64,000 nucleotides of DNA from Pukyongia salina (lineage in GTDB: Bacteria; Bacteroidota; Bacteroidia; Flavobacteriales; Flavobacteriaceae): positions 868,001-932,000 of the forward strand of contig NZ_CP027062.1 in assembly GCF_002966125.1 (NCBI RefSeq), in the 5' to 3' direction. The notes under the pieces were generated by a model. It made no database searches. It was not told the origin of the DNA and was given only the letters and a program-made list of their open reading frames with translations. The translations under genes and the position numbers were made by a program. Below, piece by piece: positions 1-64,000 of this stretch (positions are counted from its first letter, which is position 1; every line of letters starts with the position of its first letter).

Positions 1-18
1 GCACCTTCAATTTTTAGC

Positions 19-269
19 GCTCCTTGATCCCAATAGACAATGCTGGCAATGAACATAGATGCTGCGCATCTTCAAGTTACTCGCTCAATCTCAGGATTAA
101 CTCGCTTCGCTCCTTGATCCCAAAAGACAATGCTGGCAATGAACATAGATGCTGCGCATCTTCAAGTTACTCGCTCAATCCTCGGGATAAACTCGCTTCG
201 CTCCTTGATCCCAATAGACAATGCTGGCAATGAACATAGATGCTGCGCATCTCCAAGTTACTCGCTCAA
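19..269. repeat. Three tandem copies of a ~90-bp repeat beside tRNA-Ser
   Basis: Copies begin at 19, 109 and 200, each with GCTCCTTGATCCCA, so the period is 90 then 91 bp. Each unit runs through GACAATGCTGGCAATGAACA and ends near ACTCGCTCAA. The copies are almost identical, with a few substitutions, which suggests recent duplication. The block lies about 50 bp from the 3' end of the minus-strand tRNA-Ser. Open frames across it only follow the repeat and have no recognisable product. Bases 270-320 hold no feature I can identify. The block may continue to the left of the window. Confidence 0.85.
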
Positions 270-320
270 AATTTGCTCAAGCAAGCTTGGACAAATTCTT
301 TCGCTCGTAACTTCCATTCG

Positions 321-408
321 CAGAGAGGAAGGGATTCGAACCCTCGATACGCTTTTGGCGTATACACACTTTCCAGGCGTGCGCCTTCGACCACTCGGCC
401 ACCTCTCT
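321..408 (-). tRNA. tRNA-Ser (GGA)
   Basis: The reverse strand folds as a class II tRNA of 88 nt. The acceptor arm AGAGAGG pairs with CCTCTCT and is followed by discriminator G. The D-arm contains TGGCCGAGTGG, the anticodon loop CTGGAAA gives anticodon GGA, there is a long variable arm (ATACGC paired with GCGTAT), and the T-loop is TTCGAAT. The 3' CCA is not encoded. The tandem repeat block lies directly downstream. Confidence 0.95.
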
Positions 409-492
409 TTTTCCTTTCGCCTTATTAGGGCTTTAAAGGGCTGCCAAATAACAAAAAAAATAGCTGCTATTAAAATATTTCGGGAGGAAATT

Positions 493-1521
493 TCAGCTCA
501 ATTCCCCGCGAAGCGAAGTCTCGAAAATGGTTCGGAAGCTATTGGCGGAAATACCCTGGCCCAATAGATACATCAACTTCGCCAGGGCGGCTTCAGTTGT
601 AATATCCTTGCCGGAAATTACACCTAGTTTCTTAAGTTCCACACTAGTTTCATACAAGCCCATACTAACGCTACCACCAGAACATTGGGTAACATTAATA
701 ACCGGGACTCCCCTGGCAATCACTTTTTTCAGGCCTGAGATAAACCATGTTTGCGTAGTTACATTTCCGCTTCCATAGGTTTCGAGGATTAGTCCCTGCA
801 TTTCTGGAAATGAGATCATATGCCTAAACGTTTCCTTGTCCATTCCGGGAAACATCTTAATTAGTACTATCCCTTTTGCCAGATCTTTGAAAACTCTAAA
901 TTTCTTTCGTCTGTTAGGAACCAGCAGCGCCTTATAATTGATGGATAGATCCACTCCACTTTCGGCAATGGCCGGATAGTTTAATGATGCAAACGCCTGA
1001 AAATGCTGTGCGTTTATCTTGGTGGTCCGGTTAGCCCGGTATAATTTATATTCGAAATAAAGACATACTTCGGCGATCTTCGGATTTCCTTTTTCCTGTA
1101 AAGCTGCCAATTGAATTGAAGTGATAAGGTTCTCCTTGGCGTCTGTTCTAAGGTCTCCTATCGGTAATTGAGAGCCGGTAAAGATGATCGGTTTGGCAAG
1201 GTTCTCCGTCATAAAACTAATAGCCGAAGCTGTGTAAGACATAGTATCACTTCCATGTAACACTACAAATCCATCATATTTTTCGTAATTATCCTCGATA
1301 ATAGTGGCCAACTTTACCCAGTACCCGGGATTCATATTCGAGCTATCAATAGGCTTCCTGAAACTTTTAGTGGAGATCGAACAATCTAGCAGTTTTAGTT
1401 CGGGGATATAGGTGAGCAATTCATTGAAATTAAAATTTCGAAGTGCGGCTGTTTCAAAATCCATGATCATCCCAATGGTACCACCTGTATAAATCAGTAA
1501 AATGTGAGGTTTTGTCTTCAT
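493..1521 (-). CDS. ansA: Type I L-asparaginase
   Basis: This is a cytoplasmic type I asparaginase of 342 aa that hydrolyses L-asparagine to aspartate and ammonia. The N-terminal threonine motif TGGTIG lies at residues 12-17 and the second catalytic motif HGSDTM at 89-94, both standard for the family. There is no signal peptide, consistent with the cytoplasmic AnsA-like class. I start at the ATG at 1521, one base after the TAA of the upstream tatD gene. An ATG at 1533 would add four residues and overlap tatD. The TAATATG junction suggests translational coupling with tatD in a two-gene operon. Length is normal for the family. Confidence 0.93.
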   Translation of the reverse strand: MKTKPHILLIYTGGTIGMIMDFETAALRNFNFNELLTYIPELKLLDCSISTKSFRKPIDSSNMNPGYWVKLATIIEDNYEKYDGFVVLHGSDTMSYTASAISFMTENLAKPIIFTGSQLPIGDLRTDAKENLITSIQLAALQEKGNPKIAEVCLYFEYKLYRANRTTKINAQHFQAFASLNYPAIAESGVDLSINYKALLVPNRRKKFRVFKDLAKGIVLIKMFPGMDKETFRHMISFPEMQGLILETYGSGNVTTQTWFISGLKKVIARGVPVINVTQCSGGSVSMGLYETSVELKKLGVISGKDITTEAALAKLMYLLGQGISANSFRTIFETSLRGELS

Positions 1522-1522
1522 A

Positions 1523-2290
1523 TTATACGCCAAATATATGCCTGGAGTTTTCGGTTGTTATTTGTGCGACTTTCGCTTCTGAAATTCCATAGATATCTGC
1601 TACTTTTTCACAGACTAATTTTAGATAAGAACTCTCGTTTCGTTTACCTCGAAAAGGTACCGGTGCAAGGTAAGGGGAATCTGTTTCCAAAACAATATGC
1701 TTGATATCGATCTCATGGAGAAAGGTGTCGATCTTCCCATTTTTAAAAGTTACCACCCCGCCAATGCCTAATTTCATATTAAACCCAATAGCTCGCTCCG
1801 CCTGTTCTTTCGAACCCGTAAAACAATGGAAAATTCCGTAGAGATCATCGTCCCGCTCGGTTTCCAAAACCTCGAAGATCTCATCGAAGGCATCTCTGCA
1901 ATGAATTACTATGGGTAATTTGTGTTTTTTTGCTAGTTGAATTTGTTCCCGAAAGGCTTTTTTCTGAATTTCCAAAGTGGAAGTATCCCAGTACAGATCA
2001 ATACCAATCTCTCCTACAGCAATAAATTTTCGTTGCTCAAATGCTTTTGTTACAAATTCTAATTCCTGTTTATAAGACACTTCTTTCACAGAGGTTGGGT
2101 GCAGGCCCATCATCAGGAACACTTTATTGGGATAATTTCTCTCAAGATCAAACATCGCTTCCGCATAACCGGAATCTATGGCCGGGATAAAGAATCGATC
2201 TATCCCTGCTTTGGCCGCTCTTAACATCACGGCATCCCTGTCCTCTTCAAATGCTTCACTGTAAAGATGAGTATGAGTATCGGTTAACAT
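1523..2290 (-). CDS. TatD family metal-dependent deoxyribonuclease
   Basis: This 255-aa protein belongs to the TatD family of TIM-barrel metal-dependent hydrolases, several members of which act as 3'-5' DNases. The metal-binding motif TDTHTHL is at residues 3-9. GEIGID, the histidines in VIHCRD and IFHCFTGS, and LETDSPYLAPVPFRGKRN near the C-terminus all fit the family. The open frame extends to a TTG at 2329, but the ATG at 2290 places the metal motif at the extreme N-terminus as in relatives and avoids overlap with the divergent protease gene. It is co-transcribed with ansA, and the link between them is probably positional only. Confidence 0.92.
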   Translation of the reverse strand: MLTDTHTHLYSEAFEEDRDAVMLRAAKAGIDRFFIPAIDSGYAEAMFDLERNYPNKVFLMMGLHPTSVKEVSYKQELEFVTKAFEQRKFIAVGEIGIDLYWDTSTLEIQKKAFREQIQLAKKHKLPIVIHCRDAFDEIFEVLETERDDDLYGIFHCFTGSKEQAERAIGFNMKLGIGGVVTFKNGKIDTFLHEIDIKHIVLETDSPYLAPVPFRGKRNESSYLKLVCEKVADIYGISEAKVAQITTENSRHIFGV

Positions 2291-2336
2291 AGCTACAAAG
2301 CTAACTAAATTGTTGCCTATCTTTATCAAAAAAAAA

Positions 2337-2774
2337 GTGACGACATTAAGACAGCTCCTGGAGACAAAAGGGTTTTACCGAATCCCATTAAAGAAACTTA
2401 AAACCGGACATTATAAATTAAAGGCCAGGGTAAATGGTGTGATGGGTGAATTTATTCTGGATACTGGTGCTTCTAATAGCTGTATAGGATTTTCCAGCGT
2501 GGACCGCTTTATCATGCTTACAGAAGAGAGTAAGGTAAAAGCCGCGGGGGCTGGCGCGATCAATATGCAAACCCAGATAGCGAATGACAATAGTTTTACA
2601 ATAGGGAATAAGACTTCTAATAGGATGTCTTTCGTTATTTTCGACCTGAGTCATGTAAATGAAGCGCTTTTACAAGTGGAAGAAGAGGCCGTACACGGAA
2701 TTCTGGGCGCCGATTACCTTAAGGCGAACGCCGCGGTTATTGATTATGGTAGGAATGTTCTTTACCTGAAATAG
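2337..2774 (+). CDS. Retropepsin-like aspartic protease
   Basis: This 145-aa protein is a single-domain retropepsin-like protease of clan AA. The active-site triad DTGAS is at residues 42-46, and a C-terminal ILGADYL motif matches the conserved second hydrophobic element. Such short proteases are expected to work as homodimers. There is no signal peptide or membrane segment, so a cytoplasmic location is inferred. The frame can be opened at TTG 2310, but the GTG at 2337 (MTTLRQLLETKGF) resembles the N-terminus of Flavobacteria relatives as I remember them. The gene diverges from tatD with under 50 bp between starts. The substrate is unknown. Confidence 0.82.
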   Translation: MTTLRQLLETKGFYRIPLKKLKTGHYKLKARVNGVMGEFILDTGASNSCIGFSSVDRFIMLTEESKVKAAGAGAINMQTQIANDNSFTIGNKTSNRMSFVIFDLSHVNEALLQVEEEAVHGILGADYLKANAAVIDYGRNVLYLK

Positions 2775-2825
2775 AATATAATACTCTATATTTGTTGATA
2801 TAGAAGTCCCCCAATATACTTATAT

Positions 2826-4847
2826 ATGAAGGCGGTGCCGAAATTCTTATTCATACTTTTTATACTGCTCACCACTAATTCGTGGTCGCAGGATATGGAG
2901 TATTATATAAATCTTTCTGAAACTACCACCGACCGACATGAAAAACTTACAGCTCTCGATTCGGTAATTAGCAGGGCAAAGGTCACCAATCTGGACGACT
3001 TTATCGAATACAGCCTAAAGTACATCGAACTCGCCAAGGAAATGGACAGTGTTGAGGCTGCAGCCCGAAAAATGATCAATGTACATTACAGTCTTTCTTC
3101 GGTTAAAAATGAACCTAGACAAGCTCTTACCATTATAGACGGGATTCTGGCCCGGAAATATAAGATAACAGACAGTTATCTGCTGGGTGGTTTATATCTG
3201 AAACGCGGTGGTTCTAACTACAAGCTCAATCTCAACGACGCGGTTGAGGATTACAAAATGGCTATCGCCAGTTTTTCTGAAAAAGACTCCGTTTTTATCG
3301 CCGATGCCTATTTGTTCAGCGGACAAGCGTATTCCAATATGGGTAAATTTGTTCCGGCAGGAGAAAGTTATCGGAAAGCCTATAACTATTTCGAGGCCTT
3401 GAAGGATTATGAATATATGTTCTATGCACAACAAGGGATCACTACCATGTTTAGCATGAACGGATTTCATGAAAAGGCGATGAAGGAGCGGGAGAAGAAC
3501 ATTAAAAAGATCGAATCTCTGGAACTCACTCATCATCTCCCCACCGAGTATTATAACCAGGCCCTGGATTACGAAAAGATAGGGAATACGATAAAATATC
3601 TGGAATACCTGTTTAAGGCAAAGGACGCCATAGATAATTCCCGCGAGAACAATATGGAGATCTCGAACGAAATGTATGTCTATGCCGAACTGGTAGATTA
3701 CTACTGTGAAAGCGGTCAGCTCTCGGCAGCCGAAGAATATCTTGCTCTTATCAATCAGTTTCACGAAAATTCGCAGGACGACCTTATCACCTCCTCCCAA
3801 TATCTGGGTGCAAATGCAAAGTATCACTTTACACGTGGTGAATACGATATAGCCCTCGATTACGCCCAACAGAAATTAGTAAAGGCCGAAACACTCAAAT
3901 ACGAGGAAAACATATTGTCTTCACATAAGTTACTTTCAGATATCTACTATGCCAAGGGAGCATTTAAAAGCGCTCTGGAACATGAAAAGGCATATTCAGA
4001 ATTGAAAGATTATATATACAATAAAGGAGTTGCAAATTCGCTCGCGTATTACCAGACCTTATACGAAACCGAGAAGAACGAAAAGGAACTGGTAGAAAAG
4101 AGTTCGAATATACAGTTATTGGAGAAGGACAACCAGACATTCAAGAAGCTGATGATCTTTGGTGGGGTAGCTTTGTTGTTACTCTTTGGTGTTATTCTAT
4201 TGTACAGGAATCAGCTTTATTTCAAGAATAAGAAAATATTACAGGAGAAGTTTAGCCAGGAATTGATCGTTTCTCAGGAGGAAGAACGTATGCGTATTTC
4301 TAAAGACCTTCATGACGGCCTGGGGCAGCGATTACTGGTAATAAAAAATAAGATGATCGCTACCGGAGATGCCGAAACCAAAAATATGATAGACGAAACT
4401 ATCGAAGAGGTTAGATCCATTTCCCGGGACCTTCACCCTTTCCAGTTGCAGGAAATGGGAATAACCAAAGCACTGGAACATACGGTAACCCAGATCGATG
4501 AAAATACTACTCTTTTCATTTCGTCCGAGATCGATAATATCGATAATATCTTCAATCAGGAGGGAGAGGTAAATATTTACAGAATAGTTCAGGAAAGTCT
4601 TAGCAATGTATTAAAACATGCAAAAGCGGAAGCTAGTAAGATTTCGGTTAAAAAAATGGCTAACTTTGTTGTAATATCAATTAAGGACAATGGAGTGGGT
4701 TTTGATTTCTCTGAAAAGCTTCAGAACGTAAAGTCTTTAGGACTGAAAACACTCATGGAACGCACCCGTTTCTTAAATGGACAGATGAAGGTAGAGTCTA
4801 AAGCCAATAATGGTACCACCCTTCAATTTCAATTCCCGATCGCGTGA
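2826..4847 (+). CDS. TPR-containing sensor histidine kinase (HisKA_3 type)
   Basis: This is a two-component sensor of 673 aa. Residues 1-22 form a signal peptide ending in NSWSQ. Residues 23 to about 400 are a helical periplasmic region of degenerate tetratricopeptide repeats. One membrane helix spans 441-460 (LMIFGGVALLLLFGVILLY). The dimerisation/phosphoacceptor domain contains DLHDGLGQRL with His496, typical of the NarX/DegS-like HisKA_3 class. A C-terminal HATPase domain carries the N-box (QESLSNVLKHA) and DNGVGFDF. The start of the response regulator gene overlaps its stop by 4 bp, so the two form a cognate pair. The periplasmic ligand cannot be told from sequence. Confidence 0.93.
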   Translation: MKAVPKFLFILFILLTTNSWSQDMEYYINLSETTTDRHEKLTALDSVISRAKVTNLDDFIEYSLKYIELAKEMDSVEAAARKMINVHYSLSSVKNEPRQALTIIDGILARKYKITDSYLLGGLYLKRGGSNYKLNLNDAVEDYKMAIASFSEKDSVFIADAYLFSGQAYSNMGKFVPAGESYRKAYNYFEALKDYEYMFYAQQGITTMFSMNGFHEKAMKEREKNIKKIESLELTHHLPTEYYNQALDYEKIGNTIKYLEYLFKAKDAIDNSRENNMEISNEMYVYAELVDYYCESGQLSAAEEYLALINQFHENSQDDLITSSQYLGANAKYHFTRGEYDIALDYAQQKLVKAETLKYEENILSSHKLLSDIYYAKGAFKSALEHEKAYSELKDYIYNKGVANSLAYYQTLYETEKNEKELVEKSSNIQLLEKDNQTFKKLMIFGGVALLLLFGVILLYRNQLYFKNKKILQEKFSQELIVSQEEERMRISKDLHDGLGQRLLVIKNKMIATGDAETKNMIDETIEEVRSISRDLHPFQLQEMGITKALEHTVTQIDENTTLFISSEIDNIDNIFNQEGEVNIYRIVQESLSNVLKHAKAEASKISVKKMANFVVISIKDNGVGFDFSEKLQNVKSLGLKTLMERTRFLNGQMKVESKANNGTTLQFQFPIA

Positions 4848-5479
4848 ACAAAAACAAATCCATCATAACAGCAGACGACCATCCGCTGCTTCTAAAAGGA
4901 CTTAACGATTTTCTTTTGGAGAAAGGCTATAATATCGTGGGTTGTGGCGAAAACGGCAGAGAGGCCTATAATCTCATTACCAAATTGAAACCGGATATTG
5001 CTATTCTGGATATTCAGATGCCTTTTATGTCCGGGCTGGAGATTGCCAAGAAGTGTAAAACCAATGGCATTGATACCAAAATAGTACTTATTACCATTCA
5101 CAAAGAAAAGGAGCTTTACAACAAGGCCCAGGAATTGAATATCTTCGGATATATTCTGAAGGAATTCGCCATAGAGGAAATAGAGAATTGTATCGGGATG
5201 GTTTCTGAAGGCGAGCCGTACTTCAGTCAGAAGATCAAAGACATGCTCAATTCGAATAGCGCAGAAGATGAGGCTTTGAATGTTTTAACCCCTTCCGAAA
5301 AGAAGATCCTGAAATTGATCGCCCGAGATAAGACCAATAAAGAGATCGCTTCCTTACTCTTTATCTCATACCGAACTGTAGAGAAACATCGGTCCAATAT
5401 TATCAACAAATTAAAGCTGGAACCAAAGACTAACAGCCTGCTTAGCTGGGCTAAAGAACATCACAATAAACTTCAATAA
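4844..5479 (+). CDS. LuxR/NarL-family response regulator
   Basis: This 211-aa response regulator is the partner of the upstream kinase, with its GTG start overlapping that gene's stop (GTGA). The receiver domain (about residues 5-125) has the acidic pair D11-D12 and phosphoacceptor Asp56 in AILDIQMPFMSG. The C-terminal LuxR helix-turn-helix (about 146-205) carries LTPSEKKILKLIA, TNKEIA and RTVEKHRSNI. It should bind DNA as a phosphorylated dimer. A perfect 16-bp palindrome just beyond its stop codon (5500-5515) is a possible binding site, but this is only inference from position. Confidence 0.94.
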   Translation: MNKNKSIITADDHPLLLKGLNDFLLEKGYNIVGCGENGREAYNLITKLKPDIAILDIQMPFMSGLEIAKKCKTNGIDTKIVLITIHKEKELYNKAQELNIFGYILKEFAIEEIENCIGMVSEGEPYFSQKIKDMLNSNSAEDEALNVLTPSEKKILKLIARDKTNKEIASLLFISYRTVEKHRSNIINKLKLEPKTNSLLSWAKEHHNKLQ

Positions 5480-5499
5480 ACAGGTGATGTCTAATTAAT

Positions 5500-5515
5500 T
5501 ACGTGTTAACACGTA
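5500..5515. promoter_or_regulatory. Perfect 16-bp palindrome, possible operator
   Basis: TACGTGTTAACACGTA is its own reverse complement. It lies 20 bp after the response regulator stop and 48 bp before the ATG of the small membrane protein gene. Dyads of this size are typical of sites for dimeric regulators, and the adjacent LuxR-type regulator is the obvious candidate. There is no U-tract, so it is not a terminator. Confidence 0.45.
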
Positions 5516-5562
5516 TTTCAGTTTCAGCAAAACTTTCTCACATTTACAGTGTGAAAGATCTT

Positions 5563-5688
5563 ATGGTTTCTAAAGAGAATAATCAGAGTAAAACACGAAC
5601 TCGAAAAATAGTGTTCATCGTATTAGCGATATTCATAATATCGATCGTTTTGCTTAATTTATTGAACTATTTTGTTTCGTATAAATAA
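5563..5688 (+). CDS. Small single-pass membrane protein
   Basis: The predicted protein is 41 aa, starting MVSKENNQSKTRTRK and followed by one strongly hydrophobic helix (IVFIVLAIFIISIVLLNLL) and a short tail. The basic N-terminus suggests N-in topology. I prefer the ATG at 5563. GTG codons at 5503 and 5551 would lengthen it, but 5503 lies inside the 16-bp palindrome. It is followed by a terminator. It may be a target or modulator of the adjacent two-component system, though nothing in the sequence proves this. I recognise no family, and it may not be a real gene. Confidence 0.5.
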   Translation: MVSKENNQSKTRTRKIVFIVLAIFIISIVLLNLLNYFVSYK

Positions 5689-5710
5689 GTCCGTTAAGAT
5701 TTAACTAACT

Positions 5711-5748
5711 AACCAATAAAGCCCGGAATTCCGGGCTTTGTTGGTTTT
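5711..5748. terminator. Bidirectional intrinsic terminator
   Basis: AAAGCCCGGAATTCCGGGCTTT forms a perfect GC-rich stem, extended by AACCAA/TTGGTT. It lies between the small membrane protein gene (+) and odhB (-) and can serve both convergent units. Confidence 0.85.
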
Positions 5749-5764
5749 ATACGGCAATGATCTA

Positions 5765-7027
5765 TTAAAGTTCCAATGCCTTTTTCACGTCGTTGTTCAT
5801 CAACAATTCTTCGGGGTTTTCCAAAGCTTCCTTTACAGCTACCAGAAATCCTACAGATTCCCGCCCGTCTATAATGCGGTGGTCGTAGCTAAGCGCTACA
5901 AACATTACAGGTGCTATTACGATCTCCCCGTTTTTCACTACAGGCCGCTCTACAATATTGTGCATTCCAAGGATGCCGGATTGCGGCGGATTGATAATAG
6001 GTGTGGATAACATACTTCCAAACACCCCTCCATTTGAAATAGTGAAGGTGCCTCCTGTCATCTCGTCCACAGTAATTTCACCATCTCTGGCTCTTAAAGC
6101 CAGCCTTTTCACTTCGGCTTCCACCCCTCGGAAGGTGAGGTTCTCTGCATTCCTAATAACCGGCACCATTAGACCTTTAGGGCCAGACACAGCTATTGAA
6201 ATATCCTTGTAATCGTAAGTGATCTTATAATCGCCATCGATCATGGAATTCACGTCCGGATACAGATCCAGCGCCCTTACCACAGCAAGGGTGAAGAATG
6301 ACATAAACCCGAGCCCTACACCATGTTTTTCTTTAAATGTTTCCTTGTATTTTTTACGCAATTCGAAAATAGGACCCATATCCACCTCGTTGAAAGTGGT
6401 GAGCATAGCAGTTTCATTTTTCGCAGCAACGAGGCGTTCGGCAACTTTACGCCTTAGCATCGATAATTTCTTTCGTTCAGATCCACGTTTTCCGTGCCCC
6501 GGTGTTCCCATAGATGGAACGGCATTCATTGCATCTTCCTTGGTGATCCTTCCATCGCGGCCACTTCCCGTCACCGACCCGGAATCGATTCCTTTCTCAT
6601 CCAGGATCTTCTTCGCGGCGGGAGAAGCTGTTCCCGAAGCATAGGTTTTCTTTGTGGCCGGCGCCGCCTTTTCGTTTGTTTTTTCGCTCGTGGCCCGCTC
6701 TTTATCTAGATCGGGGCCGGCATTGCCTTCACCTTTTTCATCGCCAGGATTTTCGTAAGTCTCAGGTTTTGATTCACCATCGGGTCTTGGAGCATCGGTG
6801 TCTATTATACACACAACATCACCAACAGCTACGGCATCACCTTCTTCAGCCTTGAGTGTGATAATACCACTCGCTTCGGCAGGAAGTTCTAAGGTTGCTT
6901 TATCGCTATCCACTTCGGCTATCGCCTGGTCTTTTTCCACGTAGTCTCCGTCTTCTACCAACCACTGTGCTATTTCTACTTCGGTTATGGACTCTCCCGG
7001 AGAGGGGACTTTCATTTCTAATGGCAT
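5765..7027 (-). CDS. odhB: 2-oxoglutarate dehydrogenase E2, dihydrolipoyl succinyltransferase
   Basis: This is the 420-aa E2 component of the 2-oxoglutarate dehydrogenase complex, which transfers succinyl groups to CoA in the TCA cycle. The N-terminal lipoyl domain has the lipoylated Lys43 in DSDKATLELPA. A charged, Ala/Pro-rich linker covers about 80-130. The peripheral-subunit binding domain follows (SPAAKKILDEKGID...GRITKEDA, about 130-165). The C-terminal catalytic domain ends with the active-site signature YDHRIIDGRE, with His383 and Asp387. It follows odhA with 28 bp between them, so E1 and E2 are co-expressed. The E3 subunit is not in this window. Confidence 0.96.
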   Translation of the reverse strand: MPLEMKVPSPGESITEVEIAQWLVEDGDYVEKDQAIAEVDSDKATLELPAEASGIITLKAEEGDAVAVGDVVCIIDTDAPRPDGESKPETYENPGDEKGEGNAGPDLDKERATSEKTNEKAAPATKKTYASGTASPAAKKILDEKGIDSGSVTGSGRDGRITKEDAMNAVPSMGTPGHGKRGSERKKLSMLRRKVAERLVAAKNETAMLTTFNEVDMGPIFELRKKYKETFKEKHGVGLGFMSFFTLAVVRALDLYPDVNSMIDGDYKITYDYKDISIAVSGPKGLMVPVIRNAENLTFRGVEAEVKRLALRARDGEITVDEMTGGTFTISNGGVFGSMLSTPIINPPQSGILGMHNIVERPVVKNGEIVIAPVMFVALSYDHRIIDGRESVGFLVAVKEALENPEELLMNNDVKKALEL

Positions 7028-7055
7028 ACTATTATTATTTTCCTTTACAGAATTA

Positions 7056-9809
7056 TTAGTTGTTTTCAGTTGGGTTGAATACGCTTTCTATCACTCGCTG
7101 ATGTCTTTGTAAACTACGTACCGAGCTTCCCGAAGCCGGCGCCGCATACATTTTTCTACTGCAAACCCGCCAATTCCTGGATTCTTCGTAGTGCATCAAC
7201 ATGTGGGAATAAGCCCCCATATTCTTAGGTTCTTCCTGCGCCCATACAATGTCGGTCGCATTTTTATATTTCTTTAATGTCGCAGTTATTTCATCCTTAG
7301 GCAGCGGAAATATTTGCTCTATTCTTACAAGGGCAACATCGTCTCTTTTCAGTTCCTCCTTTTTTTCCAGCAGATCGTAATAGAATTTTCCCGTGAGGAA
7401 TACCAGGGTTTTAATTTTAGAAACCTTAGCATCCGGGTCATCGATTAGCATTTTAAAACTGCCATTCGCCAATTCTTCCCTGGTAGAAACTACTTTCGGA
7501 TGACGAAGCAAACTCTTAGGCGTGAAAACTATCAATGGTTTTCTGAAATCCACTATCATTTGTCTTCGCAACAGATGGTAGAAGTTTGCCGGCGTGGTAC
7601 AATCTGCTACGAACATGTTATCCACAGCACATAATTGTAAATATCGTTCCATACGAGCCGAAGAGTGCTCGGCACCCTGACCTTCATACCCGTGTGGCAG
7701 CAACATCACGAGTCCGTTTTGCAATTTCCATTTATCTTCGGAAGCCGAGATATACTGGTCTATCATGATCTGTGCCCCATTACTGAAATCCCCAAACTGG
7801 GCTTCCCAGATAGTAAGGGTTTTCGGGCTCGCCATGGCATAACCGTAATCAAAACCAACCACTCCATATTCGGATAACAAAGAATTATAAATATAAAAAT
7901 CGCCTTGTTCTCCTTTTAAGTCGTTTAACAATACAATTTCTTCCTCGCTATCCTCCACTTTAACAACTGCATGTCTGTGTGAGAAGGTACCTCGCTCCAC
8001 ATCTTGACCGGACATTCTAACATCGTAACCCTGTGAAAGGAGGGTTCCATAAGCGAGTAATTCGCCCATGGCCCAGTCCAGTTTATTATCTTCAAAGTAC
8101 ATTTTGTGCCGAGCTTCGATCAGCCTGGAGATCTTCCTTAAAAACTTTTTGTCCTCCGGTAACCTGGTGATCACTTCAGCAACCTCATTTAGTTTTTTAA
8201 TATCGACAGTGGTATCGAATGTTTTTACCATACTATCACCTTCGGCATAGTGGAAACCATCCCATTCGTCTTTCATAATGGCGGTGATCTCTGTTTTTTC
8301 CTCTTTACGCGAATCCTCCAGTTTCTCTTCCAGCTTATCCTTATACTCCTGTTCCAGTTGTGCAGTAAATCCTTTATCGATCACTCCTTCCTGTATCAGT
8401 TTCTCTGCATAGATGTCTCTGGGGTTCTTATGTTTGGAAATGGCCTTATATAATTTTGGCTGTGTGAAACGTGGTTCGTCTCCTTCGTTATGTCCGTACT
8501 TCCTGTAACCTAAGAGGTCTATAAACACATCCCGGCCAAATTCCATCCGGAAATCCAGTGCAAATAACATGGCATGAACAACAGCCTCAACATCGTCGGC
8601 ATTCACATGAAGAATTGGCGACAGTGTAACTTTTCCCACATCTGTACAATAGGTAGAGGAGCGACCGTCCAGATAATTTGTGGTAAATCCTACCTGGTTG
8701 TTCACCACAATATGTATAGTTCCCCCGGTTTTATAGGCATCTAGCTGGGCCATTTGAACCACCTCATAAACCAGTCCCTGGCCGGCAATGGCTGCATCGC
8801 CGTGAACCACTATGGGCAGTACCTTACTTATATTGTCTTTAAAGCGTCTGTCTTGCTTGGCTCTGGCTATTCCCTGTACTACAGCCCCCACCGTTTCAAG
8901 GTGAGAAGGGTTTGGTGCGATATTTAAATTTATTTTTTTGCCGCTATCCGTCTGTCTGTTGGACGTCCAACCCAAATGATATTTTACGTCCCCATCGAAG
9001 ATGTCCTGCTCGTAATCCTTCCCGTCGAACTCACTGAAAATATCCTTCGCGCTCTTCCCAAAAATATTAGTAAGGGTACTAAGTCGTCCACGATGCGCCA
9101 TTCCCATTACAAATTCTTCCACGCCCTTTTCGGCGGCATTTTCTATAAGGGTATCTAAAGCAGGGATCAGGCTCTCTCCTCCTTCGAGGGAAAATCGCTT
9201 CTGACCCACATATTTTGTATGAAGAAAGTTCTCGAAGGCAACGGCTTCATTTAACTTTTTTAGGATATGTTTCTTCTGCTCAGGGCTGTATTTGGGTTGA
9301 TTGTCATTTACATTGAGCTTTTTCTGGATCCATTCGATCTCTTCCGGCTTTCGAATATACATATACTCGATACCGATACTGCTGCAATAAATACTTTCAA
9401 GATGGCGAATGATCTCTTCCAGGGTAGCTTCTCCAATTCCAATAACCTCACCAGCCTGAAATTTTGTATGAAGATCATCCTGCGACAATCCAAAGTTTTC
9501 GATGTCCAGAGTTGGGCTATATTTCCGCCTTTCTCTTACAGGGTTGGTTTTAGTGAACAAATGTCCCCTGCTTCGGTAACCATCGATTAGGCGTATTACC
9601 TGAAATTCCTTTTGTACGGCTTCAGGAATCTCTGCCATGCCACCTTCAATTCCAAGGGCTTCCAGAGAACCATTTTCAATTCCGAAGTCAAAGCCTTGAA
9701 AAAATGCTCTCCAACTAGGTTCAACCGTATCGGGGAATTGTAAATATTTATCGTATAGTTCGGCGATATAAGCAGGATGTACCGCGTTGAGAAAAGAATA
9801 TCGATCCAT
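7056..9809 (-). CDS. odhA: 2-oxoglutarate dehydrogenase E1 component
   Basis: This thiamine-diphosphate-dependent E1 subunit of 917 aa decarboxylates 2-oxoglutarate and passes the succinyl group to the lipoyl arm of OdhB. The N-terminal segment (VHPAYIAELYDKYLQFPDTV) is the E2-binding extension typical of OGDH E1. Further family landmarks are MGMAHRGRLSTLTNIF, the ThDP-binding region HGDAAIAGQGLVYE with NNQVGFTT, and the transketolase-like C-terminal half with LPHGYEGQGAEHSSARMERY. Length is normal. A TAnnTTTG promoter element lies at 9848-9855 on the reverse strand, so odhA is the first gene of the unit. Confidence 0.97.
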   Translation of the reverse strand: MDRYSFLNAVHPAYIAELYDKYLQFPDTVEPSWRAFFQGFDFGIENGSLEALGIEGGMAEIPEAVQKEFQVIRLIDGYRSRGHLFTKTNPVRERRKYSPTLDIENFGLSQDDLHTKFQAGEVIGIGEATLEEIIRHLESIYCSSIGIEYMYIRKPEEIEWIQKKLNVNDNQPKYSPEQKKHILKKLNEAVAFENFLHTKYVGQKRFSLEGGESLIPALDTLIENAAEKGVEEFVMGMAHRGRLSTLTNIFGKSAKDIFSEFDGKDYEQDIFDGDVKYHLGWTSNRQTDSGKKINLNIAPNPSHLETVGAVVQGIARAKQDRRFKDNISKVLPIVVHGDAAIAGQGLVYEVVQMAQLDAYKTGGTIHIVVNNQVGFTTNYLDGRSSTYCTDVGKVTLSPILHVNADDVEAVVHAMLFALDFRMEFGRDVFIDLLGYRKYGHNEGDEPRFTQPKLYKAISKHKNPRDIYAEKLIQEGVIDKGFTAQLEQEYKDKLEEKLEDSRKEEKTEITAIMKDEWDGFHYAEGDSMVKTFDTTVDIKKLNEVAEVITRLPEDKKFLRKISRLIEARHKMYFEDNKLDWAMGELLAYGTLLSQGYDVRMSGQDVERGTFSHRHAVVKVEDSEEEIVLLNDLKGEQGDFYIYNSLLSEYGVVGFDYGYAMASPKTLTIWEAQFGDFSNGAQIMIDQYISASEDKWKLQNGLVMLLPHGYEGQGAEHSSARMERYLQLCAVDNMFVADCTTPANFYHLLRRQMIVDFRKPLIVFTPKSLLRHPKVVSTREELANGSFKMLIDDPDAKVSKIKTLVFLTGKFYYDLLEKKEELKRDDVALVRIEQIFPLPKDEITATLKKYKNATDIVWAQEEPKNMGAYSHMLMHYEESRNWRVCSRKMYAAPASGSSVRSLQRHQRVIESVFNPTENN

Positions 9810-9847
9810 TGTAGAGATTATCGAGGCTATTATATTGATAAACTATA

Positions 9848-9855
9848 CAAAAATA
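9848..9855 (-). promoter_or_regulatory. Putative -7 element for odhAB
   Basis: Read on the reverse strand this is TATTTTTG, an exact match to the Bacteroidota -7 consensus TAnnTTTG, 39 bp upstream of the odhA start. A clear -33 TTG at standard spacing was not found. Confidence 0.5.
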
Positions 9856-9923
9856 CAACAAATCCAATAACTTGCTCTTTTAATATTATATATTTATCGG
9901 TATAAATCATTAAAGTTTTCCCA

Positions 9924-10454
9924 ATGAAATGTTGTCGTAACATATCTATTTATCTGCTCCTTAGCATACTTTTAGGATGTTCTTTCCAATCGGTCGCCCA
10001 GGAACAAAAAGCTCCCTCACAGTTTTGGCAGCATGTTCGATTTGGAGGTGGGATTGGACTTAGTTTTGGTAATGGCTTCTTTAGTGGGACACTTGCACCC
10101 AGTGCGATCTATCAGTTCGATGAACGTTGGGCAATGGGTCTGGGATTGAACGGAACTTACAACAAACAGAAGGATACATATTCCTCAACTATTCTTGGTG
10201 GAAATGTAATTACATTGTATAACGTCATTCCCGAAATCCAGTTATCTGCCGAATTTGAAGAATTGAATGTGAATCGATCCTACGATTCTCGCCTTGGCCT
10301 GGAAGACGATAATTATTGGTATCCGGCTTTATTTCTTGGAGCGGGGTTTAGAACCAACAATATAACTGTTGGGATACGATACGATGTACTTTACGACGAA
10401 ACAGATAGTATTTACGCAAATGCGTGGATGCCGTTCTTCAGGGTATATTTTTAA
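9924..10454 (+). CDS. Predicted small outer-membrane beta-barrel protein
   Basis: This is a 176-aa protein with a hydrophobic signal sequence (about 1-25, ending FQSVAQ). The mature part is rich in Gly, aromatic residues and alternating hydrophobics (FGGGIGLSFGNGFFSG, YQFDERWAMGLGLNG) and ends in an aromatic strand, WMPFFRVYF. This is the pattern of an eight-stranded outer-membrane barrel. A Cys at position 19 in the signal region (LLGCSFQ) could alternatively be a lipobox. It diverges from odhA, and its stop overlaps the stop of the convergent prenyl synthase gene by 4 bp. The function is unknown. Its place beside odhA should not be taken as evidence of enzymatic activity. Confidence 0.75.
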   Translation: MKCCRNISIYLLLSILLGCSFQSVAQEQKAPSQFWQHVRFGGGIGLSFGNGFFSGTLAPSAIYQFDERWAMGLGLNGTYNKQKDTYSSTILGGNVITLYNVIPEIQLSAEFEELNVNRSYDSRLGLEDDNYWYPALFLGAGFRTNNITVGIRYDVLYDETDSIYANAWMPFFRVYF

Positions 10455-11425
10455 ACTTTTCTACGCATGAGCCAGGCTCCGAAATTGCGTAATTCTTCTT
10501 TTCTTTCTTCCGAGATCTTAATGGTATTTAATACCTCATTGGCCGTTTGCGTATAATGTGCTATTTCTTTTTCTGTTGCTGAAACGGCACCCGAATTCTC
10601 AAATATTCGTTTTACTATCGCCACTTTATCTGAAGGATCCTTCGGACTAATACTGAACAGATGCCTTAGTTCGGCCGCTTCGGAAGGTGATGATCTTTCC
10701 AGGGCAGTGAGATATAAGAACGTTTTTTTGTTGGCTATGATATCGCCGCCCACCTGTTTTCCGAAAGTATCCGGATTTCCGAAGGCATCGAGGTAATCAT
10801 CCTGTAACTGAAAAGCAATTCCCAAATTCCTTCCAAATTCGAATAAGCTGGTTTTACAAGCTGTAGATGCACCTGCCACGATGGCTCCCATCTTCATTGC
10901 TGCACCAATAAGGACAGCTGTCTTGCAATCTATCATTTTTATATATTCATCCAGTCGAACATCGTCGCGACGTTCAAAATCCACGTCGTATTGCTGTCCT
11001 TCACAAACCTGGATCGCGGTTTTACTAAACAGACGTGCTAATTCCCGGAATAAAGCAGATTCGTAATCCTCGAACAGCCTATATGCCAGAATCAACATTG
11101 CGTCCCCCGAGAGAATTCCCGTATTGAGATCCCATTTTTCATGAACCGTCTCCTTTTTTCGCCTTAAAGGAGCATTATCCATTATGTCATCGTGAATGAG
11201 CGAAAAATTATGGAAAAGTTCAACGGCCAGGGCAGCGTTCATTGCCTTGTGATAATCAACTTCAAAAAAATCGCAACACATCAAAGTGAGAATGGGCCGT
11301 AAACGTTTCCCACCAAGGTCTAAGATATATTTTATTGGCTCATATAGTTGAGTTGGTTCCTGAATAGTAACCGCCTTATCCAAATGTTCTTCCAGAGAAT
11401 TACTGTATTTCTTCAATAGATCCAT
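10451..11425 (-). CDS. Polyprenyl (geranylgeranyl/farnesyl-type) diphosphate synthase
   Basis: This 324-aa trans-isoprenyl diphosphate synthase condenses isopentenyl diphosphate onto allylic diphosphates. The first aspartate-rich motif is D79-D80-I-M-D83 followed by NAPLRR, and the second is D208-D209-Y-L-D212 in FQLQDDYLDAFG. GGKRLRP at 39-45 binds the diphosphate. The residues before the first motif (FSLIHDDIMD) lack an obvious bulky chain-length stop that I can interpret, so C15, C20 and longer products remain possible. It would supply precursors made by Dxs (27.5 kb) to quinone, carotenoid or undecaprenyl pathways. Confidence 0.92.
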   Translation of the reverse strand: MDLLKKYSNSLEEHLDKAVTIQEPTQLYEPIKYILDLGGKRLRPILTLMCCDFFEVDYHKAMNAALAVELFHNFSLIHDDIMDNAPLRRKKETVHEKWDLNTGILSGDAMLILAYRLFEDYESALFRELARLFSKTAIQVCEGQQYDVDFERRDDVRLDEYIKMIDCKTAVLIGAAMKMGAIVAGASTACKTSLFEFGRNLGIAFQLQDDYLDAFGNPDTFGKQVGGDIIANKKTFLYLTALERSSPSEAAELRHLFSISPKDPSDKVAIVKRIFENSGAVSATEKEIAHYTQTANEVLNTIKISEERKEELRNFGAWLMRRKV

Positions 11426-11546
11426 TCACGAAAAATTTCCTGCTAAAATACGGCTTGTTGGGATATTAGTTAAGAATGTGACGATAAAAAGGAAAAGTCT
11501 TCCTGAACAGGTATGTTAAATAAATCTAAAACTTAGGAAACTTTTA

Positions 11547-11577
11547 TTGTTTTTTAAGTTTCCTTGATGTAGTTTTG
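11547..11577 (+). promoter_or_regulatory. Promoter of the tetR-tolC-RND operon
   Basis: TTG at 11547-11549 and TAGTTTTG at 11570-11577 match the Bacteroidota -33/-7 consensus with a 20-bp spacer. The TetR start codon follows 9 bp later, giving a very short leader. Confidence 0.65.
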
Positions 11578-11585
11578 CCCCTCCT

Positions 11586-12197
11586 ATGAAAGATAAGATT
11601 ATACAAAAGGCAGCAGAAATGTTCATCACACTAGGCTTTAAAAGTGTGACCATGGATGATATTGCAAACGAACTTGCGATTTCAAAAAAAACGATCTACA
11701 CTCATTTTAAAAATAAATCTCAACTGGTTCACGAGGTTACCATGAGTGTATTCGAGACGATTTCTTATGGAATCGATTGTATTTGTGAACTTCGTAAAAA
11801 TCCTATCGAAGAATTGTACGAGATAAAACGTCTGGTGATGGTTCATCTTAAAAATGAGCGTTCCTCACCCCAATATCAACTTCAGAAATACTATCCCGAA
11901 ATCCACGAAGCATTAAAGGCAAACCATTATCAGAAAATGAGTGAATGTACTTTGCGAAATCTGAAACGCGGTGTGGAAATGGGACTTTATCGTGAAAACC
12001 TGGATATAGATTTTGTCTCTCGTATCTACTTCATTGGAGTAAATGGAATAAAAGACGAAGTATTATTCCCACCATCCAAATTTCAAAAAGACAAGATATT
12101 CGACGATTATCTGGAGTATCATTTACGAGGGATCGTAACCAAAGAAGGATTAAAAACTCTTAACCAATTCATTAATTCAACAGTGCATAATGCGTAA
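11586..12197 (+). CDS. TetR/AcrR family transcriptional regulator
   Basis: This 203-aa regulator has an N-terminal TetR helix-turn-helix: AAEMFITLGFKSVTMDDIA, then ELAISKKTIYTHFKNKSQLV at about residues 25-50. The remaining alpha-helical domain should bind an effector and mediate dimerisation. It is the first gene of the efflux operon and overlaps the tolC homologue start by 8 bp, so it is most simply a local repressor of its own pump operon. The inducing ligand is unknown. Confidence 0.93.
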   Translation: MKDKIIQKAAEMFITLGFKSVTMDDIANELAISKKTIYTHFKNKSQLVHEVTMSVFETISYGIDCICELRKNPIEELYEIKRLVMVHLKNERSSPQYQLQKYYPEIHEALKANHYQKMSECTLRNLKRGVEMGLYRENLDIDFVSRIYFIGVNGIKDEVLFPPSKFQKDKIFDDYLEYHLRGIVTKEGLKTLNQFINSTVHNA

Positions 12198-13542
12198 CTT
12201 TTTAGCTTTTCTAATTCTGTGTACAGGTGTGATCACATCCAACGCACAAGATAACAGGGATTATAAATTTTCACTCGAAGAAGCCATTTCTTTTGCACTC
12301 GACAGCAACTATACTGCGATCAATTCGAGGAGAGATATTGCCAAAGCCATCAAGCGAAAGTGGGAAACAACAGCTACCGGATTGCCACAGCTTAGTGCCG
12401 GAGTAAATTATCAAAACAACCTCAAGCAGCCAGTATCTTTAATTCCTTCTGAATTTGTTGGTGGAGAGCCAGGTACGTTCGTGCCTGTGATCTTCGGGAC
12501 CAAACAGCTTGCTTCTGCTACGGCCACGATCGAACAACTAATTTTCGATGGGAGTTATCTGGTAGGGCTTCAGGCGGCCAGGGCGTTCCTTGATTATTCT
12601 GAAAATGCCGATGAAAAAATAAGGCTAGAGATAAGAAAGGGAGTGATTAACGCCTATGCCAGCGTGCTACTGTCTGAAGAGCTCATAACTATTTTTCAGA
12701 AGAACAAAAACACCCTGGAACAAAATCTGTTCGAGATCCGGCAAACCTTTGAAAACGGTTTGGCCGAAGAAGAGGATGTAGAACAACTGGAGATCACTTT
12801 ACTGGATGTGCAAACGCAATTAAGTAATGCTACCCGAACCAATATCATTTCCAGGCAGATGTTCAATGTAGCTTTGGGAATCGATATAAACGAACAAGTT
12901 GTCCTTACCGAAAATCTGAATCAACTCACCCAACAGAATATAAGTCTCGATATAATGAGTTCGAATTTGAGTGTGGAGGAAAATATCGACTATAAAATTG
13001 CCTTTAACCTAACAGAGCAAAGATCACTGGAGTTAAAACTTGAAAAAAGCAGGGCTCTTCCCAGCCTGAATGCTTATGTAAATTATGGCACCCAGGCTTA
13101 TAGCAACGAATTCAGCTTCTTAGATACCAACCAGCAATGGTTCCAGTCTTCTACACTTGGAGTGTCGATGAATATTCCTATCCTTAGCAGTGGTATGCGC
13201 GGTGCGAGAACGCAGCAGGCTCGTATCGCCCTGGACCAGGCCGAATCTCAGCTGGAAGAGACAAAACAAAATATTCAGCTTGAGTACGCCTCTGCCTTAA
13301 ATACCTATCAATTTCAGTTGGAGAATTACCAGAATTCGAAGAAAAACTTACAACTAGCCGAACGCATTGAGCAGAAGAACCAAATTAAATTCACAGAAGG
13401 GCTTGCTTCGAGTTTCGAACTACGGCAGGCACAAACACAATTATACACTGCCCAGCAGCAATATATCCAATCGATGCTGGACATCATTAATGCAAAGACA
13501 GAATTGGAAACCGTTCTTAACATACCTCAACTAAAAAACTAA
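12190..13542 (+). CDS. TolC family outer-membrane efflux protein
   Basis: This 450-aa outer-membrane channel protein has a signal peptide (about 1-19, ending TSNAQ) and two OEP repeats forming the alpha-barrel. It is rich in Gln, Asn and Glu heptads, for example around EDVEQLEITLLDVQTQLSNA and at the C-terminal coil (SFELRQAQTQLYTAQQQYIQ). It is the exit duct for the RND pump encoded by the next two genes. It is translationally coupled to the upstream tetR gene by an 8-bp overlap and separated from the adaptor gene by 21 bp. Confidence 0.95.
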   Translation: MRNFLAFLILCTGVITSNAQDNRDYKFSLEEAISFALDSNYTAINSRRDIAKAIKRKWETTATGLPQLSAGVNYQNNLKQPVSLIPSEFVGGEPGTFVPVIFGTKQLASATATIEQLIFDGSYLVGLQAARAFLDYSENADEKIRLEIRKGVINAYASVLLSEELITIFQKNKNTLEQNLFEIRQTFENGLAEEEDVEQLEITLLDVQTQLSNATRTNIISRQMFNVALGIDINEQVVLTENLNQLTQQNISLDIMSSNLSVEENIDYKIAFNLTEQRSLELKLEKSRALPSLNAYVNYGTQAYSNEFSFLDTNQQWFQSSTLGVSMNIPILSSGMRGARTQQARIALDQAESQLEETKQNIQLEYASALNTYQFQLENYQNSKKNLQLAERIEQKNQIKFTEGLASSFELRQAQTQLYTAQQQYIQSMLDIINAKTELETVLNIPQLKN

Positions 13543-13563
13543 TAACACCACACAACATTTAAA

Positions 13564-14742
13564 ATGAAAAAACTAACTATTTCTCTGTTGCTTCTTATCG
13601 TTATCACCTCTTGCGGAGGTGATGGTAAATCTGTGGAAGCTATCATCGAATCCGGTTCGCTGGAAGACATAAGGGCCAAACGTGCAGAATTTGTTACCCA
13701 ACAGCAGGAGATCAATTCTCAACTGGAACAGATCGACGCGGCCATCGCAAAGCTGGATACCGTGAAAAAATTACCCCTGGTAACCACCTTTAAAGCGCTA
13801 GCCCGGGATTTCGATCATTTTCTGGAGATTCAGGGCGACGTAGACACCAAATTGAACATAGTTCTCTACCCGGAATACAACGGGGTTTTATCCAGGGTTT
13901 ATGTGAAGGATGGACAAAAAGTAGTGAAAGGTCAACTATTGGCGTCGATAGACGACGGGGGGTTGTCTCAACAACTTGCACAAATGGAAGTACAAGCCAA
14001 TCTGGCAAAAACCACCTTCGAACGCCAGGAGCGACTTTGGAACCAGAAGATAGGTAGTGAGATCCAGTATTTACAGGCTAAAACCAACTACGAAGCACAG
14101 CAAAATGCAGTAAACCAAATGAAGGCACAGCTAGGAAAAACTACCATTAGAGCTCCTTTTTCAGGTATAGTGGATGATATCATCACTGAACAGGGAACGG
14201 TGGTAAGCGCCGGCCAGACTCCGGTTATTCGTTTGGTAAACCTAAACGACATGTATATAAGTGCAGAAATCCCGGAAGTATATCTGGGCAGTGTTTCGGA
14301 AGGAAAGGATGTTGAGGTGTTTTTCCCGGTACTTGGTGATACAGTTAACGCCAAGGTAAGACAGGTAGGGAATTATATTAACCCAACTAACCGAACTTTT
14401 AAGATAGAAGTAAATGTTCCTAACCAGAACAAAAAAATAAAGCCAAATCTAACGGCTAAATTAAAGATCAATGATTATAGCAATCCGGAGGCTATCCTAA
14501 TTCCTCAAAGTGTTTTGTCTGAAAACGCAAATGGCGATCAATACGTCTACGTGGCGAGTAATATGAACGGAGAAAATGAAGCGGTGGCAAAACGAACTTT
14601 TGTAAATACCGGAAAGACTCAGGGAGATTATGTTGAAATACTTGATGGGATCTCCAATGGGGATACGGTAGTACGTGAAGGTGCACGAAGCGTAAAAGAC
14701 GGGCAATCCATAAAAATCTTAAAGGTAGAAGTCGATGAGTAA
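13564..14742 (+). CDS. RND efflux periplasmic adaptor (membrane fusion) lipoprotein
   Basis: This 392-aa membrane-fusion protein bridges the RND pump and the TolC channel. A lipoprotein signal ends at Cys17 (VITSCGG), so it should be anchored by lipid in the inner membrane. Residues 25-60 form a coiled coil, followed by a biotinyl-lipoyl-like half motif (YPEYNGVLSRVYVKDGQKV), the alpha-hairpin, the second lipoyl half (TTIRAPFSGIVDDI) and beta-barrel and membrane-proximal domains. The short predicted N-terminal coil before the lipoyl domain is common in Bacteroidota homologues. It overlaps the pump gene by 8 bp. Confidence 0.95.
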   Translation: MKKLTISLLLLIVITSCGGDGKSVEAIIESGSLEDIRAKRAEFVTQQQEINSQLEQIDAAIAKLDTVKKLPLVTTFKALARDFDHFLEIQGDVDTKLNIVLYPEYNGVLSRVYVKDGQKVVKGQLLASIDDGGLSQQLAQMEVQANLAKTTFERQERLWNQKIGSEIQYLQAKTNYEAQQNAVNQMKAQLGKTTIRAPFSGIVDDIITEQGTVVSAGQTPVIRLVNLNDMYISAEIPEVYLGSVSEGKDVEVFFPVLGDTVNAKVRQVGNYINPTNRTFKIEVNVPNQNKKIKPNLTAKLKINDYSNPEAILIPQSVLSENANGDQYVYVASNMNGENEAVAKRTFVNTGKTQGDYVEILDGISNGDTVVREGARSVKDGQSIKILKVEVDE

Positions 14743-17700
14743 GAAGAAATTACAAGTAAACAAGGAATTTGGTCTTTCTTCTTGGGCAATTGAGAATAAA
14801 ACGACCATCTATGTGATGATCGCGATTATACTATTCCTTGGCGGGTCTGCCTATTTCGATATGCCACGGGAAAGCTTTCCGGAAATAAAGGAGACCAAGA
14901 TCTATATAAGTACTCCTTATCCCGGTAATACTGCCGAGGATATAGAACGACTTATCATCGATCCACTGGAGGACCGTCTGAAAAATATTAGCAATGTAGT
15001 AGAGATCGTATCAACCTCACAGGAGGATTATGGGATTATCACGGTTGAATTTGATGAAGATATTACCGTTGAAGAAGCCAAGTTGAAGGTTAAGGATGAA
15101 GTAGATAGTGAAAAGGCAGGAGAAGATTGGCCTACTTTTAATAATGCCAAGGTAGAACCCAACGTGTTCGACCTCAATTTTTCGGAAGAAACCCCCATTA
15201 GTAATATTAACATTAAAGGAAATTATCCAACCACCAAGTTAAAGGAGTATGCCGAATACCTGGAAGATAAGATAGAAGATCTTCCTGAGATCAAACAGGC
15301 AGATATTCGAGGAGCCCAGGAAAAGGAGGTGGAAGTAGCCGTAGATGTGTATAAAATGATGGCGGCCAAGGTAAGTTTCGACGATGTTATCAACGCCATT
15401 CGAAACGGCAATGTAACCATGTCTGCTGGGAACCTTGTAACCAGTGGGCAGAGACGTACCATTCGTTTACTTGGTGAAGTAGAAACCCCGAACGAGCTTG
15501 ATAATTTTGTTGTAAAATCTGAAAACGGCGCTGTCTATTTAAAGGATATAGCCACGGTTAGATTCAAAGAAGAAGAGAAAACAACCTACGCTCGCGAATT
15601 TGGAACCGGGGTGGTGATGCTAGATGTGAAGAAACGAGCGGGTAAAAATATGGTGGAGGCAGCAAGAAAGATTGAAACTATTGTAGAAGAGGCTCGTGAA
15701 AATGTATTTCCACAGGATGTCGAGGTTACAATCGCAAACGATCAGTCTGCAAAAACCATTAACCAGGTAGATGATCTGGTAAACAACATCATCTTTGGGA
15801 TCATCCTGGTGGTAACTGTACTGATGTTCTTCCTCGGTTTCCGGAATGCCCTCTTTGTAGGATTTGCCATCCCTATGTCGATGTTCATGTCGTTCATGAT
15901 ATTGTCCGGGCTGGGATATACTATGAACACTATGATTCTTTTTGCCTTGATCATGGGGCTGGGAATGCTGGTGGATAATGGGATTGTGGTTGTGGAGAAT
16001 GTGTACAGGCTAATGGATGAGGAAGGCATGTCCCGCATTCAGGCGGCAAAAAAAGGAATAGGAGAAATTGCCTTTCCAATAATTATTTCTACAGCGACTA
16101 CAGTGGCTGCCTTTGTTCCGTTAGGGCTTTGGCCTGGTGTAATGGGTGAGTTTATGATCTATTTCCCGATCACCTTATCGGTTGTTCTGGGATCCTCTCT
16201 TTTCGTAGCTATTTTCTTTAATTCCATGCTTGTTTCTCAATTTATGGAAACCGATGAGAAGAATTTAACCCGAAAGCAGCTTATTAGGATCTCTATTATT
16301 TTAGGTGGTTTTGGAACCCTGATCCTAATATTTGGAGGTCCAATGCGTGGCTTAGGATCACTCATGATCGTTGTGGCGATCATGTTCTGGATATATCGTT
16401 ATTTTCTAAAACGGGCAGCTTTGTATTTCCAGCGAAATATTTTAAGCTGGATGGAACGGAAATACACAAATTTTCTTTCGCGAGCGTTAACCGGGTGGCG
16501 ATCTGTAGGTTTTGTGGTGGGCACATTTCTACTGTTGTTTATTGTTTTTGGATTGTTTGGTGCATCTATTGGAAGTCAGCGAACCAGTGTTGAGTTCTTC
16601 CCAGACAATAAGCCAAACCAGATCGTGGTGTATATTGAGTATCCACAGGGAACCGATATCAACAAAACGAATGCTATCACCAAGGAAATAGAACAACGCG
16701 TGTATGACGTCCTCAATGAAGGAACGTATATGGATGAGGGCTACAATTATATGGTTGAATCTGCTGTTTCCCAGGTTGGTGAAGGTGCAGGAAATCCACA
16801 GACAGATGGAGGATCTGCTGCCGAAATGCCTCATAGGGGTAAGATAACCGCTACTTTACGTGAATATAAATTTAGGCGGGGTGAAGATTCTGAATTGCTT
16901 CGGAAGAAAGTACAGGAATCTCTCAAGGGTATTTATCCCGGAGTTGCGATCTCTGTTGAAAAGGACATGGTAGGGCCACCAGTAGGTTACCCCATTAATA
17001 TTGAGATCGAAGGTGAGGATTATGACGAGTTGATCCAAACCGCCGAAGAAATGCGGAATTTCATCAATACCAAGAACATAGCCGGGATCGATGAATTAAA
17101 GATAGATGTTAATAAGGGTAAACCTGCCATGCAGGTATATGTAGACCGCGAAAAAGCCGGGGAATTGGGCGTTGCAGCCGGACAAGTAGCTACCCAGCTA
17201 AGACGATCCCTGTTTGGAGAAAAGGCAGGAGTTTATAAGAAAGATGGAGAAGACTACGACATCTATGTTCGGTTCAATGAAGATATCAAATACAACAAAA
17301 GTGCGTTGTTCAACCAGAACATTATTTTCCGGGATCAGGCTACAGGGCAGATCAAAGAAATTCCTGTTTCTGCTGTAACCAGCGAAAAGAACACCTCATC
17401 CTTTAGCGCTATTAAGCATAGGGACGCCAAACGTGTTGTAACAGTTTATTCGGCATTACAAGCAGGATACACAGATGCTGGAGCCATAGTATCTCAGATC
17501 CAGGCCGAAATGGCAAATTATAAAAATCTGCCCGAAAATGTGAAAATTGATTATACCGGACAGATAGAGGAACAGAACAAACAGATGGCGTTCTTAATGG
17601 GTGCCTTCTTTTCGGGTCTAGGTCTTATAATGCTAATTCTCATCTTCCAGTTTAGTTCCATCTCTAAACCTACCATCATCATGATCGCCATATTCCTAAG

Positions 17701-18244
17701 TTTTATTGGCGTATTTGGAGGTATTTTAATAACAGGAGCTTCCTTTGTGATCATGATGACCATGATGGGAATAATTTCTCTTGCGGGTATAGTGGTAAAC
17801 AATGGGGTGGTATTATTAGATTATACACAACTGCTTATAGACAGACGAATGGTTGAGTTGGAAATGGAAGATGATGAATTGCTTTCGAAGGATGAAGTGA
17901 AAGGAATAATCATAAAAGGAGGGCGAGCACGTCTAAGACCTGTACTTCTCACAGCGATAACCACCGTTTTAGGTCTTATCCCGCTTGCCATTGGTTTTAA
18001 TCTGGATTTCTTCTCATTATTTGCTGAAGGAGACCCGAAGATCTACGTGGGAGGTGATAATGTGATCTTCTGGGGGCCATTGGCATGGGCCGTAATTTAT
18101 GGCCTGATTATAGCGACCTTCCTTACCCTTATCATTGTACCGGTGCTCTTCTACATCGTGCATAAAATAAAATTGAAGTGGAGGAATTTCCGTTCGAAGA
18201 ACAAGAAGGTAGAACTACAGTCTAAAATTGAAAGCGCTGCATAA
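14735..18244 (+). CDS. RND efflux permease (AcrB/MexF-like superfamily)
   Basis: This proton-driven RND exporter has 1169 aa, longer than the usual 1020-1070. TM1 follows the N-terminal cytoplasmic stretch, the first periplasmic porter loop (PRESFPEIKETKIY...) comes next, then TM2-6, a second loop and TM7-12. The TM4 motif is GMLVDNGIVVVEN, with a single Asp followed by Asn where many drug pumps have Asp-Asp. Extra length lies between TM6 and TM7 (about 510-560), with two added hydrophobic stretches. The C-terminal end is basic. The substrate cannot be assigned. It completes the tetR-tolC-adaptor-pump operon, which ends at a strong terminator. Confidence 0.94.
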   Translation: MSKKKLQVNKEFGLSSWAIENKTTIYVMIAIILFLGGSAYFDMPRESFPEIKETKIYISTPYPGNTAEDIERLIIDPLEDRLKNISNVVEIVSTSQEDYGIITVEFDEDITVEEAKLKVKDEVDSEKAGEDWPTFNNAKVEPNVFDLNFSEETPISNINIKGNYPTTKLKEYAEYLEDKIEDLPEIKQADIRGAQEKEVEVAVDVYKMMAAKVSFDDVINAIRNGNVTMSAGNLVTSGQRRTIRLLGEVETPNELDNFVVKSENGAVYLKDIATVRFKEEEKTTYAREFGTGVVMLDVKKRAGKNMVEAARKIETIVEEARENVFPQDVEVTIANDQSAKTINQVDDLVNNIIFGIILVVTVLMFFLGFRNALFVGFAIPMSMFMSFMILSGLGYTMNTMILFALIMGLGMLVDNGIVVVENVYRLMDEEGMSRIQAAKKGIGEIAFPIIISTATTVAAFVPLGLWPGVMGEFMIYFPITLSVVLGSSLFVAIFFNSMLVSQFMETDEKNLTRKQLIRISIILGGFGTLILIFGGPMRGLGSLMIVVAIMFWIYRYFLKRAALYFQRNILSWMERKYTNFLSRALTGWRSVGFVVGTFLLLFIVFGLFGASIGSQRTSVEFFPDNKPNQIVVYIEYPQGTDINKTNAITKEIEQRVYDVLNEGTYMDEGYNYMVESAVSQVGEGAGNPQTDGGSAAEMPHRGKITATLREYKFRRGEDSELLRKKVQESLKGIYPGVAISVEKDMVGPPVGYPINIEIEGEDYDELIQTAEEMRNFINTKNIAGIDELKIDVNKGKPAMQVYVDREKAGELGVAAGQVATQLRRSLFGEKAGVYKKDGEDYDIYVRFNEDIKYNKSALFNQNIIFRDQATGQIKEIPVSAVTSEKNTSSFSAIKHRDAKRVVTVYSALQAGYTDAGAIVSQIQAEMANYKNLPENVKIDYTGQIEEQNKQMAFLMGAFFSGLGLIMLILIFQFSSISKPTIIMIAIFLSFIGVFGGILITGASFVIMMTMMGIISLAGIVVNNGVVLLDYTQLLIDRRMVELEMEDDELLSKDEVKGIIIKGGRARLRPVLLTAITTVLGLIPLAIGFNLDFFSLFAEGDPKIYVGGDNVIFWGPLAWAVIYGLIIATFLTLIIVPVLFYIVHKIKLKWRNFRSKNKKVELQSKIESAA

Positions 18245-18245
18245 T

Positions 18246-18278
18246 AAAAAAACCCTCTCCTGCCGGAGAGGGTTTTTT
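18246..18278. terminator. Intrinsic terminator after the RND operon
   Basis: A 7-base A tract, CCCTCTCC, a TGCC loop, GGAGAGGG and six Ts form a strong hairpin usable from both sides. It ends the efflux operon and also lies just past the convergent susD stop at 18300. Confidence 0.92.
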
Positions 18279-18299
18279 AACTAATTCTAATTCCCTTTA

Positions 18300-19613
18300 T
18301 TATAGTCCTTCGTTGAAAGGAGTTGGAAATGAGTCCAGGATATTGTCTCCAGGACGATCTAGTGGAACATAATTCTCATTTAATCTTCCAAGGCGTCTTA
18401 GATCAACTAAGCGATGTCCTTCAGCCAATAAAGAATATCTCCTTTGATTTAGGATCTCTTCAACGAGAGAGGTTGCATCGGTTGGCCCTCCGTAATCGGC
18501 TAAACCAGCTTCATTACGCACACGGTTGATGGCTGCTAAAGCCTCAACTGTGTTGTTATTTACCTGGGCTTCGGCATACATAAGGATCAATTCTTCATTT
18601 CTAATCATGTAAACCGGATCCACATTACTGTCGTATACCGCGATCTGATAATCGGCCGATAGGCCATCAAAAGATACTGTTCCGGAAGCGAACAGATTCG
18701 ACTTCTCAGCAACTCTGGTGTCTCCAGCTTCCGAATCGGCTACCCATGAGTCATGGATCATGAATTCCTGACCAGATTGGTCCGGCACGTGAAACTGAGC
18801 GTTAAGGATATCATTCCCTGTCGCACCAAATACATGAGCTACACCTAAGTTCAAATCACCATTGATATCGAAGAAGGAAGCGTTCAGCAAGGAACGTACT
18901 TCGCCCATATTGCCTTGATACAAGGCAACTCGAGCAGCGATCGCTCTATTGAACTGAGCAAATGTAGTTGGCGTATCAAATCCGTCGAAACCACTACTCA
19001 TATCATAATCGAAACTGCCTCCGGCGTTGTTAAGGTTTGCAAATGCCTCATCTAATAGGGCTCTTATCCCATTTAAGGCTTCATCGTATCCTACAATTGG
19101 GCCCAGGTTATCAGGATCGGCAACATCCAGACGAATACCATTTTCGTATTGTCTGTTCAACACCATCAATAGTGCATACGCTTTCATGGTTTTTGCATAA
19201 CCATAATAGCCGTTATTATCTGCTTCCGAGAAACCAGCCTGCGCATTTTCTACGGCCTCCAGTAACACATTGGCACCTTTTACAACTTTATACCATGCGG
19301 CAAATGCACGGGTTGTGAGGAATCCGTTATTGTCAAGAGGGCCTTTAAGAAGTTCTCCCGTAAACCTGGGATCGACGCCAGAAAGGTCGTAATATTCTCT
19401 TGCCATGATACTCATTGTATCATAGTGAAATTCAAGGTCATTTCGCATGACGGCTTCAAGACCAGCTGCAAGCAACTGTATATCTGCCTGTGATGCACCC
19501 TCTGCAAAACTTCCAACACTGGGTGCATTTGGGTTCGTAATTTCTTCAAGTTCACAGCCAGAAAAAACCATGATCATCGTGAAGAAAAAGACTTTTATAA
19601 ATATATTTTTCAT
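18300..19613 (-). CDS. SusD/RagB family nutrient-binding lipoprotein
   Basis: This 437-aa surface lipoprotein acts as the lid of a SusC-type transporter. The signal ends with FSGC, Cys20 being the lipidated residue. The mature protein has the SusD pattern: a helical N-terminal TPR-like region (GLEAVMRNDLEFHYDTMS, ARVALYQGN) and the C-terminal signature RNEELILMYAEAQVNNN...INRVRNEAGL, then LLAEGHRLVDLRRLGRLN. The start at 19613 gives a proper lipoprotein signal, while the ATG at 19637 would overlap susC. It sits 10 bp downstream of susC. No glycosidase, peptidase or regulator accompanies the pair, so the ligand is unknown. Confidence 0.93.
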   Translation of the reverse strand: MKNIFIKVFFFTMIMVFSGCELEEITNPNAPSVGSFAEGASQADIQLLAAGLEAVMRNDLEFHYDTMSIMAREYYDLSGVDPRFTGELLKGPLDNNGFLTTRAFAAWYKVVKGANVLLEAVENAQAGFSEADNNGYYGYAKTMKAYALLMVLNRQYENGIRLDVADPDNLGPIVGYDEALNGIRALLDEAFANLNNAGGSFDYDMSSGFDGFDTPTTFAQFNRAIAARVALYQGNMGEVRSLLNASFFDINGDLNLGVAHVFGATGNDILNAQFHVPDQSGQEFMIHDSWVADSEAGDTRVAEKSNLFASGTVSFDGLSADYQIAVYDSNVDPVYMIRNEELILMYAEAQVNNNTVEALAAINRVRNEAGLADYGGPTDATSLVEEILNQRRYSLLAEGHRLVDLRRLGRLNENYVPLDRPGDNILDSFPTPFNEGL

Positions 19614-19623
19614 ACTCTTTTTT

Positions 19624-22593
19624 TTAGAAATTAACATTCAGGTGAAAGTTTACAAACTTCGATGCAGGATAAGGAGTTACCTCAACATTGTTCGCCAGCA
19701 CGTTGTTCCCGAAGTTCGAGTTTTCAGGGTCGTAACTGTTATAGTCAAAGATGTTGATCAGGTTTCTTCCGGATACTCCAAATTTTACCTTATCCACAAA
19801 ATCGAACCACTTATCAGGGAATGTATAATACAATCCTACTTCTCGTAATCGAATATATCCGGCGTCCTCAATAACAGGATCAGGATTTACGAATGCCTGA
19901 CTTGCACGATATGGTCCATTCGCCAACTGACCGGATGGGTCGATCCCGAAATCGTCATAATCCCAGGTAGTACCTGCAAGGTCATATAGTAAGGTGGTAA
20001 GGTTAATTGCATCTCCACCTTCTTTCCAGTGCCATAGGAATGTGAAATCAAATCCTTTATAGCTCAACTGGTTGAACCACGACATTTGGAAATCTGGTTC
20101 GGCGTTTCCATAAACGAAGAAACCATCACCTTCCGGATCTCTCTCTGCAATTTCGGCAGCAGTAAAATCGGCTGGATTATAAGTACCTACTATTTGTGTA
20201 GCACTCATTCCTTCCTGAATTAAGAAAGTACCCAAAGAGGCGGCAAATCCACCTTCGGTAAATGAAGGTACGTCTAGTCGAGTTACTTCAGACTCGTTCT
20301 TCCACCATTTCAAATTGGCTGTCCATTGCAGATCTTCACGATCTATTATGGCCGCATTTAAGTTCAATTCTATACCTCTGTTCTCAAGTTCACCTGCGTT
20401 CTTTACTGCTTCGGTAAATCCAGAAGAAGAAGGAACGTCTGCTCTCAAGAGTAGATCATCAACAGTTTTATTATAAACACTGGCTTCAAGAAGTATTCTT
20501 CCGTCTAACAATCCAAGATCAAGACCATACTCTAATTCGGTTTGACGCTCAGGACCTACATCTTCATTTCCTCTCAGGTTTCCTACACTTAATCCCGAAG
20601 TACCATCAATGAATTGTGCGTTCATTAATGTGAAACGGTCGTTGAATACAGAAAATCTTCCTGATTCCCCGTAAGCAACTCTAGGCTTTAAGCTAGAAAT
20701 AACACTGCTCTCACCAAACACATCGAAATTGTGAATGTTAATGGCAAGGTTACCTTTCGGATAATAATAGGTCTTACTTGAGTCTCCGTTATTGGTCGAC
20801 TTATCTCCTCGAACACCTCCTGTAGCGATGATCTTGTCATCCCAGTTGATCTCCGTCTGACCGAAGAACCCGGTATCCTTTTGTGGGACAATGATCTGCT
20901 GCGTACCAACATTGGAGGATTGCCCCAGGTTGGTTTGTGAACCGTTAAGTCCGGTTGCAACAGTGATCACCGTATTACGGTCGAAATTCTGAAGGAAGTT
21001 ACCAAACTGCGTTGTGAAACTAAGTCCGTTATCCAGGTCAAGGTTATGAACAAGGAAGGCAGAAAGGTTGAAATTGGTATTCACAGTAGTTCCCGAAATC
21101 GCAACACCTCCTAGAGATGTAGGATCCCTGAAATAAGAAAGTTCCTTAGGGAATATACTGGTAGTTCTCAAAGTATACTGGTCGAAACCACCTTGAAGTA
21201 CTAATTTCAATCGGTTGTCTGCACCATCGATGATCTTAAGGTTCGATGTTGCACTACCAATAAACCTGTTGATCTCTTCACGGTTCTTAGTGATAGCCAC
21301 GGTCTCAAGAACGTTAGAACCTGCTCCACCCTGTGGATATACACCATCTGTTGGTGATAAGTTTTCCCAGGGGTAAGTAAATGCAAGTGCATATCCAATG
21401 GTACGGTTTGCGTTACCATTGTTAAAGAAACCTCTGTCTGCTTTAGAGTTTATATAGTTTGAGGTTACGTAAAGATCTAACCAATCGTTGAATCGCTGAC
21501 CGATATTCAATCGAATAGAGCTTTTCACATAACCTGTATTATCAACAAGTCCTGGTTCATTCTTGTGAGTTGCCCCAAAGAAATAATCGGTTTTATTTGC
21601 ACCACCTGAAGTTGTGAATCGTGTAGTATAAGATACACGTGTATGATCGAACAACTCGGCTTCGTAGTCTCTTAAGTTATTAAGGTTAAAGTTAGCAGGA
21701 CCTCCAAAAGCTTCTATTTCACTTTGATCCCAGTCTCTTAGACCAAGTAATTGGGTTGGGCTTCGCAAACCAAGGGTTTGAGAAAATGAAACTTTTGCAT
21801 CGCCTTTTCTACCTCGTTTAGTGGTTATGATAACAACACCACCGGCTGCTCGCGATCCGTAGATTGCTGCAGCAGAAGCTCCTTTTAGGATCTCTACATT
21901 CTCAATATCCTCCGGATCTATATCGGCAATACGGTTTGAAGCATCATCCTGATTGGTGGATGGGTTTCCACCACCGGCGGCTTCACTAACAATATTATTA
22001 CCAAATCCAATAGACGAGTTATCAACGTAGACACCATCAACGATAAAAAGTGGTTGCTGATCTCCAAAAATAGAAGTTACCCCACGAAGTCTCATAGAGA
22101 TTCCACCACCTGGAGCACCAGAGTTGGCTCTAATCTCTGCACCGTTGAATTTCCCGTATAAAGCTCCATCCAGACCGGATTGAGTGGTTATACCAGTAAG
22201 TTCACCTGCGCTAATGGATGATACTGCATTTGCAGCGTTAGACCTTTTCGTGGAAGTTGCCAGACCGGTCACAACCACTTCCGAAAGTGCCTGAGCAGAT
22301 TCGGCCATAGTTACATTGACAGGTGAGCCGCTAACAGTTTGTTCAACAGTTTCCATTCCCAGGGAAGAAAACACCAGTGTTACCGGGACGCTTGAAACAT
22401 CAATACTGAAATTACCATCTATATCGGTGGTAGTTCCATTGCTAGTCCCTTTCTCAATTACATTAACAAAGGGTAAGGAATCTCCGCTCTCACTGTTTAC
22501 AGAACCGGTTATAGTGTTTTGCCCAAACACTAAACATGGAAAAACAAAGAGAAAAAACAGGAGTATCCTGTGGTAAAAGTTGTTTTGTTTCAT
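19624..22593 (-). CDS. SusC/RagA family TonB-linked outer-membrane transporter
   Basis: This is a 989-aa TonB-dependent receptor. A signal peptide (1-24, ending LVFGQ) is followed by a carboxypeptidase-regulatory-like domain (about 25-105, TITGSVNSESGDSLPFVNV), then a plug with the SusC landmarks LRGVTSIFGDQQPLFIVDGV and VEILKGASAAAIYGSRAAGGVV. The rest is a 22-strand barrel ending in the aromatic C-terminus HLNVNF. It works with the SusD lipoprotein to import a ligand using TonB energy. A TAnnTTTG element lies 25 bp before its start. No catabolic genes lie nearby, so the substrate is unassigned. Confidence 0.95.
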   Translation of the reverse strand: MKQNNFYHRILLFFLFVFPCLVFGQNTITGSVNSESGDSLPFVNVIEKGTSNGTTTDIDGNFSIDVSSVPVTLVFSSLGMETVEQTVSGSPVNVTMAESAQALSEVVVTGLATSTKRSNAANAVSSISAGELTGITTQSGLDGALYGKFNGAEIRANSGAPGGGISMRLRGVTSIFGDQQPLFIVDGVYVDNSSIGFGNNIVSEAAGGGNPSTNQDDASNRIADIDPEDIENVEILKGASAAAIYGSRAAGGVVIITTKRGRKGDAKVSFSQTLGLRSPTQLLGLRDWDQSEIEAFGGPANFNLNNLRDYEAELFDHTRVSYTTRFTTSGGANKTDYFFGATHKNEPGLVDNTGYVKSSIRLNIGQRFNDWLDLYVTSNYINSKADRGFFNNGNANRTIGYALAFTYPWENLSPTDGVYPQGGAGSNVLETVAITKNREEINRFIGSATSNLKIIDGADNRLKLVLQGGFDQYTLRTTSIFPKELSYFRDPTSLGGVAISGTTVNTNFNLSAFLVHNLDLDNGLSFTTQFGNFLQNFDRNTVITVATGLNGSQTNLGQSSNVGTQQIIVPQKDTGFFGQTEINWDDKIIATGGVRGDKSTNNGDSSKTYYYPKGNLAINIHNFDVFGESSVISSLKPRVAYGESGRFSVFNDRFTLMNAQFIDGTSGLSVGNLRGNEDVGPERQTELEYGLDLGLLDGRILLEASVYNKTVDDLLLRADVPSSSGFTEAVKNAGELENRGIELNLNAAIIDREDLQWTANLKWWKNESEVTRLDVPSFTEGGFAASLGTFLIQEGMSATQIVGTYNPADFTAAEIAERDPEGDGFFVYGNAEPDFQMSWFNQLSYKGFDFTFLWHWKEGGDAINLTTLLYDLAGTTWDYDDFGIDPSGQLANGPYRASQAFVNPDPVIEDAGYIRLREVGLYYTFPDKWFDFVDKVKFGVSGRNLINIFDYNSYDPENSNFGNNVLANNVEVTPYPASKFVNFHLNVNF

Positions 22594-22618
22594 AATGTTT
22601 AAGTTTTTGTTAAGTTTT

Positions 22619-22626
22619 CAAAATTA
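22619..22626 (-). promoter_or_regulatory. Putative -7 element for susCD
   Basis: The reverse strand reads TAATTTTG, a full match to TAnnTTTG, 25 bp upstream of the susC ATG, in a very AT-rich stretch. No convincing -33 TTG at standard spacing. Confidence 0.5.
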
Positions 22627-22742
22627 ATAAAGTTTTCATGAAAATAAATTATTAAATCTGGATATTATATAAATATATTTAAATGTATTGACAATCAAAC
22701 CAATAATCTTTCATTTATATACATCAATACTCAATAACTTCT

Positions 22743-22750
22743 TACCTTTG
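22743..22750 (+). promoter_or_regulatory. Putative -7 element for aspS
   Basis: TACCTTTG matches the Bacteroidota -7 consensus and lies 24 bp before the aspS ATG. It is on the opposite strand to the susC promoter, so this 180-bp region holds two divergent promoters. Confidence 0.6.
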
Positions 22751-22774
22751 CGAACTAAATTTTAAGGTGCAAAT

Positions 22775-24523
22775 ATGTACAGAACGCATACCAATGGACA
22801 GCTACGCGCTGAGCATATAAACAAAGAGGTAACCCTTGCAGGCTGGGTACAGAAGTCCCGTAACAAAGGATTTATGATCTGGGTCGATCTACGCGACCGA
22901 TACGGTATCACACAGTTGATCTTCGACGAAGATCGGAGTCCGAAAGCCGTAATGGAAGCTGCCTCTACCTTAGGACGCGAATTTGTAATTCAGGTTACAG
23001 GTAAGGTAATTGAGCGAGAATCCAAGAATCCTAATATGCCAACCGGAGATATTGAGATCCTGGTTTCAGACCTGAAAGTGCTAAATCCGGCACTTACGCC
23101 TCCTTTCAGCATAGAGAATGATACGGATGGAGGGGAAGATCTTCGAATGAAATACAGATATCTGGACATAAGACGAGCACCGGTAAGAAACAACCTGGTT
23201 TTTCGCCATAAAGTTACCATGGCGGTAAGAAATTATCTTTCTGAAAAGGATTTTGTTGAGGTTGAAACACCCTACCTCATTAAATCTACCCCTGAAGGGG
23301 CTCGCGACTTCGTCGTGCCTTCAAGAATGAACGAAGGACAGTTCTACGCCCTGCCACAGTCGCCTCAAACCTTTAAGCAACTACTCATGGTTGGAGGTTT
23401 AGATAAGTACTTTCAAATTGTGAAATGTTTCCGAGACGAGGACCTGAGAGCAGACCGACAGCCCGAATTTACCCAGATCGACTGCGAAATGGCCTTCGTT
23501 GAGCAGGAAGATATTCTAAATACTTTTGAGGGCCTTACCAGGCATCTACTTAAAGAGATCAATGGAGTTGAAATAGGAGATTTCCCGCGTATGACGTACG
23601 ACGAGGCCATGCAGAGATATGGAAACGATAAACCTGATATTCGCTTCGGAATGGAATTTGGCGAACTTAATGAAGTTGCTCAACACAAAGATTTTAATGT
23701 ATTTAATTCGGCCGAACTGGTAGTAGGAATAGCAGTTCCCGGTGGAAATGAGTACTCTCGTAAAGATATCGATAAGTTGATCGATTGGGTGAAACGCCCG
23801 CAGATTGGTGCCTTAGGAATGGTATATGTGCGGTGCAACGAGGATGGAAGCTTTAAATCTTCAGTAGACAAATTCTACGATGAAACCGATCTTCAAAAAT
23901 GGGCCGAAGTTACCGGTGCCAAAGCCGGAGACCTAATTTGCGTGCTTTCAGGAGAAAAAAATAAAACCAGGGCACAGTTGAGTGCTTTACGAATGGAACT
24001 GGCAAAACGCATGGGATTGCGAAAGGCTAACGAATTCGCGCCTTTATGGGTGGTAGATTTCCCCTTGTTGGAATGGGATGAAGAGACGGAACGTTTTCAC
24101 GCTATGCACCATCCCTTTACCTCACCAAAGCCTGAACAACTGGAATTATTAAAAACCAAACCTGCCGAGGTGAAAGCCAATGCTTACGACCTGGTCCTTA
24201 ACGGAAACGAGATAGGAGGAGGTTCGATTCGAATTCACGACAAGGAATTACAGTCCAGAATGCTTAACTACCTCGGATTTACCCCTGAAGAGGCGAAAGC
24301 ACAATTTGGATTTTTAATGGAAGCCTTTGAGTATGGTGCTCCGCCGCATGGTGGGATCGCATTTGGTCTTGACAGACTGGTTGCCATACTGGGTGGGCAG
24401 GAGACAATTAGGGATTTTATCGCATTCCCAAAGAACAATGCAGGAAGAGATGTAATGATCGACGCTCCGGCACCTCTGGATAGTGCACAACTTAAAGAAC
24501 TCAACATTAAATTGGATCTCTGA
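22775..24523 (+). CDS. aspS: Aspartyl-tRNA synthetase
   Basis: This class II aminoacyl-tRNA synthetase has 582 aa. An N-terminal OB-fold anticodon-binding domain (about 1-105; [19 protein letters not shown]) precedes the catalytic core with motif 2 ([18 protein letters not shown]) and motif 3 ([14 protein letters not shown]). Between them is the bacterial GAD insertion domain (about 290-410). The length and GAD domain place it in the bacterial AspRS type. Whether it is discriminating or also charges tRNA-Asn cannot be decided, because the gatCAB and asnS genes are not in the window. Confidence 0.97.
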
Positions 24524-24571
24524 GACCCGGCTCTTAATTTAAGTAATCCGGGGTTTATACAATGATGCAAT

Positions 24572-26368
24572 ATGTCTGTACAAAATCGAACGATCTTAAC
24601 TCGTTTCCTGATATGGCGTCTTAAGCACATATCTCACAGGCAATTTCTATATATTCTAAGTATTGTTGTTGGATTTCTCTCTGGTATGTGCGCTGTTGTT
24701 ATTAAGAACGGTACGCATATAATACAATCTGTACTGGAAGGTACATTGATCCGCGATTATCAAACTGCTTTTTATTTCATTTTCCCACTACTAGGCCTCA
24801 CCATTGTCTATTTTATTATTAAATACCTGGTAAAAAACACCCCTACACAGGGCATTCCGGCAACTTTGTACGCAATTTCTAAGAAAAAAGGCGTTATGAG
24901 TTCCTTTCAAATGTACGCCAGCCTCCTACTCGCGCCCATTACGGTTGGTTTTGGAGGATCTGTAGGGCTGGAAGGCCCAACCGTTGCGACGGGTTCGGCT
25001 ATAAGTTCCAATTTATCACGTATGCTGCACATGAACCAGTCTACCCGTACCCTGTTGATTGGTTGTGCCGCTGCCGGCGCCATGTCGTCTATCTTTAAAG
25101 CACCTATTGCGGCCATCATTTTTGCCGTAGAAGTATTTAGTCTCGATCTCACCCTGGTGTCGCTTATTCCATTGTTACTTGCATCTGTATCGGCCGTGAT
25201 CACTTCTTATTTTTTCTTCGGAAATGATATTATCCTACCCTTCAGTATCACAGATAAATTTACGTTGTCGGACCTACCGGTGTACGCACTGCTAGGTGTG
25301 GTAGCCGGGTTTGTTTCTATATATTTTACTATTACCTTCGAACGAATTCAGAAGTTTTTCGACAAGTTCTCATCCCCTCTTAAACGACTCATAATTGGCG
25401 GCCTGGGAATTGGCATCCTGGTGTATTTCATACCGCCACTGTACGGAGAGGGGTTCGACATGATAAACGCCCTGGTAAATGGGAACACAGATCCCGTCTT
25501 AAAGAACAATATCTTTCATCTCGACATAGCAAACCCCTGGATACTTATTTCTCTGTTGGTTGGGCTGGTGGTCTTTAAAGTTATAGCGAGCTCATTAACC
25601 TTTGGAGCCGGAGGAGTTGGTGGAATATTTTCGCCAACCTTGTTTATGGGAAGCATAATGGGATTCTGTACTGCCAAGATCATAAATGCCACCCAAATAT
25701 TAACAAATCCTGTATCGGAAAGTAATTTTACCTTGGTTGGTATGACCGGTCTAATGGCTGGAGTGTTGCATGCCCCATTAACCGCTATCTTCCTTATTGC
25801 AGAAGTAACCGCCGGTTATGAGTTAATCATCCCGCTTATGATCACAGCCGCAATATCGTTTACGATCACTAAGTACTTCTCGCCACATTCGGTCTATGCA
25901 ATGGAACTGGGAAGAAAAGGCGAATTGATAACACACAATAAGGATCATGCGGTACTCACCCTGCTGAATCTGGAAAATATAGTGGAAAAGAATTTCGTTA
26001 TCCTTGAACCGGAAATGAAACTGGGTGAGATCGTTCATCAGGCAGTAGTGAAATCGAAGCGTAATATTTTCCCTGTTGTAAACAAGGAAAACAACACCCT
26101 GGAGGGTATTATTCTTCTGGACGATCTAAGGCCCGTAATGTTCGATCAAAGTTTGTATGACGAATTAAAAGCAGAAGATCTTATGAAAAACCCTCCTGCC
26201 ATTATTCAGCTGGACCGGGATAAAACGACCGAAGTGATGAAAAAATTTCAGGATACCGGTTCCTGGAACCTCCCGGTGCTATCCAATGAAATCTATTGTG
26301 GGTTTATTTCAAAATCGAAATTACTTACTGCTTACAGACGAAAACTAATTGATTACGCCGAAAAATAA
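24572..26368 (+). CDS. ClC family chloride channel/antiporter with CBS domains
   Basis: This is a 598-aa voltage-gated-chloride-channel-family membrane protein. The selectivity-filter motif GGSVGLEGP at 128-136 contains the gating glutamate Glu134. The second filter element GGIFSPTLFMGS lies at about 350-360. Around ten hydrophobic helices fill residues 25-440. The C-terminal part (about 455-595) is a pair of CBS domains (FPVVNKENNTLEGIILLDDL; WNLPVLSNEIYCGFISKSKLL), which in relatives bind adenine nucleotides. The stop codon is directly followed by the ATG of an 81-aa membrane protein. Whether it is a channel or a Cl-/H+ exchanger is not decidable here. Confidence 0.93.
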   Translation: MSVQNRTILTRFLIWRLKHISHRQFLYILSIVVGFLSGMCAVVIKNGTHIIQSVLEGTLIRDYQTAFYFIFPLLGLTIVYFIIKYLVKNTPTQGIPATLYAISKKKGVMSSFQMYASLLLAPITVGFGGSVGLEGPTVATGSAISSNLSRMLHMNQSTRTLLIGCAAAGAMSSIFKAPIAAIIFAVEVFSLDLTLVSLIPLLLASVSAVITSYFFFGNDIILPFSITDKFTLSDLPVYALLGVVAGFVSIYFTITFERIQKFFDKFSSPLKRLIIGGLGIGILVYFIPPLYGEGFDMINALVNGNTDPVLKNNIFHLDIANPWILISLLVGLVVFKVIASSLTFGAGGVGGIFSPTLFMGSIMGFCTAKIINATQILTNPVSESNFTLVGMTGLMAGVLHAPLTAIFLIAEVTAGYELIIPLMITAAISFTITKYFSPHSVYAMELGRKGELITHNKDHAVLTLLNLENIVEKNFVILEPEMKLGEIVHQAVVKSKRNIFPVVNKENNTLEGIILLDDLRPVMFDQSLYDELKAEDLMKNPPAIIQLDRDKTTEVMKKFQDTGSWNLPVLSNEIYCGFISKSKLLTAYRRKLIDYAEK

Positions 26369-26614
26369 ATGAAATACGTACTAATTATACTCCTTATCGC
26401 GGTTATTGGCGGAACGGCCACCGGGTTTTACATAAAGCCGGACAATGAAGCTACAGGCAACATGATCATAGGGATCTCGGTTGTAGTTATCTTTTTTGTA
26501 TTGATACCATTGTTCATCTACTTCAGATGGAATAAAAGAAATTTTAAAGACTATATGCTCACTAAAGAGAACATCGACAAAATGCGTGAAGAAGGTCGTA
26601 GGAAAAAACTGTAA
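26369..26614 (+). CDS. Small two-TM membrane protein coupled to the ClC gene
   Basis: This 81-aa protein has a hydrophobic N-terminal helix (about 3-20), a short loop (YIKPDNEATG), a second helix (about 31-52, MIIGISVVVIFFVLIPLFIYF) and a basic cytoplasmic tail ending GRRKKL. Its ATG follows the ClC TAA with no gap, so translation is almost certainly coupled. It could be an accessory subunit of the channel, but I recognise no named family. Confidence 0.8.
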   Translation: MKYVLIILLIAVIGGTATGFYIKPDNEATGNMIIGISVVVIFFVLIPLFIYFRWNKRNFKDYMLTKENIDKMREEGRRKKL

Positions 26615-26709
26615 ATCAGGCCGTTTTTGCAAAATAGTTACAATTTCATATCCTACCGCTTGAATAATCTTGTACCTTTATCGCATTATTAATTTATTTT
26701 TTTATTACA

Positions 26710-26907
26710 ATGGAAGGTACAGTAAAGTTTTTTAACGAATCAAAAGGCTACGGCTTTATTACCAACGATGAAACCGGTAAGGACATCTTTGTTCACGTTA
26801 CAGGTCTCAACGGTGAGGCGCTAAATGAAGGCGACAAAGTAGAGTACGTAGAAGAAGAAGGACGAAAAGGAATGGTTGCCGCACAAGTGCGTGTAATTCA
26901 TGACTAA
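26710..26907 (+). CDS. Cold-shock family protein
   Basis: This 65-aa single cold-shock domain binds single-stranded RNA or DNA. RNP1 appears as KGYGFI (residues 12-17) and RNP2 as DIFVHVT (25-31). It is a stand-alone gene with a 95-bp leader that is AT-rich just before the ATG, and it is closed by an intrinsic terminator. TACCTTTA at 26673-26680 is a near match to the -7 consensus. Confidence 0.95.
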   Translation: MEGTVKFFNESKGYGFITNDETGKDIFVHVTGLNGEALNEGDKVEYVEEEGRKGMVAAQVRVIHD

Positions 26908-26932
26908 GATATAGCGTAATTAACTACATTCC

Positions 26933-26967
26933 ATCCTCCGCGGTTTATACTTCGGAGGATTTTTTTT
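26933..26967 (+). terminator. Intrinsic terminator after the cold-shock gene
   Basis: ATCCTCCG and CGGAGGAT form an 8-bp stem with a 12-nt loop, followed by a run of seven Ts. Confidence 0.88.
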
Positions 26968-26979
26968 ACCTATTATTTA

Positions 26980-27426
26980 TTAATTCAGGTTACGCTTTTC
27001 AATAAAAAACCTTTTAAGAATTTCCGATGCTTCCTTTTCAAGTATTCCTCCTGTCAGAACCGTTTTAGGGTGAAGCTTTGTTTTCATATTGATACAGCCC
27101 CGTTGCTCATCCCTTGCGCCGTACACTACCCTGGAGATCTGACTCCAATACAAAGCACCTGCACACATCTGGCAAGGTTCAATAGTGACATACAGCGTGC
27201 AATCCTTCAGGTATTTTCCTCCCAGAAAATTGGCTGCCGCCGTAATCGCCTGCATCTCGGCATGTGCCGTAACATCATTCAACGTTTCTGTGAGATTATG
27301 GGCCCTGGCAATGATCCTGTCCTTTATAACTACAACAGCTCCGATGGGTATTTCTCCCTTCTCTAATGCAGCCTCGGCCTCCTGCAGAGCTTTTTTCATG
27401 AAATAAGTGTCGTCCAGTGGTTTCAT
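26980..27426 (-). CDS. tadA: tRNA(A34) adenosine deaminase-type nucleoside deaminase
   Basis: This 148-aa member of the CDA fold has zinc-binding and catalytic residues His55-Ala-Glu57 (HAEMQAI) and Cys85-x-x-Cys88 (EPCQMCAG). The family deaminates adenosine 34 of tRNA-Arg(ACG) to inosine. Residues such as ARAHNLTETLNDVTAHAE match TadA rather than guanine or cytosine deaminases. It is divergent from dxs across about 55 bp. A second deaminase of the same fold, the dCMP type, is at 50.5 kb. Confidence 0.92.
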   Translation of the reverse strand: MKPLDDTYFMKKALQEAEAALEKGEIPIGAVVVIKDRIIARAHNLTETLNDVTAHAEMQAITAAANFLGGKYLKDCTLYVTIEPCQMCAGALYWSQISRVVYGARDEQRGCINMKTKLHPKTVLTGGILEKEASEILKRFFIEKRNLN

Positions 27427-27470
27427 TATTTTATTAGTAATGGCTTCGGTAAAAGTACAATTTCATAATG

Positions 27471-27478
27471 TATCTTTG
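27471..27478 (+). promoter_or_regulatory. -7 element of dxs, decides the start codon
   Basis: TATCTTTG is an exact TAnnTTTG match. It overlaps the first ATG of the long dxs reading frame (27468), so that ATG cannot be the translated start. Transcription would begin about 27485, giving a leaderless or nearly leaderless message. Confidence 0.6.
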
Positions 27479-27482
27479 CCCT

Positions 27483-29255
27483 GTGTCCAAAAGCCTTTTA
27501 AATAGTGTTCAATTTCCTGCCGATCTGAGGAAAATCAGGCAGCAGGATCTACCACAATTAGCCGCAGAGTTACGTGAATTTATCATCAATATAGTTGCGA
27601 CCAAGGAAGGCCATCTGGGAGCCAGTTTAGGAGTTGTGGAACTAACCATTGCCCTTCATTACGTATTCAATACTCCAGATGATATTTTGGTTTGGGATGT
27701 AGGACATCAGGCATACGGCCATAAGATTTTAACCGGACGTAGAGATAACTTTCACACCAACCGGCAAATGGGTGGGATTTGTGGATTTCCAAAACGAGAT
27801 GAAAGTGAATACGACGCCTTTGGAACGGGACACAGCTCCACGGCAATTTCCGCTACGCTGGGAATGGCAATTGCATCGCAATTGACAGCTGCTGCCGGCA
27901 GGCAGCATATTGCCGTGGTAGGCGACGCTTCCATAGCCAGCGGGATGGCCTTCGAGGCACTAAATCATGCCGGCGTTACCAATACGAACTTACTGGTAAT
28001 TCTCAATGATAATGCCATTGGTATAGACCCCAGTGTGGGTTCTTTAAAAGATTATCTAACCAGGGTTACCCTGGATAATGCACCCGAAACCGATAATATA
28101 TTCGAGGCTCTCAATTTTAAATATTCGGGACCCATAGACGGTCATGATATAGACGTGCTTATTTCCGAGCTAAAAAAACTACAACAAGTAGACGGCCCGA
28201 AACTGCTGCACATCATCACGAAAAAAGGGAAAGGGCTGAGACAAGCCGAAGAAGACCAGGTAAAATATCACGCTCCTGGTAAATTCGATGCTGAAACCGG
28301 GAATTTGGTAAAAAAGGAAACAGCTCATCTCCCCCCAAAATATCAGGATGTATTTGGGAAGACGATTGTAGAACTGGCGGCCCAAAACGAGAAGATCGTT
28401 GGTATAACCCCTGCTATGCCCACCGGAAGTTCTCTAAAATATATGATGGATGCATATCCAGATCGAGCATTCGATGTGGGAATCGCAGAACAGCATGCGG
28501 TTACCTTCGCTGCCGGCCTCGCCACTCAGGGTATGGTGGTGTATTGTAATATTTATTCCACCTTTCTACAGCGTGCTTACGACCAATTGATCCATGATGT
28601 ATGCTTACAAAACCTGCCGGTTATCTTTTGCCTGGATAGAGCCGGTATCGTTGGAGAGGACGGGGCAACGCACCACGGTATCTTCGACCTGGCTTATTTA
28701 CGATGCATTCCCAATTTGATCATCGCCGCGCCATCTAACGAAATTGAGCTTAGAAATTTGCTTTATACAGTTCAAAAGAAGTTGGAGCATCCCATCGCAA
28801 TTCGGTATCCTCGTGGCAGAGGACAAATAGTGGATTGGGAAAAATCATTTTCGGAAATAAAAATAGGTGAAGGAAGAAAGTTAAAGTCGGGGTCTGAAAT
28901 TGCGGTACTTTCGGTAGGTAATATGGCGTATAACGTAACTGAGGCCATTAACGCCATTTCAGAAAAGAAACTGTTAGGACATTACGATCTCAGATTTGTG
29001 AAACCTCTGGATCACGATCTTCTTCATCAGGTGTTTCGGCAGTATAATAAGATCGTAACTGTTGAAGATGGGGTGGTAAAAGGAGGTTTTGGCGGGGCTA
29101 TTGCTGAATTCGCTTCAGAAAACAACTATAAAAATCTCATAAAGATCATTGGCATTGGAGACTACTTCCCCGAACATGGTAGTGTAGAACAATTACAGGA
29201 GCAGGCAGGATTATCTCCCGAAAAGATCAGAGAAGTGATAATTTCTCTGCTTTAA
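27483..29255 (+). CDS. dxs: 1-deoxy-D-xylulose-5-phosphate synthase
   Basis: This ThDP-dependent synthase of 590 aa makes DXP from pyruvate and glyceraldehyde 3-phosphate, the first step of the MEP isoprenoid pathway. N-terminal residues HLGASLGVVELT and the ThDP/Mg site GDASIASGMAFEALNHAG...NDN are present. The transketolase pyrimidine domain contains GIAEQHAVTFAAGLA, and the C-terminal transketolase domain GGFGGAIAEFA. The usual length is nearer 620, so this is a slightly short form. I choose the GTG at 27483 because the ATG at 27468 lies within the -7 element. Its stop overlaps that of the convergent dgt gene. Confidence 0.93.
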   Translation: MSKSLLNSVQFPADLRKIRQQDLPQLAAELREFIINIVATKEGHLGASLGVVELTIALHYVFNTPDDILVWDVGHQAYGHKILTGRRDNFHTNRQMGGICGFPKRDESEYDAFGTGHSSTAISATLGMAIASQLTAAAGRQHIAVVGDASIASGMAFEALNHAGVTNTNLLVILNDNAIGIDPSVGSLKDYLTRVTLDNAPETDNIFEALNFKYSGPIDGHDIDVLISELKKLQQVDGPKLLHIITKKGKGLRQAEEDQVKYHAPGKFDAETGNLVKKETAHLPPKYQDVFGKTIVELAAQNEKIVGITPAMPTGSSLKYMMDAYPDRAFDVGIAEQHAVTFAAGLATQGMVVYCNIYSTFLQRAYDQLIHDVCLQNLPVIFCLDRAGIVGEDGATHHGIFDLAYLRCIPNLIIAAPSNEIELRNLLYTVQKKLEHPIAIRYPRGRGQIVDWEKSFSEIKIGEGRKLKSGSEIAVLSVGNMAYNVTEAINAISEKKLLGHYDLRFVKPLDHDLLHQVFRQYNKIVTVEDGVVKGGFGGAIAEFASENNYKNLIKIIGIGDYFPEHGSVEQLQEQAGLSPEKIREVIISLL

Positions 29256-30589
29256 AGATCTCCCTTTATCTTCTTGAATAGCTGTAAGGCGTTTCCATCG
29301 GTAAGCATGGAAATAAAACAACAACAGAACATCGTATATTCATAGACCGAAGCCTCTACAGGTAACGGGCTGTCAAGACTTTTTAACAATAATGAATCGA
29401 AATGAGTGGGCTTCCCCCTGTAATGATTTTCGCAAGCCGTAGTGAAACTGTCCAGCAAAGTAGTTAAGATATTATAACCTGCAATTTCCTTGTCTGTCAC
29501 TTCCTGACTCCGATAGATCTTCGTAATACTTTCGTCAATAATGTCATCGATCTGCGCTTTATATTTACTTCGATCCATTAAGGAATCCTGAAACGTCCCC
29601 GATAGTATGGATTCTTCATTTTCGATGAATACTTCGACTGCTTCGGAAATAAGAGTCCCAATAGCCAGCGACCTTAAATAGGCCAGCCGATCTTTGGTTT
29701 GTGTTAGCGCCGAATAATTTGCAGTATTGATCCTGTCCTTAACCAGGTTGATAAGATATTCGAGAGCCGTCTCTTCGGCGATCCAGCCCAGGTTGATCCC
29801 ATCCTCAAAATCGATGATAGTATAACAGATATCATCCGCGGCTTCCACCAGGAATGCCAATGGATGCCTGGCAAATGACAAATTATCGCCTGTAGCCCTG
29901 TTGAGTAGCCCAAGATTTTTGGCTACCTCCTTGAAAAATGAAGTATCTGTTTGAAACACCCCAAACTTCTTATCGGCTATATGGGCAGTGGGTTTCTTCG
30001 GAAGGGATTCCTTGGGATATTTCATAAAAGCCCCTAATGTGGCATAAGTAAGGCGTAATCCACCCTGAACCCCGTTTTTGGTTTCGGTGAGTATTTTAAA
30101 TCCGTTCGCATTGCCTTCAAAATCGATTAGATCCTGGTATTCTTTTTCTGAAAGCTGATCCCGGAATCGCTTGCCGTTTCCGTTTTTAAAATAATTGCCT
30201 ATAGCCTTCTCGCCACTATGGCCAAAAGGCGGATTGCCAATATCATGAGCCAGGGACGCAGCTGCTACGATAGCACCAAAGTCATTGATCTCGTATCCAT
30301 GAACTTTTTGTAAATAAGGATGCTTCTCTATGATCGCGCTACCTACCTGTCTACCCAGGGATCTCCCAACAACCGACACTTCCAGGCTATGCGTTAACCG
30401 TGTATGTACAAAGGAGGTCTTAGACAGGGGTATCACCTGTGTTTTATCCTGTAAACTTCTAAATGCAGAAGAGAATATTATCCGGTCGAAATCTACTTCA
30501 AAGCCACTCCTGGTCTGGTCTTCCTCCTTGCGAATCCGTTTTTTTGTATCTCCTTGCTTCCTAAGTGAAAGCAACGATTCCCACTGCAT
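29252..30589 (-). CDS. dgt: Deoxyguanosinetriphosphate triphosphohydrolase (dGTPase)
   Basis: This 445-aa HD-domain enzyme hydrolyses dGTP to deoxyguanosine and triphosphate. The HD signature is seen as THSLEVSVVGR and AHDIGNPPFGHSGE, with the later metal-site region ADDICYTIIDFEDG. The start MQWESLLSLRKQGD at 30589 matches relatives as I recall them, while a longer frame to 30625 adds an unlikely N-terminus. Its four last bases overlap the dxs stop in a tail-to-tail arrangement. Together with nrdAB and dCMP deaminase it bears on dNTP pool control. Confidence 0.92.
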   Translation of the reverse strand: MQWESLLSLRKQGDTKKRIRKEEDQTRSGFEVDFDRIIFSSAFRSLQDKTQVIPLSKTSFVHTRLTHSLEVSVVGRSLGRQVGSAIIEKHPYLQKVHGYEINDFGAIVAAASLAHDIGNPPFGHSGEKAIGNYFKNGNGKRFRDQLSEKEYQDLIDFEGNANGFKILTETKNGVQGGLRLTYATLGAFMKYPKESLPKKPTAHIADKKFGVFQTDTSFFKEVAKNLGLLNRATGDNLSFARHPLAFLVEAADDICYTIIDFEDGINLGWIAEETALEYLINLVKDRINTANYSALTQTKDRLAYLRSLAIGTLISEAVEVFIENEESILSGTFQDSLMDRSKYKAQIDDIIDESITKIYRSQEVTDKEIAGYNILTTLLDSFTTACENHYRGKPTHFDSLLLKSLDSPLPVEASVYEYTMFCCCFISMLTDGNALQLFKKIKGDL

Positions 30590-30664
30590 CATGTGATTGA
30601 ATTTATAGTGGTTGCAAGATAACATTTTTGTTCCCTTTTGGCATCACGCTTATTCAATTGATAA

Positions 30665-30725
30665 TTAACATTAGGATAACTTTCTTATCACGAATTAGTA
30701 ATGTATAGCTAACATCGACTTTACA
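30665..30725 (+). promoter_or_regulatory. Tandem 11-bp direct repeats, candidate Pho box before the lipoprotein/receptor operon
   Basis: Half-sites TTAACA (30665) and ATAACT (30676), then CTAACA (30709) and TTTACA (30720), are spaced exactly 11 bp within each pair, and the two pairs are 44 bp (four turns) apart. This is the arrangement of OmpR/PhoB-type regulator sites and resembles the Bacillus PhoP box, TTAACA-N5-TTAACA. TTCTTTG at 30736-30742 is the likely -7 end, 10 bp after the last half-site. The function is inferred from neighbouring genes. Confidence 0.6.
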
Positions 30726-30806
30726 TTACCGCACTTTCTTTGCCATGGAAATAATTAGAAAAAAGCAATCAAAAAAATAAATAAACACTTTTAAACTAAT
30801 TCAAAC

Positions 30807-32051
30807 ATGAAAAAAATTTATTTACCATTTATAGCTATAGCATTCGCACTTGTTGCTGCAAGTTGTAGTTCGGATGACGGAGGAGCAATTATTCCTACAG
30901 ATGATACCGGAACTCCCGCCGTAGACGTACGTCTAGTTGGCCAGATTACTAGCGATATGACCCTCACCAGTGATGTGATCTGGGAGCTAGAAGGACGTGT
31001 AACCGTTACAAACGGCGCCACACTTACTATCGAACCGGGAACAATTATTAAGGCCTTTGCAGGAACAGGAGCCAATGCTTCTACCCTTATTATTGCAAGA
31101 GGGGCAAAGATCAATGCGGTAGGAACAGCTAGCGCACCTATAATTTTTACTTCAATAGCAGACAATATCGCCATCGGACAAGTTTCCGGATCTAATCTGG
31201 ATGAGAACGACAGAGGACTATGGGGAGGCTTACTTGTATTGGGAAATGCTAAAGTTTCTTTAGATGGTAATGCTACCGAGGCCCAGATTGAAGGGATACC
31301 AGCTTCCGATATTAACGGAAGATATGGTGGAAACGACGATGCAGACAATTCCGGATCTCTGGCCTATATCTCTATACGTCATGGAGGTGCATTAATAGGA
31401 GAAGGAAATGAAATTAACGGACTTACCCTGGGAGGTGTAGGAACTGGTACATCAATCTCTAACATAGAAGTTGTTGGAAACGTAGATGATGGAATAGAGT
31501 TCTTTGGTGGTTCTGTAAATGCTAACAACCTCCTAGTTTGGGCACAGGGAGATGATGGGCTGGATATCGATCAGGCCTACTCCGGAACCATAGACAATGC
31601 CGTAGTAGCACTTGGAGATATTTCGGATCACGCTCTGGAGATCGATGGTCCAGAAGGGTCACTCGAAGGAATGTTCACTATCACTAACCTTACGTTAATA
31701 GGAAACTCTAATACCGAAAACGGAGAGTATGCAGATTATCGTGATGGTGCTATGGGTGTTACAAAGAACGTTCTTGCACGAAATTTCAAAACTGAATCTG
31801 ATGTTGAGTTGGATAATAATGGTGTAGCTCAGAATTTCATTGATGGAAAACTTTCTTTTGAGAACTGGGTAACAGATGTTGATCCAGCCAACGCAATTTT
31901 TGTTGAAAAAACAGGTGAAGGTGAGAACAAGATCATCGTTAACCCAGATTTTACCGAGCGAGCTGCTGCCTGGAGCTCGACGGGTAATAGTGGCGGAGCT
32001 ACTATGAGTGCGTTCTCATGGACATACGCAGCCTCAAGAGGTGCCCTATAA
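30807..32051 (+). CDS. Surface lipoprotein with predicted parallel beta-helix fold, partner of the TonB receptor
   Basis: This 414-aa lipoprotein has a signal ending at Cys20 (LVAASCSSDD). The S-D-D-G stretch after the Cys fits a surface-export type lipoprotein signal of Bacteroidota. The mature region is a series of short beta turns (TVTNGATLTIEPGTII, GAKINAVGTASAPIIFTS, ISNIEVVGNVDDGIEFFGG), typical of a right-handed beta-helix. It is followed by a TonB-dependent receptor after 96 bp with an intervening hairpin. There is no catalytic motif I can name. By analogy with SusD it may capture a ligand for the receptor. The Pho-like boxes upstream suggest a phosphorus-containing ligand. Confidence 0.8.
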   Translation: MKKIYLPFIAIAFALVAASCSSDDGGAIIPTDDTGTPAVDVRLVGQITSDMTLTSDVIWELEGRVTVTNGATLTIEPGTIIKAFAGTGANASTLIIARGAKINAVGTASAPIIFTSIADNIAIGQVSGSNLDENDRGLWGGLLVLGNAKVSLDGNATEAQIEGIPASDINGRYGGNDDADNSGSLAYISIRHGGALIGEGNEINGLTLGGVGTGTSISNIEVVGNVDDGIEFFGGSVNANNLLVWAQGDDGLDIDQAYSGTIDNAVVALGDISDHALEIDGPEGSLEGMFTITNLTLIGNSNTENGEYADYRDGAMGVTKNVLARNFKTESDVELDNNGVAQNFIDGKLSFENWVTDVDPANAIFVEKTGEGENKIIVNPDFTERAAAWSSTGNSGGATMSAFSWTYAASRGAL

Positions 32052-32085
32052 TTATAAATATCATAAGTGTCTCTCTAGAGACGTC

Positions 32086-32123
32086 CAATTGCTCGCTTTA
32101 TTCTTAAAGCGAGCAATTGTTTT
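32086..32123 (+). terminator. 15-bp hairpin between lipoprotein and receptor genes
   Basis: CAATTGCTCGCTTTA pairs perfectly with TAAAGCGAGCAATTG across a TTCT loop, followed by TTTT. It may be an attenuator letting the lipoprotein be made in excess over the receptor, or a 3' stabiliser of the first cistron. Confidence 0.8.
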
Positions 32124-32147
32124 ACAATTTTCAATAGATAATAATAA

Positions 32148-34973
32148 ATGAAAAAGTTAATACTAGCATTAATATTAGGTTTCACGTCATTCTATGTAAT
32201 GGGACAAACAGGAACCGTAAGTGGTAAAGTGATAGACGGTGAATTTAATGATGTACTCGCCTTTGCTAATGTGATCGTTAAAAATACTACCAACGGTACC
32301 ACCACCGACTTCGACGGAGTTTATTCGCTGGAACTCGCTGTAGGCACTTATACCCTTGTTTACTCTTTCGTAGGCTATCAAACCAAAGAAATAAGTGATA
32401 TTGTTGTAGAATCTGGGAAGAATAGTACGATAAATGTAACCCTAAATGTGGGCCAGCTTGATGAAATAGTGATTCGGACTACAGCCAGGAACAATACAGA
32501 ATCTGCCGTTCTCAGTTTCCAGAAAAATTCGGTGAACCTTCTTGACGGCCTATCTATTGAAACCATGCAGAAGACCGGCGCTAACGATATTGCAAGTGCA
32601 GTTAAAAACGTCCCCGGTGTTTCTGTACAAGGCGGAAAGTTTGTTTATGTGAGAGGTCTGGGCGATCGATACACAAAATCAATTCTTAACGGAGTAGATG
32701 TTCCCGGGCTTGATCCAGACAGAAATACATTGCAGCTCGATATCTTTCCTACCCGTATCCTTGAAAATATAATCGTAATAAAATCTGCAACCGCAGATCA
32801 GCCCGCCGATTTTACCGGTGGGGTGGTAGATATTGTAACTAAAGATATTCCGGCAGGCGCCCAGTATAGCCTTTCGCTGGGATTGGGGTATAATTCAGAT
32901 TTTCACTTTAAGGATAACTACCTGGCAGACCAACGCAGTAAAACAGATTTTCTGGGTTTTGATGATGGTCTAAGAGACAATCCTATCCCAACAGCTCAAG
33001 AGATCCCACTCCCACAACAAAATGGAGAGGTAGTTGAGATCTTAACCCGCAGATTTGAACAAAACCTGGCCGCTCAGCGTGAAAAGAGCTTGATGGATAT
33101 GAATTTTTCTGCCACCGCCGGCAATCAATATGCCATTGGTGATAACAGATTAGGCTTTTTAGCATCAATTTCATACCGAAATGAAACCCAATATTACGAT
33201 GAGTATATCGATGGGCAAGTTTGGAGATTGGATGATCAGGATCCTTCGGTTTTCGAATTACGCCCCGATCGAACGCAGACGGGGGAAGTAGGTAACAATA
33301 ATGTACTTATTAGCGGACTGGCCGGACTCTCCTATAAAACTGAAAATTCTAAATATCGATTAAACATTTTGCACATTCAGAATGGAGAATCTGAAGCATC
33401 CATTTTCAGGCAGGTTAATCAGGTAAATAACTCCAACGAGATAAAAAAAGATAACCTTATCTATACGCAACGGTCTATTACTAACGCCTTATTAAGTGGA
33501 AAACATTCGCTTGGTGAGGATGCAGACTGGACCATTGAATGGAAGCTTTCCCCTACTCTTGCCATAATTGATGACAAGGATTTCCGGGTAACACCTTTCA
33601 GGGTCTTTATCGATTCTGAAACGGGGGAAGAAGTATACTCGATCGAACCATCAGAATCTGGCGATGCTTCTCGCTTCTACAGGAATCTGCAGGAAATTAA
33701 TCTTGCCGGTAAACTTGGAATCGACAAAAAACACAAATTATTTGGCTATGATGCGAAGATTAAATTTGGGGGAGCTTACACCTATAAACAGCGTGAATTT
33801 GCCATCGATCAATTTGCCTTTCCCATACTAAACGTCCCATCCAATGCTTATGGCGGGGATCCAAACCAGGTTCTGGCAGACGAAAATATTTTCGATGCAG
33901 ATACCAATAGCGGTACCTTCGTAAGACGAGACTCTAATATTTCAGATACCTTCGATTCGGAGATCACAGTGGCAGCGGGATATATTTCTGAAGAATTTAA
34001 AGTAAACAGCTGGGTCAATGCGATTTTGGGCGTTCGATTCGAAAAATTCGATCTTATATATACAGGAAGAAATCAATCGGGGGATATTTTTGATAATGCC
34101 ACCATCCTGGACAAAGCAGATTTTTTTCCTTCAGCAAATTTAATATTTAACCTGAACGAGGATGAAGACATGAAGATTCGAACATCCTATTCGAGAACCA
34201 CAGCAAGACCTTCGTTTAAAGAAGCGTCTCTGGCCGAAATATTCGATCCCATTAGTAGTTCGTTCTTTATCGGGAATATCGAATTGCAGCCTACCTACAT
34301 AGACAATCTGGATCTCAGATTCGAGAAGTACGGTGAGGAGGGAGATTTCTTCGCCATTAGTGGATTTTATAAATCGTTCACAGACCCTATTGAACTTTCA
34401 TTCATTCGCGGTGCGACTGGTCAATTTACTCCCCTTAATCTCGGTGATGCAACCGTATTTGGAGGTGAAATAGAATTGAGAAAGAATTTGGGTTTTATTC
34501 ACGGATTGGACAACTTTAGCCTTAACGCAAACCTATCGGTGATCGAATCTCAGCAAGAATATAGTGAGGATGAACGTGCGAGCAGACTCGATAACCTGAG
34601 AGTGGGCGAAACACTGGACGATAACAGACAGTTGCAAGGACAATCGCCTTATCTCATCAACCTGGGAATAAATTTCGATGATGATGAAAAAGGCTGGCAA
34701 GCGGGATTATTCTATAATGCTCAGGGTAAAACTTTACAAATTGTTGGTAGTGAAGACATCCCCAATGTCTTCACTTTACCCTATCATAATATAAAACTCA
34801 ACTTGTCTAAATCTTTTGGAAATGACAAAGACCAGAGAATTAGTCTTCGTTTCGACAATATTCTGGATGATGATATAGAGAGTGTTTATAGATCATTCGG
34901 AGCTCAGGATCAATTATATTCCAGATGGAATCCCGGCCAACAAATTAGCCTGGGTTACAGTATTAACTTTTAA
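32148..34973 (+). CDS. TonB-dependent receptor
   Basis: This is a 941-aa outer-membrane receptor. The signal peptide is 1-20 (ending YVMGQ). The carboxypeptidase-regulatory-like domain is about 22-105 (TGTVSGKVIDGEFNDVLAFA). The plug contains KFVYVRGLGDRYTKSILNGV and ATADQPADFTGGVVDIVTKD, the signature of a Bacteroidota receptor subclass different from SusC. The barrel closes with ISLGYSINF. It probably forms a system with the upstream lipoprotein. The gene sits in a block of phosphate transport genes, so import of phosphate, phosphate esters or polyphosphate is a reasonable guess, not shown by sequence. Confidence 0.93.
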   Translation: MKKLILALILGFTSFYVMGQTGTVSGKVIDGEFNDVLAFANVIVKNTTNGTTTDFDGVYSLELAVGTYTLVYSFVGYQTKEISDIVVESGKNSTINVTLNVGQLDEIVIRTTARNNTESAVLSFQKNSVNLLDGLSIETMQKTGANDIASAVKNVPGVSVQGGKFVYVRGLGDRYTKSILNGVDVPGLDPDRNTLQLDIFPTRILENIIVIKSATADQPADFTGGVVDIVTKDIPAGAQYSLSLGLGYNSDFHFKDNYLADQRSKTDFLGFDDGLRDNPIPTAQEIPLPQQNGEVVEILTRRFEQNLAAQREKSLMDMNFSATAGNQYAIGDNRLGFLASISYRNETQYYDEYIDGQVWRLDDQDPSVFELRPDRTQTGEVGNNNVLISGLAGLSYKTENSKYRLNILHIQNGESEASIFRQVNQVNNSNEIKKDNLIYTQRSITNALLSGKHSLGEDADWTIEWKLSPTLAIIDDKDFRVTPFRVFIDSETGEEVYSIEPSESGDASRFYRNLQEINLAGKLGIDKKHKLFGYDAKIKFGGAYTYKQREFAIDQFAFPILNVPSNAYGGDPNQVLADENIFDADTNSGTFVRRDSNISDTFDSEITVAAGYISEEFKVNSWVNAILGVRFEKFDLIYTGRNQSGDIFDNATILDKADFFPSANLIFNLNEDEDMKIRTSYSRTTARPSFKEASLAEIFDPISSSFFIGNIELQPTYIDNLDLRFEKYGEEGDFFAISGFYKSFTDPIELSFIRGATGQFTPLNLGDATVFGGEIELRKNLGFIHGLDNFSLNANLSVIESQQEYSEDERASRLDNLRVGETLDDNRQLQGQSPYLINLGINFDDDEKGWQAGLFYNAQGKTLQIVGSEDIPNVFTLPYHNIKLNLSKSFGNDKDQRISLRFDNILDDDIESVYRSFGAQDQLYSRWNPGQQISLGYSINF

Positions 34974-35000
34974 GAACTATTCTATTTATTGGCCAAAACT

Positions 35001-35046
35001 TAAGCCCTGTTCTCAAGAATTATAGAACAGGGCTTATATTTTTTAT
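35001..35046. terminator. Intrinsic terminator after the TonB receptor gene
   Basis: TAAGCCCTGTTCT pairs with AGAACAGGGCTTA (13 bp, 10-nt loop), followed by TATTTTTT. It also lies just past the convergent MORN-like gene stop. Confidence 0.88.
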
Positions 35047-35059
35047 AGGAATAGAAGTA

Positions 35060-35434
35060 TTATCTAAAGGATACAACTCGAGTATCATCTGCAGACCAGG
35101 TTTTTACTTTAGCAATTTTTGAATTGCGATACGTTACTTCCCTAATCTTGTCGCCTTGGTAGAAATACCAAGTTCCGGTTTTTTCTCCATTGAAATACTC
35201 TGCTTCGGCGGTTTTATTGCCGTTGATATCGTAGCTAGTCCAATTTCCATGCAACTTATTTTCCTGAGTATAATAACCCTTTTGAGCAATTACACCATTA
35301 TCGTGAAACAAGGTAGCTTCAATCAGGTTGTCGTTTAAAACATAGGAATCTTTTTTGCACGTCTTTTTGCATTCTTGCGCAAATGAAATATTTGCGGCCA
35401 TGACAATTACCAGTAAGGTGATTAAATTTTTCAT
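35060..35434 (-). CDS. Secreted MORN-like (YwqK-type) repeat protein
   Basis: This 124-aa protein has a signal peptide (about 1-20, ANISFAQ). After a short Cys/Lys segment (ECKKTCKKD) come three or so repeats of the type G-x-(W/Y)-x-x-Y-x-x-x-G-x-K, for example HGNWTSYDINGNKTAEAEYF and GEKTGTWYFY. These belong to the MORN_2 repeats found in proteins labelled YwqK antitoxin-like. No toxin gene is adjacent, so that label should not be taken literally. It is divergent from the porin gene over a 430-bp regulatory region carrying candidate Pho boxes. Confidence 0.75.
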   Translation of the reverse strand: MKNLITLLVIVMAANISFAQECKKTCKKDSYVLNDNLIEATLFHDNGVIAQKGYYTQENKLHGNWTSYDINGNKTAEAEYFNGEKTGTWYFYQGDKIREVTYRNSKIAKVKTWSADDTRVVSFR

Positions 35435-35479
35435 AGTATATAGGTTTTAATTGTCGACCATATCAAAGATAGAAAAGAA

Positions 35480-35518
35480 GTAACAATTATGAAAGGTTTT
35501 GGTAACGTTATCTTAACA
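35480..35518 (+). promoter_or_regulatory. Four-turn 11-bp half-site array, candidate Pho box (distal)
   Basis: GTAACA (35480), a weak GAAAGG (35491), GTAACG (35502) and TTAACA (35513) fall in an exact 11-bp register. The array points to the plus strand and is about 345 bp before the porin ATG. It could drive a separate short transcript ending at the 35724-35750 terminator. Confidence 0.5.
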
Positions 35519-35723
35519 TTATAAATCTATTTCCTTGTTTTACAATGTTTTATAATTTAAAATTTAACATTGAAAAGTGAACAAATGATATATTTCTTAA
35601 TGTTTTTTTAATGTTGCGATGATAGTAAAACCACACCCCAAGTGTTAATTTGCATCGTCTTGAATGGACAAATACATCTTTTGAAAATCGTTAAGTTTTT
35701 GTCGACTAGATTTCTAAGATGGG

Positions 35724-35750
35724 AGGCCGCTTACTTGTAAGTGGCCTTTT
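35724..35750 (+). terminator. Intrinsic terminator inside the porin upstream region
   Basis: AGGCCGCTTA pairs with TAAGTGGCCT across a CTTG loop (one G-T pair), followed by TTTT. No gene upstream of it on this strand explains it, so it may end an untranslated short RNA or act as a leader attenuator for the porin. Confidence 0.7.
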
Positions 35751-35803
35751 CATTTAATAGGTGTTGATAATTTCTATTTTATGGGTTTAAAGTTAATATT
35801 TAG

Positions 35804-35820
35804 GAAACATTAACTTAACA
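35804..35820 (+). promoter_or_regulatory. Candidate Pho box (proximal) before the porin
   Basis: GAAACA (35804) and TTAACA (35815) are 11 bp apart. TTCTTTG at 35831-35837 begins 10 bp after the second half-site, the same heptamer and the same distance as before the lipoprotein gene. Confidence 0.6.
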
Positions 35821-35864
35821 TTGAGGTTGGTTCTTTGCAGCGACAAAAACTTAGAACGATTTTC

Positions 35865-37091
35865 ATGAAACACCCTTATCTTTTACTCGTGGTCGCCTTA
35901 ATTCTTTTTGGCACTACAAATGCTCAGGAAATAAGTGACACATCTTTTGGTAAAGGGATGATCAATTTTGTTGCGAAAGACAGTTCCTTTAGCGTAAAAT
36001 TTGCCCCAAGATTTCAGGTACGCTATATGGCGGATTGGCAACATGACGGTGACAATTACGGCAGTGCAGAACAAAACTTTCTGGTTAGAAGAGCTCGATT
36101 GAAGTTCGATGGGTTTGTATTCAATCCCAGGATAAAGTATAAAATTGAACTTGGTCTGTCCAACCGTGATATTAGCGGTGCAAACCAGTTCAACCGAAAC
36201 ACACCTCGTTATATTCTGGACGCGGTAATCAAATGGAACTTTTACGAGAATTTCGAATTATGGGCGGGACAAACCAAATTGCCGGGGAACGTAGAACGAG
36301 TAGTTTCTTCCGGTAACCTGCAATTTATTGATCGCTCTATCCTAAACAGTCGTTTTAATATTGATCGTGATGCCGGAATTCAGTTGCGTCATCATACCAA
36401 CCTTGGAGGTGACTTTTTTATACGTGAAAAAATTGCTGTTTCACAAGGGGAAGGCCGAAATGTTACCCAGGGCAATGAAGGAGGGTTACAATATACGGCC
36501 AGGCTGGAACTCCTGCCTTTTGGCTGGTTTAAATCGGGCGGAGACTATTCGCAAAGTGATTTGAAACGGGAGTCCACTCCGAAGTTGATGATAGGAGCTA
36601 CCTACGATTATAACCAGGATGCCGTTAAAACCAGGAGTAACCTGGGTAGTTATATGTTCTTAAGTGATGGATCTCTATATGAAACAGATCAATCTACCAT
36701 CTTTGTGGATGCAATGTTCAAGTATAAAGGGTTTAGCTTTATGGGAGAGTATGCCAATCGGGATGCGGATAATCCTGTGGCGGTAGAAGCAAATGGTTCA
36801 CCAGCTGTGGATAGTGACGGACTTCCAACCGGCGATGTAGTTCTAATTGGAAATTCGATAAATCTACAGGCGGCCTACTTATTCGAAAATAATTACGAGA
36901 TTGCAGCCAGGTTCTCTACTGCAGATTACGATGCAATAACAGGACGGGCAATGGAAGAACAATATACATTAGGCGTGTCTAGATATGTTGTTGGACACAA
37001 GCTTAAAGTGCAGTCTGATTTCACATACGGTACCGCCGGGGGGAATGCAGATTTTTTGGAGTTCAGAATAGGATTCGACGTACATCTATAG
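35865..37091 (+). CDS. Phosphate-selective porin O/P family protein
   Basis: This outer-membrane porin of 408 aa belongs to the OprO/OprP family (phosphate/polyphosphate-selective in Pseudomonas). The signal peptide is residues 1-21 (MKHPYLLLVV...GTTNAQ). The mature protein starts with FGKGMINFVAKDSSFSVKFAPRFQ and contains VRRARLKFDGFVFNPRIKYK and WNFYENFELWAGQTKLPGN, characteristic of this family, and ends DFLEFRIGFDVHL. The ATG at 35865 is preferred because the upstream TTG at 35835 lies in the -7 element. It is followed after 79 bp by a phosphate permease gene, which supports a phosphate role. Confidence 0.88.
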   Translation: MKHPYLLLVVALILFGTTNAQEISDTSFGKGMINFVAKDSSFSVKFAPRFQVRYMADWQHDGDNYGSAEQNFLVRRARLKFDGFVFNPRIKYKIELGLSNRDISGANQFNRNTPRYILDAVIKWNFYENFELWAGQTKLPGNVERVVSSGNLQFIDRSILNSRFNIDRDAGIQLRHHTNLGGDFFIREKIAVSQGEGRNVTQGNEGGLQYTARLELLPFGWFKSGGDYSQSDLKRESTPKLMIGATYDYNQDAVKTRSNLGSYMFLSDGSLYETDQSTIFVDAMFKYKGFSFMGEYANRDADNPVAVEANGSPAVDSDGLPTGDVVLIGNSINLQAAYLFENNYEIAARFSTADYDAITGRAMEEQYTLGVSRYVVGHKLKVQSDFTYGTAGGNADFLEFRIGFDVHL

Positions 37092-37103
37092 AACCCGAAA
37101 GAG

Positions 37104-37120
37104 ATAACAATTTAGTAACA
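37104..37120 (+). promoter_or_regulatory. Candidate Pho box before the PiT gene
   Basis: ATAACA (37104) and GTAACA (37115) are exactly 11 bp apart. TAATTTAA at 37129-37136 is a partial -7 match at nearly the same distance as in the porin promoter. It lies in the 79-bp gap between porin and PiT. Confidence 0.55.
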
Positions 37121-37170
37121 AGTGTGCCTAATTTAATTAAGACATTTGTTGCGTTTTAATAAAAACGAAT

Positions 37171-39411
37171 ATGGATAATCTTTATTTATTAATGATAGTT
37201 GCTCTTGCAGTTCTGGCAATTGCCGATCTGGTTGTGGGAGTAAGTAACGATGCTATCAATTTCCTGAATTCGGCGATAGGATCCAAGGCGATCCCATTTA
37301 AGGCCATAATGGTAATTGCCAGCCTTGGGATATTTATTGGTGCTATTTCATCCAGCGGACTTATGGAGGTAGCTCGTAAAGGGATCTTTGTACCCGGGGA
37401 ATTCTATTTTAACGAGATCATGATCATTTTCATGGCAGTGATGATCACCGATATATTGCTCCTGGACTTCTTCAACACTCTGGGATTACCAACCTCAACA
37501 ACCGTTTCTATTGTTTTCGAATTATTGGGAGCCGCTGTTGTAATGTCTCTGATAAAGATCAGTAATTCTGAGACCGCTGTTTTTGGAGATTTATTTAATT
37601 ATATCAACACAGAAAAGGCGATAGAGATCATCTCGGGGATACTTCTCTCGGTGGTGATTGCCTTTTCGGTAGGTGCGTTTGTACAATATGTATCCAGGTT
37701 AATCTTCACCTTTCATTACGAGCGTAAAATAAAGAATTTCGGGGCCCTCTTTGGCGGGATCGCCCTTACTGCCATAACGTATTTCATCTTTATGAAAGGC
37801 CTTAAGGGTACGCCGTATTACGATGATATGAAGGGATATATCGAAGGAAATGAGTGGTTCATCATTGCCGGTAGTTTTATCCTTTGGACGTTACTTTCAT
37901 TACTTTATATGAGAGTGCTAAAAAAGAATATCCTCATTATCGTGATCGCTGTGGGTACCTTCGGATTGGCTTTGGCATTCTCAGGAAACGACCTGGTAAA
38001 CTTTATCGGGGTGCCTATGGCAGCCTACCACTCATATGAAGCGTGGGCCGCATCGGGTGTTGAGGCCACGGCATTTTCGATGGAAGTACTGGACAAAAAA
38101 GTACCCGCAGAACCCCTGTTATTGTTTATAGCAGGTGGTGTAATGGTTGTAACCTTATGGTTCTCAAAGAAAGCACGTACGGTAGCAGACACCGAGATAG
38201 GTCTTGCGACACAGGATGAAACCAAAGAAAAGTTTAAGCCAAATATGTTGTCCCGAGCCGTTGTGAAAGGGAGTACTAAATTGGCATCCATGCTAGGAGC
38301 AGCGATTCCCAACTCTACTCAGGAAAAAATTAATGCCAGTTTCGAAAAACCAGTGGTTACATTACCGAAACATAAAAACTACGAGCTCCCTGCTTTCGAC
38401 CAGATTCGTGCATCGGTAAACCTTATGGTTGCGGGCGTATTAATTTCGATCGCCACCTCTATGAAATTACCACTGTCTACAACCTACGTCACTTTTATGG
38501 TGGCTATGGGTACGTCGCTGGCCGATAGGGCATGGGGAAGAGAAAGTGCGGTTTACAGAGTTGCAGGAGTTCTTAATGTGATTGGCGGATGGTTCTTTAC
38601 CGCATTTAGCGCCTTCGTGGCAGCCGGAACATTGGCTTACCTCATTTATCTGGCCCCGGCTCCTATGATCGCCGTACTATTATTCCTGGCCATATTATTA
38701 TTAATAAGAAATTACCTTTCTCACAAAAACAAATCGAGTGCGATCACTTCGCCCGATGAATTGAAAAAAGCCGAAAGTAATACGGTTCAGGGAATTATTG
38801 AAGAAAGTGCCGATAATATTGCGAAGACGGCATCGAGAACAAACAAGATCTATTCATCGATTATTGCCAATCTCGCAAAAGAAGATGCTACCAAGCTTAA
38901 GAAAAACAGGTTACGGGTTGATAAGCTCGCCGAGGAAGTAGATGAGCTACGAAATAATATCTTCTACTTCATTAAAAACCTTGATGAAACAAGTGTTCGT
39001 GGTAGTAACTTCTACATCATGGTCCTTGGCTATCTAACCGATGTGGCGCAATCGCTCGAATACATCGCGAAAGTAAGTCATAAACATGTGCGTAATAATC
39101 ACAAGACCTTGCGCTTTAACCAGATCAAGGACCTTCAGAAAATAGATTCGTCTTTCGAACATCTGTTGAAGGATATAGAAACTATTTTCAAAAACCGTGA
39201 GTTCGAAAAATTAGAGGATATTCTTATTAGAAAGGAACGTGCTTTTAGCGACATAAATGCAATGATCGAAACACAGATCACCAGAACCAGAACAGAAGAA
39301 TCGAGTCCAAAGAACACTACTTTGTATTTTAGCCTTCTATTGGAAACAAAAGACCTGGTGACAGCATTGATGAACCTGATGGAAGAATATTATAAGAGCT
39401 ATAAAGGTTAA
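37171..39411 (+). CDS. PiT family inorganic phosphate permease with C-terminal PhoU-like domain
   Basis: This 746-aa inner-membrane phosphate symporter has PHO4/PiT repeats early (VVGVSNDAINFLNSAIGSKA) and again after the central loop (MKLPLSTTYVTFMVAMGTSLADRAWG), with about ten to twelve helices up to residue 520. The remaining 200 residues (about 540-746) are soluble and helical, resembling a PhoU-like/DUF47 domain (KKNRLRVDKLAEEVDELRNN...YFIKNLDE), which in other bacteria is a separate protein encoded beside PiT. Fusion of the two is a notable feature. It follows the OprO/P-like porin and ends in a terminator. Confidence 0.93.
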   Translation: MDNLYLLMIVALAVLAIADLVVGVSNDAINFLNSAIGSKAIPFKAIMVIASLGIFIGAISSSGLMEVARKGIFVPGEFYFNEIMIIFMAVMITDILLLDFFNTLGLPTSTTVSIVFELLGAAVVMSLIKISNSETAVFGDLFNYINTEKAIEIISGILLSVVIAFSVGAFVQYVSRLIFTFHYERKIKNFGALFGGIALTAITYFIFMKGLKGTPYYDDMKGYIEGNEWFIIAGSFILWTLLSLLYMRVLKKNILIIVIAVGTFGLALAFSGNDLVNFIGVPMAAYHSYEAWAASGVEATAFSMEVLDKKVPAEPLLLFIAGGVMVVTLWFSKKARTVADTEIGLATQDETKEKFKPNMLSRAVVKGSTKLASMLGAAIPNSTQEKINASFEKPVVTLPKHKNYELPAFDQIRASVNLMVAGVLISIATSMKLPLSTTYVTFMVAMGTSLADRAWGRESAVYRVAGVLNVIGGWFFTAFSAFVAAGTLAYLIYLAPAPMIAVLLFLAILLLIRNYLSHKNKSSAITSPDELKKAESNTVQGIIEESADNIAKTASRTNKIYSSIIANLAKEDATKLKKNRLRVDKLAEEVDELRNNIFYFIKNLDETSVRGSNFYIMVLGYLTDVAQSLEYIAKVSHKHVRNNHKTLRFNQIKDLQKIDSSFEHLLKDIETIFKNREFEKLEDILIRKERAFSDINAMIETQITRTRTEESSPKNTTLYFSLLLETKDLVTALMNLMEEYYKSYKG

Positions 39412-39433
39412 TTAATCCGAAATAAATTGTATC

Positions 39434-39460
39434 AAACCCCGGCTCATCCGGGGTTTTTTA
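39434..39460. terminator. Intrinsic terminator between convergent phosphate transporter genes
   Basis: AAACCCCGG and CCGGGGTTT form a 9-bp stem with CTCAT loop, followed by Ts. It just overlaps the end of the converging Na/Pi symporter gene. Confidence 0.88.
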
Positions 39461-41203
39461 TTTGTGGTTCTCGAATAACGGATCTTGTTCGCCATACAGC
39501 AGATCGGCGATGGTAATTAATTTTTTTATGGTGTCGTTCACATTGTCCCTGTCGTTTACCAACGAAGAACCCATGTCTACCGTAATAAGGCCTTCGCGTA
39601 TAAGCCGTTCTATTGAATCACTCATATTATGAATCTCTTCCCTGGCCTCGTCACGTAACTTCATTAGCTTTTGATGGTAGATATCTTTATCTTTTTCTTT
39701 TCTGAAGTGATAGATTATACGAAGTACTTTCGCAATCTTCTTACGTAGCTTGTTGTATTCTTTCCTAACATATTCATTTTCCGAGTCGAGGTACAACGCC
39801 ACATTTGGTGCCAGTTCTCTCATATTTCGAAGGATCTCTACCATCTTTCTATTGGCGAGTTTAATTTCGGAAATATGCCTGTTCTGGGCCTCGGTAAGTT
39901 TGAAATTACTTTGGGCCAACGACGCATATCGTATAATCTCTCCGTAGATCTTTTTTACCTTGGTGTGATACAATTCATGGACATCGGTGTGCATATCTTC
40001 GGTAGATCGCTTCAGGATCTTCTTGATCTTCTCATCAGATTTAATATCGGCACGATGAATATTCAACGAGTGCGCCACAATTTCAAAAATTGCGTTCTTA
40101 AACAGGAATTTCGATTCCTTTTCCAGGGAAATAATAAGAGTTTCGGGATATTTCAACACCCGTTTTTCAAGAAACTTGGGTTCGTCTATCTCTTTTTTCG
40201 GCATCTCCCTTTTTGGCACCAATCGCTCCACCAAACGAGCAATCGGATTTACAAACCATACCAACAACAGGGTATTACTTATATTAAAAATGGTATGGAA
40301 CAATGAAATTGCCACGGGAATGGCGGCAGCACTAAGGTAAGGAGAGTCGGAGCCTGTCCATTGTGCAATCCAGCTCACCATTTTTAAGAAAGGATAAAAA
40401 AGTAACAATACCCAAACAACTCCAATTATATTAAAGAGAAGGTGTGCCCGGGCCGTTCGTTTTGCGTGAAAATTAGCCACTATAGCCGCAATATTTGCCG
40501 TAATAGTGGTTCCAATATTTTCGCCCAGAACCATTGCAGCAGCTAGCTCGAAAGGGATCCATCCTTCTGCTGTCATGATAAGAGTGAGAGCCATCGTGGC
40601 ACTAGAGGATTGAATAATTACCGTAAGTAAAGTGCCAATGAATAAGAAGATGAGCACAGACCAGAATCCAAGATCGGTATACCTGGTTAGAAACTCGAGC
40701 ATTTCGGGATTATCATTAATATTAGGTACAGCATCCTTTAAGAACTGCAGCCCAATAAATAAAACGGCAAATCCAATGATAAAGACTCCCCAGTTTTTTA
40801 TGCTTTCTTTTTTCGCAAACGTAAAAGCAAATCCAAATCCCACCAGGGGTAATGCGATAGCGCTCATACTTACTTTAAAACCAAGGATGGTGATGAGCCA
40901 GGCAGTGATTGTAGTGCCAATATTGGCCCCCATGATCACACTAATAGACTCGGTTAAGGTGAGAAGGGAGGCATTGGCGAAGCTAACCACCATAAGGGTG
41001 GTAGCCGATGAAGACTGGATAACCGATGTTATAAAGAATCCCGTAAGTATACCAAAGAACCTGTTCGAGGTCATCGTTGCCAGGATACTTCGCATTTTGT
41101 CTCCCGCGAGCTTCATTAAGGCATCGCTCATCACCATCATTCCGAAGAGAAACAAACCCAGCGACCCAAATAACTGCAACAATTCGGTATATCCGTAATT
41201 CAT
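39458..41203 (-). CDS. Na+/phosphate cotransporter family protein with PhoU-like domain
   Basis: This 581-aa NptA/PF02690-type transporter has two inverted repeats carrying the QSSSAT motif: once in FITSVIQSSSATTLMVVSFA and once in TVIIQSSSATMALTLIM. GANIGTT and GENIGTT follow each. About nine helices fill residues 5-310. Residues 345-570 are a soluble helical PhoU-like domain (SLNIHRADIKSDEKIKKIL, SLAQSNFKLTEAQNRHI). It is convergent with PiT. I found no clear Pho box before its start, so its regulation may differ from PiT. Similar proteins can export as well as import phosphate. Confidence 0.92.
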   Translation of the reverse strand: MNYGYTELLQLFGSLGLFLFGMMVMSDALMKLAGDKMRSILATMTSNRFFGILTGFFITSVIQSSSATTLMVVSFANASLLTLTESISVIMGANIGTTITAWLITILGFKVSMSAIALPLVGFGFAFTFAKKESIKNWGVFIIGFAVLFIGLQFLKDAVPNINDNPEMLEFLTRYTDLGFWSVLIFLFIGTLLTVIIQSSSATMALTLIMTAEGWIPFELAAAMVLGENIGTTITANIAAIVANFHAKRTARAHLLFNIIGVVWVLLLFYPFLKMVSWIAQWTGSDSPYLSAAAIPVAISLFHTIFNISNTLLLVWFVNPIARLVERLVPKREMPKKEIDEPKFLEKRVLKYPETLIISLEKESKFLFKNAIFEIVAHSLNIHRADIKSDEKIKKILKRSTEDMHTDVHELYHTKVKKIYGEIIRYASLAQSNFKLTEAQNRHISEIKLANRKMVEILRNMRELAPNVALYLDSENEYVRKEYNKLRKKIAKVLRIIYHFRKEKDKDIYHQKLMKLRDEAREEIHNMSDSIERLIREGLITVDMGSSLVNDRDNVNDTIKKLITIADLLYGEQDPLFENHK

Positions 41204-41344
41204 AAAAAGTTTTTGCCGACAGAATAAAAGTACTAATTCTCTAATTTTGGAAAATGATATATCTCATCTAAAAAAACCGGATTGAAATAGTAGCAACCAC
41301 GGCTTAGACACCTCGGGCTGGTTTTCAAATCACGGTAAATAAAA

Positions 41345-42109
41345 TTAACCATTATTCAGAAGCTCTAATAAAGGGTCGTTCATGTAATAGTAATATTCAA
41401 GAAGCAATACTAGGAAATTGTGGATGAAGTGAACGATCATTCCCAGCCATAGGGTTCGGTATTTATAGCGTAAAAATCCTAATACAATTCCGAAGGGAAA
41501 GATCCAGAGAATAGAAATAAAAGAAAAATGTACCAAGGCGAAGATAAGAGCGGTAGCAATAATGGTAACGCGCGAGTTGGTGACATTGAGTAATTGGTTG
41601 AACAAATAACCTCTAAAGGCCAGTTCTTCAAAGACCGGGGCAATAATGGCTACAAAAATAAAAGCCCATAGAAAGGAATTTTCATACATCGCATAATCGT
41701 AGAACATATTATAGCTTTCCTCTCCCAGTAATCTATTCACCCATTCTATCCCGTAATACACAATTCCTGCCGAACACATAGGGAAAAGAATGGAAAATGC
41801 CAGATTCTTCCAATTGACATAACGCAAAGAATACAATTTCGTTATTCTTTTGAAATCCATTAAACTAAACATAACAGTAAGCAGAACGAAAACAGATTCC
41901 AGCACGATCTCGGTAATCAGGGAATCATTTTCAAGATAGATCACGAAAGACACTATGGCATATACCAAAAAAGTAACGTAGAATATAATTACCTGTCGAA
42001 CACTTTCCTTTTCCTTTTTTAAGGTATTCTGTGTACGCTTGGCTCCGCAGTTACCGCAATAGACATCGGTTGGCCCCAGCAAGGAATTACATTGGGAACA
42101 ATAGATCAT
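41345..42109 (-). CDS. CPBP family intramembrane protease-like protein with N-terminal zinc ribbon
   Basis: This 254-aa protein starts with a zinc ribbon (Cys4, Cys7, Cys18, Cys21). About eight hydrophobic helices follow, containing the CPBP/Abi motifs: Glu161-Glu162 in FEELAFRGYLFNQ, then LVHFSF and VHFIHNFLV. These are the metal-site glutamates and histidines of the Rce1-like membrane proteases. It follows another zinc-ribbon membrane protein gene after 3 bp, so the two form a pair. The substrate is unknown. The zinc ribbon is an uncommon attachment that may recruit the protein to a partner. Confidence 0.88.
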   Translation of the reverse strand: MIYCSQCNSLLGPTDVYCGNCGAKRTQNTLKKEKESVRQVIIFYVTFLVYAIVSFVIYLENDSLITEIVLESVFVLLTVMFSLMDFKRITKLYSLRYVNWKNLAFSILFPMCSAGIVYYGIEWVNRLLGEESYNMFYDYAMYENSFLWAFIFVAIIAPVFEELAFRGYLFNQLLNVTNSRVTIIATALIFALVHFSFISILWIFPFGIVLGFLRYKYRTLWLGMIVHFIHNFLVLLLEYYYYMNDPLLELLNNG

Positions 42110-42112
42110 GGA

Positions 42113-42625
42113 TCAAATCTGAGTTTTTCTTAGCTGTAAAGCCGAATTAATTCCTTTACTGAGGAAGACTATAATAAGTACTTTCACAATAATCCCTTTG
42201 TATATGGTTTCCGGATCTACGATGGCATTTATTACTATGGTTGTTAAATACACAAGTAAGCCAAGAACCAGCGCTATAAGTGGTCTTTGCTGGGACCAGT
42301 AGGCCAGGCCAAGATATACTATTGTGAGTATCCCTGAAGCTATGAGGGTTGCCGTGTCATCATGTAAAAAGAAATAACCTATCCCGAACAGGAAGGAGAG
42401 TCCTGCGATGATCAATAAGCTGTTTCGCCCGGACTTGATCTCTTTTTTAGCCATCTGGCTCCTTCGGGCGTTTAGGACCCGGTTTGCATGAAAACCAGAC
42501 TTTTCCCTGTCCGAGCCTCTTTCCGGAAATCCACAATTCACACAAAATTTATGATCGGAGGATATGGGTGTTTGGCACTGGGAACAATGTAACACCTCCT
42601 CGGGCCGGCTAATTAATTCGTCCAT
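42113..42625 (-). CDS. Zinc-ribbon membrane protein
   Basis: This 170-aa protein has an N-terminal zinc ribbon (Cys14, Cys17, Cys28, Cys31), a basic linker (ARRSQMAKKEIKSGR) and four or five hydrophobic helices. A longer frame runs to 42703 but would cross the terminator hairpin at 42661-42688, so the ATG at 42625 is right. It is followed 3 bp later by the CPBP protease-like gene with the same type of ribbon. No family with known function was recognised. Confidence 0.8.
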   Translation of the reverse strand: MDELISRPEEVLHCSQCQTPISSDHKFCVNCGFPERGSDREKSGFHANRVLNARRSQMAKKEIKSGRNSLLIIAGLSFLFGIGYFFLHDDTATLIASGILTIVYLGLAYWSQQRPLIALVLGLLVYLTTIVINAIVDPETIYKGIIVKVLIIVFLSKGINSALQLRKTQI

Positions 42626-42660
42626 GATAAAGTAAAAAGCTAATATAAATGAAAGTATAA

Positions 42661-42688
42661 AAAAAGGAGGGCATACGCCCTCCTTTTT
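42661..42688. terminator. Intrinsic terminator after nrdA
   Basis: AAAAAGGAGGGC and GCCCTCCTTTTT form a 12-bp stem with ATAC loop. It separates nrdA from the zinc-ribbon pair, all on the minus strand. Confidence 0.9.
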
Positions 42689-42708
42689 CATAATTAATAA
42701 CACTTAAA

Positions 42709-45129
42709 TTAAGAACCACACATCAAACAGTCATCGTCTTCTGCATCGCGCGATTTGGCTAGCATTTCACGTAATTCCTGAGGAGTGAGTGGTTTATTGG
42801 ATACTGCCGAAGTAGCATCCACACTGGTTTCCGCAACGGCAGCAACCGGTTCTTTTTTAGTTTCACTTTTTAAAGTAAATTTAATTGCATCTACGGCACT
42901 CTTGGTACGCAGATAGTACATACCTGTTTTCAGGCCACTTTTCCAGGCATAGAAATGCATGGAGGTTAGCTTTGCAAAATTGGCATTTTCCATAAAGAGA
43001 TTAAGCGATTGCGACTGATCGATAAAGTATCCTCTATGACGGGACATATCGATAATATCCTTCATACTCAATTCCCAAACAGTCTTATACAACTCTTTTA
43101 ATTCCTGAGGGATCACGTCCACATCTTGTATAGAACCATTGGCTCGCATGATCTCTTCCTTCAGGTCGTCGTTCCACAATCCAAGGTTTACCAGGTCTTC
43201 CAACAGGTGCTTATTCACTACAATGAACTCACCAGAAAGTACTCTTCGGGTGTAGATATTGGATGTATAAGGTTCGAAGGCCTCGTTATTGCCCAGGATC
43301 TGCGAGGTGGATGCAGTTGGCATAGGTGCCACCAGGAGTGAGTTACGCACCCCATGTTTTTTCACATCCTTACGAAGTTTGGCCCAATCCCATCGGCCGC
43401 TAAGTTCTTCATCTTTTATCCCCCATAGATTGTGCTGGAATTCCCCCTGAGAAATTGGAGACCCCTTATAACTTTCGTAAGGGCCATCTGCCTTTGCCTC
43501 CTCCATAGAAGCAGTTACAGCCGCAAAATAAAGGGTCTCGAAGATCTCTTGGTTTAATTTCTGAGCTTCATCGCAGGTAAAGGGCAACCTCAGTAAGATA
43601 AAGGTATCTGCCAATCCCTGCACCCCAAGACCTACCGGACGATGACGGAAGTTAGAATTCTCTGCTTCCTTTACCGGGTAGTAATTTCGGTCTATTACCC
43701 TATTAAGGTTTTTGGTTACTCTTTTGGTTACTCTGAATAATTCTTTATGATCGAACGCCCCGTTCTTTACGAACATGGGTAAAGCGATAGAAGCAAGGTT
43801 ACAAACCGCTACCTCATCTTCCGAAGTATATTCAAGGATCTCTGTACACAGGTTCGAGGAACGGATGGTTCCCAAATTTTTCTGGTTGCTCTTTCGGTTG
43901 GCTGCATCTTTATACAGCATGTATGGTGTTCCGGTTTCAATTTGAGATTCCAGTATCTTTTCCCATAATTCACGTGCTTTGATGGTTTTTCTTCCTTTAT
44001 TCTCCGCTTCGTACTTGGTGTACATTGCTTCGAACTCATCGCCGTGGGTGTCGAAAAGGCCAGGGCACTCATTAGGACACATCAAGGTCCAATCTCCATC
44101 ATCCTGTACTCGTTTCATAAATAAATCCGGGATCCACATTGCATAGAATAGATCTCTGGCTCGCATTTCTTCCTTGCCGTGATTCTTCTTCAGGTCGAGG
44201 AAATCGAAAATATCGGCATGCCAGGGTTCAACATAGATAGCAAAAGATCCTTTCCGCTTACCACCGCCCTGGTCTACATATCTCGCGGTATCATTAAACA
44301 CACGAAGCATAGGAACGATTCCGTTGGAAGTACCGTTTGTTCCCGAAATATACGAGCCAGTAGCCCGAATATTGTGGATAGACAATCCGATCCCTCCGGC
44401 AGATTGTGAGATTTTCGCCGTTTGCTTCAGTGTGTCGTAGATACCGTCGATGCTGTCGTCTTTCATTGTTAGTAGGAAACAAGACGACATTTGTGGCTTT
44501 GGCGTTCCACTATTGAACAAAGTAGGAGTAGCATGGGTAAAGAATTTCTTCGACATCAATTCGTAGGTCTCCTTAGCCGATTCAAGATCGTTGAGATGTA
44601 TCCCCACAGAAACACGCATTAGCATATGCTGCGGGCGTTCTACGATCTTTCCGTTTAGTTTTAGCAGGTACGATCGCTCCAAGGTTTTAAATCCAAAGTA
44701 GTCATAGCCAAAATCTCTATTATAAATGATAGTAGAATCGAGTTCTTCGGCATTTTCTTTTATGATCTGGTATACCTCATCGCTTAACAGGGGTGCTTTT
44801 TTTCCGGTACGCGGATTAACATACTCGTACAGGTCTGTCATCACTTCAGAAAATGACTTTTTGGTGTTCTTGTGTAGATTGGAAACGGAAATCCGTGCTG
44901 CCAGTCTTGCATAATCAGGATGAGATGTGGTCATGGTAGCAGCGATCTCTGCGGCGAGATTATCCAATTCGCTGGTGGTTACACCATCGTATAAACCTTC
45001 AATCACGCGCATGGCTACCTTAACGGGATCCACCAATTCGTTTAATCCATAGCACAATTTTCTCACCCGGGCAGTGATCTTATCGAACATGATGGGTTCT
45101 TTTCGTCCGTCTCTTTTTACTACATCCAT
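42709..45129 (-). CDS. nrdA: Class Ia ribonucleoside-diphosphate reductase, alpha subunit
   Basis: The large subunit has 806 aa and carries the active site that reduces ribonucleoside diphosphates. An N-terminal ATP-cone (about 1-90; [20 protein letters not shown]) gives allosteric activity control. The catalytic region contains [30 protein letters not shown] and the radical-transfer Tyr region near the C-terminus ([17 protein letters not shown]). The C-terminal CLMCGS holds the redox-active cysteine pair re-reduced by thioredoxin or glutaredoxin. A Ser/Ala/Val-rich linker precedes it. nrdB lies upstream, with 120 bp between. Confidence 0.96.
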
Positions 45130-45249
45130 TTCTGTTTTGCTTTTATGAGGTTACTTAGTTGTAAAAGGGTGCTGCTGAGGCATTGCTAAACACCACATTA
45201 TCAGCGATATATTAAATCTTCCGCGGATATGTTCCGCTATTGGAATACT

Positions 45250-46227
45250 TTAGAAATCTGCGTCGAAACTAATCTTGTTCGATTCCTTGTCTTTGTTGGT
45301 AACACCTGCTTTCTGATATTCTGAAACACGCTTCTCGAAAAAGTTTGTCTTACCCTGCAACGAGATCATATCCATAAAGTCGAACGGATTGGTTGCATTG
45401 TATTCTTTTTCACATTGAAGTTCAACTAATAAGCGGTCGGTTACAAATTCAAGGTATTGAGTCATGAGTTTTGCATTCATCCCTATCAAACTTACAGGCA
45501 GGGATTCTGTAATAAACTCACGTTCTATATTTAGTGCATCTACAAGAATTTCGCGGATGCGTTCTTTAGACACTTTATTTATGAGGTGGTTGTTATGCAG
45601 GTGCACGGCAAAATCACAATGCACTCCTTCGTCGCGAGAAATAAGCTCATTAGAGAAGGTTAGACCCGGCATAAGACCACGTTTTTTCAACCAAAAGATA
45701 GAGCAGAAGGCTCCCGAGAAGAAGATCCCTTCCACGGCTGCAAAGGCAATAAGGCGTTCCGCAAAACTCGGACTTTCGATCCATTTCAGGGCCCAATCTG
45801 CCTTTTTCTTGATCGCAGGGAAATTTTCTATGGCTCTGAACAACATGTCCTTTTCCTTATCATCCTTTACGTAGGTGTCTATGAGTAACGAATAGGTCTC
45901 ACTGTGAATATTTTCCATCATGATCTGGAAACCATAAAAGAATTTAGCTTCGCTATACTGAACTTCATTCACAAAGTTTTCTGCGAGATTCTCGTTTACG
46001 ATCCCATCGGAAGCAGCAAAGAAGGCCAGAATATGTTTGATGAAATATTTCTCGTCATCACTTAATTTATTGTTCCAATCTGATAGATCCTGGTGTAGAT
46101 CGATCTCTTCAGCGGTCCAGAAACTGGCTTCGCTTTTTTTGTACCAATCCCAAATATCGTGATGTTGAATGGGGAAAATTACAAACCTGTCTTTGTTGTC
46201 TTGTAAAATGGGCTCTACTTGGTTCAT
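45250..46227 (-). CDS. nrdB: Class Ia ribonucleoside-diphosphate reductase, beta subunit
   Basis: The 325-aa small subunit houses the diiron site and stable tyrosyl radical. Iron-ligand motifs are seen in order: [27 protein letters not shown] (the helix with the radical Tyr is of the eukaryote-like NrdB type), [11 protein letters not shown] and [15 protein letters not shown]. The longest frame starts with TTG at 46281. The ATG at 46227 gives [20 protein letters not shown], which fits the family. Its upstream region carries five TTTTCAAC-type elements. Confidence 0.95.
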
Positions 46228-46278
46228 TGTCCTTCGTGTTTTTGGATTTTTAGAAAATTTGTCGTTACTCGGGACTAA

Positions 46279-46537
46279 CAAATATGAAAAAATCTAAGTT
46301 GAAAATCTTCAGAAATGAGAGTTGGTTTTCAACAAAGTTTTCAACACGTACGTTTTGTAAGTGTTACTATTATTATCTTAAATAAATGGTTTAACTAATT
46401 GATTTTGTGTGTTTTATGAAATTTTCTCAAACTTATGAACAATTAGACCCTTAGCACGTTGAAAACCTTCATCGCCTTCCGTATCATGGCGGTTTGTTTG
46501 CTGTTTGGTGCTGTTTTTCAAGGCTAAATTTTCAACA
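46279..46537 (-). promoter_or_regulatory. nrdB upstream region with five TTTTCAAC elements
   Basis: The octamer TTTTCAAC or its complement occurs at 46298-46305, 46326-46333, 46338-46345, 46458-46465 and 46529-46536. Three copies read TTTTCAACA on the plus strand. CATATTTG on the reverse strand (46279-46286) is a one-mismatch -7 element 52 bp before the nrdB ATG, so the first sites flank the promoter. The motif differs from the DnaA box TTATCCACA at two positions. No gene is seen in 46228-46661. Confidence 0.5.
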
Positions 46538-46608
46538 ACGAGAACTTAAAAAAAGAATGAAAATTTAGCTTTCTAAAAGCAGATTTTCATTTAATGTGCT
46601 TCAGAAAA

Positions 46609-46639
46609 CAAAAAAATCGCCTTCAAAAATAAAGGCGAT
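46609..46639 (-). terminator. Intrinsic terminator of the lipoprotein gene
   Basis: ATCGCCTT and AAGGCGAT form an 8-bp stem. On the minus strand it is followed by a U tract (the A run at 46609-46615). Confidence 0.8.
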
Positions 46640-46661
46640 CATACTTATTATTATTTTGATT

Positions 46662-47261
46662 CTACCCCAGATCGTCTGTATCCAATTCGTCTATGGCGTC
46701 CCAGGTTTCCTTCAGGTCCATATTAGTTCCTCTTACCATTATGTAAAATCGGTTGTCCTCCATATATTGGATTTCAGAACGACTACCGTCTTTTCGGTAT
46801 TCTTCAACGGCTTTATTGCCATTCTTCACGAGCGTTCGTCTTACTTTGTACTCGTCCTCTTCTTCGAAATCCTGCGAAAATAAGATTCGTATACCTGCAG
46901 TTGCAGCTGCCCCCATTTCACCTGCACCATCCATGATCTGGATATGTAGTTTCTTCGACTTATCCTCATTTTGATAGGTTGCCTCGATCTGAGCGATCTG
47001 CATAAAAGCAGTTTGACCTGCTTTGTACCCAGTACGCTTCATTCCATTTATCTCATCCGGTAACCAGGCTTTTAATTCTTCATTGGTTAATGGTTCTTCG
47101 TTCTTTAGATCCTCCATATCTTCCTGAACCTTCTCCATTTCTTTCACTGCTTTTCGCGTGTTTGAAACCGATTCCTTGGTTTCTTTTATCTTTTTGGATA
47201 CCGGATTTTCACAGGCTGTGAAACTTGCCAATATAGCAATGGAAAACAATAATTTCTTCAT
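46662..47261 (-). CDS. Hypothetical lipoprotein with coiled-coil segment
   Basis: This 199-aa protein has a lipoprotein signal ending at Cys17 (SFTACENP). A Lys/Glu-rich heptad region covers about 22-55 (KKIKETKESVSNTRKAVKEM). The rest is a globular domain with beta strands (KKLHIQIMDGAGEMG, RTLVKNGNKAVEEYRKDG, FYIMVRGTNMDLKETW) ending in an acidic tail. I recognise no family name. It is a single-gene unit with its own terminator. Confidence 0.8.
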   Translation of the reverse strand: MKKLLFSIAILASFTACENPVSKKIKETKESVSNTRKAVKEMEKVQEDMEDLKNEEPLTNEELKAWLPDEINGMKRTGYKAGQTAFMQIAQIEATYQNEDKSKKLHIQIMDGAGEMGAAATAGIRILFSQDFEEEDEYKVRRTLVKNGNKAVEEYRKDGSRSEIQYMEDNRFYIMVRGTNMDLKETWDAIDELDTDDLG

Positions 47262-47436
47262 AATGTAGCTTCTTTAGTGGTTATGTTTACGTAGTACTAA
47301 TATATTAAATATCAACCAATTGATCATCGCCCGAACAGGTGATATTGTGTAGGGATTTTTACTGAAAAGATTTTATAGAAGAGGGAGGCTGCAACCAACC
47401 TATTTGAAACGGATAGAAGATACATTGGGGCAATAA

Positions 47437-48003
47437 CTAATTCATATCCCTTGCCACTTTTTCCAATTCGGTATACCAATGTTCACCAAACTTCCTTATA
47501 AGAGCGTCCTTTACGAACTTGTACACCGGCACCTTTAGCTCTTTCCCTAATACGCAGGCGTCATCACAGATAGGCCATTTATGATAATTCACCGCGGCAA
47601 ATTCGCTATAGTCCTGAACTCGTACAGGATATAAATGGCAGGAGATAGGCTTGCGGAAATCGATCGCCCCTGCGTTGTATGCATCCTCAATCCCACAGCC
47701 GGCAACTCCCTGTTTGGAGAAGGTAACATAAGCACATTCCTTTCCATTTACAAGGGGGGTTTCCAGCTCATCCTGTTTAGAAATGATATGTGTCCCCTGA
47801 GCCGCTATAGCCGCAATTCCTTCAGGCCTTAGAAATGGTTTTACTTTGGGGTAAATTTCCCGAAGGATCTCTACTTCTTCGGTCGTAACAGGCGCGCCTG
47901 CCTCGCCCTCTATGCAACAGGCTCCTCTGCACGCGTTAAGATTGCACACGAAATCTTTTTCGATGATATCTTCAGAAACTATGGTTTTTCCAAGCTGAAA
48001 CAT
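47437..48003 (-). CDS. DUF3109 family cysteine-rich protein
   Basis: This 188-aa cytoplasmic protein has conserved cysteines: C20, C25, C29 and C30 in VCNLNACRGACC, then one each in KECAYVTF and AGCGIEDAY, one in PISCHLYPVRV, and a late pair in WPICDDACVLG. The number and spacing suggest binding of a metal or Fe-S cluster. The start MFQLGKTIVSEDII (48003) is preferred over the longer frame from 48042. The function of the DUF3109 family is not established. Confidence 0.88.
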   Translation of the reverse strand: MFQLGKTIVSEDIIEKDFVCNLNACRGACCIEGEAGAPVTTEEVEILREIYPKVKPFLRPEGIAAIAAQGTHIISKQDELETPLVNGKECAYVTFSKQGVAGCGIEDAYNAGAIDFRKPISCHLYPVRVQDYSEFAAVNYHKWPICDDACVLGKELKVPVYKFVKDALIRKFGEHWYTELEKVARDMN

Positions 48004-48094
48004 GCCTCCAAAGATACATGCTTTAAAATTGTTGCAAGTCAAACTTTTGAAGGAAATATTAATTCAGAAGTAATAAAAATCGAACCACTTTGCC

Positions 48095-48102
48095 TAATTT
48101 TG
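48095..48102 (+). promoter_or_regulatory. Putative -7 element for marC
   Basis: TAATTTTG matches TAnnTTTG exactly and lies 19 bp before the marC ATG. Confidence 0.55.
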
Positions 48103-48121
48103 CGGCCTTAAACAGCACCTA

Positions 48122-48703
48122 ATGACATTAAACGCCAAAGAGATCTTTACCGCCAGTATGGTCTTATTTGCAGTGATCGATATCATTGGAAATATACCTA
48201 TCATTATTTCCCTACGTGAGAAAGCAGGACATATCCATAGCGAAAAAGCCTCCATTATTGCGGCGGTGGTTCTTACTGTTTTTCTATTCGTGGGTGAACG
48301 CATATTAAATCTTATTGGAATAAACGTAAACGAATTCGCCGTCGCGGGAGCCTTTGTGCTTTTCTTTATCGCTATTGAAATGCTGCTTGGGATCACCCTG
48401 TTCAAAGATGACGGTACCGGCCCCGAAGTTGCCACAATATTCCCATTGGCGTTTCCTATGCTGGCCGGACCCGGAAGTCTTACCACGCTATTATCACTTC
48501 GCGCCGAATACGAGATCCAGAACGTGATCGTGGCTATTCTAATAAACATTGTTTTTATTTATATTGTCCTTAAGACCTCTGCGCGTTTACAACGTATCCT
48601 GGGAAAGAATGGTATAGAGATCATTCGGAAGGTTTTTGGGGTTATCCTGTTAGCCATAGCAGTAAAATTATTCACTTCGAACATTCAGGAATTATTTAAT
48701 TAA
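48122..48703 (+). CDS. MarC family integral membrane protein
   Basis: This 193-aa protein has six predicted helices and the MarC pattern: a conserved start (FTASMVLFAVIDIIGNIPI), then FPLAFPMLAGPGSLTTLLSL in the middle. The family was once linked to multiple antibiotic resistance in enterobacteria, but that link is not supported and the transport function is unknown. It is followed by a 63-aa membrane protein after 6 bp. Confidence 0.9.
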   Translation: MTLNAKEIFTASMVLFAVIDIIGNIPIIISLREKAGHIHSEKASIIAAVVLTVFLFVGERILNLIGINVNEFAVAGAFVLFFIAIEMLLGITLFKDDGTGPEVATIFPLAFPMLAGPGSLTTLLSLRAEYEIQNVIVAILINIVFIYIVLKTSARLQRILGKNGIEIIRKVFGVILLAIAVKLFTSNIQELFN

Positions 48704-48709
48704 TAGAAC

Positions 48710-48901
48710 ATGAAAGCAGCTATTTATATTTTCATCGCCATCGCAGCAGGTCTGATCATCTTTAATATTACCAAACTGGACTTCGACAATCTGTTCGAGG
48801 GCGACAGCCAGGTAGCTGCTATCAGTATATTGGCATCGGCCTGTGTTATCCTGTTAATGTTGATTTTAAGATCTTCCCGCAAGATCTCGGGGAAGAAATA
48901 G
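48710..48901 (+). CDS. Small two-TM membrane protein downstream of marC
   Basis: This 63-aa protein has an N-terminal helix (about 3-20), an acidic loop (LDFDNLFEGDSQ) and a second helix (about 34-52), ending in basic residues (RSSRKISGKK). It is probably co-transcribed with marC and converges on the S41 protease gene with only 3 bp between stop codons. I know no function for it. Confidence 0.75.
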   Translation: MKAAIYIFIAIAAGLIIFNITKLDFDNLFEGDSQVAAISILASACVILLMLILRSSRKISGKK

Positions 48902-48904
48902 TGA

Positions 48905-50503
48905 TTAATCTTTTTTGGCTTCTGAATACTCGAGCTCCATCACCTTGTTAAGCATTGCGTCCCCATCGTTGAGAAAATATTCGAACGCATTAGTACCGAA
49001 CAATTGCTGGGCAATGTTTGCCTTCAATGCAGTTCCCAGTTCATCACTGTACTTGCGAAGGTCGATCTGGGCATTTTCGAACGCAGAGTACGTATAAAAT
49101 TCCTCCTTTAGCGATTCGGGGATCTCGAAATTGTCTGCAAATTGATTGAAGGTCATACCGCTAAAGAAAGACCTGTTCTTTTCCAGGTATTCGAAAATAA
49201 AATATCCCATAAATCCGCTTCTCGAAATATATTCGAGAGTTTCATTTTCCACACTGGTGTCTTTTGGCACGAAAACGTCGGGGATAATACCTCCTCCTCC
49301 GTATACAACCTTCCCGCCTGGGGTAATAAATCGCAAGGAATCTGCCACCTGTATATTCTCGGGGTCTTCCAACTCACCATTTTTATACCTGTTCTCGTAG
49401 TCGCGGTAATAATCTCCATTTCCATTGCCGTAAGGTTTCTGTATGGACCTGCCTGTAGGGGTATAATAACGTGCGATGGTTAAACGTACAGCACTTCCGT
49501 CACCCAGTGCCATTTCCCGCTGAACCAGACCTTTCCCGAAGGATCGCCTTCCTATGATAGTCCCTTTGTCATTATCTTGTAGAGCACCGGCTACGATCTC
49601 ACTGGCGGAGGCAGAATTCTCATTGATAAGTACATATACCTTCCCTTTCTCAAAATCACCCTTACGGGTAGCATAACTTCTGTTCTCTTCACCGCTCTTA
49701 TTACGAGTGATGAGCATAAGTTTGTCATCCTCCAGAAACTCATCTACCAGTTTTTCGGCGGCATAAATATAGCCTCCGGGATTATTCCTCAAGTCCAATA
49801 CCAGGGTCTCTATTCCCTCGTCATTTAGCTCATCCAGGGCCTCGCGGAATTCGGCATAAGTAGTTTCCGAAAATCGATTTACCTTTATATAACCTATTTC
49901 ATCTGTGAGTTTATACGCAGCATCTACGCTCACAAGCGGAACTCGTTTGCGTTTCAGTTTAAATTCGATCATTTTATTTTCCGAAGGCCGGTACACCGTA
50001 AGCATAACTTTAGAGTTGATCTCACCCTTTAAGAATTCGGAGATACTGTCGCGGAAGATATCCGACCCAAAAAGTGGTTTCCCGTCTGCATATAAGATCC
50101 TGTCTCCGCCTTTAATTCCGGCTTTTTCGGCAGGCCCTCCTTCTATCGCACGTATTACTGCTATGGAGTCCTTGTAGGGATAAAAACTAATCCCAATACC
50201 AACAAAATTCCCTCGCATATCATTGGCGTTGTCTTCGTAGTCGTCTACAGGGATATACACCGAATGCGGATCAAGATTTTCCAATATTCCGTTAACGGTT
50301 ACATCTACTATACTATCTGTATTCACCTGGTCTACGTATTCGTAGTCGATATAGTCTATAAGCCTGTTGAGCTTGTCTTTCTTGGAGTTGGTGGCAAAGA
50401 TCTTTTCGTTAGTATCGTGGAAATTCAGCTTAGACCCAATAAATACGCCTGCGGCTATGGCCACACTTATCAATAAAGGAAGGTATTTTTTCTGAATCCC
50501 CAT
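48905..50503 (-). CDS. S41 family C-terminal processing protease
   Basis: This 532-aa exported or membrane-anchored serine protease has an N-terminal hydrophobic segment (about 7-23) and a PDZ domain (about 95-170; FVGIGISFYPY...GGPAEKAGIKGGDRIL). The S41 catalytic domain carries Ser299 in NENSASASEIVAGA and Lys324 in RRSFGKGLVQ, the Ser-Lys dyad of tail-specific proteases. RNNPGG at 239-244 is also typical. The ATG lies 6 bp after the dCMP deaminase stop, so the two are co-transcribed. The substrate is unknown. Confidence 0.94.
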   Translation of the reverse strand: MGIQKKYLPLLISVAIAAGVFIGSKLNFHDTNEKIFATNSKKDKLNRLIDYIDYEYVDQVNTDSIVDVTVNGILENLDPHSVYIPVDDYEDNANDMRGNFVGIGISFYPYKDSIAVIRAIEGGPAEKAGIKGGDRILYADGKPLFGSDIFRDSISEFLKGEINSKVMLTVYRPSENKMIEFKLKRKRVPLVSVDAAYKLTDEIGYIKVNRFSETTYAEFREALDELNDEGIETLVLDLRNNPGGYIYAAEKLVDEFLEDDKLMLITRNKSGEENRSYATRKGDFEKGKVYVLINENSASASEIVAGALQDNDKGTIIGRRSFGKGLVQREMALGDGSAVRLTIARYYTPTGRSIQKPYGNGNGDYYRDYENRYKNGELEDPENIQVADSLRFITPGGKVVYGGGGIIPDVFVPKDTSVENETLEYISRSGFMGYFIFEYLEKNRSFFSGMTFNQFADNFEIPESLKEEFYTYSAFENAQIDLRKYSDELGTALKANIAQQLFGTNAFEYFLNDGDAMLNKVMELEYSEAKKD

Positions 50504-50509
50504 AGGGCT

Positions 50510-50935
50510 CTAAATTGCTTCAATATGCGTTATACTAACGCCGGCTTTTCTTAAAAATTTCACACCCGAATTATCCTTGTACTCCTCGTGATAAACCAGA
50601 CGCTTTATTCCTGCCTGGTGTATCAACTTACTACACTGCTGGCAGGGCGACATAGTTATATACAAAGTAGCCCCTTCGCAGGATTGAGTTGAAGAGGCAA
50701 CTTTCGAGATGGCATTGGCTTCGGCGTGAAGTACATACCATTTGGTAAATCCTTCATCGTCTTCACAAATATTCTCAAAGCCCGTTGGCGTACCGTTATA
50801 TCCGTCGCTTATAATCATTTTATCTTTCACAATAAGCGCGCCAACTTGTCTTCTTTCACAATAGGACAAGGTACTCCACTCTTTGGCCATTCGCAAATAG
50901 GCTATATCGTATTTTCGTTGTTTTTCCTGGGTCAT
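50510..50935 (-). CDS. dCMP deaminase family protein
   Basis: This 141-aa zinc-dependent deaminase makes dUMP from dCMP for thymidylate synthesis. The metal site is HAEANAI plus SPCQQCSKLI. RRQVGALIVKDKMIISDGYN, with GTPTGFENICED, is characteristic of deoxycytidylate deaminases and the ComEB-like group rather than TadA. It is the first gene of a two-gene unit with the S41 protease. It joins nrdAB and dgt in this window as part of dNTP metabolism. Confidence 0.92.
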   Translation of the reverse strand: MTQEKQRKYDIAYLRMAKEWSTLSYCERRQVGALIVKDKMIISDGYNGTPTGFENICEDDEGFTKWYVLHAEANAISKVASSTQSCEGATLYITMSPCQQCSKLIHQAGIKRLVYHEEYKDNSGVKFLRKAGVSITHIEAI

Positions 50936-51014
50936 TTGTTAGGTGATAGGTAGGCGAAATTAAAAGTAAGTTACACGATCGCAAAGCATACAGGCGTTAA
51001 ATATTTGAAAAACT

Positions 51015-51593
51015 TTAAAATGGCCAGGTATCTACTAGCATTGGGATGGTCATTCCAATTACGATAGAGGACATGATCAACAGCCAATCTCTTTTGTTAA
51101 ATCGTAGCATTCCAACAGCCAGAAATGATAGTAGCAATGTGATGAGCACGATCACGATCTGAGCCAATTCTACCCCTAAAGCGAACTCTAGTAAAGGTGC
51201 TACACTATCGTCTGTCTTCATCATATTATAGTAGCGGGCAAAACCAAAGCCATGAATAAGGCCGAAAAACAAGGTCACCAGGTAAAACATCAAATTGGCC
51301 GAAGATGGCTTATTTCGTCTGGCATTAAAAATATTATACAGTGCGGTGACAAGGATGGTGACGGGAATTAAAAACTCTACGTAGTCCCCTCGTATTGCCA
51401 CGATGTTGTAATGTGCCAACAGCAGGGAAATGGTGTGCCCTATGGTGAAGAGCGTTACCAGTAACAATAATTTCCTCCATGCATTGAACGAATAAGCAGC
51501 GCATAATGCTATCAGGAAAAGGATATGGTCATAGCCATTCAGGTCGAGGACGTGGTCCAGACCTAGTTTTACATAAAGCCAGAAATCGGTCAT
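51015..51593 (-). CDS. HupE/UreJ family membrane protein
   Basis: This 192-aa membrane protein has six helices. HupE/UreJ-like motifs are DHVLDLNGYDHILFLIAL, FTIGHTISLLLA and FFGLIHGFGFA, with conserved histidines in helices 1, 2 and 4. Members are implicated in nickel or cobalt uptake, but the subgroup without a hydrogenase or urease context is uncharacterised, and no such genes are nearby. Single gene on the minus strand. Confidence 0.88.
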   Translation of the reverse strand: MTDFWLYVKLGLDHVLDLNGYDHILFLIALCAAYSFNAWRKLLLLVTLFTIGHTISLLLAHYNIVAIRGDYVEFLIPVTILVTALYNIFNARRNKPSSANLMFYLVTLFFGLIHGFGFARYYNMMKTDDSVAPLLEFALGVELAQIVIVLITLLLSFLAVGMLRFNKRDWLLIMSSIVIGMTIPMLVDTWPF

Positions 51594-51792
51594 AAAAGCG
51601 GATTAATGCGTAGTAAATGTACGAATTGACTGTAATAATTCATACAATTTGTCTCTTGAAGCAAAATCTGCTCCTTTTACTCGTATTGAGTGTGATTTCA
51701 TTTGCCTACAGGCAGGACCTTGAACGGGATGGAAAATGGAAATTGGCCCTTAACAAGGCAGGCAAATTCAGAAATTTTTAAAGAATTAAAGA

Positions 51793-53205
51793 TTACTTCT
51801 GTGTGGATGGGCAGACCTCATCTGTTATTGGAATCCCCACTTGTTTAATGTCCTTAAACCCACCTGCGATATCAACCAGGTTATGAATACCCCGGCTTTT
51901 CAGGATAGAGGCAGCAATTACCGAGCGATAACCCCCTGCACAATGTATATAAAAGGTTTCTTCGGAAGGGAATTCGGCCAGGTGATCGTTTAAAAAATCA
52001 AGCGGTGTTAAATGTGCATCCTTTACGTGAGCTGCTTCATATTCACCGGGTTTTCTCACATCGAATACCGGGATATCTTTTTCTGAAAGTTCTTGCTTAA
52101 ATTCCTCTGCAGAAATCGACTTCAAAGTATCATATTCCTTTCCTGCATTCATCCAGGCTTCAAAGCCGCCTTTCAAGTAACCCAGGGTATTATCGAAACC
52201 TACGCGCGACAATCTTGTGATGGTTTCTTCCTCCCGTCCTTCGGGAGTCACCAATAATAACGGTTGTTTAACATCGCCAATAAGTGCTCCTACCCAGGGG
52301 GCGAAACCTCCATCGAGACCAATGAAGATGGATCTGGGAATATGTCCGCGAATATAATCCCGCTGGTGCCGTACATCGAGTACCAGAGCACCACTTTCAT
52401 TCACTGCAGCTTCGAAGGCATCCGGCTCCAGGGCATGTGTTCCTCTTTTTATTATCTCATCGATATCCTCATATCCTTCTTTATTCATTTTCACATTTAG
52501 CGGAAAATATTGAGGCGGAGGTAAAAGGCCGTCTGTAACTTCTTTAATAAATTCTTCGCGGGTCATATCGGCTCTCAACGCGTAATTCGTCCTTTTTTGC
52601 TCCCCTATGGTTCCCACAGTTTCTTTACTTAGGTTCTTCCCGCACGCCGAACCTGCACCGTGAGCCGGATAGACGATCACATCGTCCGCCAGGGGCATGA
52701 TCTTACTTCTCAGGCTGTCGAAAAGAGTTCCGGCAAGTTCTTCCTGAGTGAGATGTGCGGCTTTCTGTGCCAGATCTGGCCGTCCCACATCTCCAAGAAA
52801 TAGGGTGTCGCCACTAAAAATGGCATGATCCTTTCCATTGGAATCCCGCAATAAGTAGGTAGTGCTTTCCATGGTGTGGCCTGGGGTGTGCAATGCTACA
52901 ATTGTAATATCTCCAAGTTCGAATTCTTGTCCGTCACTTGCTATGATAGCTTCAAAACTTGGATTTGCATTCGGTCCAAAAATAATTGGAGCCCCGGTTT
53001 CTCTTGAAAGCGTAAGATGTCCACTTACAAAATCGGCATGAAAATGAGTTTCGAATATATACTTTATGGTAGCATTGTCTGCTTTCGCCCGGTCTATATA
53101 AGGTTTAACTTCCCGTAGAGGATCGATAATAGCAATTTCTCCATTACTTTCAATATAGTATGCTCCCTGGGCGAGACATCCGGTATAGATCTGTTCGATT
53201 TTCAT
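51793..53205 (-). CDS. MBL-fold hydrolase (persulfide dioxygenase-like) fused to two rhodanese domains
   Basis: This 470-aa three-domain protein has an N-terminal metallo-beta-lactamase domain with ETHFHADFVSGH (His54, His56, Asp58), HTPGH (106-110) and SGDTLFLGDVGRPDL (Asp133). The residue after Asp58 is Phe59, where classical dinuclear MBL enzymes have His. This fits the mononuclear-iron ETHE1-like persulfide dioxygenases. The first rhodanese domain (about 270-360) has no active-site Cys (LLLVTPEGREEE). The second has Cys422 in HCAGGYRS. It likely acts on glutathione or other persulfides in sulfide detoxification. Confidence 0.92.
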   Translation of the reverse strand: MKIEQIYTGCLAQGAYYIESNGEIAIIDPLREVKPYIDRAKADNATIKYIFETHFHADFVSGHLTLSRETGAPIIFGPNANPSFEAIIASDGQEFELGDITIVALHTPGHTMESTTYLLRDSNGKDHAIFSGDTLFLGDVGRPDLAQKAAHLTQEELAGTLFDSLRSKIMPLADDVIVYPAHGAGSACGKNLSKETVGTIGEQKRTNYALRADMTREEFIKEVTDGLLPPPQYFPLNVKMNKEGYEDIDEIIKRGTHALEPDAFEAAVNESGALVLDVRHQRDYIRGHIPRSIFIGLDGGFAPWVGALIGDVKQPLLLVTPEGREEETITRLSRVGFDNTLGYLKGGFEAWMNAGKEYDTLKSISAEEFKQELSEKDIPVFDVRKPGEYEAAHVKDAHLTPLDFLNDHLAEFPSEETFYIHCAGGYRSVIAASILKSRGIHNLVDIAGGFKDIKQVGIPITDEVCPSTQK

Positions 53206-53298
53206 ATTTATTATTTCTGAAATGCAAAAATACGGATTTCGTAATTGAAGCGGGAAATGTGGTAGAAAAAAATAAAATTCTCAGAATCAATTCTTTCC

Positions 53299-53869
53299 AT
53301 AAAAAATAGTGAATAGACGGGAGGGATTCATTGGCGATCCATTTGTCATTCTGAATTTAATTCAGAATCCATGCGGGCAAGTCCTAAACAAGACAAGAAT
53401 GGGCATAAAATAATTCTGAGAATCATTCCATGAAGCAGGAGTAGCCCGCGCGGCAAGCCATGCACCTCGGTAAAAATGTCCACCGGACATTTTCTATACC
53501 CTCGGCTTCCCGTCAACGTACCGTTGAAAACCAAAATGGCGGAATCACCTAATAAAGAATTGCAATAAAAAATAGTGAATAGACGGGTGGGATTCATTGG
53601 CGACCGATTTGTCATTCTGAATTTAATTCAGAATACATGCGGGCAAGTCCTAAAAAAGACAAGAATGGGCATAAAATAATTCTGAGAATCATTCCATGAA
53701 GCAGGAGTAGCCCGCGCGGCAAGCCATGCACCTCGGTAAAAATGTCCACCGGACATTTTCTATACCCTCGGCTTCCCGTCAACGTACTGTTGAAAACTAA
53801 AATGGCGGAATCCCCTAATAAAGAATTGCAATAAAAAATAGTGAATAGACGGGTGGGATTCATTGGCGA
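53299..53869. repeat. 266-bp direct tandem duplication plus a partial third copy
   Basis: Units start with ATAAAAAATAGTGAATAGAC at 53299, 53565 and 53831, exactly 266 bp apart. The first two are full length and differ at only about ten positions. The third stops after CATTGGCGA near 53869. Within each unit are small hairpins (TTCTGAATTTAATTCAGAA; AAAATGTCC-ACC-GGACATTTT). Open frames in the units are near-identical because of the duplication and look non-coding. Nothing else was found in 53206-53992 except the hairpin structure below. Confidence 0.9.
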
Positions 53870-53899
53870 AGCCAATGTTCCCGTCACGCTACGCGTGAA

Positions 53900-53987
53900 A
53901 GACACAAAAAGAAGCATATCACTTGTTTCAAAAAAAGAAGCGAGCTTCATTTTTGAAACTCGCTCATCCTTCACTTTTTTTGTGTCT
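53900..53987. repeat. Nested inverted repeat next to tRNA-Leu
   Basis: Three arms nest inside each other: AGACACAAAAA (53900) with TTTTTGTGTCT (53977), GTTTCAAAAA (53925) with TTTTTGAAAC (53950), and GAAGC (53937) with GCTTC (53944). On the minus strand this lies just after tRNA-Leu, where it could end the tRNA transcript. A separate CATTGGC-GAA-GCCAATG hairpin sits at 53861-53877. Confidence 0.75.
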
Positions 53988-53992
53988 TATTG

Positions 53993-54074
53993 TACCTTGG
54001 GTGGGAATCGAACCCACACTCCCGAAGGAACTGGATTTTGAATCCAGCGCGTCTACCAATTCCGCCACCAAGGC
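53993..54074 (-). tRNA. tRNA-Leu (CAA)
   Basis: The reverse strand forms a class II tRNA of 82 nt without encoded CCA. It has GCCTTGG at the 5' end (first pair G-T with CCAAGGT, then A73), a D-arm GGCGGAATTGGTAGACGC, anticodon loop TTCAAAA giving CAA, a long variable arm and T-loop GTTCGATTCC. The tandem duplication and nested hairpin lie on its 3' side. Confidence 0.96.
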
Positions 54075-54159
54075 TTCAAGGGAGGGCAAAAATAAACAAT
54101 AAAATCAAAATTGTTAGTAAATCGCGCTTTCATTTTTACGAATTCCATAACGATAATTT

Positions 54160-54167
54160 TACATTTG
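54160..54167 (+). promoter_or_regulatory. Putative -7 element for prs
   Basis: TACATTTG matches TAnnTTTG, 22 bp before the prs ATG. The -33 region is T-rich but has no clear TTG. Confidence 0.55.
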
Positions 54168-54189
54168 CAGCAAACCAACGTAACTTAAA

Positions 54190-55131
54190 ATGTCCGCACC
54201 CATTCCAGAACCAAAGATATTTCCTTGCAAGCAGAGTAAGGAACTCGCTCAAAACATCGCCAATGCCTTTGGGATTCCCCTTGGGAAGATTATTACCTCA
54301 ACCTATAGCGATGGTGAATTCCAGCCATCCTTTGAAGAATCGGTGCGAGGAAGCAGGGTATTTATCATTGGTTCTACCTTTCCCAATAGCGACCACCTAA
54401 TGGAAATGCTATTAATGCTGGATGCGGCCAAACGCGCCTCAGCCAGGCATATTACGGCTGTGCTGCCTTATTTTGGATGGGCACGCCAGGACCGAAAAGA
54501 CAAGCCGCGTGTTCCTATCGCAGCTAAACTCGTGGCGAAGATGCTGGAAACGGCAGGTGCAACGCGAATCATTACCATGGACCTGCATGCCGACCAGATC
54601 CAGGGATTCTTCGAAAAGCCGGTAGATCACCTTTTTGCCTCTACCATTTTTCTACCATACCTCAAGAGCCTGAACCTGGACAACCTTACAATCGCCTCCC
54701 CGGATATGGGTGGATCTAAACGTGCCTATGCCTACTCGAAGGCGCTTGAAAGTGATGTTGTGATATGTTACAAGCAGCGTGCTAAGGCAAACGTGATCTC
54801 GCATATGGAGCTAATTGGAGACGTGCAGGGGAAAAACGTGGTCCTGGTAGACGACATGGTGGATACAGCCGGGACACTGGCTAAAGCCGCCGATCTTATG
54901 ATGGAACGCGGAGCCTTGAGTGTACGTGCCATTTGTACTCATCCTATCCTTTCCGGAAACGCCTACGAACGTATCGAAAACTCTAAACTGGAAGAGCTTA
55001 TCGTAACAGATTCTATCCCATTAAGGCAATCGAGCCCTAAGATCAGGGTGTTAACTTGTGCCAATCTGTTTGCAGACGTAATGTTAAGCGTTAACGCGAA
55101 TAAGTCGATAAGCTCGAAGTTCCTGATGTAA
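54190..55131 (+). CDS. prs: Ribose-phosphate pyrophosphokinase
   Basis: This 313-aa PRPP synthetase makes phosphoribosyl pyrophosphate from ribose 5-phosphate and ATP for nucleotide, His, Trp and NAD synthesis. Landmarks are FGWARQDRKDKPRVPIAAKL (ATP loop), ITMDLHADQIQGFF (metal and ribose phosphate binding) and VVLVDDMVDTAGTL (the PRPP-binding loop). Length is normal. It is followed by the L25 ribosomal protein gene, an order commonly seen in bacteria (prs-rplY/ctc-pth). Confidence 0.97.
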   Translation: MSAPIPEPKIFPCKQSKELAQNIANAFGIPLGKIITSTYSDGEFQPSFEESVRGSRVFIIGSTFPNSDHLMEMLLMLDAAKRASARHITAVLPYFGWARQDRKDKPRVPIAAKLVAKMLETAGATRIITMDLHADQIQGFFEKPVDHLFASTIFLPYLKSLNLDNLTIASPDMGGSKRAYAYSKALESDVVICYKQRAKANVISHMELIGDVQGKNVVLVDDMVDTAGTLAKAADLMMERGALSVRAICTHPILSGNAYERIENSKLEELIVTDSIPLRQSSPKIRVLTCANLFADVMLSVNANKSISSKFLM

Positions 55132-55160
55132 TAAATTCAGAATCAAGAGAAAAGATACAG

Positions 55161-55200
55161 AAAGCAGAGGTACCATCCCCAGAGCTAATTCTGCTTTTTT
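55161..55200 (+). terminator. Weak terminator-like hairpin after prs
   Basis: AAAGCAGA and TCTGCTTT form an 8-bp stem around a 21-nt loop, followed by TTT. The long loop makes it a weak candidate. Confidence 0.45.
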
Positions 55201-55237
55201 CTTTACTACTTTTCTTTAGTCTTTTCAGAAAAAAAGC

Positions 55238-55245
55238 TACATTTG
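55238..55245 (+). promoter_or_regulatory. Putative -7 element for rplY
   Basis: TACATTTG matches TAnnTTTG. It leaves an 85-bp leader before the L25 gene, so a translational control structure is possible, but I see no clear one. Confidence 0.55.
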
Positions 55246-55330
55246 CACCCTCCTACGCCAAAACAGGCTTGTTGAAGCCTTATCTCCCTTTGAGAAATGC
55301 GCAGGAACTAGTATAAACTAAAATTATATA

Positions 55331-56005
55331 ATGAAATCAATTACAATCAACGGATCTAAAAGAGAAAGCGTGGGCAAATCGGCAACGAAAGCCTTGCGTA
55401 ATGCTGGAGAGGTTCCTTGCGTAGTATACGGAGGAGACGAGCCTATTCACTTTTCAGCAGATGAACTGGCATTTAAAAACCTTGTGTATACTCCGGATGT
55501 ACATACGGTTGTAATTGCCCTGGAAGATGGCACTAAAGTCAATGCCATACTACAAGACATACAATTCCACCCGGTAAGCGACCGCATCTTACACATCGAC
55601 TTCTATCAGATATTCGACGATAAGGAAGTAATGCTTGAGATCCCGGTTCGTGTGGTTGGAAACTCACGAGGTGTTCGAAATGGAGGGGTTTTACGAATTG
55701 TTACTCGTAAACTTCGAATTAAGGCCATCCCGGAAAATCTTCCCGATTTTATCGAGGTTGATATTACCGAAATGAAAATTGGAAACAAGAAGTATGTTAC
55801 TTCTGTAGCGTCTGACGACTACAAGATCCTCCACCCTGATAACACGGTTATTTGCCAGGTGAGAACTTCACGTACCGCAATTGTGGATGAAGTAGATGAG
55901 GAAGAAGAAGAAGGACTTGAAGGTGAAGAAGGTGCTGAAGAAGGTGCTGAAGGAACTGAGGCTGGTGCCGAAGCTCCTGCTGCTGAAGCTCCTGCAGAAG
56001 AATAA
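55331..56005 (+). CDS. rplY: 50S ribosomal protein L25/general stress protein Ctc
   Basis: This 224-aa CTC-type L25 protein binds 5S rRNA. The N-terminal L25 domain (about 1-93; [25 protein letters not shown] is its beginning) and the C-terminal TL5-like beta domain (about 100-185) are followed by an acidic, Ala/Glu-rich tail ([18 protein letters not shown]...) of about 40 residues. The tail is of low complexity and typical of Bacteroidota homologues. The gene is flanked by prs and pth. Confidence 0.95.
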
Positions 56006-56026
56006 AGACTTCTCAAGAATATATTT

Positions 56027-56060
56027 AAAAGCATCCGCCTTTGCCGGGTGCTTTTTTTTT
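56027..56060 (+). terminator. Intrinsic terminator after rplY
   Basis: AAAAGCATCCG pairs with CGGGTGCTTTT (one T-G pair) around a 7-nt loop, followed by a T tract of about nine. Confidence 0.85.
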
Positions 56061-56084
56061 ATTTTTACTTTTCAAATAGACTGA

Positions 56085-56717
56085 ATGTTCGCATTTTTCA
56101 GAAAATTATTCGGCAATAAGAACGACGCTCCACTTACAGATGGTGATCCTATGAAAAAATTTCTAATCGCCGGGCTCGGAAATATAGGAGCTCAATATAA
56201 AAACACAAGGCACAACGTTGGTTTTCAAATCCTGGACCGGCTGGCGGAAGAAGAATCCCTGAGTTGGGAAACCGTAAAACTAGGAGATGTAACCACCTAT
56301 AAAAAGAAGGGGCGAACTTTTATACTGCTCAAGCCCAGCACTTATATGAATCTTAGTGGCAAGGCTGTGAAATACTGGTTGGAAAAAGAGAAGATCCCCC
56401 TGCAAAACTTGCTGGTGATAACAGACGACCTCAATTTACCTTTCGGTACCTTGCGGATAAAGATCAAGGGTAGTGATGGCGGACATAACGGGCTGCACGA
56501 CATTCAAAACGTCTTGCAAACCACAAAATACAACCGTTTTCGTTTTGGAATTAGCGACGATTTCTCGAAAGGACGGCAAGTGGATTACGTCTTAGGCGAA
56601 TGGACAGAGGAAGAAAGTGCGAAACTGGGAGAGCGCTTTAAAAAAAGCCGGGAAGTAATAGAAAGTTTCGGTCTGGCAGGCATCAATATTACCATGAATA
56701 CCTTTAACGGAAAGTAA
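56085..56717 (+). CDS. pth: Peptidyl-tRNA hydrolase
   Basis: This 210-aa enzyme frees tRNA from prematurely released peptidyl-tRNA. Pth landmarks are FLIAGLGNIGAQYKNTRHNVGF (catalytic His43, Asn33), LLKPSTYMNLSGKAV and DDLNLPFGTLRIKIKGSDGGHNG. An N-terminal extension of about 22 residues (MFAFFRKLFGNKNDAPLTDG) precedes the usual start MKKFLIAGLG at 56151. Similar short extensions occur in other Flavobacteria. It is 2 bp from ribF. Confidence 0.95.
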   Translation: MFAFFRKLFGNKNDAPLTDGDPMKKFLIAGLGNIGAQYKNTRHNVGFQILDRLAEEESLSWETVKLGDVTTYKKKGRTFILLKPSTYMNLSGKAVKYWLEKEKIPLQNLLVITDDLNLPFGTLRIKIKGSDGGHNGLHDIQNVLQTTKYNRFRFGISDDFSKGRQVDYVLGEWTEEESAKLGERFKKSREVIESFGLAGINITMNTFNGK

Positions 56718-56719
56718 GG

Positions 56720-57652
56720 ATGAAAGAATACAGTTCGGCAACCTCGTATAAAATTGACCAACCCTCTGTAGTTACCATTGGTACGTTCGATGGTGTTCAT
56801 GTAGGCCATAAGGCCATCCTGAAACGCCTGGTAGATTCTGCAGCCAAGGAAGGAATGGTATCTGTATTGCTCACTTTCTTTCCACACCCTCGCATGGTAC
56901 TTCAACAAGGAAGCGATATTAAGCTTATCAATACCATTTCAGAAAAAAAAGAACTCCTATCCAGGACCGGCCTGGATCATCTGGTCGTACACCCATTCAC
57001 AGCCGAATTCTCCAGGATGACTGCAGTAGAATACGTTCGTGATATTTTGGTACATGCACTGGGTGCGAAAAAGGTAATAATTGGATACGACCACCGTTTT
57101 GGGCGAAATAGAACTGCAAGTATAAACGACCTTCGTGAATTTGGATCGCTCTACGAATTTGAAGTTGAAGAAATCTCTGCCCAGGAGATCAGTGAAGTAA
57201 CAGTGAGTTCGACAAAGATCAGAAAAGCCATTGAAGAAGGTGACATCACCACCGCCAATCAATACCTCGGGTATCCTTTCATGCTTAGCGGGGTGGTGGT
57301 TAAAGGGAAGCGTATTGGTCGCACGATCGATTATCCTACGGCTAACCTTCTAATAAAAGAAACATACAAACTTATCCCGGGAAATGGGGTTTATATCGTC
57401 TTTTCAGAAATTAACGGCTCCTTGGTCTATGGAATTACCAGCATAGGTACCAATCCAACGGTAGGTGGTAAAAATAAAACCATTGAGACCTATTTCCTCG
57501 ACTTCAATGAGGATCTTTACGATCGTTCTCTCCGTATAGAATTCATTGCCCGAATAAGGGAGGAAGAAACCTTCGAAACCATGGCAGATCTTAAGGATGC
57601 AATTCAAAAAGACGAAACCTTTGCCAGAAATTATTTAAAGAATTTTGGATAA
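56720..57652 (+). CDS. ribF: Bifunctional riboflavin kinase/FAD synthetase
   Basis: This 310-aa enzyme converts riboflavin to FMN and FMN to FAD. The N-terminal nucleotidyltransferase-like FAD synthetase domain has GTFDGVHVGH at 21-30 and a second motif, VSSTKIRKAIEEGD. The C-terminal riboflavin kinase domain begins at about 185 (GVVVKGKRIGRTIDYPTANL). Length and order are those of the prokaryotic RibF. It sits in a pth-ribF-HTTM unit, and the next gene overlaps its end by 8 bp. Confidence 0.95.
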   Translation: MKEYSSATSYKIDQPSVVTIGTFDGVHVGHKAILKRLVDSAAKEGMVSVLLTFFPHPRMVLQQGSDIKLINTISEKKELLSRTGLDHLVVHPFTAEFSRMTAVEYVRDILVHALGAKKVIIGYDHRFGRNRTASINDLREFGSLYEFEVEEISAQEISEVTVSSTKIRKAIEEGDITTANQYLGYPFMLSGVVVKGKRIGRTIDYPTANLLIKETYKLIPGNGVYIVFSEINGSLVYGITSIGTNPTVGGKNKTIETYFLDFNEDLYDRSLRIEFIARIREEETFETMADLKDAIQKDETFARNYLKNFG

Positions 57653-58973
57653 GATCCTTTTCAGGCATATTGACAATACAGGGCTCGTACTCTGGCGGGT
57701 TGTATTTGGATTGCTTATTACCATCGAAGCTTTTGGAGCCATCGCCACCGGATGGGTGAAACGAACCCTCGTAGAACCCGAATTTACTTTCAACTTTATA
57801 GGTTTCGATTTTTTACAGCCTCTCCCGGGTAATGGCATGTATTTTTATTTTGCGCTCATGGGTGTTTTTGGACTCTGCGTCATGCTTGGGTACAAGTATC
57901 GATATAGTATGGCTGCTTATGCACTCATGTGGACAGCGGTATATTTAATGCAGAAAACATCGTACAACAACCATTATTACCTGATGATGCTGCTCTGCTG
58001 GATCATGGTCTTTTTGCCCGCCAATCGATGGTTTTCTCTCGATGCCAGGCGAAATCCAGCATTAAAATCTCCTTCTATGCCGCAGTGGGTGAAGATCACT
58101 GTAATATTACAAGTTGGGATCGTGTATACCTACGCTTCCATTGCAAAGTTGTACCCGGACTGGCTGGATGCAACCGTAGCCCAGTACTTCATGAGCGGGA
58201 AAAAGCACTACTGGTTAATTGGTGATCTCCTGCAACAAAGCTGGGTACACTGGTGTATTGCCTATGTAGGGATTTTATTCGATCTTCTTATTGTGCCACT
58301 TTTACTCTGGAAACGAACGCGTGTGGTTGCTTTCTGGATCTCGGTTTTCTTTCACCTGTTCAATTCGATCGTATTTCAGATAGGTATCTTTCCTTATATG
58401 TCGATGGCGTTTGCCTTTTTCTTTTTTTCTTCGGAAACTTTACAAAAATGGTTTCTTCGGAAGAGAAAAATTGTCTATACGGACGGGCAAATAATTGTCC
58501 CGAAATATAAACCTGTTCTCATTAGCGTTCTCTCTGTTTATTTCATTATACAATTATCGCTTCCACTTCGCCATTGGTTCTTTAAAGACGATGTTCTCTG
58601 GACCGAAGAAGCACATCGCCTTAGCTGGCGCATGATGCTGCGCTCAAAAAGAGGGCTGCTAACGGTCTGGATAGAGGATAAATCCACCGGAGAACGAGAA
58701 CGATACGGATTTTCGAATTTGCTAAGTGCTAAGCAGAATCGAAATGTGAGAACCAAGCCCGACCTGTTGTGGCAATTAGCACAGCGTATTAAAAAGATCG
58801 AGGCAGAGAAAGGTAGGGATGTGGCTGTATTTATGGATGTTCAAGTAAAGATAAACGACGGCGAATTCCATCGACTTATCGATCTTGAAACCGACCTCGC
58901 CGCTCAAAAATGGCATCATTTTAAACATCACGATTGGATACTTCCTTCCCCGGATGATTATCATAAAAAATAA
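57645..58973 (+). CDS. HTTM domain (vitamin K-dependent gamma-carboxylase-like) membrane protein
   Basis: This 442-aa protein has an N-terminal HTTM membrane domain with repeated helices (about 10-285) and family-like motifs NTGLVLWRVVFGLLITIEAF, KTSYNNHYYLMMLLCWIMVF and YTYASIAKLYPDWL. The C-terminal part (300-442) is a soluble domain resembling the extension of vitamin K-dependent gamma-carboxylases. The only plausible start is the TTG at 57645, overlapping ribF by 8 bp. In animals the family carboxylates Glu, while bacterial members are mostly uncharacterised. Its substrate and whether it needs a quinone cofactor are unknown. Confidence 0.9.
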   Translation: MDKILFRHIDNTGLVLWRVVFGLLITIEAFGAIATGWVKRTLVEPEFTFNFIGFDFLQPLPGNGMYFYFALMGVFGLCVMLGYKYRYSMAAYALMWTAVYLMQKTSYNNHYYLMMLLCWIMVFLPANRWFSLDARRNPALKSPSMPQWVKITVILQVGIVYTYASIAKLYPDWLDATVAQYFMSGKKHYWLIGDLLQQSWVHWCIAYVGILFDLLIVPLLLWKRTRVVAFWISVFFHLFNSIVFQIGIFPYMSMAFAFFFFSSETLQKWFLRKRKIVYTDGQIIVPKYKPVLISVLSVYFIIQLSLPLRHWFFKDDVLWTEEAHRLSWRMMLRSKRGLLTVWIEDKSTGERERYGFSNLLSAKQNRNVRTKPDLLWQLAQRIKKIEAEKGRDVAVFMDVQVKINDGEFHRLIDLETDLAAQKWHHFKHHDWILPSPDDYHKK

Positions 58974-58995
58974 GGACTTAAGCAGGCATTTTTAC

Positions 58996-59003
58996 TAACT
59001 TTG
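58996..59003 (+). promoter_or_regulatory. Putative -7 element for serS
   Basis: TAACTTTG matches TAnnTTTG, 52 bp before the serS ATG. Confidence 0.5.
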
Positions 59004-59055
59004 CCCCTGCTCTCTTATGATTTGATCATGGAGAGTGTTTAAATTTTAAAGGCAG

Positions 59056-60327
59056 ATGTTACAGGTAAACGAAATTCGCGAACAGAAAGAAGCATTTATA
59101 AAGGCCCTTGCTAAAAGAGGCATGGATGCCACGGCCGATATCGAAGCCGTTTTACAGGCAGATGAGGAAAGGCGGAGCACCCAGGCTAAACTTGATGAAA
59201 CCCTGGCCGAATCGAATAGATATTCTAAGGAGATCGGGATGCTCTTCAAGAACGGAGAGATCGACAAAGCCAACGCTTTGAAAGAAAAAACTGTAGCGCT
59301 TAAAGAGGAGTCGAAAGTACTACAGGAACAACTTTCAACTGCCACCGATACCATGGAGCAGCTGTTGTACATACTGCCCAACATCCCGCACGAAAGCGTT
59401 CCTGCCGGTACAGACGAGAATGATAATGAAGAGGTATTTTCGGAGGGAGAGATCCCCGCTTTGAGTGGTGATGCCCTGCCCCATTGGGAACTCGCTAAAA
59501 AATACGACCTGATCGATTTCGAGTTGGGTGTAAAGGTAACCGGAGCCGGATTTCCTGTGTTTAAAGGAAAAGGTGCCAAATTACAACGGGCACTTATTAC
59601 CTATTTCCTCGATAAGAATACCGCCGCCGGATACACCGAATACCAGGTTCCTCATCTAGTAAATGAAGCCAGTGGGTACGGCACCGGACAACTCCCGGAT
59701 AAGGAAGGACAGATGTATCATGTAACCGGTGACGATCTGTATTTAATCCCAACCGCCGAAGTTCCGGTAACTAATTTGTTTCGTGGAGATCTGTTGATGC
59801 ATAATCAGCTCCCCATTTGCTGTACAGGCTATACACCTTGCTTTAGAAGAGAAGCAGGAAGCTATGGGGCCCATGTTCGAGGGCTGAACCGCCTGCATCA
59901 ATTTGATAAAGTAGAGATCGTACGAATAGAACATCCCGATAATAGCTACGCAGCATTGGACGGTATGGTTGATCACGTTAAAGGAATTCTTCGTGATCTT
60001 AAATTACCCTATCGCATTTTAAGGCTATGCGGGGGTGATCTAGGATTTACTTCTGCCCTTACCTACGATTTCGAGGTGTTTTCAACAGCTCAGGATCGCT
60101 GGCTGGAAATTTCTTCGGTCTCTAATTTTGAAACTTTTCAGGCAAACCGTCTTAAACTTCGATTTAAAGATGCCGATGGAAAGAATCAATTAGTTCATAC
60201 TCTTAATGGAAGCGCCCTGGCCCTTCCAAGGGTAATTGCAGGTATTCTTGAAAATTATCAGACCCCGGAAGGTATAAAGATCCCCGATGTACTTGTTCCT
60301 TATTGTGGTTTTGATATGATCGTCTAA
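59056..60327 (+). CDS. serS: Seryl-tRNA synthetase
   Basis: This class II synthetase of 423 aa charges tRNA-Ser, such as the one at the left end of the window. The N-terminal tRNA-binding coiled coil is residues about 25-105 (heptads of E/K/L). Motif 2 is seen as CFRREAGSYG, and motif 3 as LNGSALALPRVIAGILEN near the C-terminus. Length is normal. A possible short hairpin follows the stop (60347-60365). Confidence 0.97.
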   Translation: MLQVNEIREQKEAFIKALAKRGMDATADIEAVLQADEERRSTQAKLDETLAESNRYSKEIGMLFKNGEIDKANALKEKTVALKEESKVLQEQLSTATDTMEQLLYILPNIPHESVPAGTDENDNEEVFSEGEIPALSGDALPHWELAKKYDLIDFELGVKVTGAGFPVFKGKGAKLQRALITYFLDKNTAAGYTEYQVPHLVNEASGYGTGQLPDKEGQMYHVTGDDLYLIPTAEVPVTNLFRGDLLMHNQLPICCTGYTPCFRREAGSYGAHVRGLNRLHQFDKVEIVRIEHPDNSYAALDGMVDHVKGILRDLKLPYRILRLCGGDLGFTSALTYDFEVFSTAQDRWLEISSVSNFETFQANRLKLRFKDADGKNQLVHTLNGSALALPRVIAGILENYQTPEGIKIPDVLVPYCGFDMIV

Positions 60328-60383
60328 GAAGCGGCCTTGTTTTTGATATACCTTTTCCGGTATCATTTCGTTATATTTACCCT

Positions 60384-62165
60384 ATGCGCATTATAGTACT
60401 TTTACTCTTATTGGCGCTGGCCACACCCTGTGTTGGCCAGAATGAGCTATTGGCTAAAAATTATTTCGACAGGGGAGAATACGATAAAGCCCTTTCCCTT
60501 TACGATAAGCTGTATAGTAAAAATCCCGGACGTCTCGATTTCTTTCTGTATATCATTCAGTCTAACCAACAGTTGGAAAAATTCTCTGTTGCTGAAGAAA
60601 TGCTGATCGAAAAATTGAGTGGACGAAGAATTATTCCTCAATTATATGTAGAGTTAGGCTATAATTATTCTTTACAGGATAAGGATTCGTTGTCCCAGGT
60701 GAATTATCGAAAAGCAATTGAGTACACCCTTGAAAATCCTGTGTACGCCTACTCGATAGGAAAGAGTTTTGAAGAATACAGCTTGCTGGACGAGGCGGTC
60801 GAGGTATACGAATCTGCCATGGACAGGGATCCCAACAAGGATTATAATGTTCAACTCGCCAGGATCTATGGCGAATTGGGGAAGTTGGAAGAAATGTTCG
60901 ACACCTACCTCAACCTTATGCAGAGTAATCCGGCATACCGTTCTATCGCAAAACGAAATTTTAGTCAGTATGTCACCGAAGACCCCATCAACGAAGCCAA
61001 TGTTATTCTTCGGAAGACACTATTAAAGAAATCTCAATCCAATCCGAATACATTATATAACGAGCTTCTTAGCTGGCTTTTCATTCAGCAAAAAGATTTC
61101 AAGAAGGCCTTTACCCAGGAGAAGGCTATTTACAGAAGAGACCAACGGGATCTCACCGGGATAGTGGATCTGGCTCTTATCGCTATGGGAGAAAAAGATT
61201 ATGAAAGCGCAAGAGAGATCGTGGATTTCATTATAGAGAATGCGCCCACCATGCAGGCCGCAATGCAAGGGCAGCAATACCGAATGAAGATCATGCTGGA
61301 TACTGCGCAACTAAAAGACTATCCCCGAATAGAAACCGAGTTCGAAAAATTACTTGAGAGCTTTGGCAAGAATGGCAATTCATACGGTTTACAGTTAGAC
61401 TATAATCACTTTCTCGCATTTCAGGCAGGAAAGAAAGAAAAGGCCATCGCCAACTTAAAGATCCTGGCGAACGAGGAATTGTCCATATATCAGCAGGCAA
61501 GGGTAAAAATGGAGCTGGCAGATATATTGGTATTTGATGAAAAATTCAACCAGGCGCTTATCTACTATTCTCAAATTCAGAAAAAAGTAAAGAACGATGT
61601 GCTTGCGCAGGAAGCCAGGTTTAAAGTGGCTAAGACAAGTTACTATAAAGGAGACTTTCAATGGGCCCAGGTACAGTTGGATGTCTTGAAGAAATCATCT
61701 TCCCAACTTATCTCCAATGACGCTATGGAATTAAGCCTGATGATCCGTGACAATTCGCTGGAGGATTCTACACAAACGGCACTTAAAAAGTTTGCAAGGG
61801 CAGATCTGTTGGCATTACAGAACAGGTTCCCGGAAGCAATAGCCGCATTGGACGAAATTTTACTAAATCACAAAGGCGAGAAAATTGAAGACGAAGCTTT
61901 ATTGAAACAGGGGAAGCTTTTTGAAAGTACCTTGCAGTTTGAAAAAGCTGAAGCCAACTACCAAAAGATCATCGAATTCTACAAGGAGGATATCCTGGCA
62001 GACGATGCCTTCTTCCGTCTGGCCAAATTATATGAGACCCAACTAGGAGCACCCGAAAAAGCCAAAGACCTCTACGAACAGATCATCTATGACTTTGCAG
62101 ATAGTATTTATTTTGTGGAGGCCCGAAAGCGATTCAGGATGTTAAGAGGGGATGCCATCGAGTAA
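60384..62165 (+). CDS. Secreted TPR-repeat protein
   Basis: This 593-aa protein has a signal peptide (about 1-18, TPCVGQ) and is otherwise entirely made of tetratricopeptide repeats: NYFDRGEYDKALSLYDKLYS, LDEAVEVYESAMDRDP, RFPEAIAALDEILLNHKG, FEKAEANYQKIIEFYKED, PEKAKDLYEQIIYDF. TPR proteins of this kind in Bacteroidota often act as periplasmic scaffolds. Its partner is unknown. TATATTTA at 60372-60379 is a near match to a -7 element just before the ATG. Confidence 0.9.
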   Translation: MRIIVLLLLLALATPCVGQNELLAKNYFDRGEYDKALSLYDKLYSKNPGRLDFFLYIIQSNQQLEKFSVAEEMLIEKLSGRRIIPQLYVELGYNYSLQDKDSLSQVNYRKAIEYTLENPVYAYSIGKSFEEYSLLDEAVEVYESAMDRDPNKDYNVQLARIYGELGKLEEMFDTYLNLMQSNPAYRSIAKRNFSQYVTEDPINEANVILRKTLLKKSQSNPNTLYNELLSWLFIQQKDFKKAFTQEKAIYRRDQRDLTGIVDLALIAMGEKDYESAREIVDFIIENAPTMQAAMQGQQYRMKIMLDTAQLKDYPRIETEFEKLLESFGKNGNSYGLQLDYNHFLAFQAGKKEKAIANLKILANEELSIYQQARVKMELADILVFDEKFNQALIYYSQIQKKVKNDVLAQEARFKVAKTSYYKGDFQWAQVQLDVLKKSSSQLISNDAMELSLMIRDNSLEDSTQTALKKFARADLLALQNRFPEAIAALDEILLNHKGEKIEDEALLKQGKLFESTLQFEKAEANYQKIIEFYKEDILADDAFFRLAKLYETQLGAPEKAKDLYEQIIYDFADSIYFVEARKRFRMLRGDAIE

Positions 62166-62239
62166 TCCCAATATCTCAGCTTCTGGCAGGTGGTTTTTCT
62201 TTTCTATATTTAGCAATTATAATCTATTAGCATTTTCGC

Positions 62240-62899
62240 ATGGCAAGAGTTCGGAAAATAGACTGGCTCAATCATTCTCTGGAGTTTTTGGTAGTAGTGG
62301 TGGGTATTTTGATCGCCTTTCAGTTAAATACCTGTTCAGAAGAGAAGAAAGAAGCGCAGATCGTCCAGCGACATACTACCAACATCATAGCCGAAACTAA
62401 ATTCAACCGTAATAATATCGAGCGAACTTTGACACAATGTGAAAATTTGAAAGCCAAAATCGATACCCTATTAATTGAAGTTACTTCGGGCCAAAATGTT
62501 GAAAAGATAAATAGCCTTAGTTTGGAAGCCCTTCAGTTAAATAATGGTTATTATAAACAGAATGCATACAATGCTGTGGTAGAAACTGGCGATATGCGAT
62601 TGTATGAAGATGTAGAATTAAGAGATGATATCATTTCCCTGTACGAATATTACGCCTGGGCAAAAGGGATCGATGAAGCTACATTAGAGACGTACACAAC
62701 TTACTATTACCCTTATGCGGTGGAAAATTTCGATCTGATAAATGGTGAACCTCAAGCCATCGAAAAATACAATAACCGGAAGTTTGGCAACATCCTAGCC
62801 GGTTATAGTTATATGATGAAATTTAGGATAGAGAAACAAAAGGAGTTGTTAGAAAAGACAACCGAATTTTTGGATAAATATGATCACAGTAGTGATTAG
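62240..62899 (+). CDS. DUF6090 family membrane-anchored protein
   Basis: This 219-aa protein has an N-terminal basic stretch, one helix (about 13-28, SLEFLVVVVGILIAFQLN) and a helical soluble domain. LNHSLEFLVVVVGI and the run of helices ending in YVSYMM-like sequence are what I recognise as the DUF6090 family, common in Bacteroidota. The function is not known. A Cys at 32 follows the helix, but the N-terminus does not look like a lipobox. Confidence 0.82.
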   Translation: MARVRKIDWLNHSLEFLVVVVGILIAFQLNTCSEEKKEAQIVQRHTTNIIAETKFNRNNIERTLTQCENLKAKIDTLLIEVTSGQNVEKINSLSLEALQLNNGYYKQNAYNAVVETGDMRLYEDVELRDDIISLYEYYAWAKGIDEATLETYTTYYYPYAVENFDLINGEPQAIEKYNNRKFGNILAGYSYMMKFRIEKQKELLEKTTEFLDKYDHSSD

Positions 62900-62929
62900 T
62901 ATAAATTCCGTTCAATAAATTAATAAAGC

Positions 62930-63238
62930 ATGTACATATACAATGTTACCATAAATATAGACGAAGATATCCACGACAAATGGTTACAATGGATGCAAAC
63001 CGAACACATCCCGGCCATGCTGGATACTGGAAAATTTAGCAAAGCCCTGATGACCCGTGTACGGGTAGAGGAAGAAATGGGTGGGATCACCTACTCGATT
63101 CAATATCGTACAGATTCGCTTGAAACGCTTCAGAAATATTACAAGGAGAATGCTCCGTCCCTAAGGGCACAGAGTAAACCCTTTGAGGGCAAATTTGTAG
63201 CTTTTCGTACCGAACTTGAAGTGGTTAGTGAACAGTAA
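62930..63238 (+). CDS. DUF4286 family protein
   Basis: This 102-aa protein has no signal or membrane segment. It begins MYIYNVTINIDEDIHDKWLQWM and continues TEHIPAMLDTGKFSKALM. This matches the DUF4286 family, a small ferredoxin-like-fold (dimeric alpha/beta barrel type) protein. No enzymatic role is established. A 7-bp hairpin (63249-63267) lies between its stop and that of the convergent OmpA gene. Confidence 0.88.
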   Translation: MYIYNVTINIDEDIHDKWLQWMQTEHIPAMLDTGKFSKALMTRVRVEEEMGGITYSIQYRTDSLETLQKYYKENAPSLRAQSKPFEGKFVAFRTELEVVSEQ

Positions 63239-63262
63239 CCAGATTTAGATTAAGAGTGAGTC

Positions 63263-64000
63263 TTAATTAATTTGAGGGGATTCATCCATCACGATGAATT
63301 CAACCCTTCTATTTAATTCGTGTTCTTCTTCGGTGCATCGGGTACACTCGATCAAAGGAGAACTCTCCCCAAAGCCAGACGGGATCATCCTGTCTCCGGC
63401 TATACCTTTTGCAGCCAGATAATCTACTGTAGATTTGGCCCGTGCAAGTGATAACCTTTGATTGTAGCTATCGTTCCCACGATTGTCTGTATGAGCATTA
63501 ATAGCAACTTTCATTTCCGGGTTCTCTCTAAGCGTGCGATACACTTTATTTAGAGTAATAGTCGAATTTGGCTTTATCACGGCACTGTCAAAATCAAATT
63601 GAATGTTCTCAATTTTAATATATGTCTTTTCTTCGGTGGTCACGATCTCCGCGGCTATGATCTTTAAAATTACATCCTGTTGAAATATCTCGGTTTTATT
63701 GTCCGTATCGAACATCGTAAAACCTGTTTGGAATCCGTCTTTCTCGGCGGTTAGGGTGTAGTTTTCGAAAGGCAGCACCTGGAATTGGAAGTTACCCTCA
63801 CTATCTGAAAGCACACTTCCTACTTCATTGCCGTCTGTATCAGTTAATTGTACAGAAGTGCCTGCTAAGGGAAGTCCAGTGTCAAAATCCAGTACTTTAC
63901 CCGTCACTTGTTGTTCTAATCTGGATTCAGTATATCGATATATGTCGAAGCTACCTTCTCCCTCACTTCTATTTGAAGTAAAATATCCCAGCCTTTCTTC
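63263..64000 (-). CDS. OmpA family protein with PD40-like and carboxypeptidase-regulatory domains (5' end outside window)
   Basis: The gene continues past the right edge of the window, and the visible 245 residues are the C-terminal part. They begin with EERLGYFTSNRSEGEG and SFDIYRYT, the end of a PD40/WD40-like region. A carboxypeptidase-regulatory-like domain follows (TGKVLDFDTGLPLAGTSVQL...GFQTGF), then an OmpA peptidoglycan-binding domain (IQFDFDSAVIKP, NAHTDNRGNDSYNQRLSLAR, ELNRRVEF). This combination is seen in Bacteroidota proteins related to T9SS component PorE and in OmpA proteins next to porP/sprF genes. The internal GTG at 63907 should not be taken as the start. Confidence 0.92.
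   Translation of the reverse strand, partial: EERLGYFTSNRSEGEGSFDIYRYTESRLEQQVTGKVLDFDTGLPLAGTSVQLTDTDGNEVGSVLSDSEGNFQFQVLPFENYTLTAEKDGFQTGFTMFDTDNKTEIFQQDVILKIIAAEIVTTEEKTYIKIENIQFDFDSAVIKPNSTITLNKVYRTLRENPEMKVAINAHTDNRGNDSYNQRLSLARAKSTVDYLAAKGIAGDRMIPSGFGESSPLIECTRCTEEEHELNRRVEFIVMDESPQIN

Follow-up and report, generated by a model that had tools for sequence, protein, structure and literature searches.

Which regulator, and which signal, governs the outer-membrane and phosphate-transport genes gathered in one block of the Pukyongia salina genome? Flavobacteria are major phosphorus recyclers in the sea and in soil. The first-pass annotation of the window (the whole 64,000-nucleotide stretch analysed here) had proposed that the block is a Pho regulon with 11-bp repeats of the PhoB/PhoP type, and that proposal is now supported by comparisons with relatives, with pst/phoU clusters and with phoB promoters. 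The boxes before these genes are real and are conserved in related flavobacteria. They are very probably operator sites of the organism's putative PhoB, the phosphate response regulator.

Boxes and Promoters of the Block

At the lipoprotein promoter, direct reading gives the half-sites TTAACA at 30665, ATAACT at 30676, CTAACA at 30709 and TTTACA at 30720. Because 30709 lies 33 bp from 30676 and 30720 lies 55 bp from 30665, all four share the single 11-bp register that had been claimed for them, and TTTG stands at +18 of the proximal pair. The porin promoter contains GAAACA at 35804 and TTAACA at 35815, as first reported, together with a third half-site, TTAATA at 35793, that had escaped notice. 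In both promoters the last half-site is followed, at exactly 10 bp, by the heptamer TTCTTTG, which bears out the earlier observation. The PiT promoter has the two half-sites already listed for it, ATAACA at 37104 and GTAACA at 37115; its ACATTTG lies 21 bp (10 + 11) downstream of the last one, equivalent to one extra 11-bp turn. The lipoprotein itself is likely the counterpart of the form II lipoprotein of F. johnsoniae (PMC8115612).

Features of the block and its surroundings (window coordinates; PWM, matrix score)
Feature	Position	Strand	Basis or remark
Upstream Pho-type box pair, lipoprotein/TonB-receptor unit (TTAACATTAGG ATAACTT)	30665..30682	+	PWM 15.2, window rank 4
Promoter-proximal Pho-type box pair, lipoprotein/TonB-receptor unit (CTAACATCGAC TTTACATT)	30709..30727	+	PWM 15.3, window rank 3
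-7 element TTCTTTG, lipoprotein promoter	30736..30742	+	Direct reading; TAnnTTTG type (PMC9723704)
Surface lipoprotein, predicted beta-rich fold	30807..32051	+	Weak fold matches to pectin-type beta helices
TonB-dependent receptor	32148..34973	+	Pfam Plug, TonB barrel, CarbopepD_reg_2
MORN-like small secreted protein; promoter boxes point away from gene	35060..35434	-	Pfam MORN_2 below its cut-off
Array of four 11-bp units pointing away from MORN gene	35480..35520	+	Window rank 2
Three 11-bp units, porin promoter (TTAATATTTAG GAAACATTAAC TTAACATT)	35793..35822	+	PWM 22.2 and 14.1
-7 element TTCTTTG, porin	35831..35837	+	Direct reading
Phosphate-selective porin O/P family gene, ATG at 35865	35865..37091	+	PF07396
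Pho-type box of PiT permease (ATAACAATTTAGTAACA)	37104..37120	+	PWM 12.1, window rank 11; TTTG at +29
-7 element ACATTTG, PiT	37142..37148	+	Direct reading; absent from first-pass annotation
PiT phosphate permease	37171..39411	+	PF01384
C-terminal PhoU-fold tail of PiT	38788-39408	+	AlphaFold pLDDT 92; Foldseek matches to PhoU
Na/Pi cotransporter family gene adjoining block	39458..41203	-	PF02690, TIGR00704

A further array, with units at 35480, 35491 (a poor one), 35502 and 35513, had been ascribed to the porin. The array exists, but it follows the divergent MORN-like gene: 36 of 38 relatives have a reversed box no more than 120 bp away from it, and in the relatives where the gene is not beside the porin a reversed box scoring at least 12 is kept in 15 of 15. 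Since reversed boxes are thus retained at the MORN gene, the array is assigned to it; the best pair (35502-35520, PWM 20.6) is 67 bp upstream.

Two to four 11-bp units (NTAACATTNNN), arranged head to tail, thus stand before the lipoprotein/TonB-receptor, porin and PiT genes; they are conserved in relatives and keep phase with the -7 element of Bacteroidota (18, 29 or 40 bp from TAAC to TTTG). A plausible course of events can be outlined. Under phosphate limitation PhoR would phosphorylate PhoB, which would then bind the units head to tail, replace the -33 element and recruit the main sigma factor. Outer-membrane capture by the TonB receptor, lipoprotein and porin, and inner-membrane uptake by PiT, would in this way be switched on together. 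That phoB and the MORN gene carry their boxes in reverse points to autoregulation and to an additional mode of action that may be repressive.

Conservation and the Question of Chance

The matrix was built from 147 dimers taken from relatives (L001 excluded), namely from their porin, PiT and first-gene promoters; MORN promoters were kept outside the training set. Given this training, which was anchored on TTTG, independent evidence comes only from the results for the window, MORN, phoB and pst. Score thresholds (10 to 16) were picked while looking at the data, and gene starts are tblastn or script-derived starts. In the 64-kb window this matrix from relatives only places four of the claimed sites at ranks 1-4 and the PiT box 11th; combined with TTTG at the 18/29 spacing, it selects within the window only the lipoprotein/TonB-receptor, porin and PiT promoters. 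A match at 54147, with a score of 14.8, precedes a ribose-phosphate pyrophosphokinase-like gene; box and TTTG overlap there, and it is taken as chance.

Across 79 relatives' loci (1.54 Mb), 211 of the 226 matches scoring at least 16 lie upstream of block genes at a distance of at most 450 bp, in either orientation. By nearest gene, such matches number 65 reversed (38 loci) and 2 forward (one locus) for MORN, 56 forward (50 loci) for the porin and 53 forward (53 loci) for PiT. When the matrix is made from porin promoters only, PiT boxes in forward orientation are still recovered in 21 loci and MORN boxes in reverse orientation in 37. The distance from TAAC to TTTG is quantised at 18, 29 or 40 bp; at the porin the counts are 40, 44 and 22, respectively, with at most 2 at any other distance. 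Two or more direct-repeat units of 11 bp thus stand at a fixed distance from the core promoter in 49 of 55 aligned relatives for the porin, in 39 of 56 for PiT (TTTG at 18/29) and in only 19 of 31 for the first gene (box with in-phase TTTG), upstream of which relatives have arrays like the 30665..30682 pair. The same intergenic regions in related genomes, a comparison that had been recommended as a check, therefore keep the boxes and their promoter spacing.

The PhoP box of Bacillus is TTAACA-N5-TTAACA. The resemblance drawn earlier to that box stands as regards the hexamer and the 11-bp spacing, which are nearly identical, but a conserved TT extends the hexamer here. The consensus that proves useful extends further, NTAACATT-NNN-NTAACATT.

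Could the repeats have arisen by chance in AT-rich intergenic DNA? Bare patterns show no excess in the P. salina genome: TTAACA-N5-TTAACA with at most one mismatch occurs 47 times against 41 for the reversed control, TAAC-N7-TAAC-N8..31-TTTG 14 times against 13, and TAACATT-N4-TAACATT with two mismatches 55 times against 75, although 6 of these 55 fall in some 690 bp of the block's own sequence. The relatives' matrix does bring the block's sites to the top of the window, and conservation, quantised spacing and shuffling all speak against chance. When the intergenic regions of 181 bp and 430 bp were dinucleotide-shuffled, 0 of 2000 trials produced as many matches of at least 12 as are observed; for the 79-bp porin-PiT region 1.1% did. 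A chance origin is refuted for the porin, lipoprotein and MORN sites and is extremely improbable overall; the case is weakest for PiT in its own genome alone, given the 1.1%, so that the relatives decide on that box.

Twenty further own-genome matches, picked from the bare-pattern lists, were read after nine earlier ones. At the chosen site, TTTG at the 18 or 29 spacing is found for none of the matches read outside the block that score at least 6. Three weak matches (scores 7.4 to 8.4) at other points of the stretches read do show it, and the best of the matches read outside the block (L173, score 20.4) is situated between dnaA and a thioesterase gene.

Boxes at pst, phoB and phoX Loci

PstS and PhoU are absent from the P. 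salina genome (PF12849 and PF01895 find no match), which therefore lacks the makings of a classical Pst/PhoU-gated Pho system. The anticipated enrichment upstream of pst could be followed in relatives. PhoU occurs in 10 of 60 family genomes, and in 6 of the 10 loci fetched from PhoU-bearing relatives boxes scoring at least 13 lie upstream of the porin and/or pstS (gene names at L131 were confirmed by Pfam). A class-wide sample of pst loci, 20 of 30 listed, yields 23 matches of at least 15 against a shuffle mean of 0.7; they are found in 10 loci, and the other 10 have none at that score. If, by a strict rule, a match counts only when a recognised pst, porin or pho gene follows no more than 300 bp downstream, 11 of the 23 are left, in 8 of the 20 loci.

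The box also precedes phoB, as had been predicted for phoB homologues, and there it is reversed: of the 30 loci that match best, 27 have it, and among 120 other genes 1 does. A phoB of this type (L081) stands beside pst in 3 of the 20 class-wide loci and in the flanks of the porin/PiT block in 3 of 80 relatives. P. salina itself has a single L081-type phoB, in a phoB-phoR pair outside the window (G000:C1:1522733), so a cognate regulator is available; the best NCBIfam match of its product is PhoB, at 217 bits, under the curated cut-off of 296. Among 60 family genomes phoB is found in 57. Two of the three genomes without a detected phoB have no PiT box and one (G048, 82% complete) keeps it, while a PiT match of at least 12 is present in 17 of the 21 genomes with phoB in this comparison, which with three genomes lacking phoB is too small to carry weight.

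The expectation for phoX fails in relatives. A match of at least 14 within 300 bp occurs in 1 (L242) of the 19 phoX-family promoters in view, the set being 30 loci minus L267 (a fragment under the cut-off) and L270 (the second piece of one gene), with 9 of the remaining 28 showing no promoter in the stretch. The phoX family is thus rejected as a second target of the box. At one phoX locus (L245) a reversed match overlaps the start.

A phoX family without the box, a box at a MORN-like gene of unknown function and a porin, the F. johnsoniae OprP, that is not induced (PMC8115612) would all be understandable if the boxes, real and conserved as they are, served another signal, such as general outer-membrane or envelope control, with phosphate one substrate among several. 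The presence of the box at pst-phoU clusters and at phoB itself argues otherwise, and this explanation seems quite unlikely.

A Look-Alike Box and Known Phosphate Systems

The TTAACA-N5-TTAACA shape described in the first-pass annotation fits the block, but it equally fits a distinct box at moxR/bat. In P. salina the moxR promoter, too, has an 11-bp repeat with the 29/40 spacing, and of the relatives that could be read (25 of 30 loci) 23 retain it. This moxR box is TTTAACCAATTNTTAACAG-like, and the block's matrix gives it only -0.6 to 10.7; the block's boxes are not TTTAACCAATTNTTAACAG-like, and column frequencies and scores differ. The moxR/bat box probably belongs to an RprY-like regulator.

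The PhoP of R. anatipestifer has a DAP-seq motif in which TTTAACA are the most conserved letters, and it binds moxR and a TonB-receptor promoter (PMC9603813). This flavobacterial TTTAACA core, together with the spacing of the P. salina moxR repeat, raises the alternative that the block's boxes are operators of such an RprY-like response regulator rather than of PhoB. The published phoPR qPCR primers translate to GEEGLK/GYQLGAD and GMGMEP/KGQGLG, and by eye these four are closest to the L083 pair. The regulator of that pair has its best score against RprY, at 283.5 bits, short of the cut-off of 370. The Riemerella "PhoP" is thus most likely an RprY-like regulator with a moxR/bat-type box, and its motif was dropped as direct support for PhoB. 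Deletion of R. anatipestifer phoPR raised pstS about 8-fold, so phoPR is no activator of pst there. The low scores of the moxR box, and the company that the block's box keeps (pst, porin, PiT and phoB), make control of the block by an RprY-like regulator unlikely. Assignment to PhoB is thus preferred.

The half-site of E. coli PhoB is CTGTCAT. The flavobacterial boxes resemble those of E. coli in their head-to-tail 11-bp units, their position near the core promoter and their targets, which include pst and phoB. They differ in the half-site, which is TAACATT, in the -7 element TAnnTTTG that replaces the -10, in an outward shift by exactly one 11-bp turn, in the backward-facing box at phoB and in the lack of PstS and PhoU in P. 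salina. The E. coli Pho box is made up of two 11-nt direct repeats, in which seven letters are conserved and four less so (PMC4415409). The PhoB of B. fragilis binds to a fragment of a pst promoter (PMC3547664).

The phosphate-starvation response of F. johnsoniae is similar in its components: PhoBR form a cluster with OprP, a TonB receptor and a lipoprotein (PMC8115612). The phoBR genes of P. salina, in contrast, lie away from the block. The TonB receptor and lipoprotein of the F. johnsoniae PhoBR operon are induced on phosphate depletion by log2 8.0 and 9.9, and the OprP gene of the cluster is not (-1.3, P 0.25). The main text of that study, in which the words "promoter" and "motif" do not occur, describes no operator; it does present flavobacteria as soil phosphorus recyclers and plant-associated Flavobacterium strains without PstSABC (PMC8115612). 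A literature search for a Bacteroidota Pho box found no definition. With a working matrix and a fixed promoter spacing such regulons become readable from genomes, and the matrix sets the putative PhoB box apart from its look-alike.

Phosphate Sensing without Pst and PhoU

How is phosphate sensed when Pst and PhoU are missing? The C-terminal tail of PiT is modelled as a six-helix PhoU fold (AlphaFold, Foldseek; TM values reaching 0.83 against PhoU of P. aeruginosa), a similarity undetected by the sequence searches run on it. The fold, and the occurrence of phoB in 57 of 60 genomes against PhoU in 10 of 60, lead to a speculative and rather doubtful proposal: that this tail might be the phosphate gauge of a Pho regulon without Pst or PhoU, and TAACATT a general Bacteroidia Pho box. 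Since the PiT gene carries a Pho box, transporter and gauge would then be one induced protein signalling to PhoR. Upstream of the Na/Pi cotransporter gene that adjoins the block lies none of the 40 highest-scoring matches from the scan of the window. A PiT of similar size (755-758 aa) is also present in PhoU-bearing relatives (L131, L135 and L136).

Promoter architecture

The repeat boxes of the block have defined sites, a defined spacing to the promoter, conservation among relatives and particular gene partners. Direct reading of the sequence recovers at its place every half-site named in the first-pass annotation, and the half-sites fit an arrangement of head-to-tail 11-bp units. Four of them share one register across 55 bp in the lipoprotein promoter, and the porin promoter holds three units, one of which had been overlooked. 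The −7 heptamer TTCTTTG does start 10 bp past the last half-site in both promoters, as had been claimed; the PiT element, ACATTTG, starts 21 bp past it, exactly one unit more.

The gene order of the block is dgt (minus strand; a label assigned by reading of the sequence), lipoprotein, TonB receptor, MORN-like gene (minus), porin O/P, PiT permease and Na/Pi cotransporter (minus), within a 3.18-Mb genome in a single contig. Judged by PiT, the closest named relatives are two MAGs, one from Flavobacteriaceae (98% identity) and one from Altibacter (80%). Many of 80 relatives retain, wholly or partly, the order dgt, receptor/lipoprotein, MORN, porin, PiT.

Positions of boxes and associated features (G000:C1 is the contig of this genome; L-numbers are fetched loci)
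Feature	Window	Locus or contig	Remark
Window		G000:C1:868001-932000	
Lipoprotein boxes	30665, 30709		among four top matches
Reversed MORN sites	35480-35513		match at 35502 among four top matches
Porin box	35804		among four top matches
Porin −7 element to ATG	35838-35856		CAGCGACAAAAACTTAG
PiT box	37104		rank 11
PiT tail	38788-39408		residues 540-746
Match directly upstream of ribose-phosphate pyrophosphokinase-like gene	54147-54165		score 14.8; the match overlaps its own TTTG
moxR/bat box		L122:3384-3400; G000:C1:1059383-1059399	
Best PhoB		G000:C1:1522733	phoR adjoining
Strong box-like match between dnaA and thioesterase-like gene		L173:2032-2050; G000:C1:2264831-2264849	score 20.4; no in-phase TTTG
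RprY-type pair		L083 / L128; G000:C1:2291711-2295388	

Matrix scan and conservation

A 19-column matrix was built from 147 dimers of relatives, with the near-identical locus L001 and all MORN promoters left out. Run across the window, it scores highest, in this order, at 35804, 35502, 30709 and 30665, and puts PiT 37104 in 11th place. When a score of at least 9 is combined with TTTG at 18 or 29 bp, only the lipoprotein, porin and PiT promoters remain in the window. In 2000 dinucleotide shuffles of the three intergenic regions, as many matches as observed turned up 0, 0 and 1.1% of the time. The match ahead of the pyrophosphokinase-like gene is probably due to chance.

Across 79 relatives (1.54 Mb) there are 226 matches of at least 16, of which 211 fall in the 450 bp ahead of a block gene, whichever way they face, and 15 elsewhere. 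When each match is assigned to its nearest gene, MORN has 65 reversed ones (38 loci), the porin 56 forward ones (50) and PiT 53 forward ones (53). The sites at 35480-35513 are present as described, but their assignment to the porin does not hold; they belong with the MORN-like gene, because reversed boxes follow that gene in relatives even where no porin adjoins. A reversed box of at least 13 lies within 120 bp of the MORN gene in 36 of 38 relatives, and all 15 MORN genes away from a porin retain one of at least 12.

In 49 of 55 aligned relatives the porin promoter reads approximately TTAAYATTNAG GAAACATTNAC TTAACATTNGA, then GTTMTTTGCAGCGACAAAAACT; the PiT promoter, in 36 of 56, reads ATAACATTNAG NTAACATT, followed by weakly conserved letters and then GATATTTGCAAA. 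A matrix-free count gives 11 as the most frequent distance between AAC pairs in the porin (62 pairs) and PiT (52 pairs) sets, and the promoters of the first gene of the lipoprotein/receptor unit have 42 pairs at 11 and 44 at 33, or three units. The distance from [AT]AAC[ACG] to TTTG[CT] peaks at 18, 29 and 40: 40, 44 and 22 cases in the porin set (every other distance at most 2), 34 at 29 and 33 at 40 in the PiT set (then 45 with 13 cases and 14 with 10), and 28 at 29 and 8 at 40 in the first-gene set.

From the porin −7 element to the ATG, the sequence is about as conserved across relatives as the box, and nothing like it was seen in the other block promoters compared. It is a candidate initially transcribed or leader element.

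The putative regulator

The top NCBIfam matches of the best PhoB of this genome are PhoB (217 bits, below the cut-off of 296) and Bacteroides PhoB. A PhoB of this type occurs in 57 of 60 family genomes, and in the flanks of the block in 3 of 80 relatives. Among the 30 best-matching loci, its promoter carries a reversed box in 27 (score 15.3 in this genome) and a forward box in 7; 120 other genes yielded 1 reversed and 2 forward boxes. The reversed box stands 36 to 41 bp from TATMTTTR in 24 of 26 measured cases, more loosely than forward boxes.

We infer that PhoB binds the boxes and activates transcription, with some role for the reversed boxes. Phosphate limitation would be sensed by PhoR, and PhoB would then occupy the units head to tail and touch the RNA polymerase that holds the TAnnTTTG element, the −7 consensus given in PMC9723704. 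The stepwise spacing agrees with a contact made on a single face of the helix.

A full-text literature search, with most subscription papers beyond its reach, found no defined Pho box for Bacteroidota. In the accessible parts of the papers, putative Pho boxes are marked near plcP in marine bacteria whose strains include a flavobacterium (PMC4796936), and no box is defined for the 512-bp pst fragment to which PhoB of B. fragilis binds (PMC3547664).

Relation to pst and phoU

PstS and PhoU profile searches of this genome gave no matches, and PhoU is present in 10 of 60 family genomes. The porin, pstSCAB, phoU and PiT stand in a row in three relatives (L131 by Pfam; L135 and L136 by reading and similarity). 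Because pstSCAB-phoU sits between porin and PiT there, the present block looks, from gene order, like the same cluster without its Pst part. Six of the ten fetched PhoU regions have a box of at least 13 ahead of the porin and/or pstS (L131, L134, L135, L136, L138, where it is weak at 13.2, and L139, where it precedes pstS). Of the rest, contig ends interrupt L132 and L133, the pst in L137 is a different one and lacks a box, and L140 is without a separate phoU.

Class-wide, PhoU occurs in 58 of 119 genomes. Twenty pst loci, fetched out of 30 listed, contain 23 matches of at least 15, against a shuffle mean of 0.7, spread over 10 loci. Eleven of them, in 8 loci, have a recognised pst, porin or phoB gene starting no more than 300 bp downstream; such upstream stretches make up 14% of the DNA. 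Several others sit ahead of outer-membrane genes: that in L198 is Porin_O_P by Pfam, and that in L209, taken as an outer-membrane gene, has no Pfam hit.

A similar box at moxR/bat

The moxR/bat promoter of this genome carries TTAACC-N5-TTAACA with TTTG at 29 and 40, kept in 23 of 25 readable relatives. Its spacing to TTTG is like that of the block box, but several columns differ, which gives at least two types of 11-bp-repeat box in this genome. The earlier reading of TTAACA-N5-TTAACA as a Pho box is supported for the repeats at the block, but the pattern alone is not phosphate-specific. In R. anatipestifer, according to PMC9603813, PhoP binds at moxR and is an activator of the Bat operon, the most conserved letters being TTTAACA. 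Translated primers of that PhoPR pair, published in PMC5399024, are nearest to the L083 regulator and kinase; the regulator scores highest against RprY, under its cut-off. Deletion of the R. anatipestifer pair raised pstS. From the primers, PhoPR looks like the RprY-type pair rather than PhoBR, and its name may mislead.

The lipoprotein and the PiT tail

PMC8115612 describes an F. johnsoniae PhoBR operon of OprP, PhoR, PhoB, a TonB receptor (log2 induction by phosphate depletion 8.0), a lipoprotein named form II that bears a pectin-lyase-like signature (9.9) and a second lipoprotein (7.6), with no induction of OprP (−1.3, P 0.25). A Pfam search with the present lipoprotein gave no hit; its model is beta-rich (mean pLDDT 84.5) and matches pectin-type beta helices weakly (best E 0.0017, query TM 0.28). 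These fold matches agree, without proof, with its being the form II counterpart.

The PiT tail is predicted to form a six-helix bundle (mean pLDDT 92), a fold missed by the sequence searches run. Six PDB entries match it at E below 0.001, with TM up to 0.83; five of these carry a PhoU or PhoU-like name, and the sixth, 1sum, carries none but is taken to be a PhoU. Since the predicted fold is that of PhoU, a phosphate gauge built into an induced permease becomes a testable idea.
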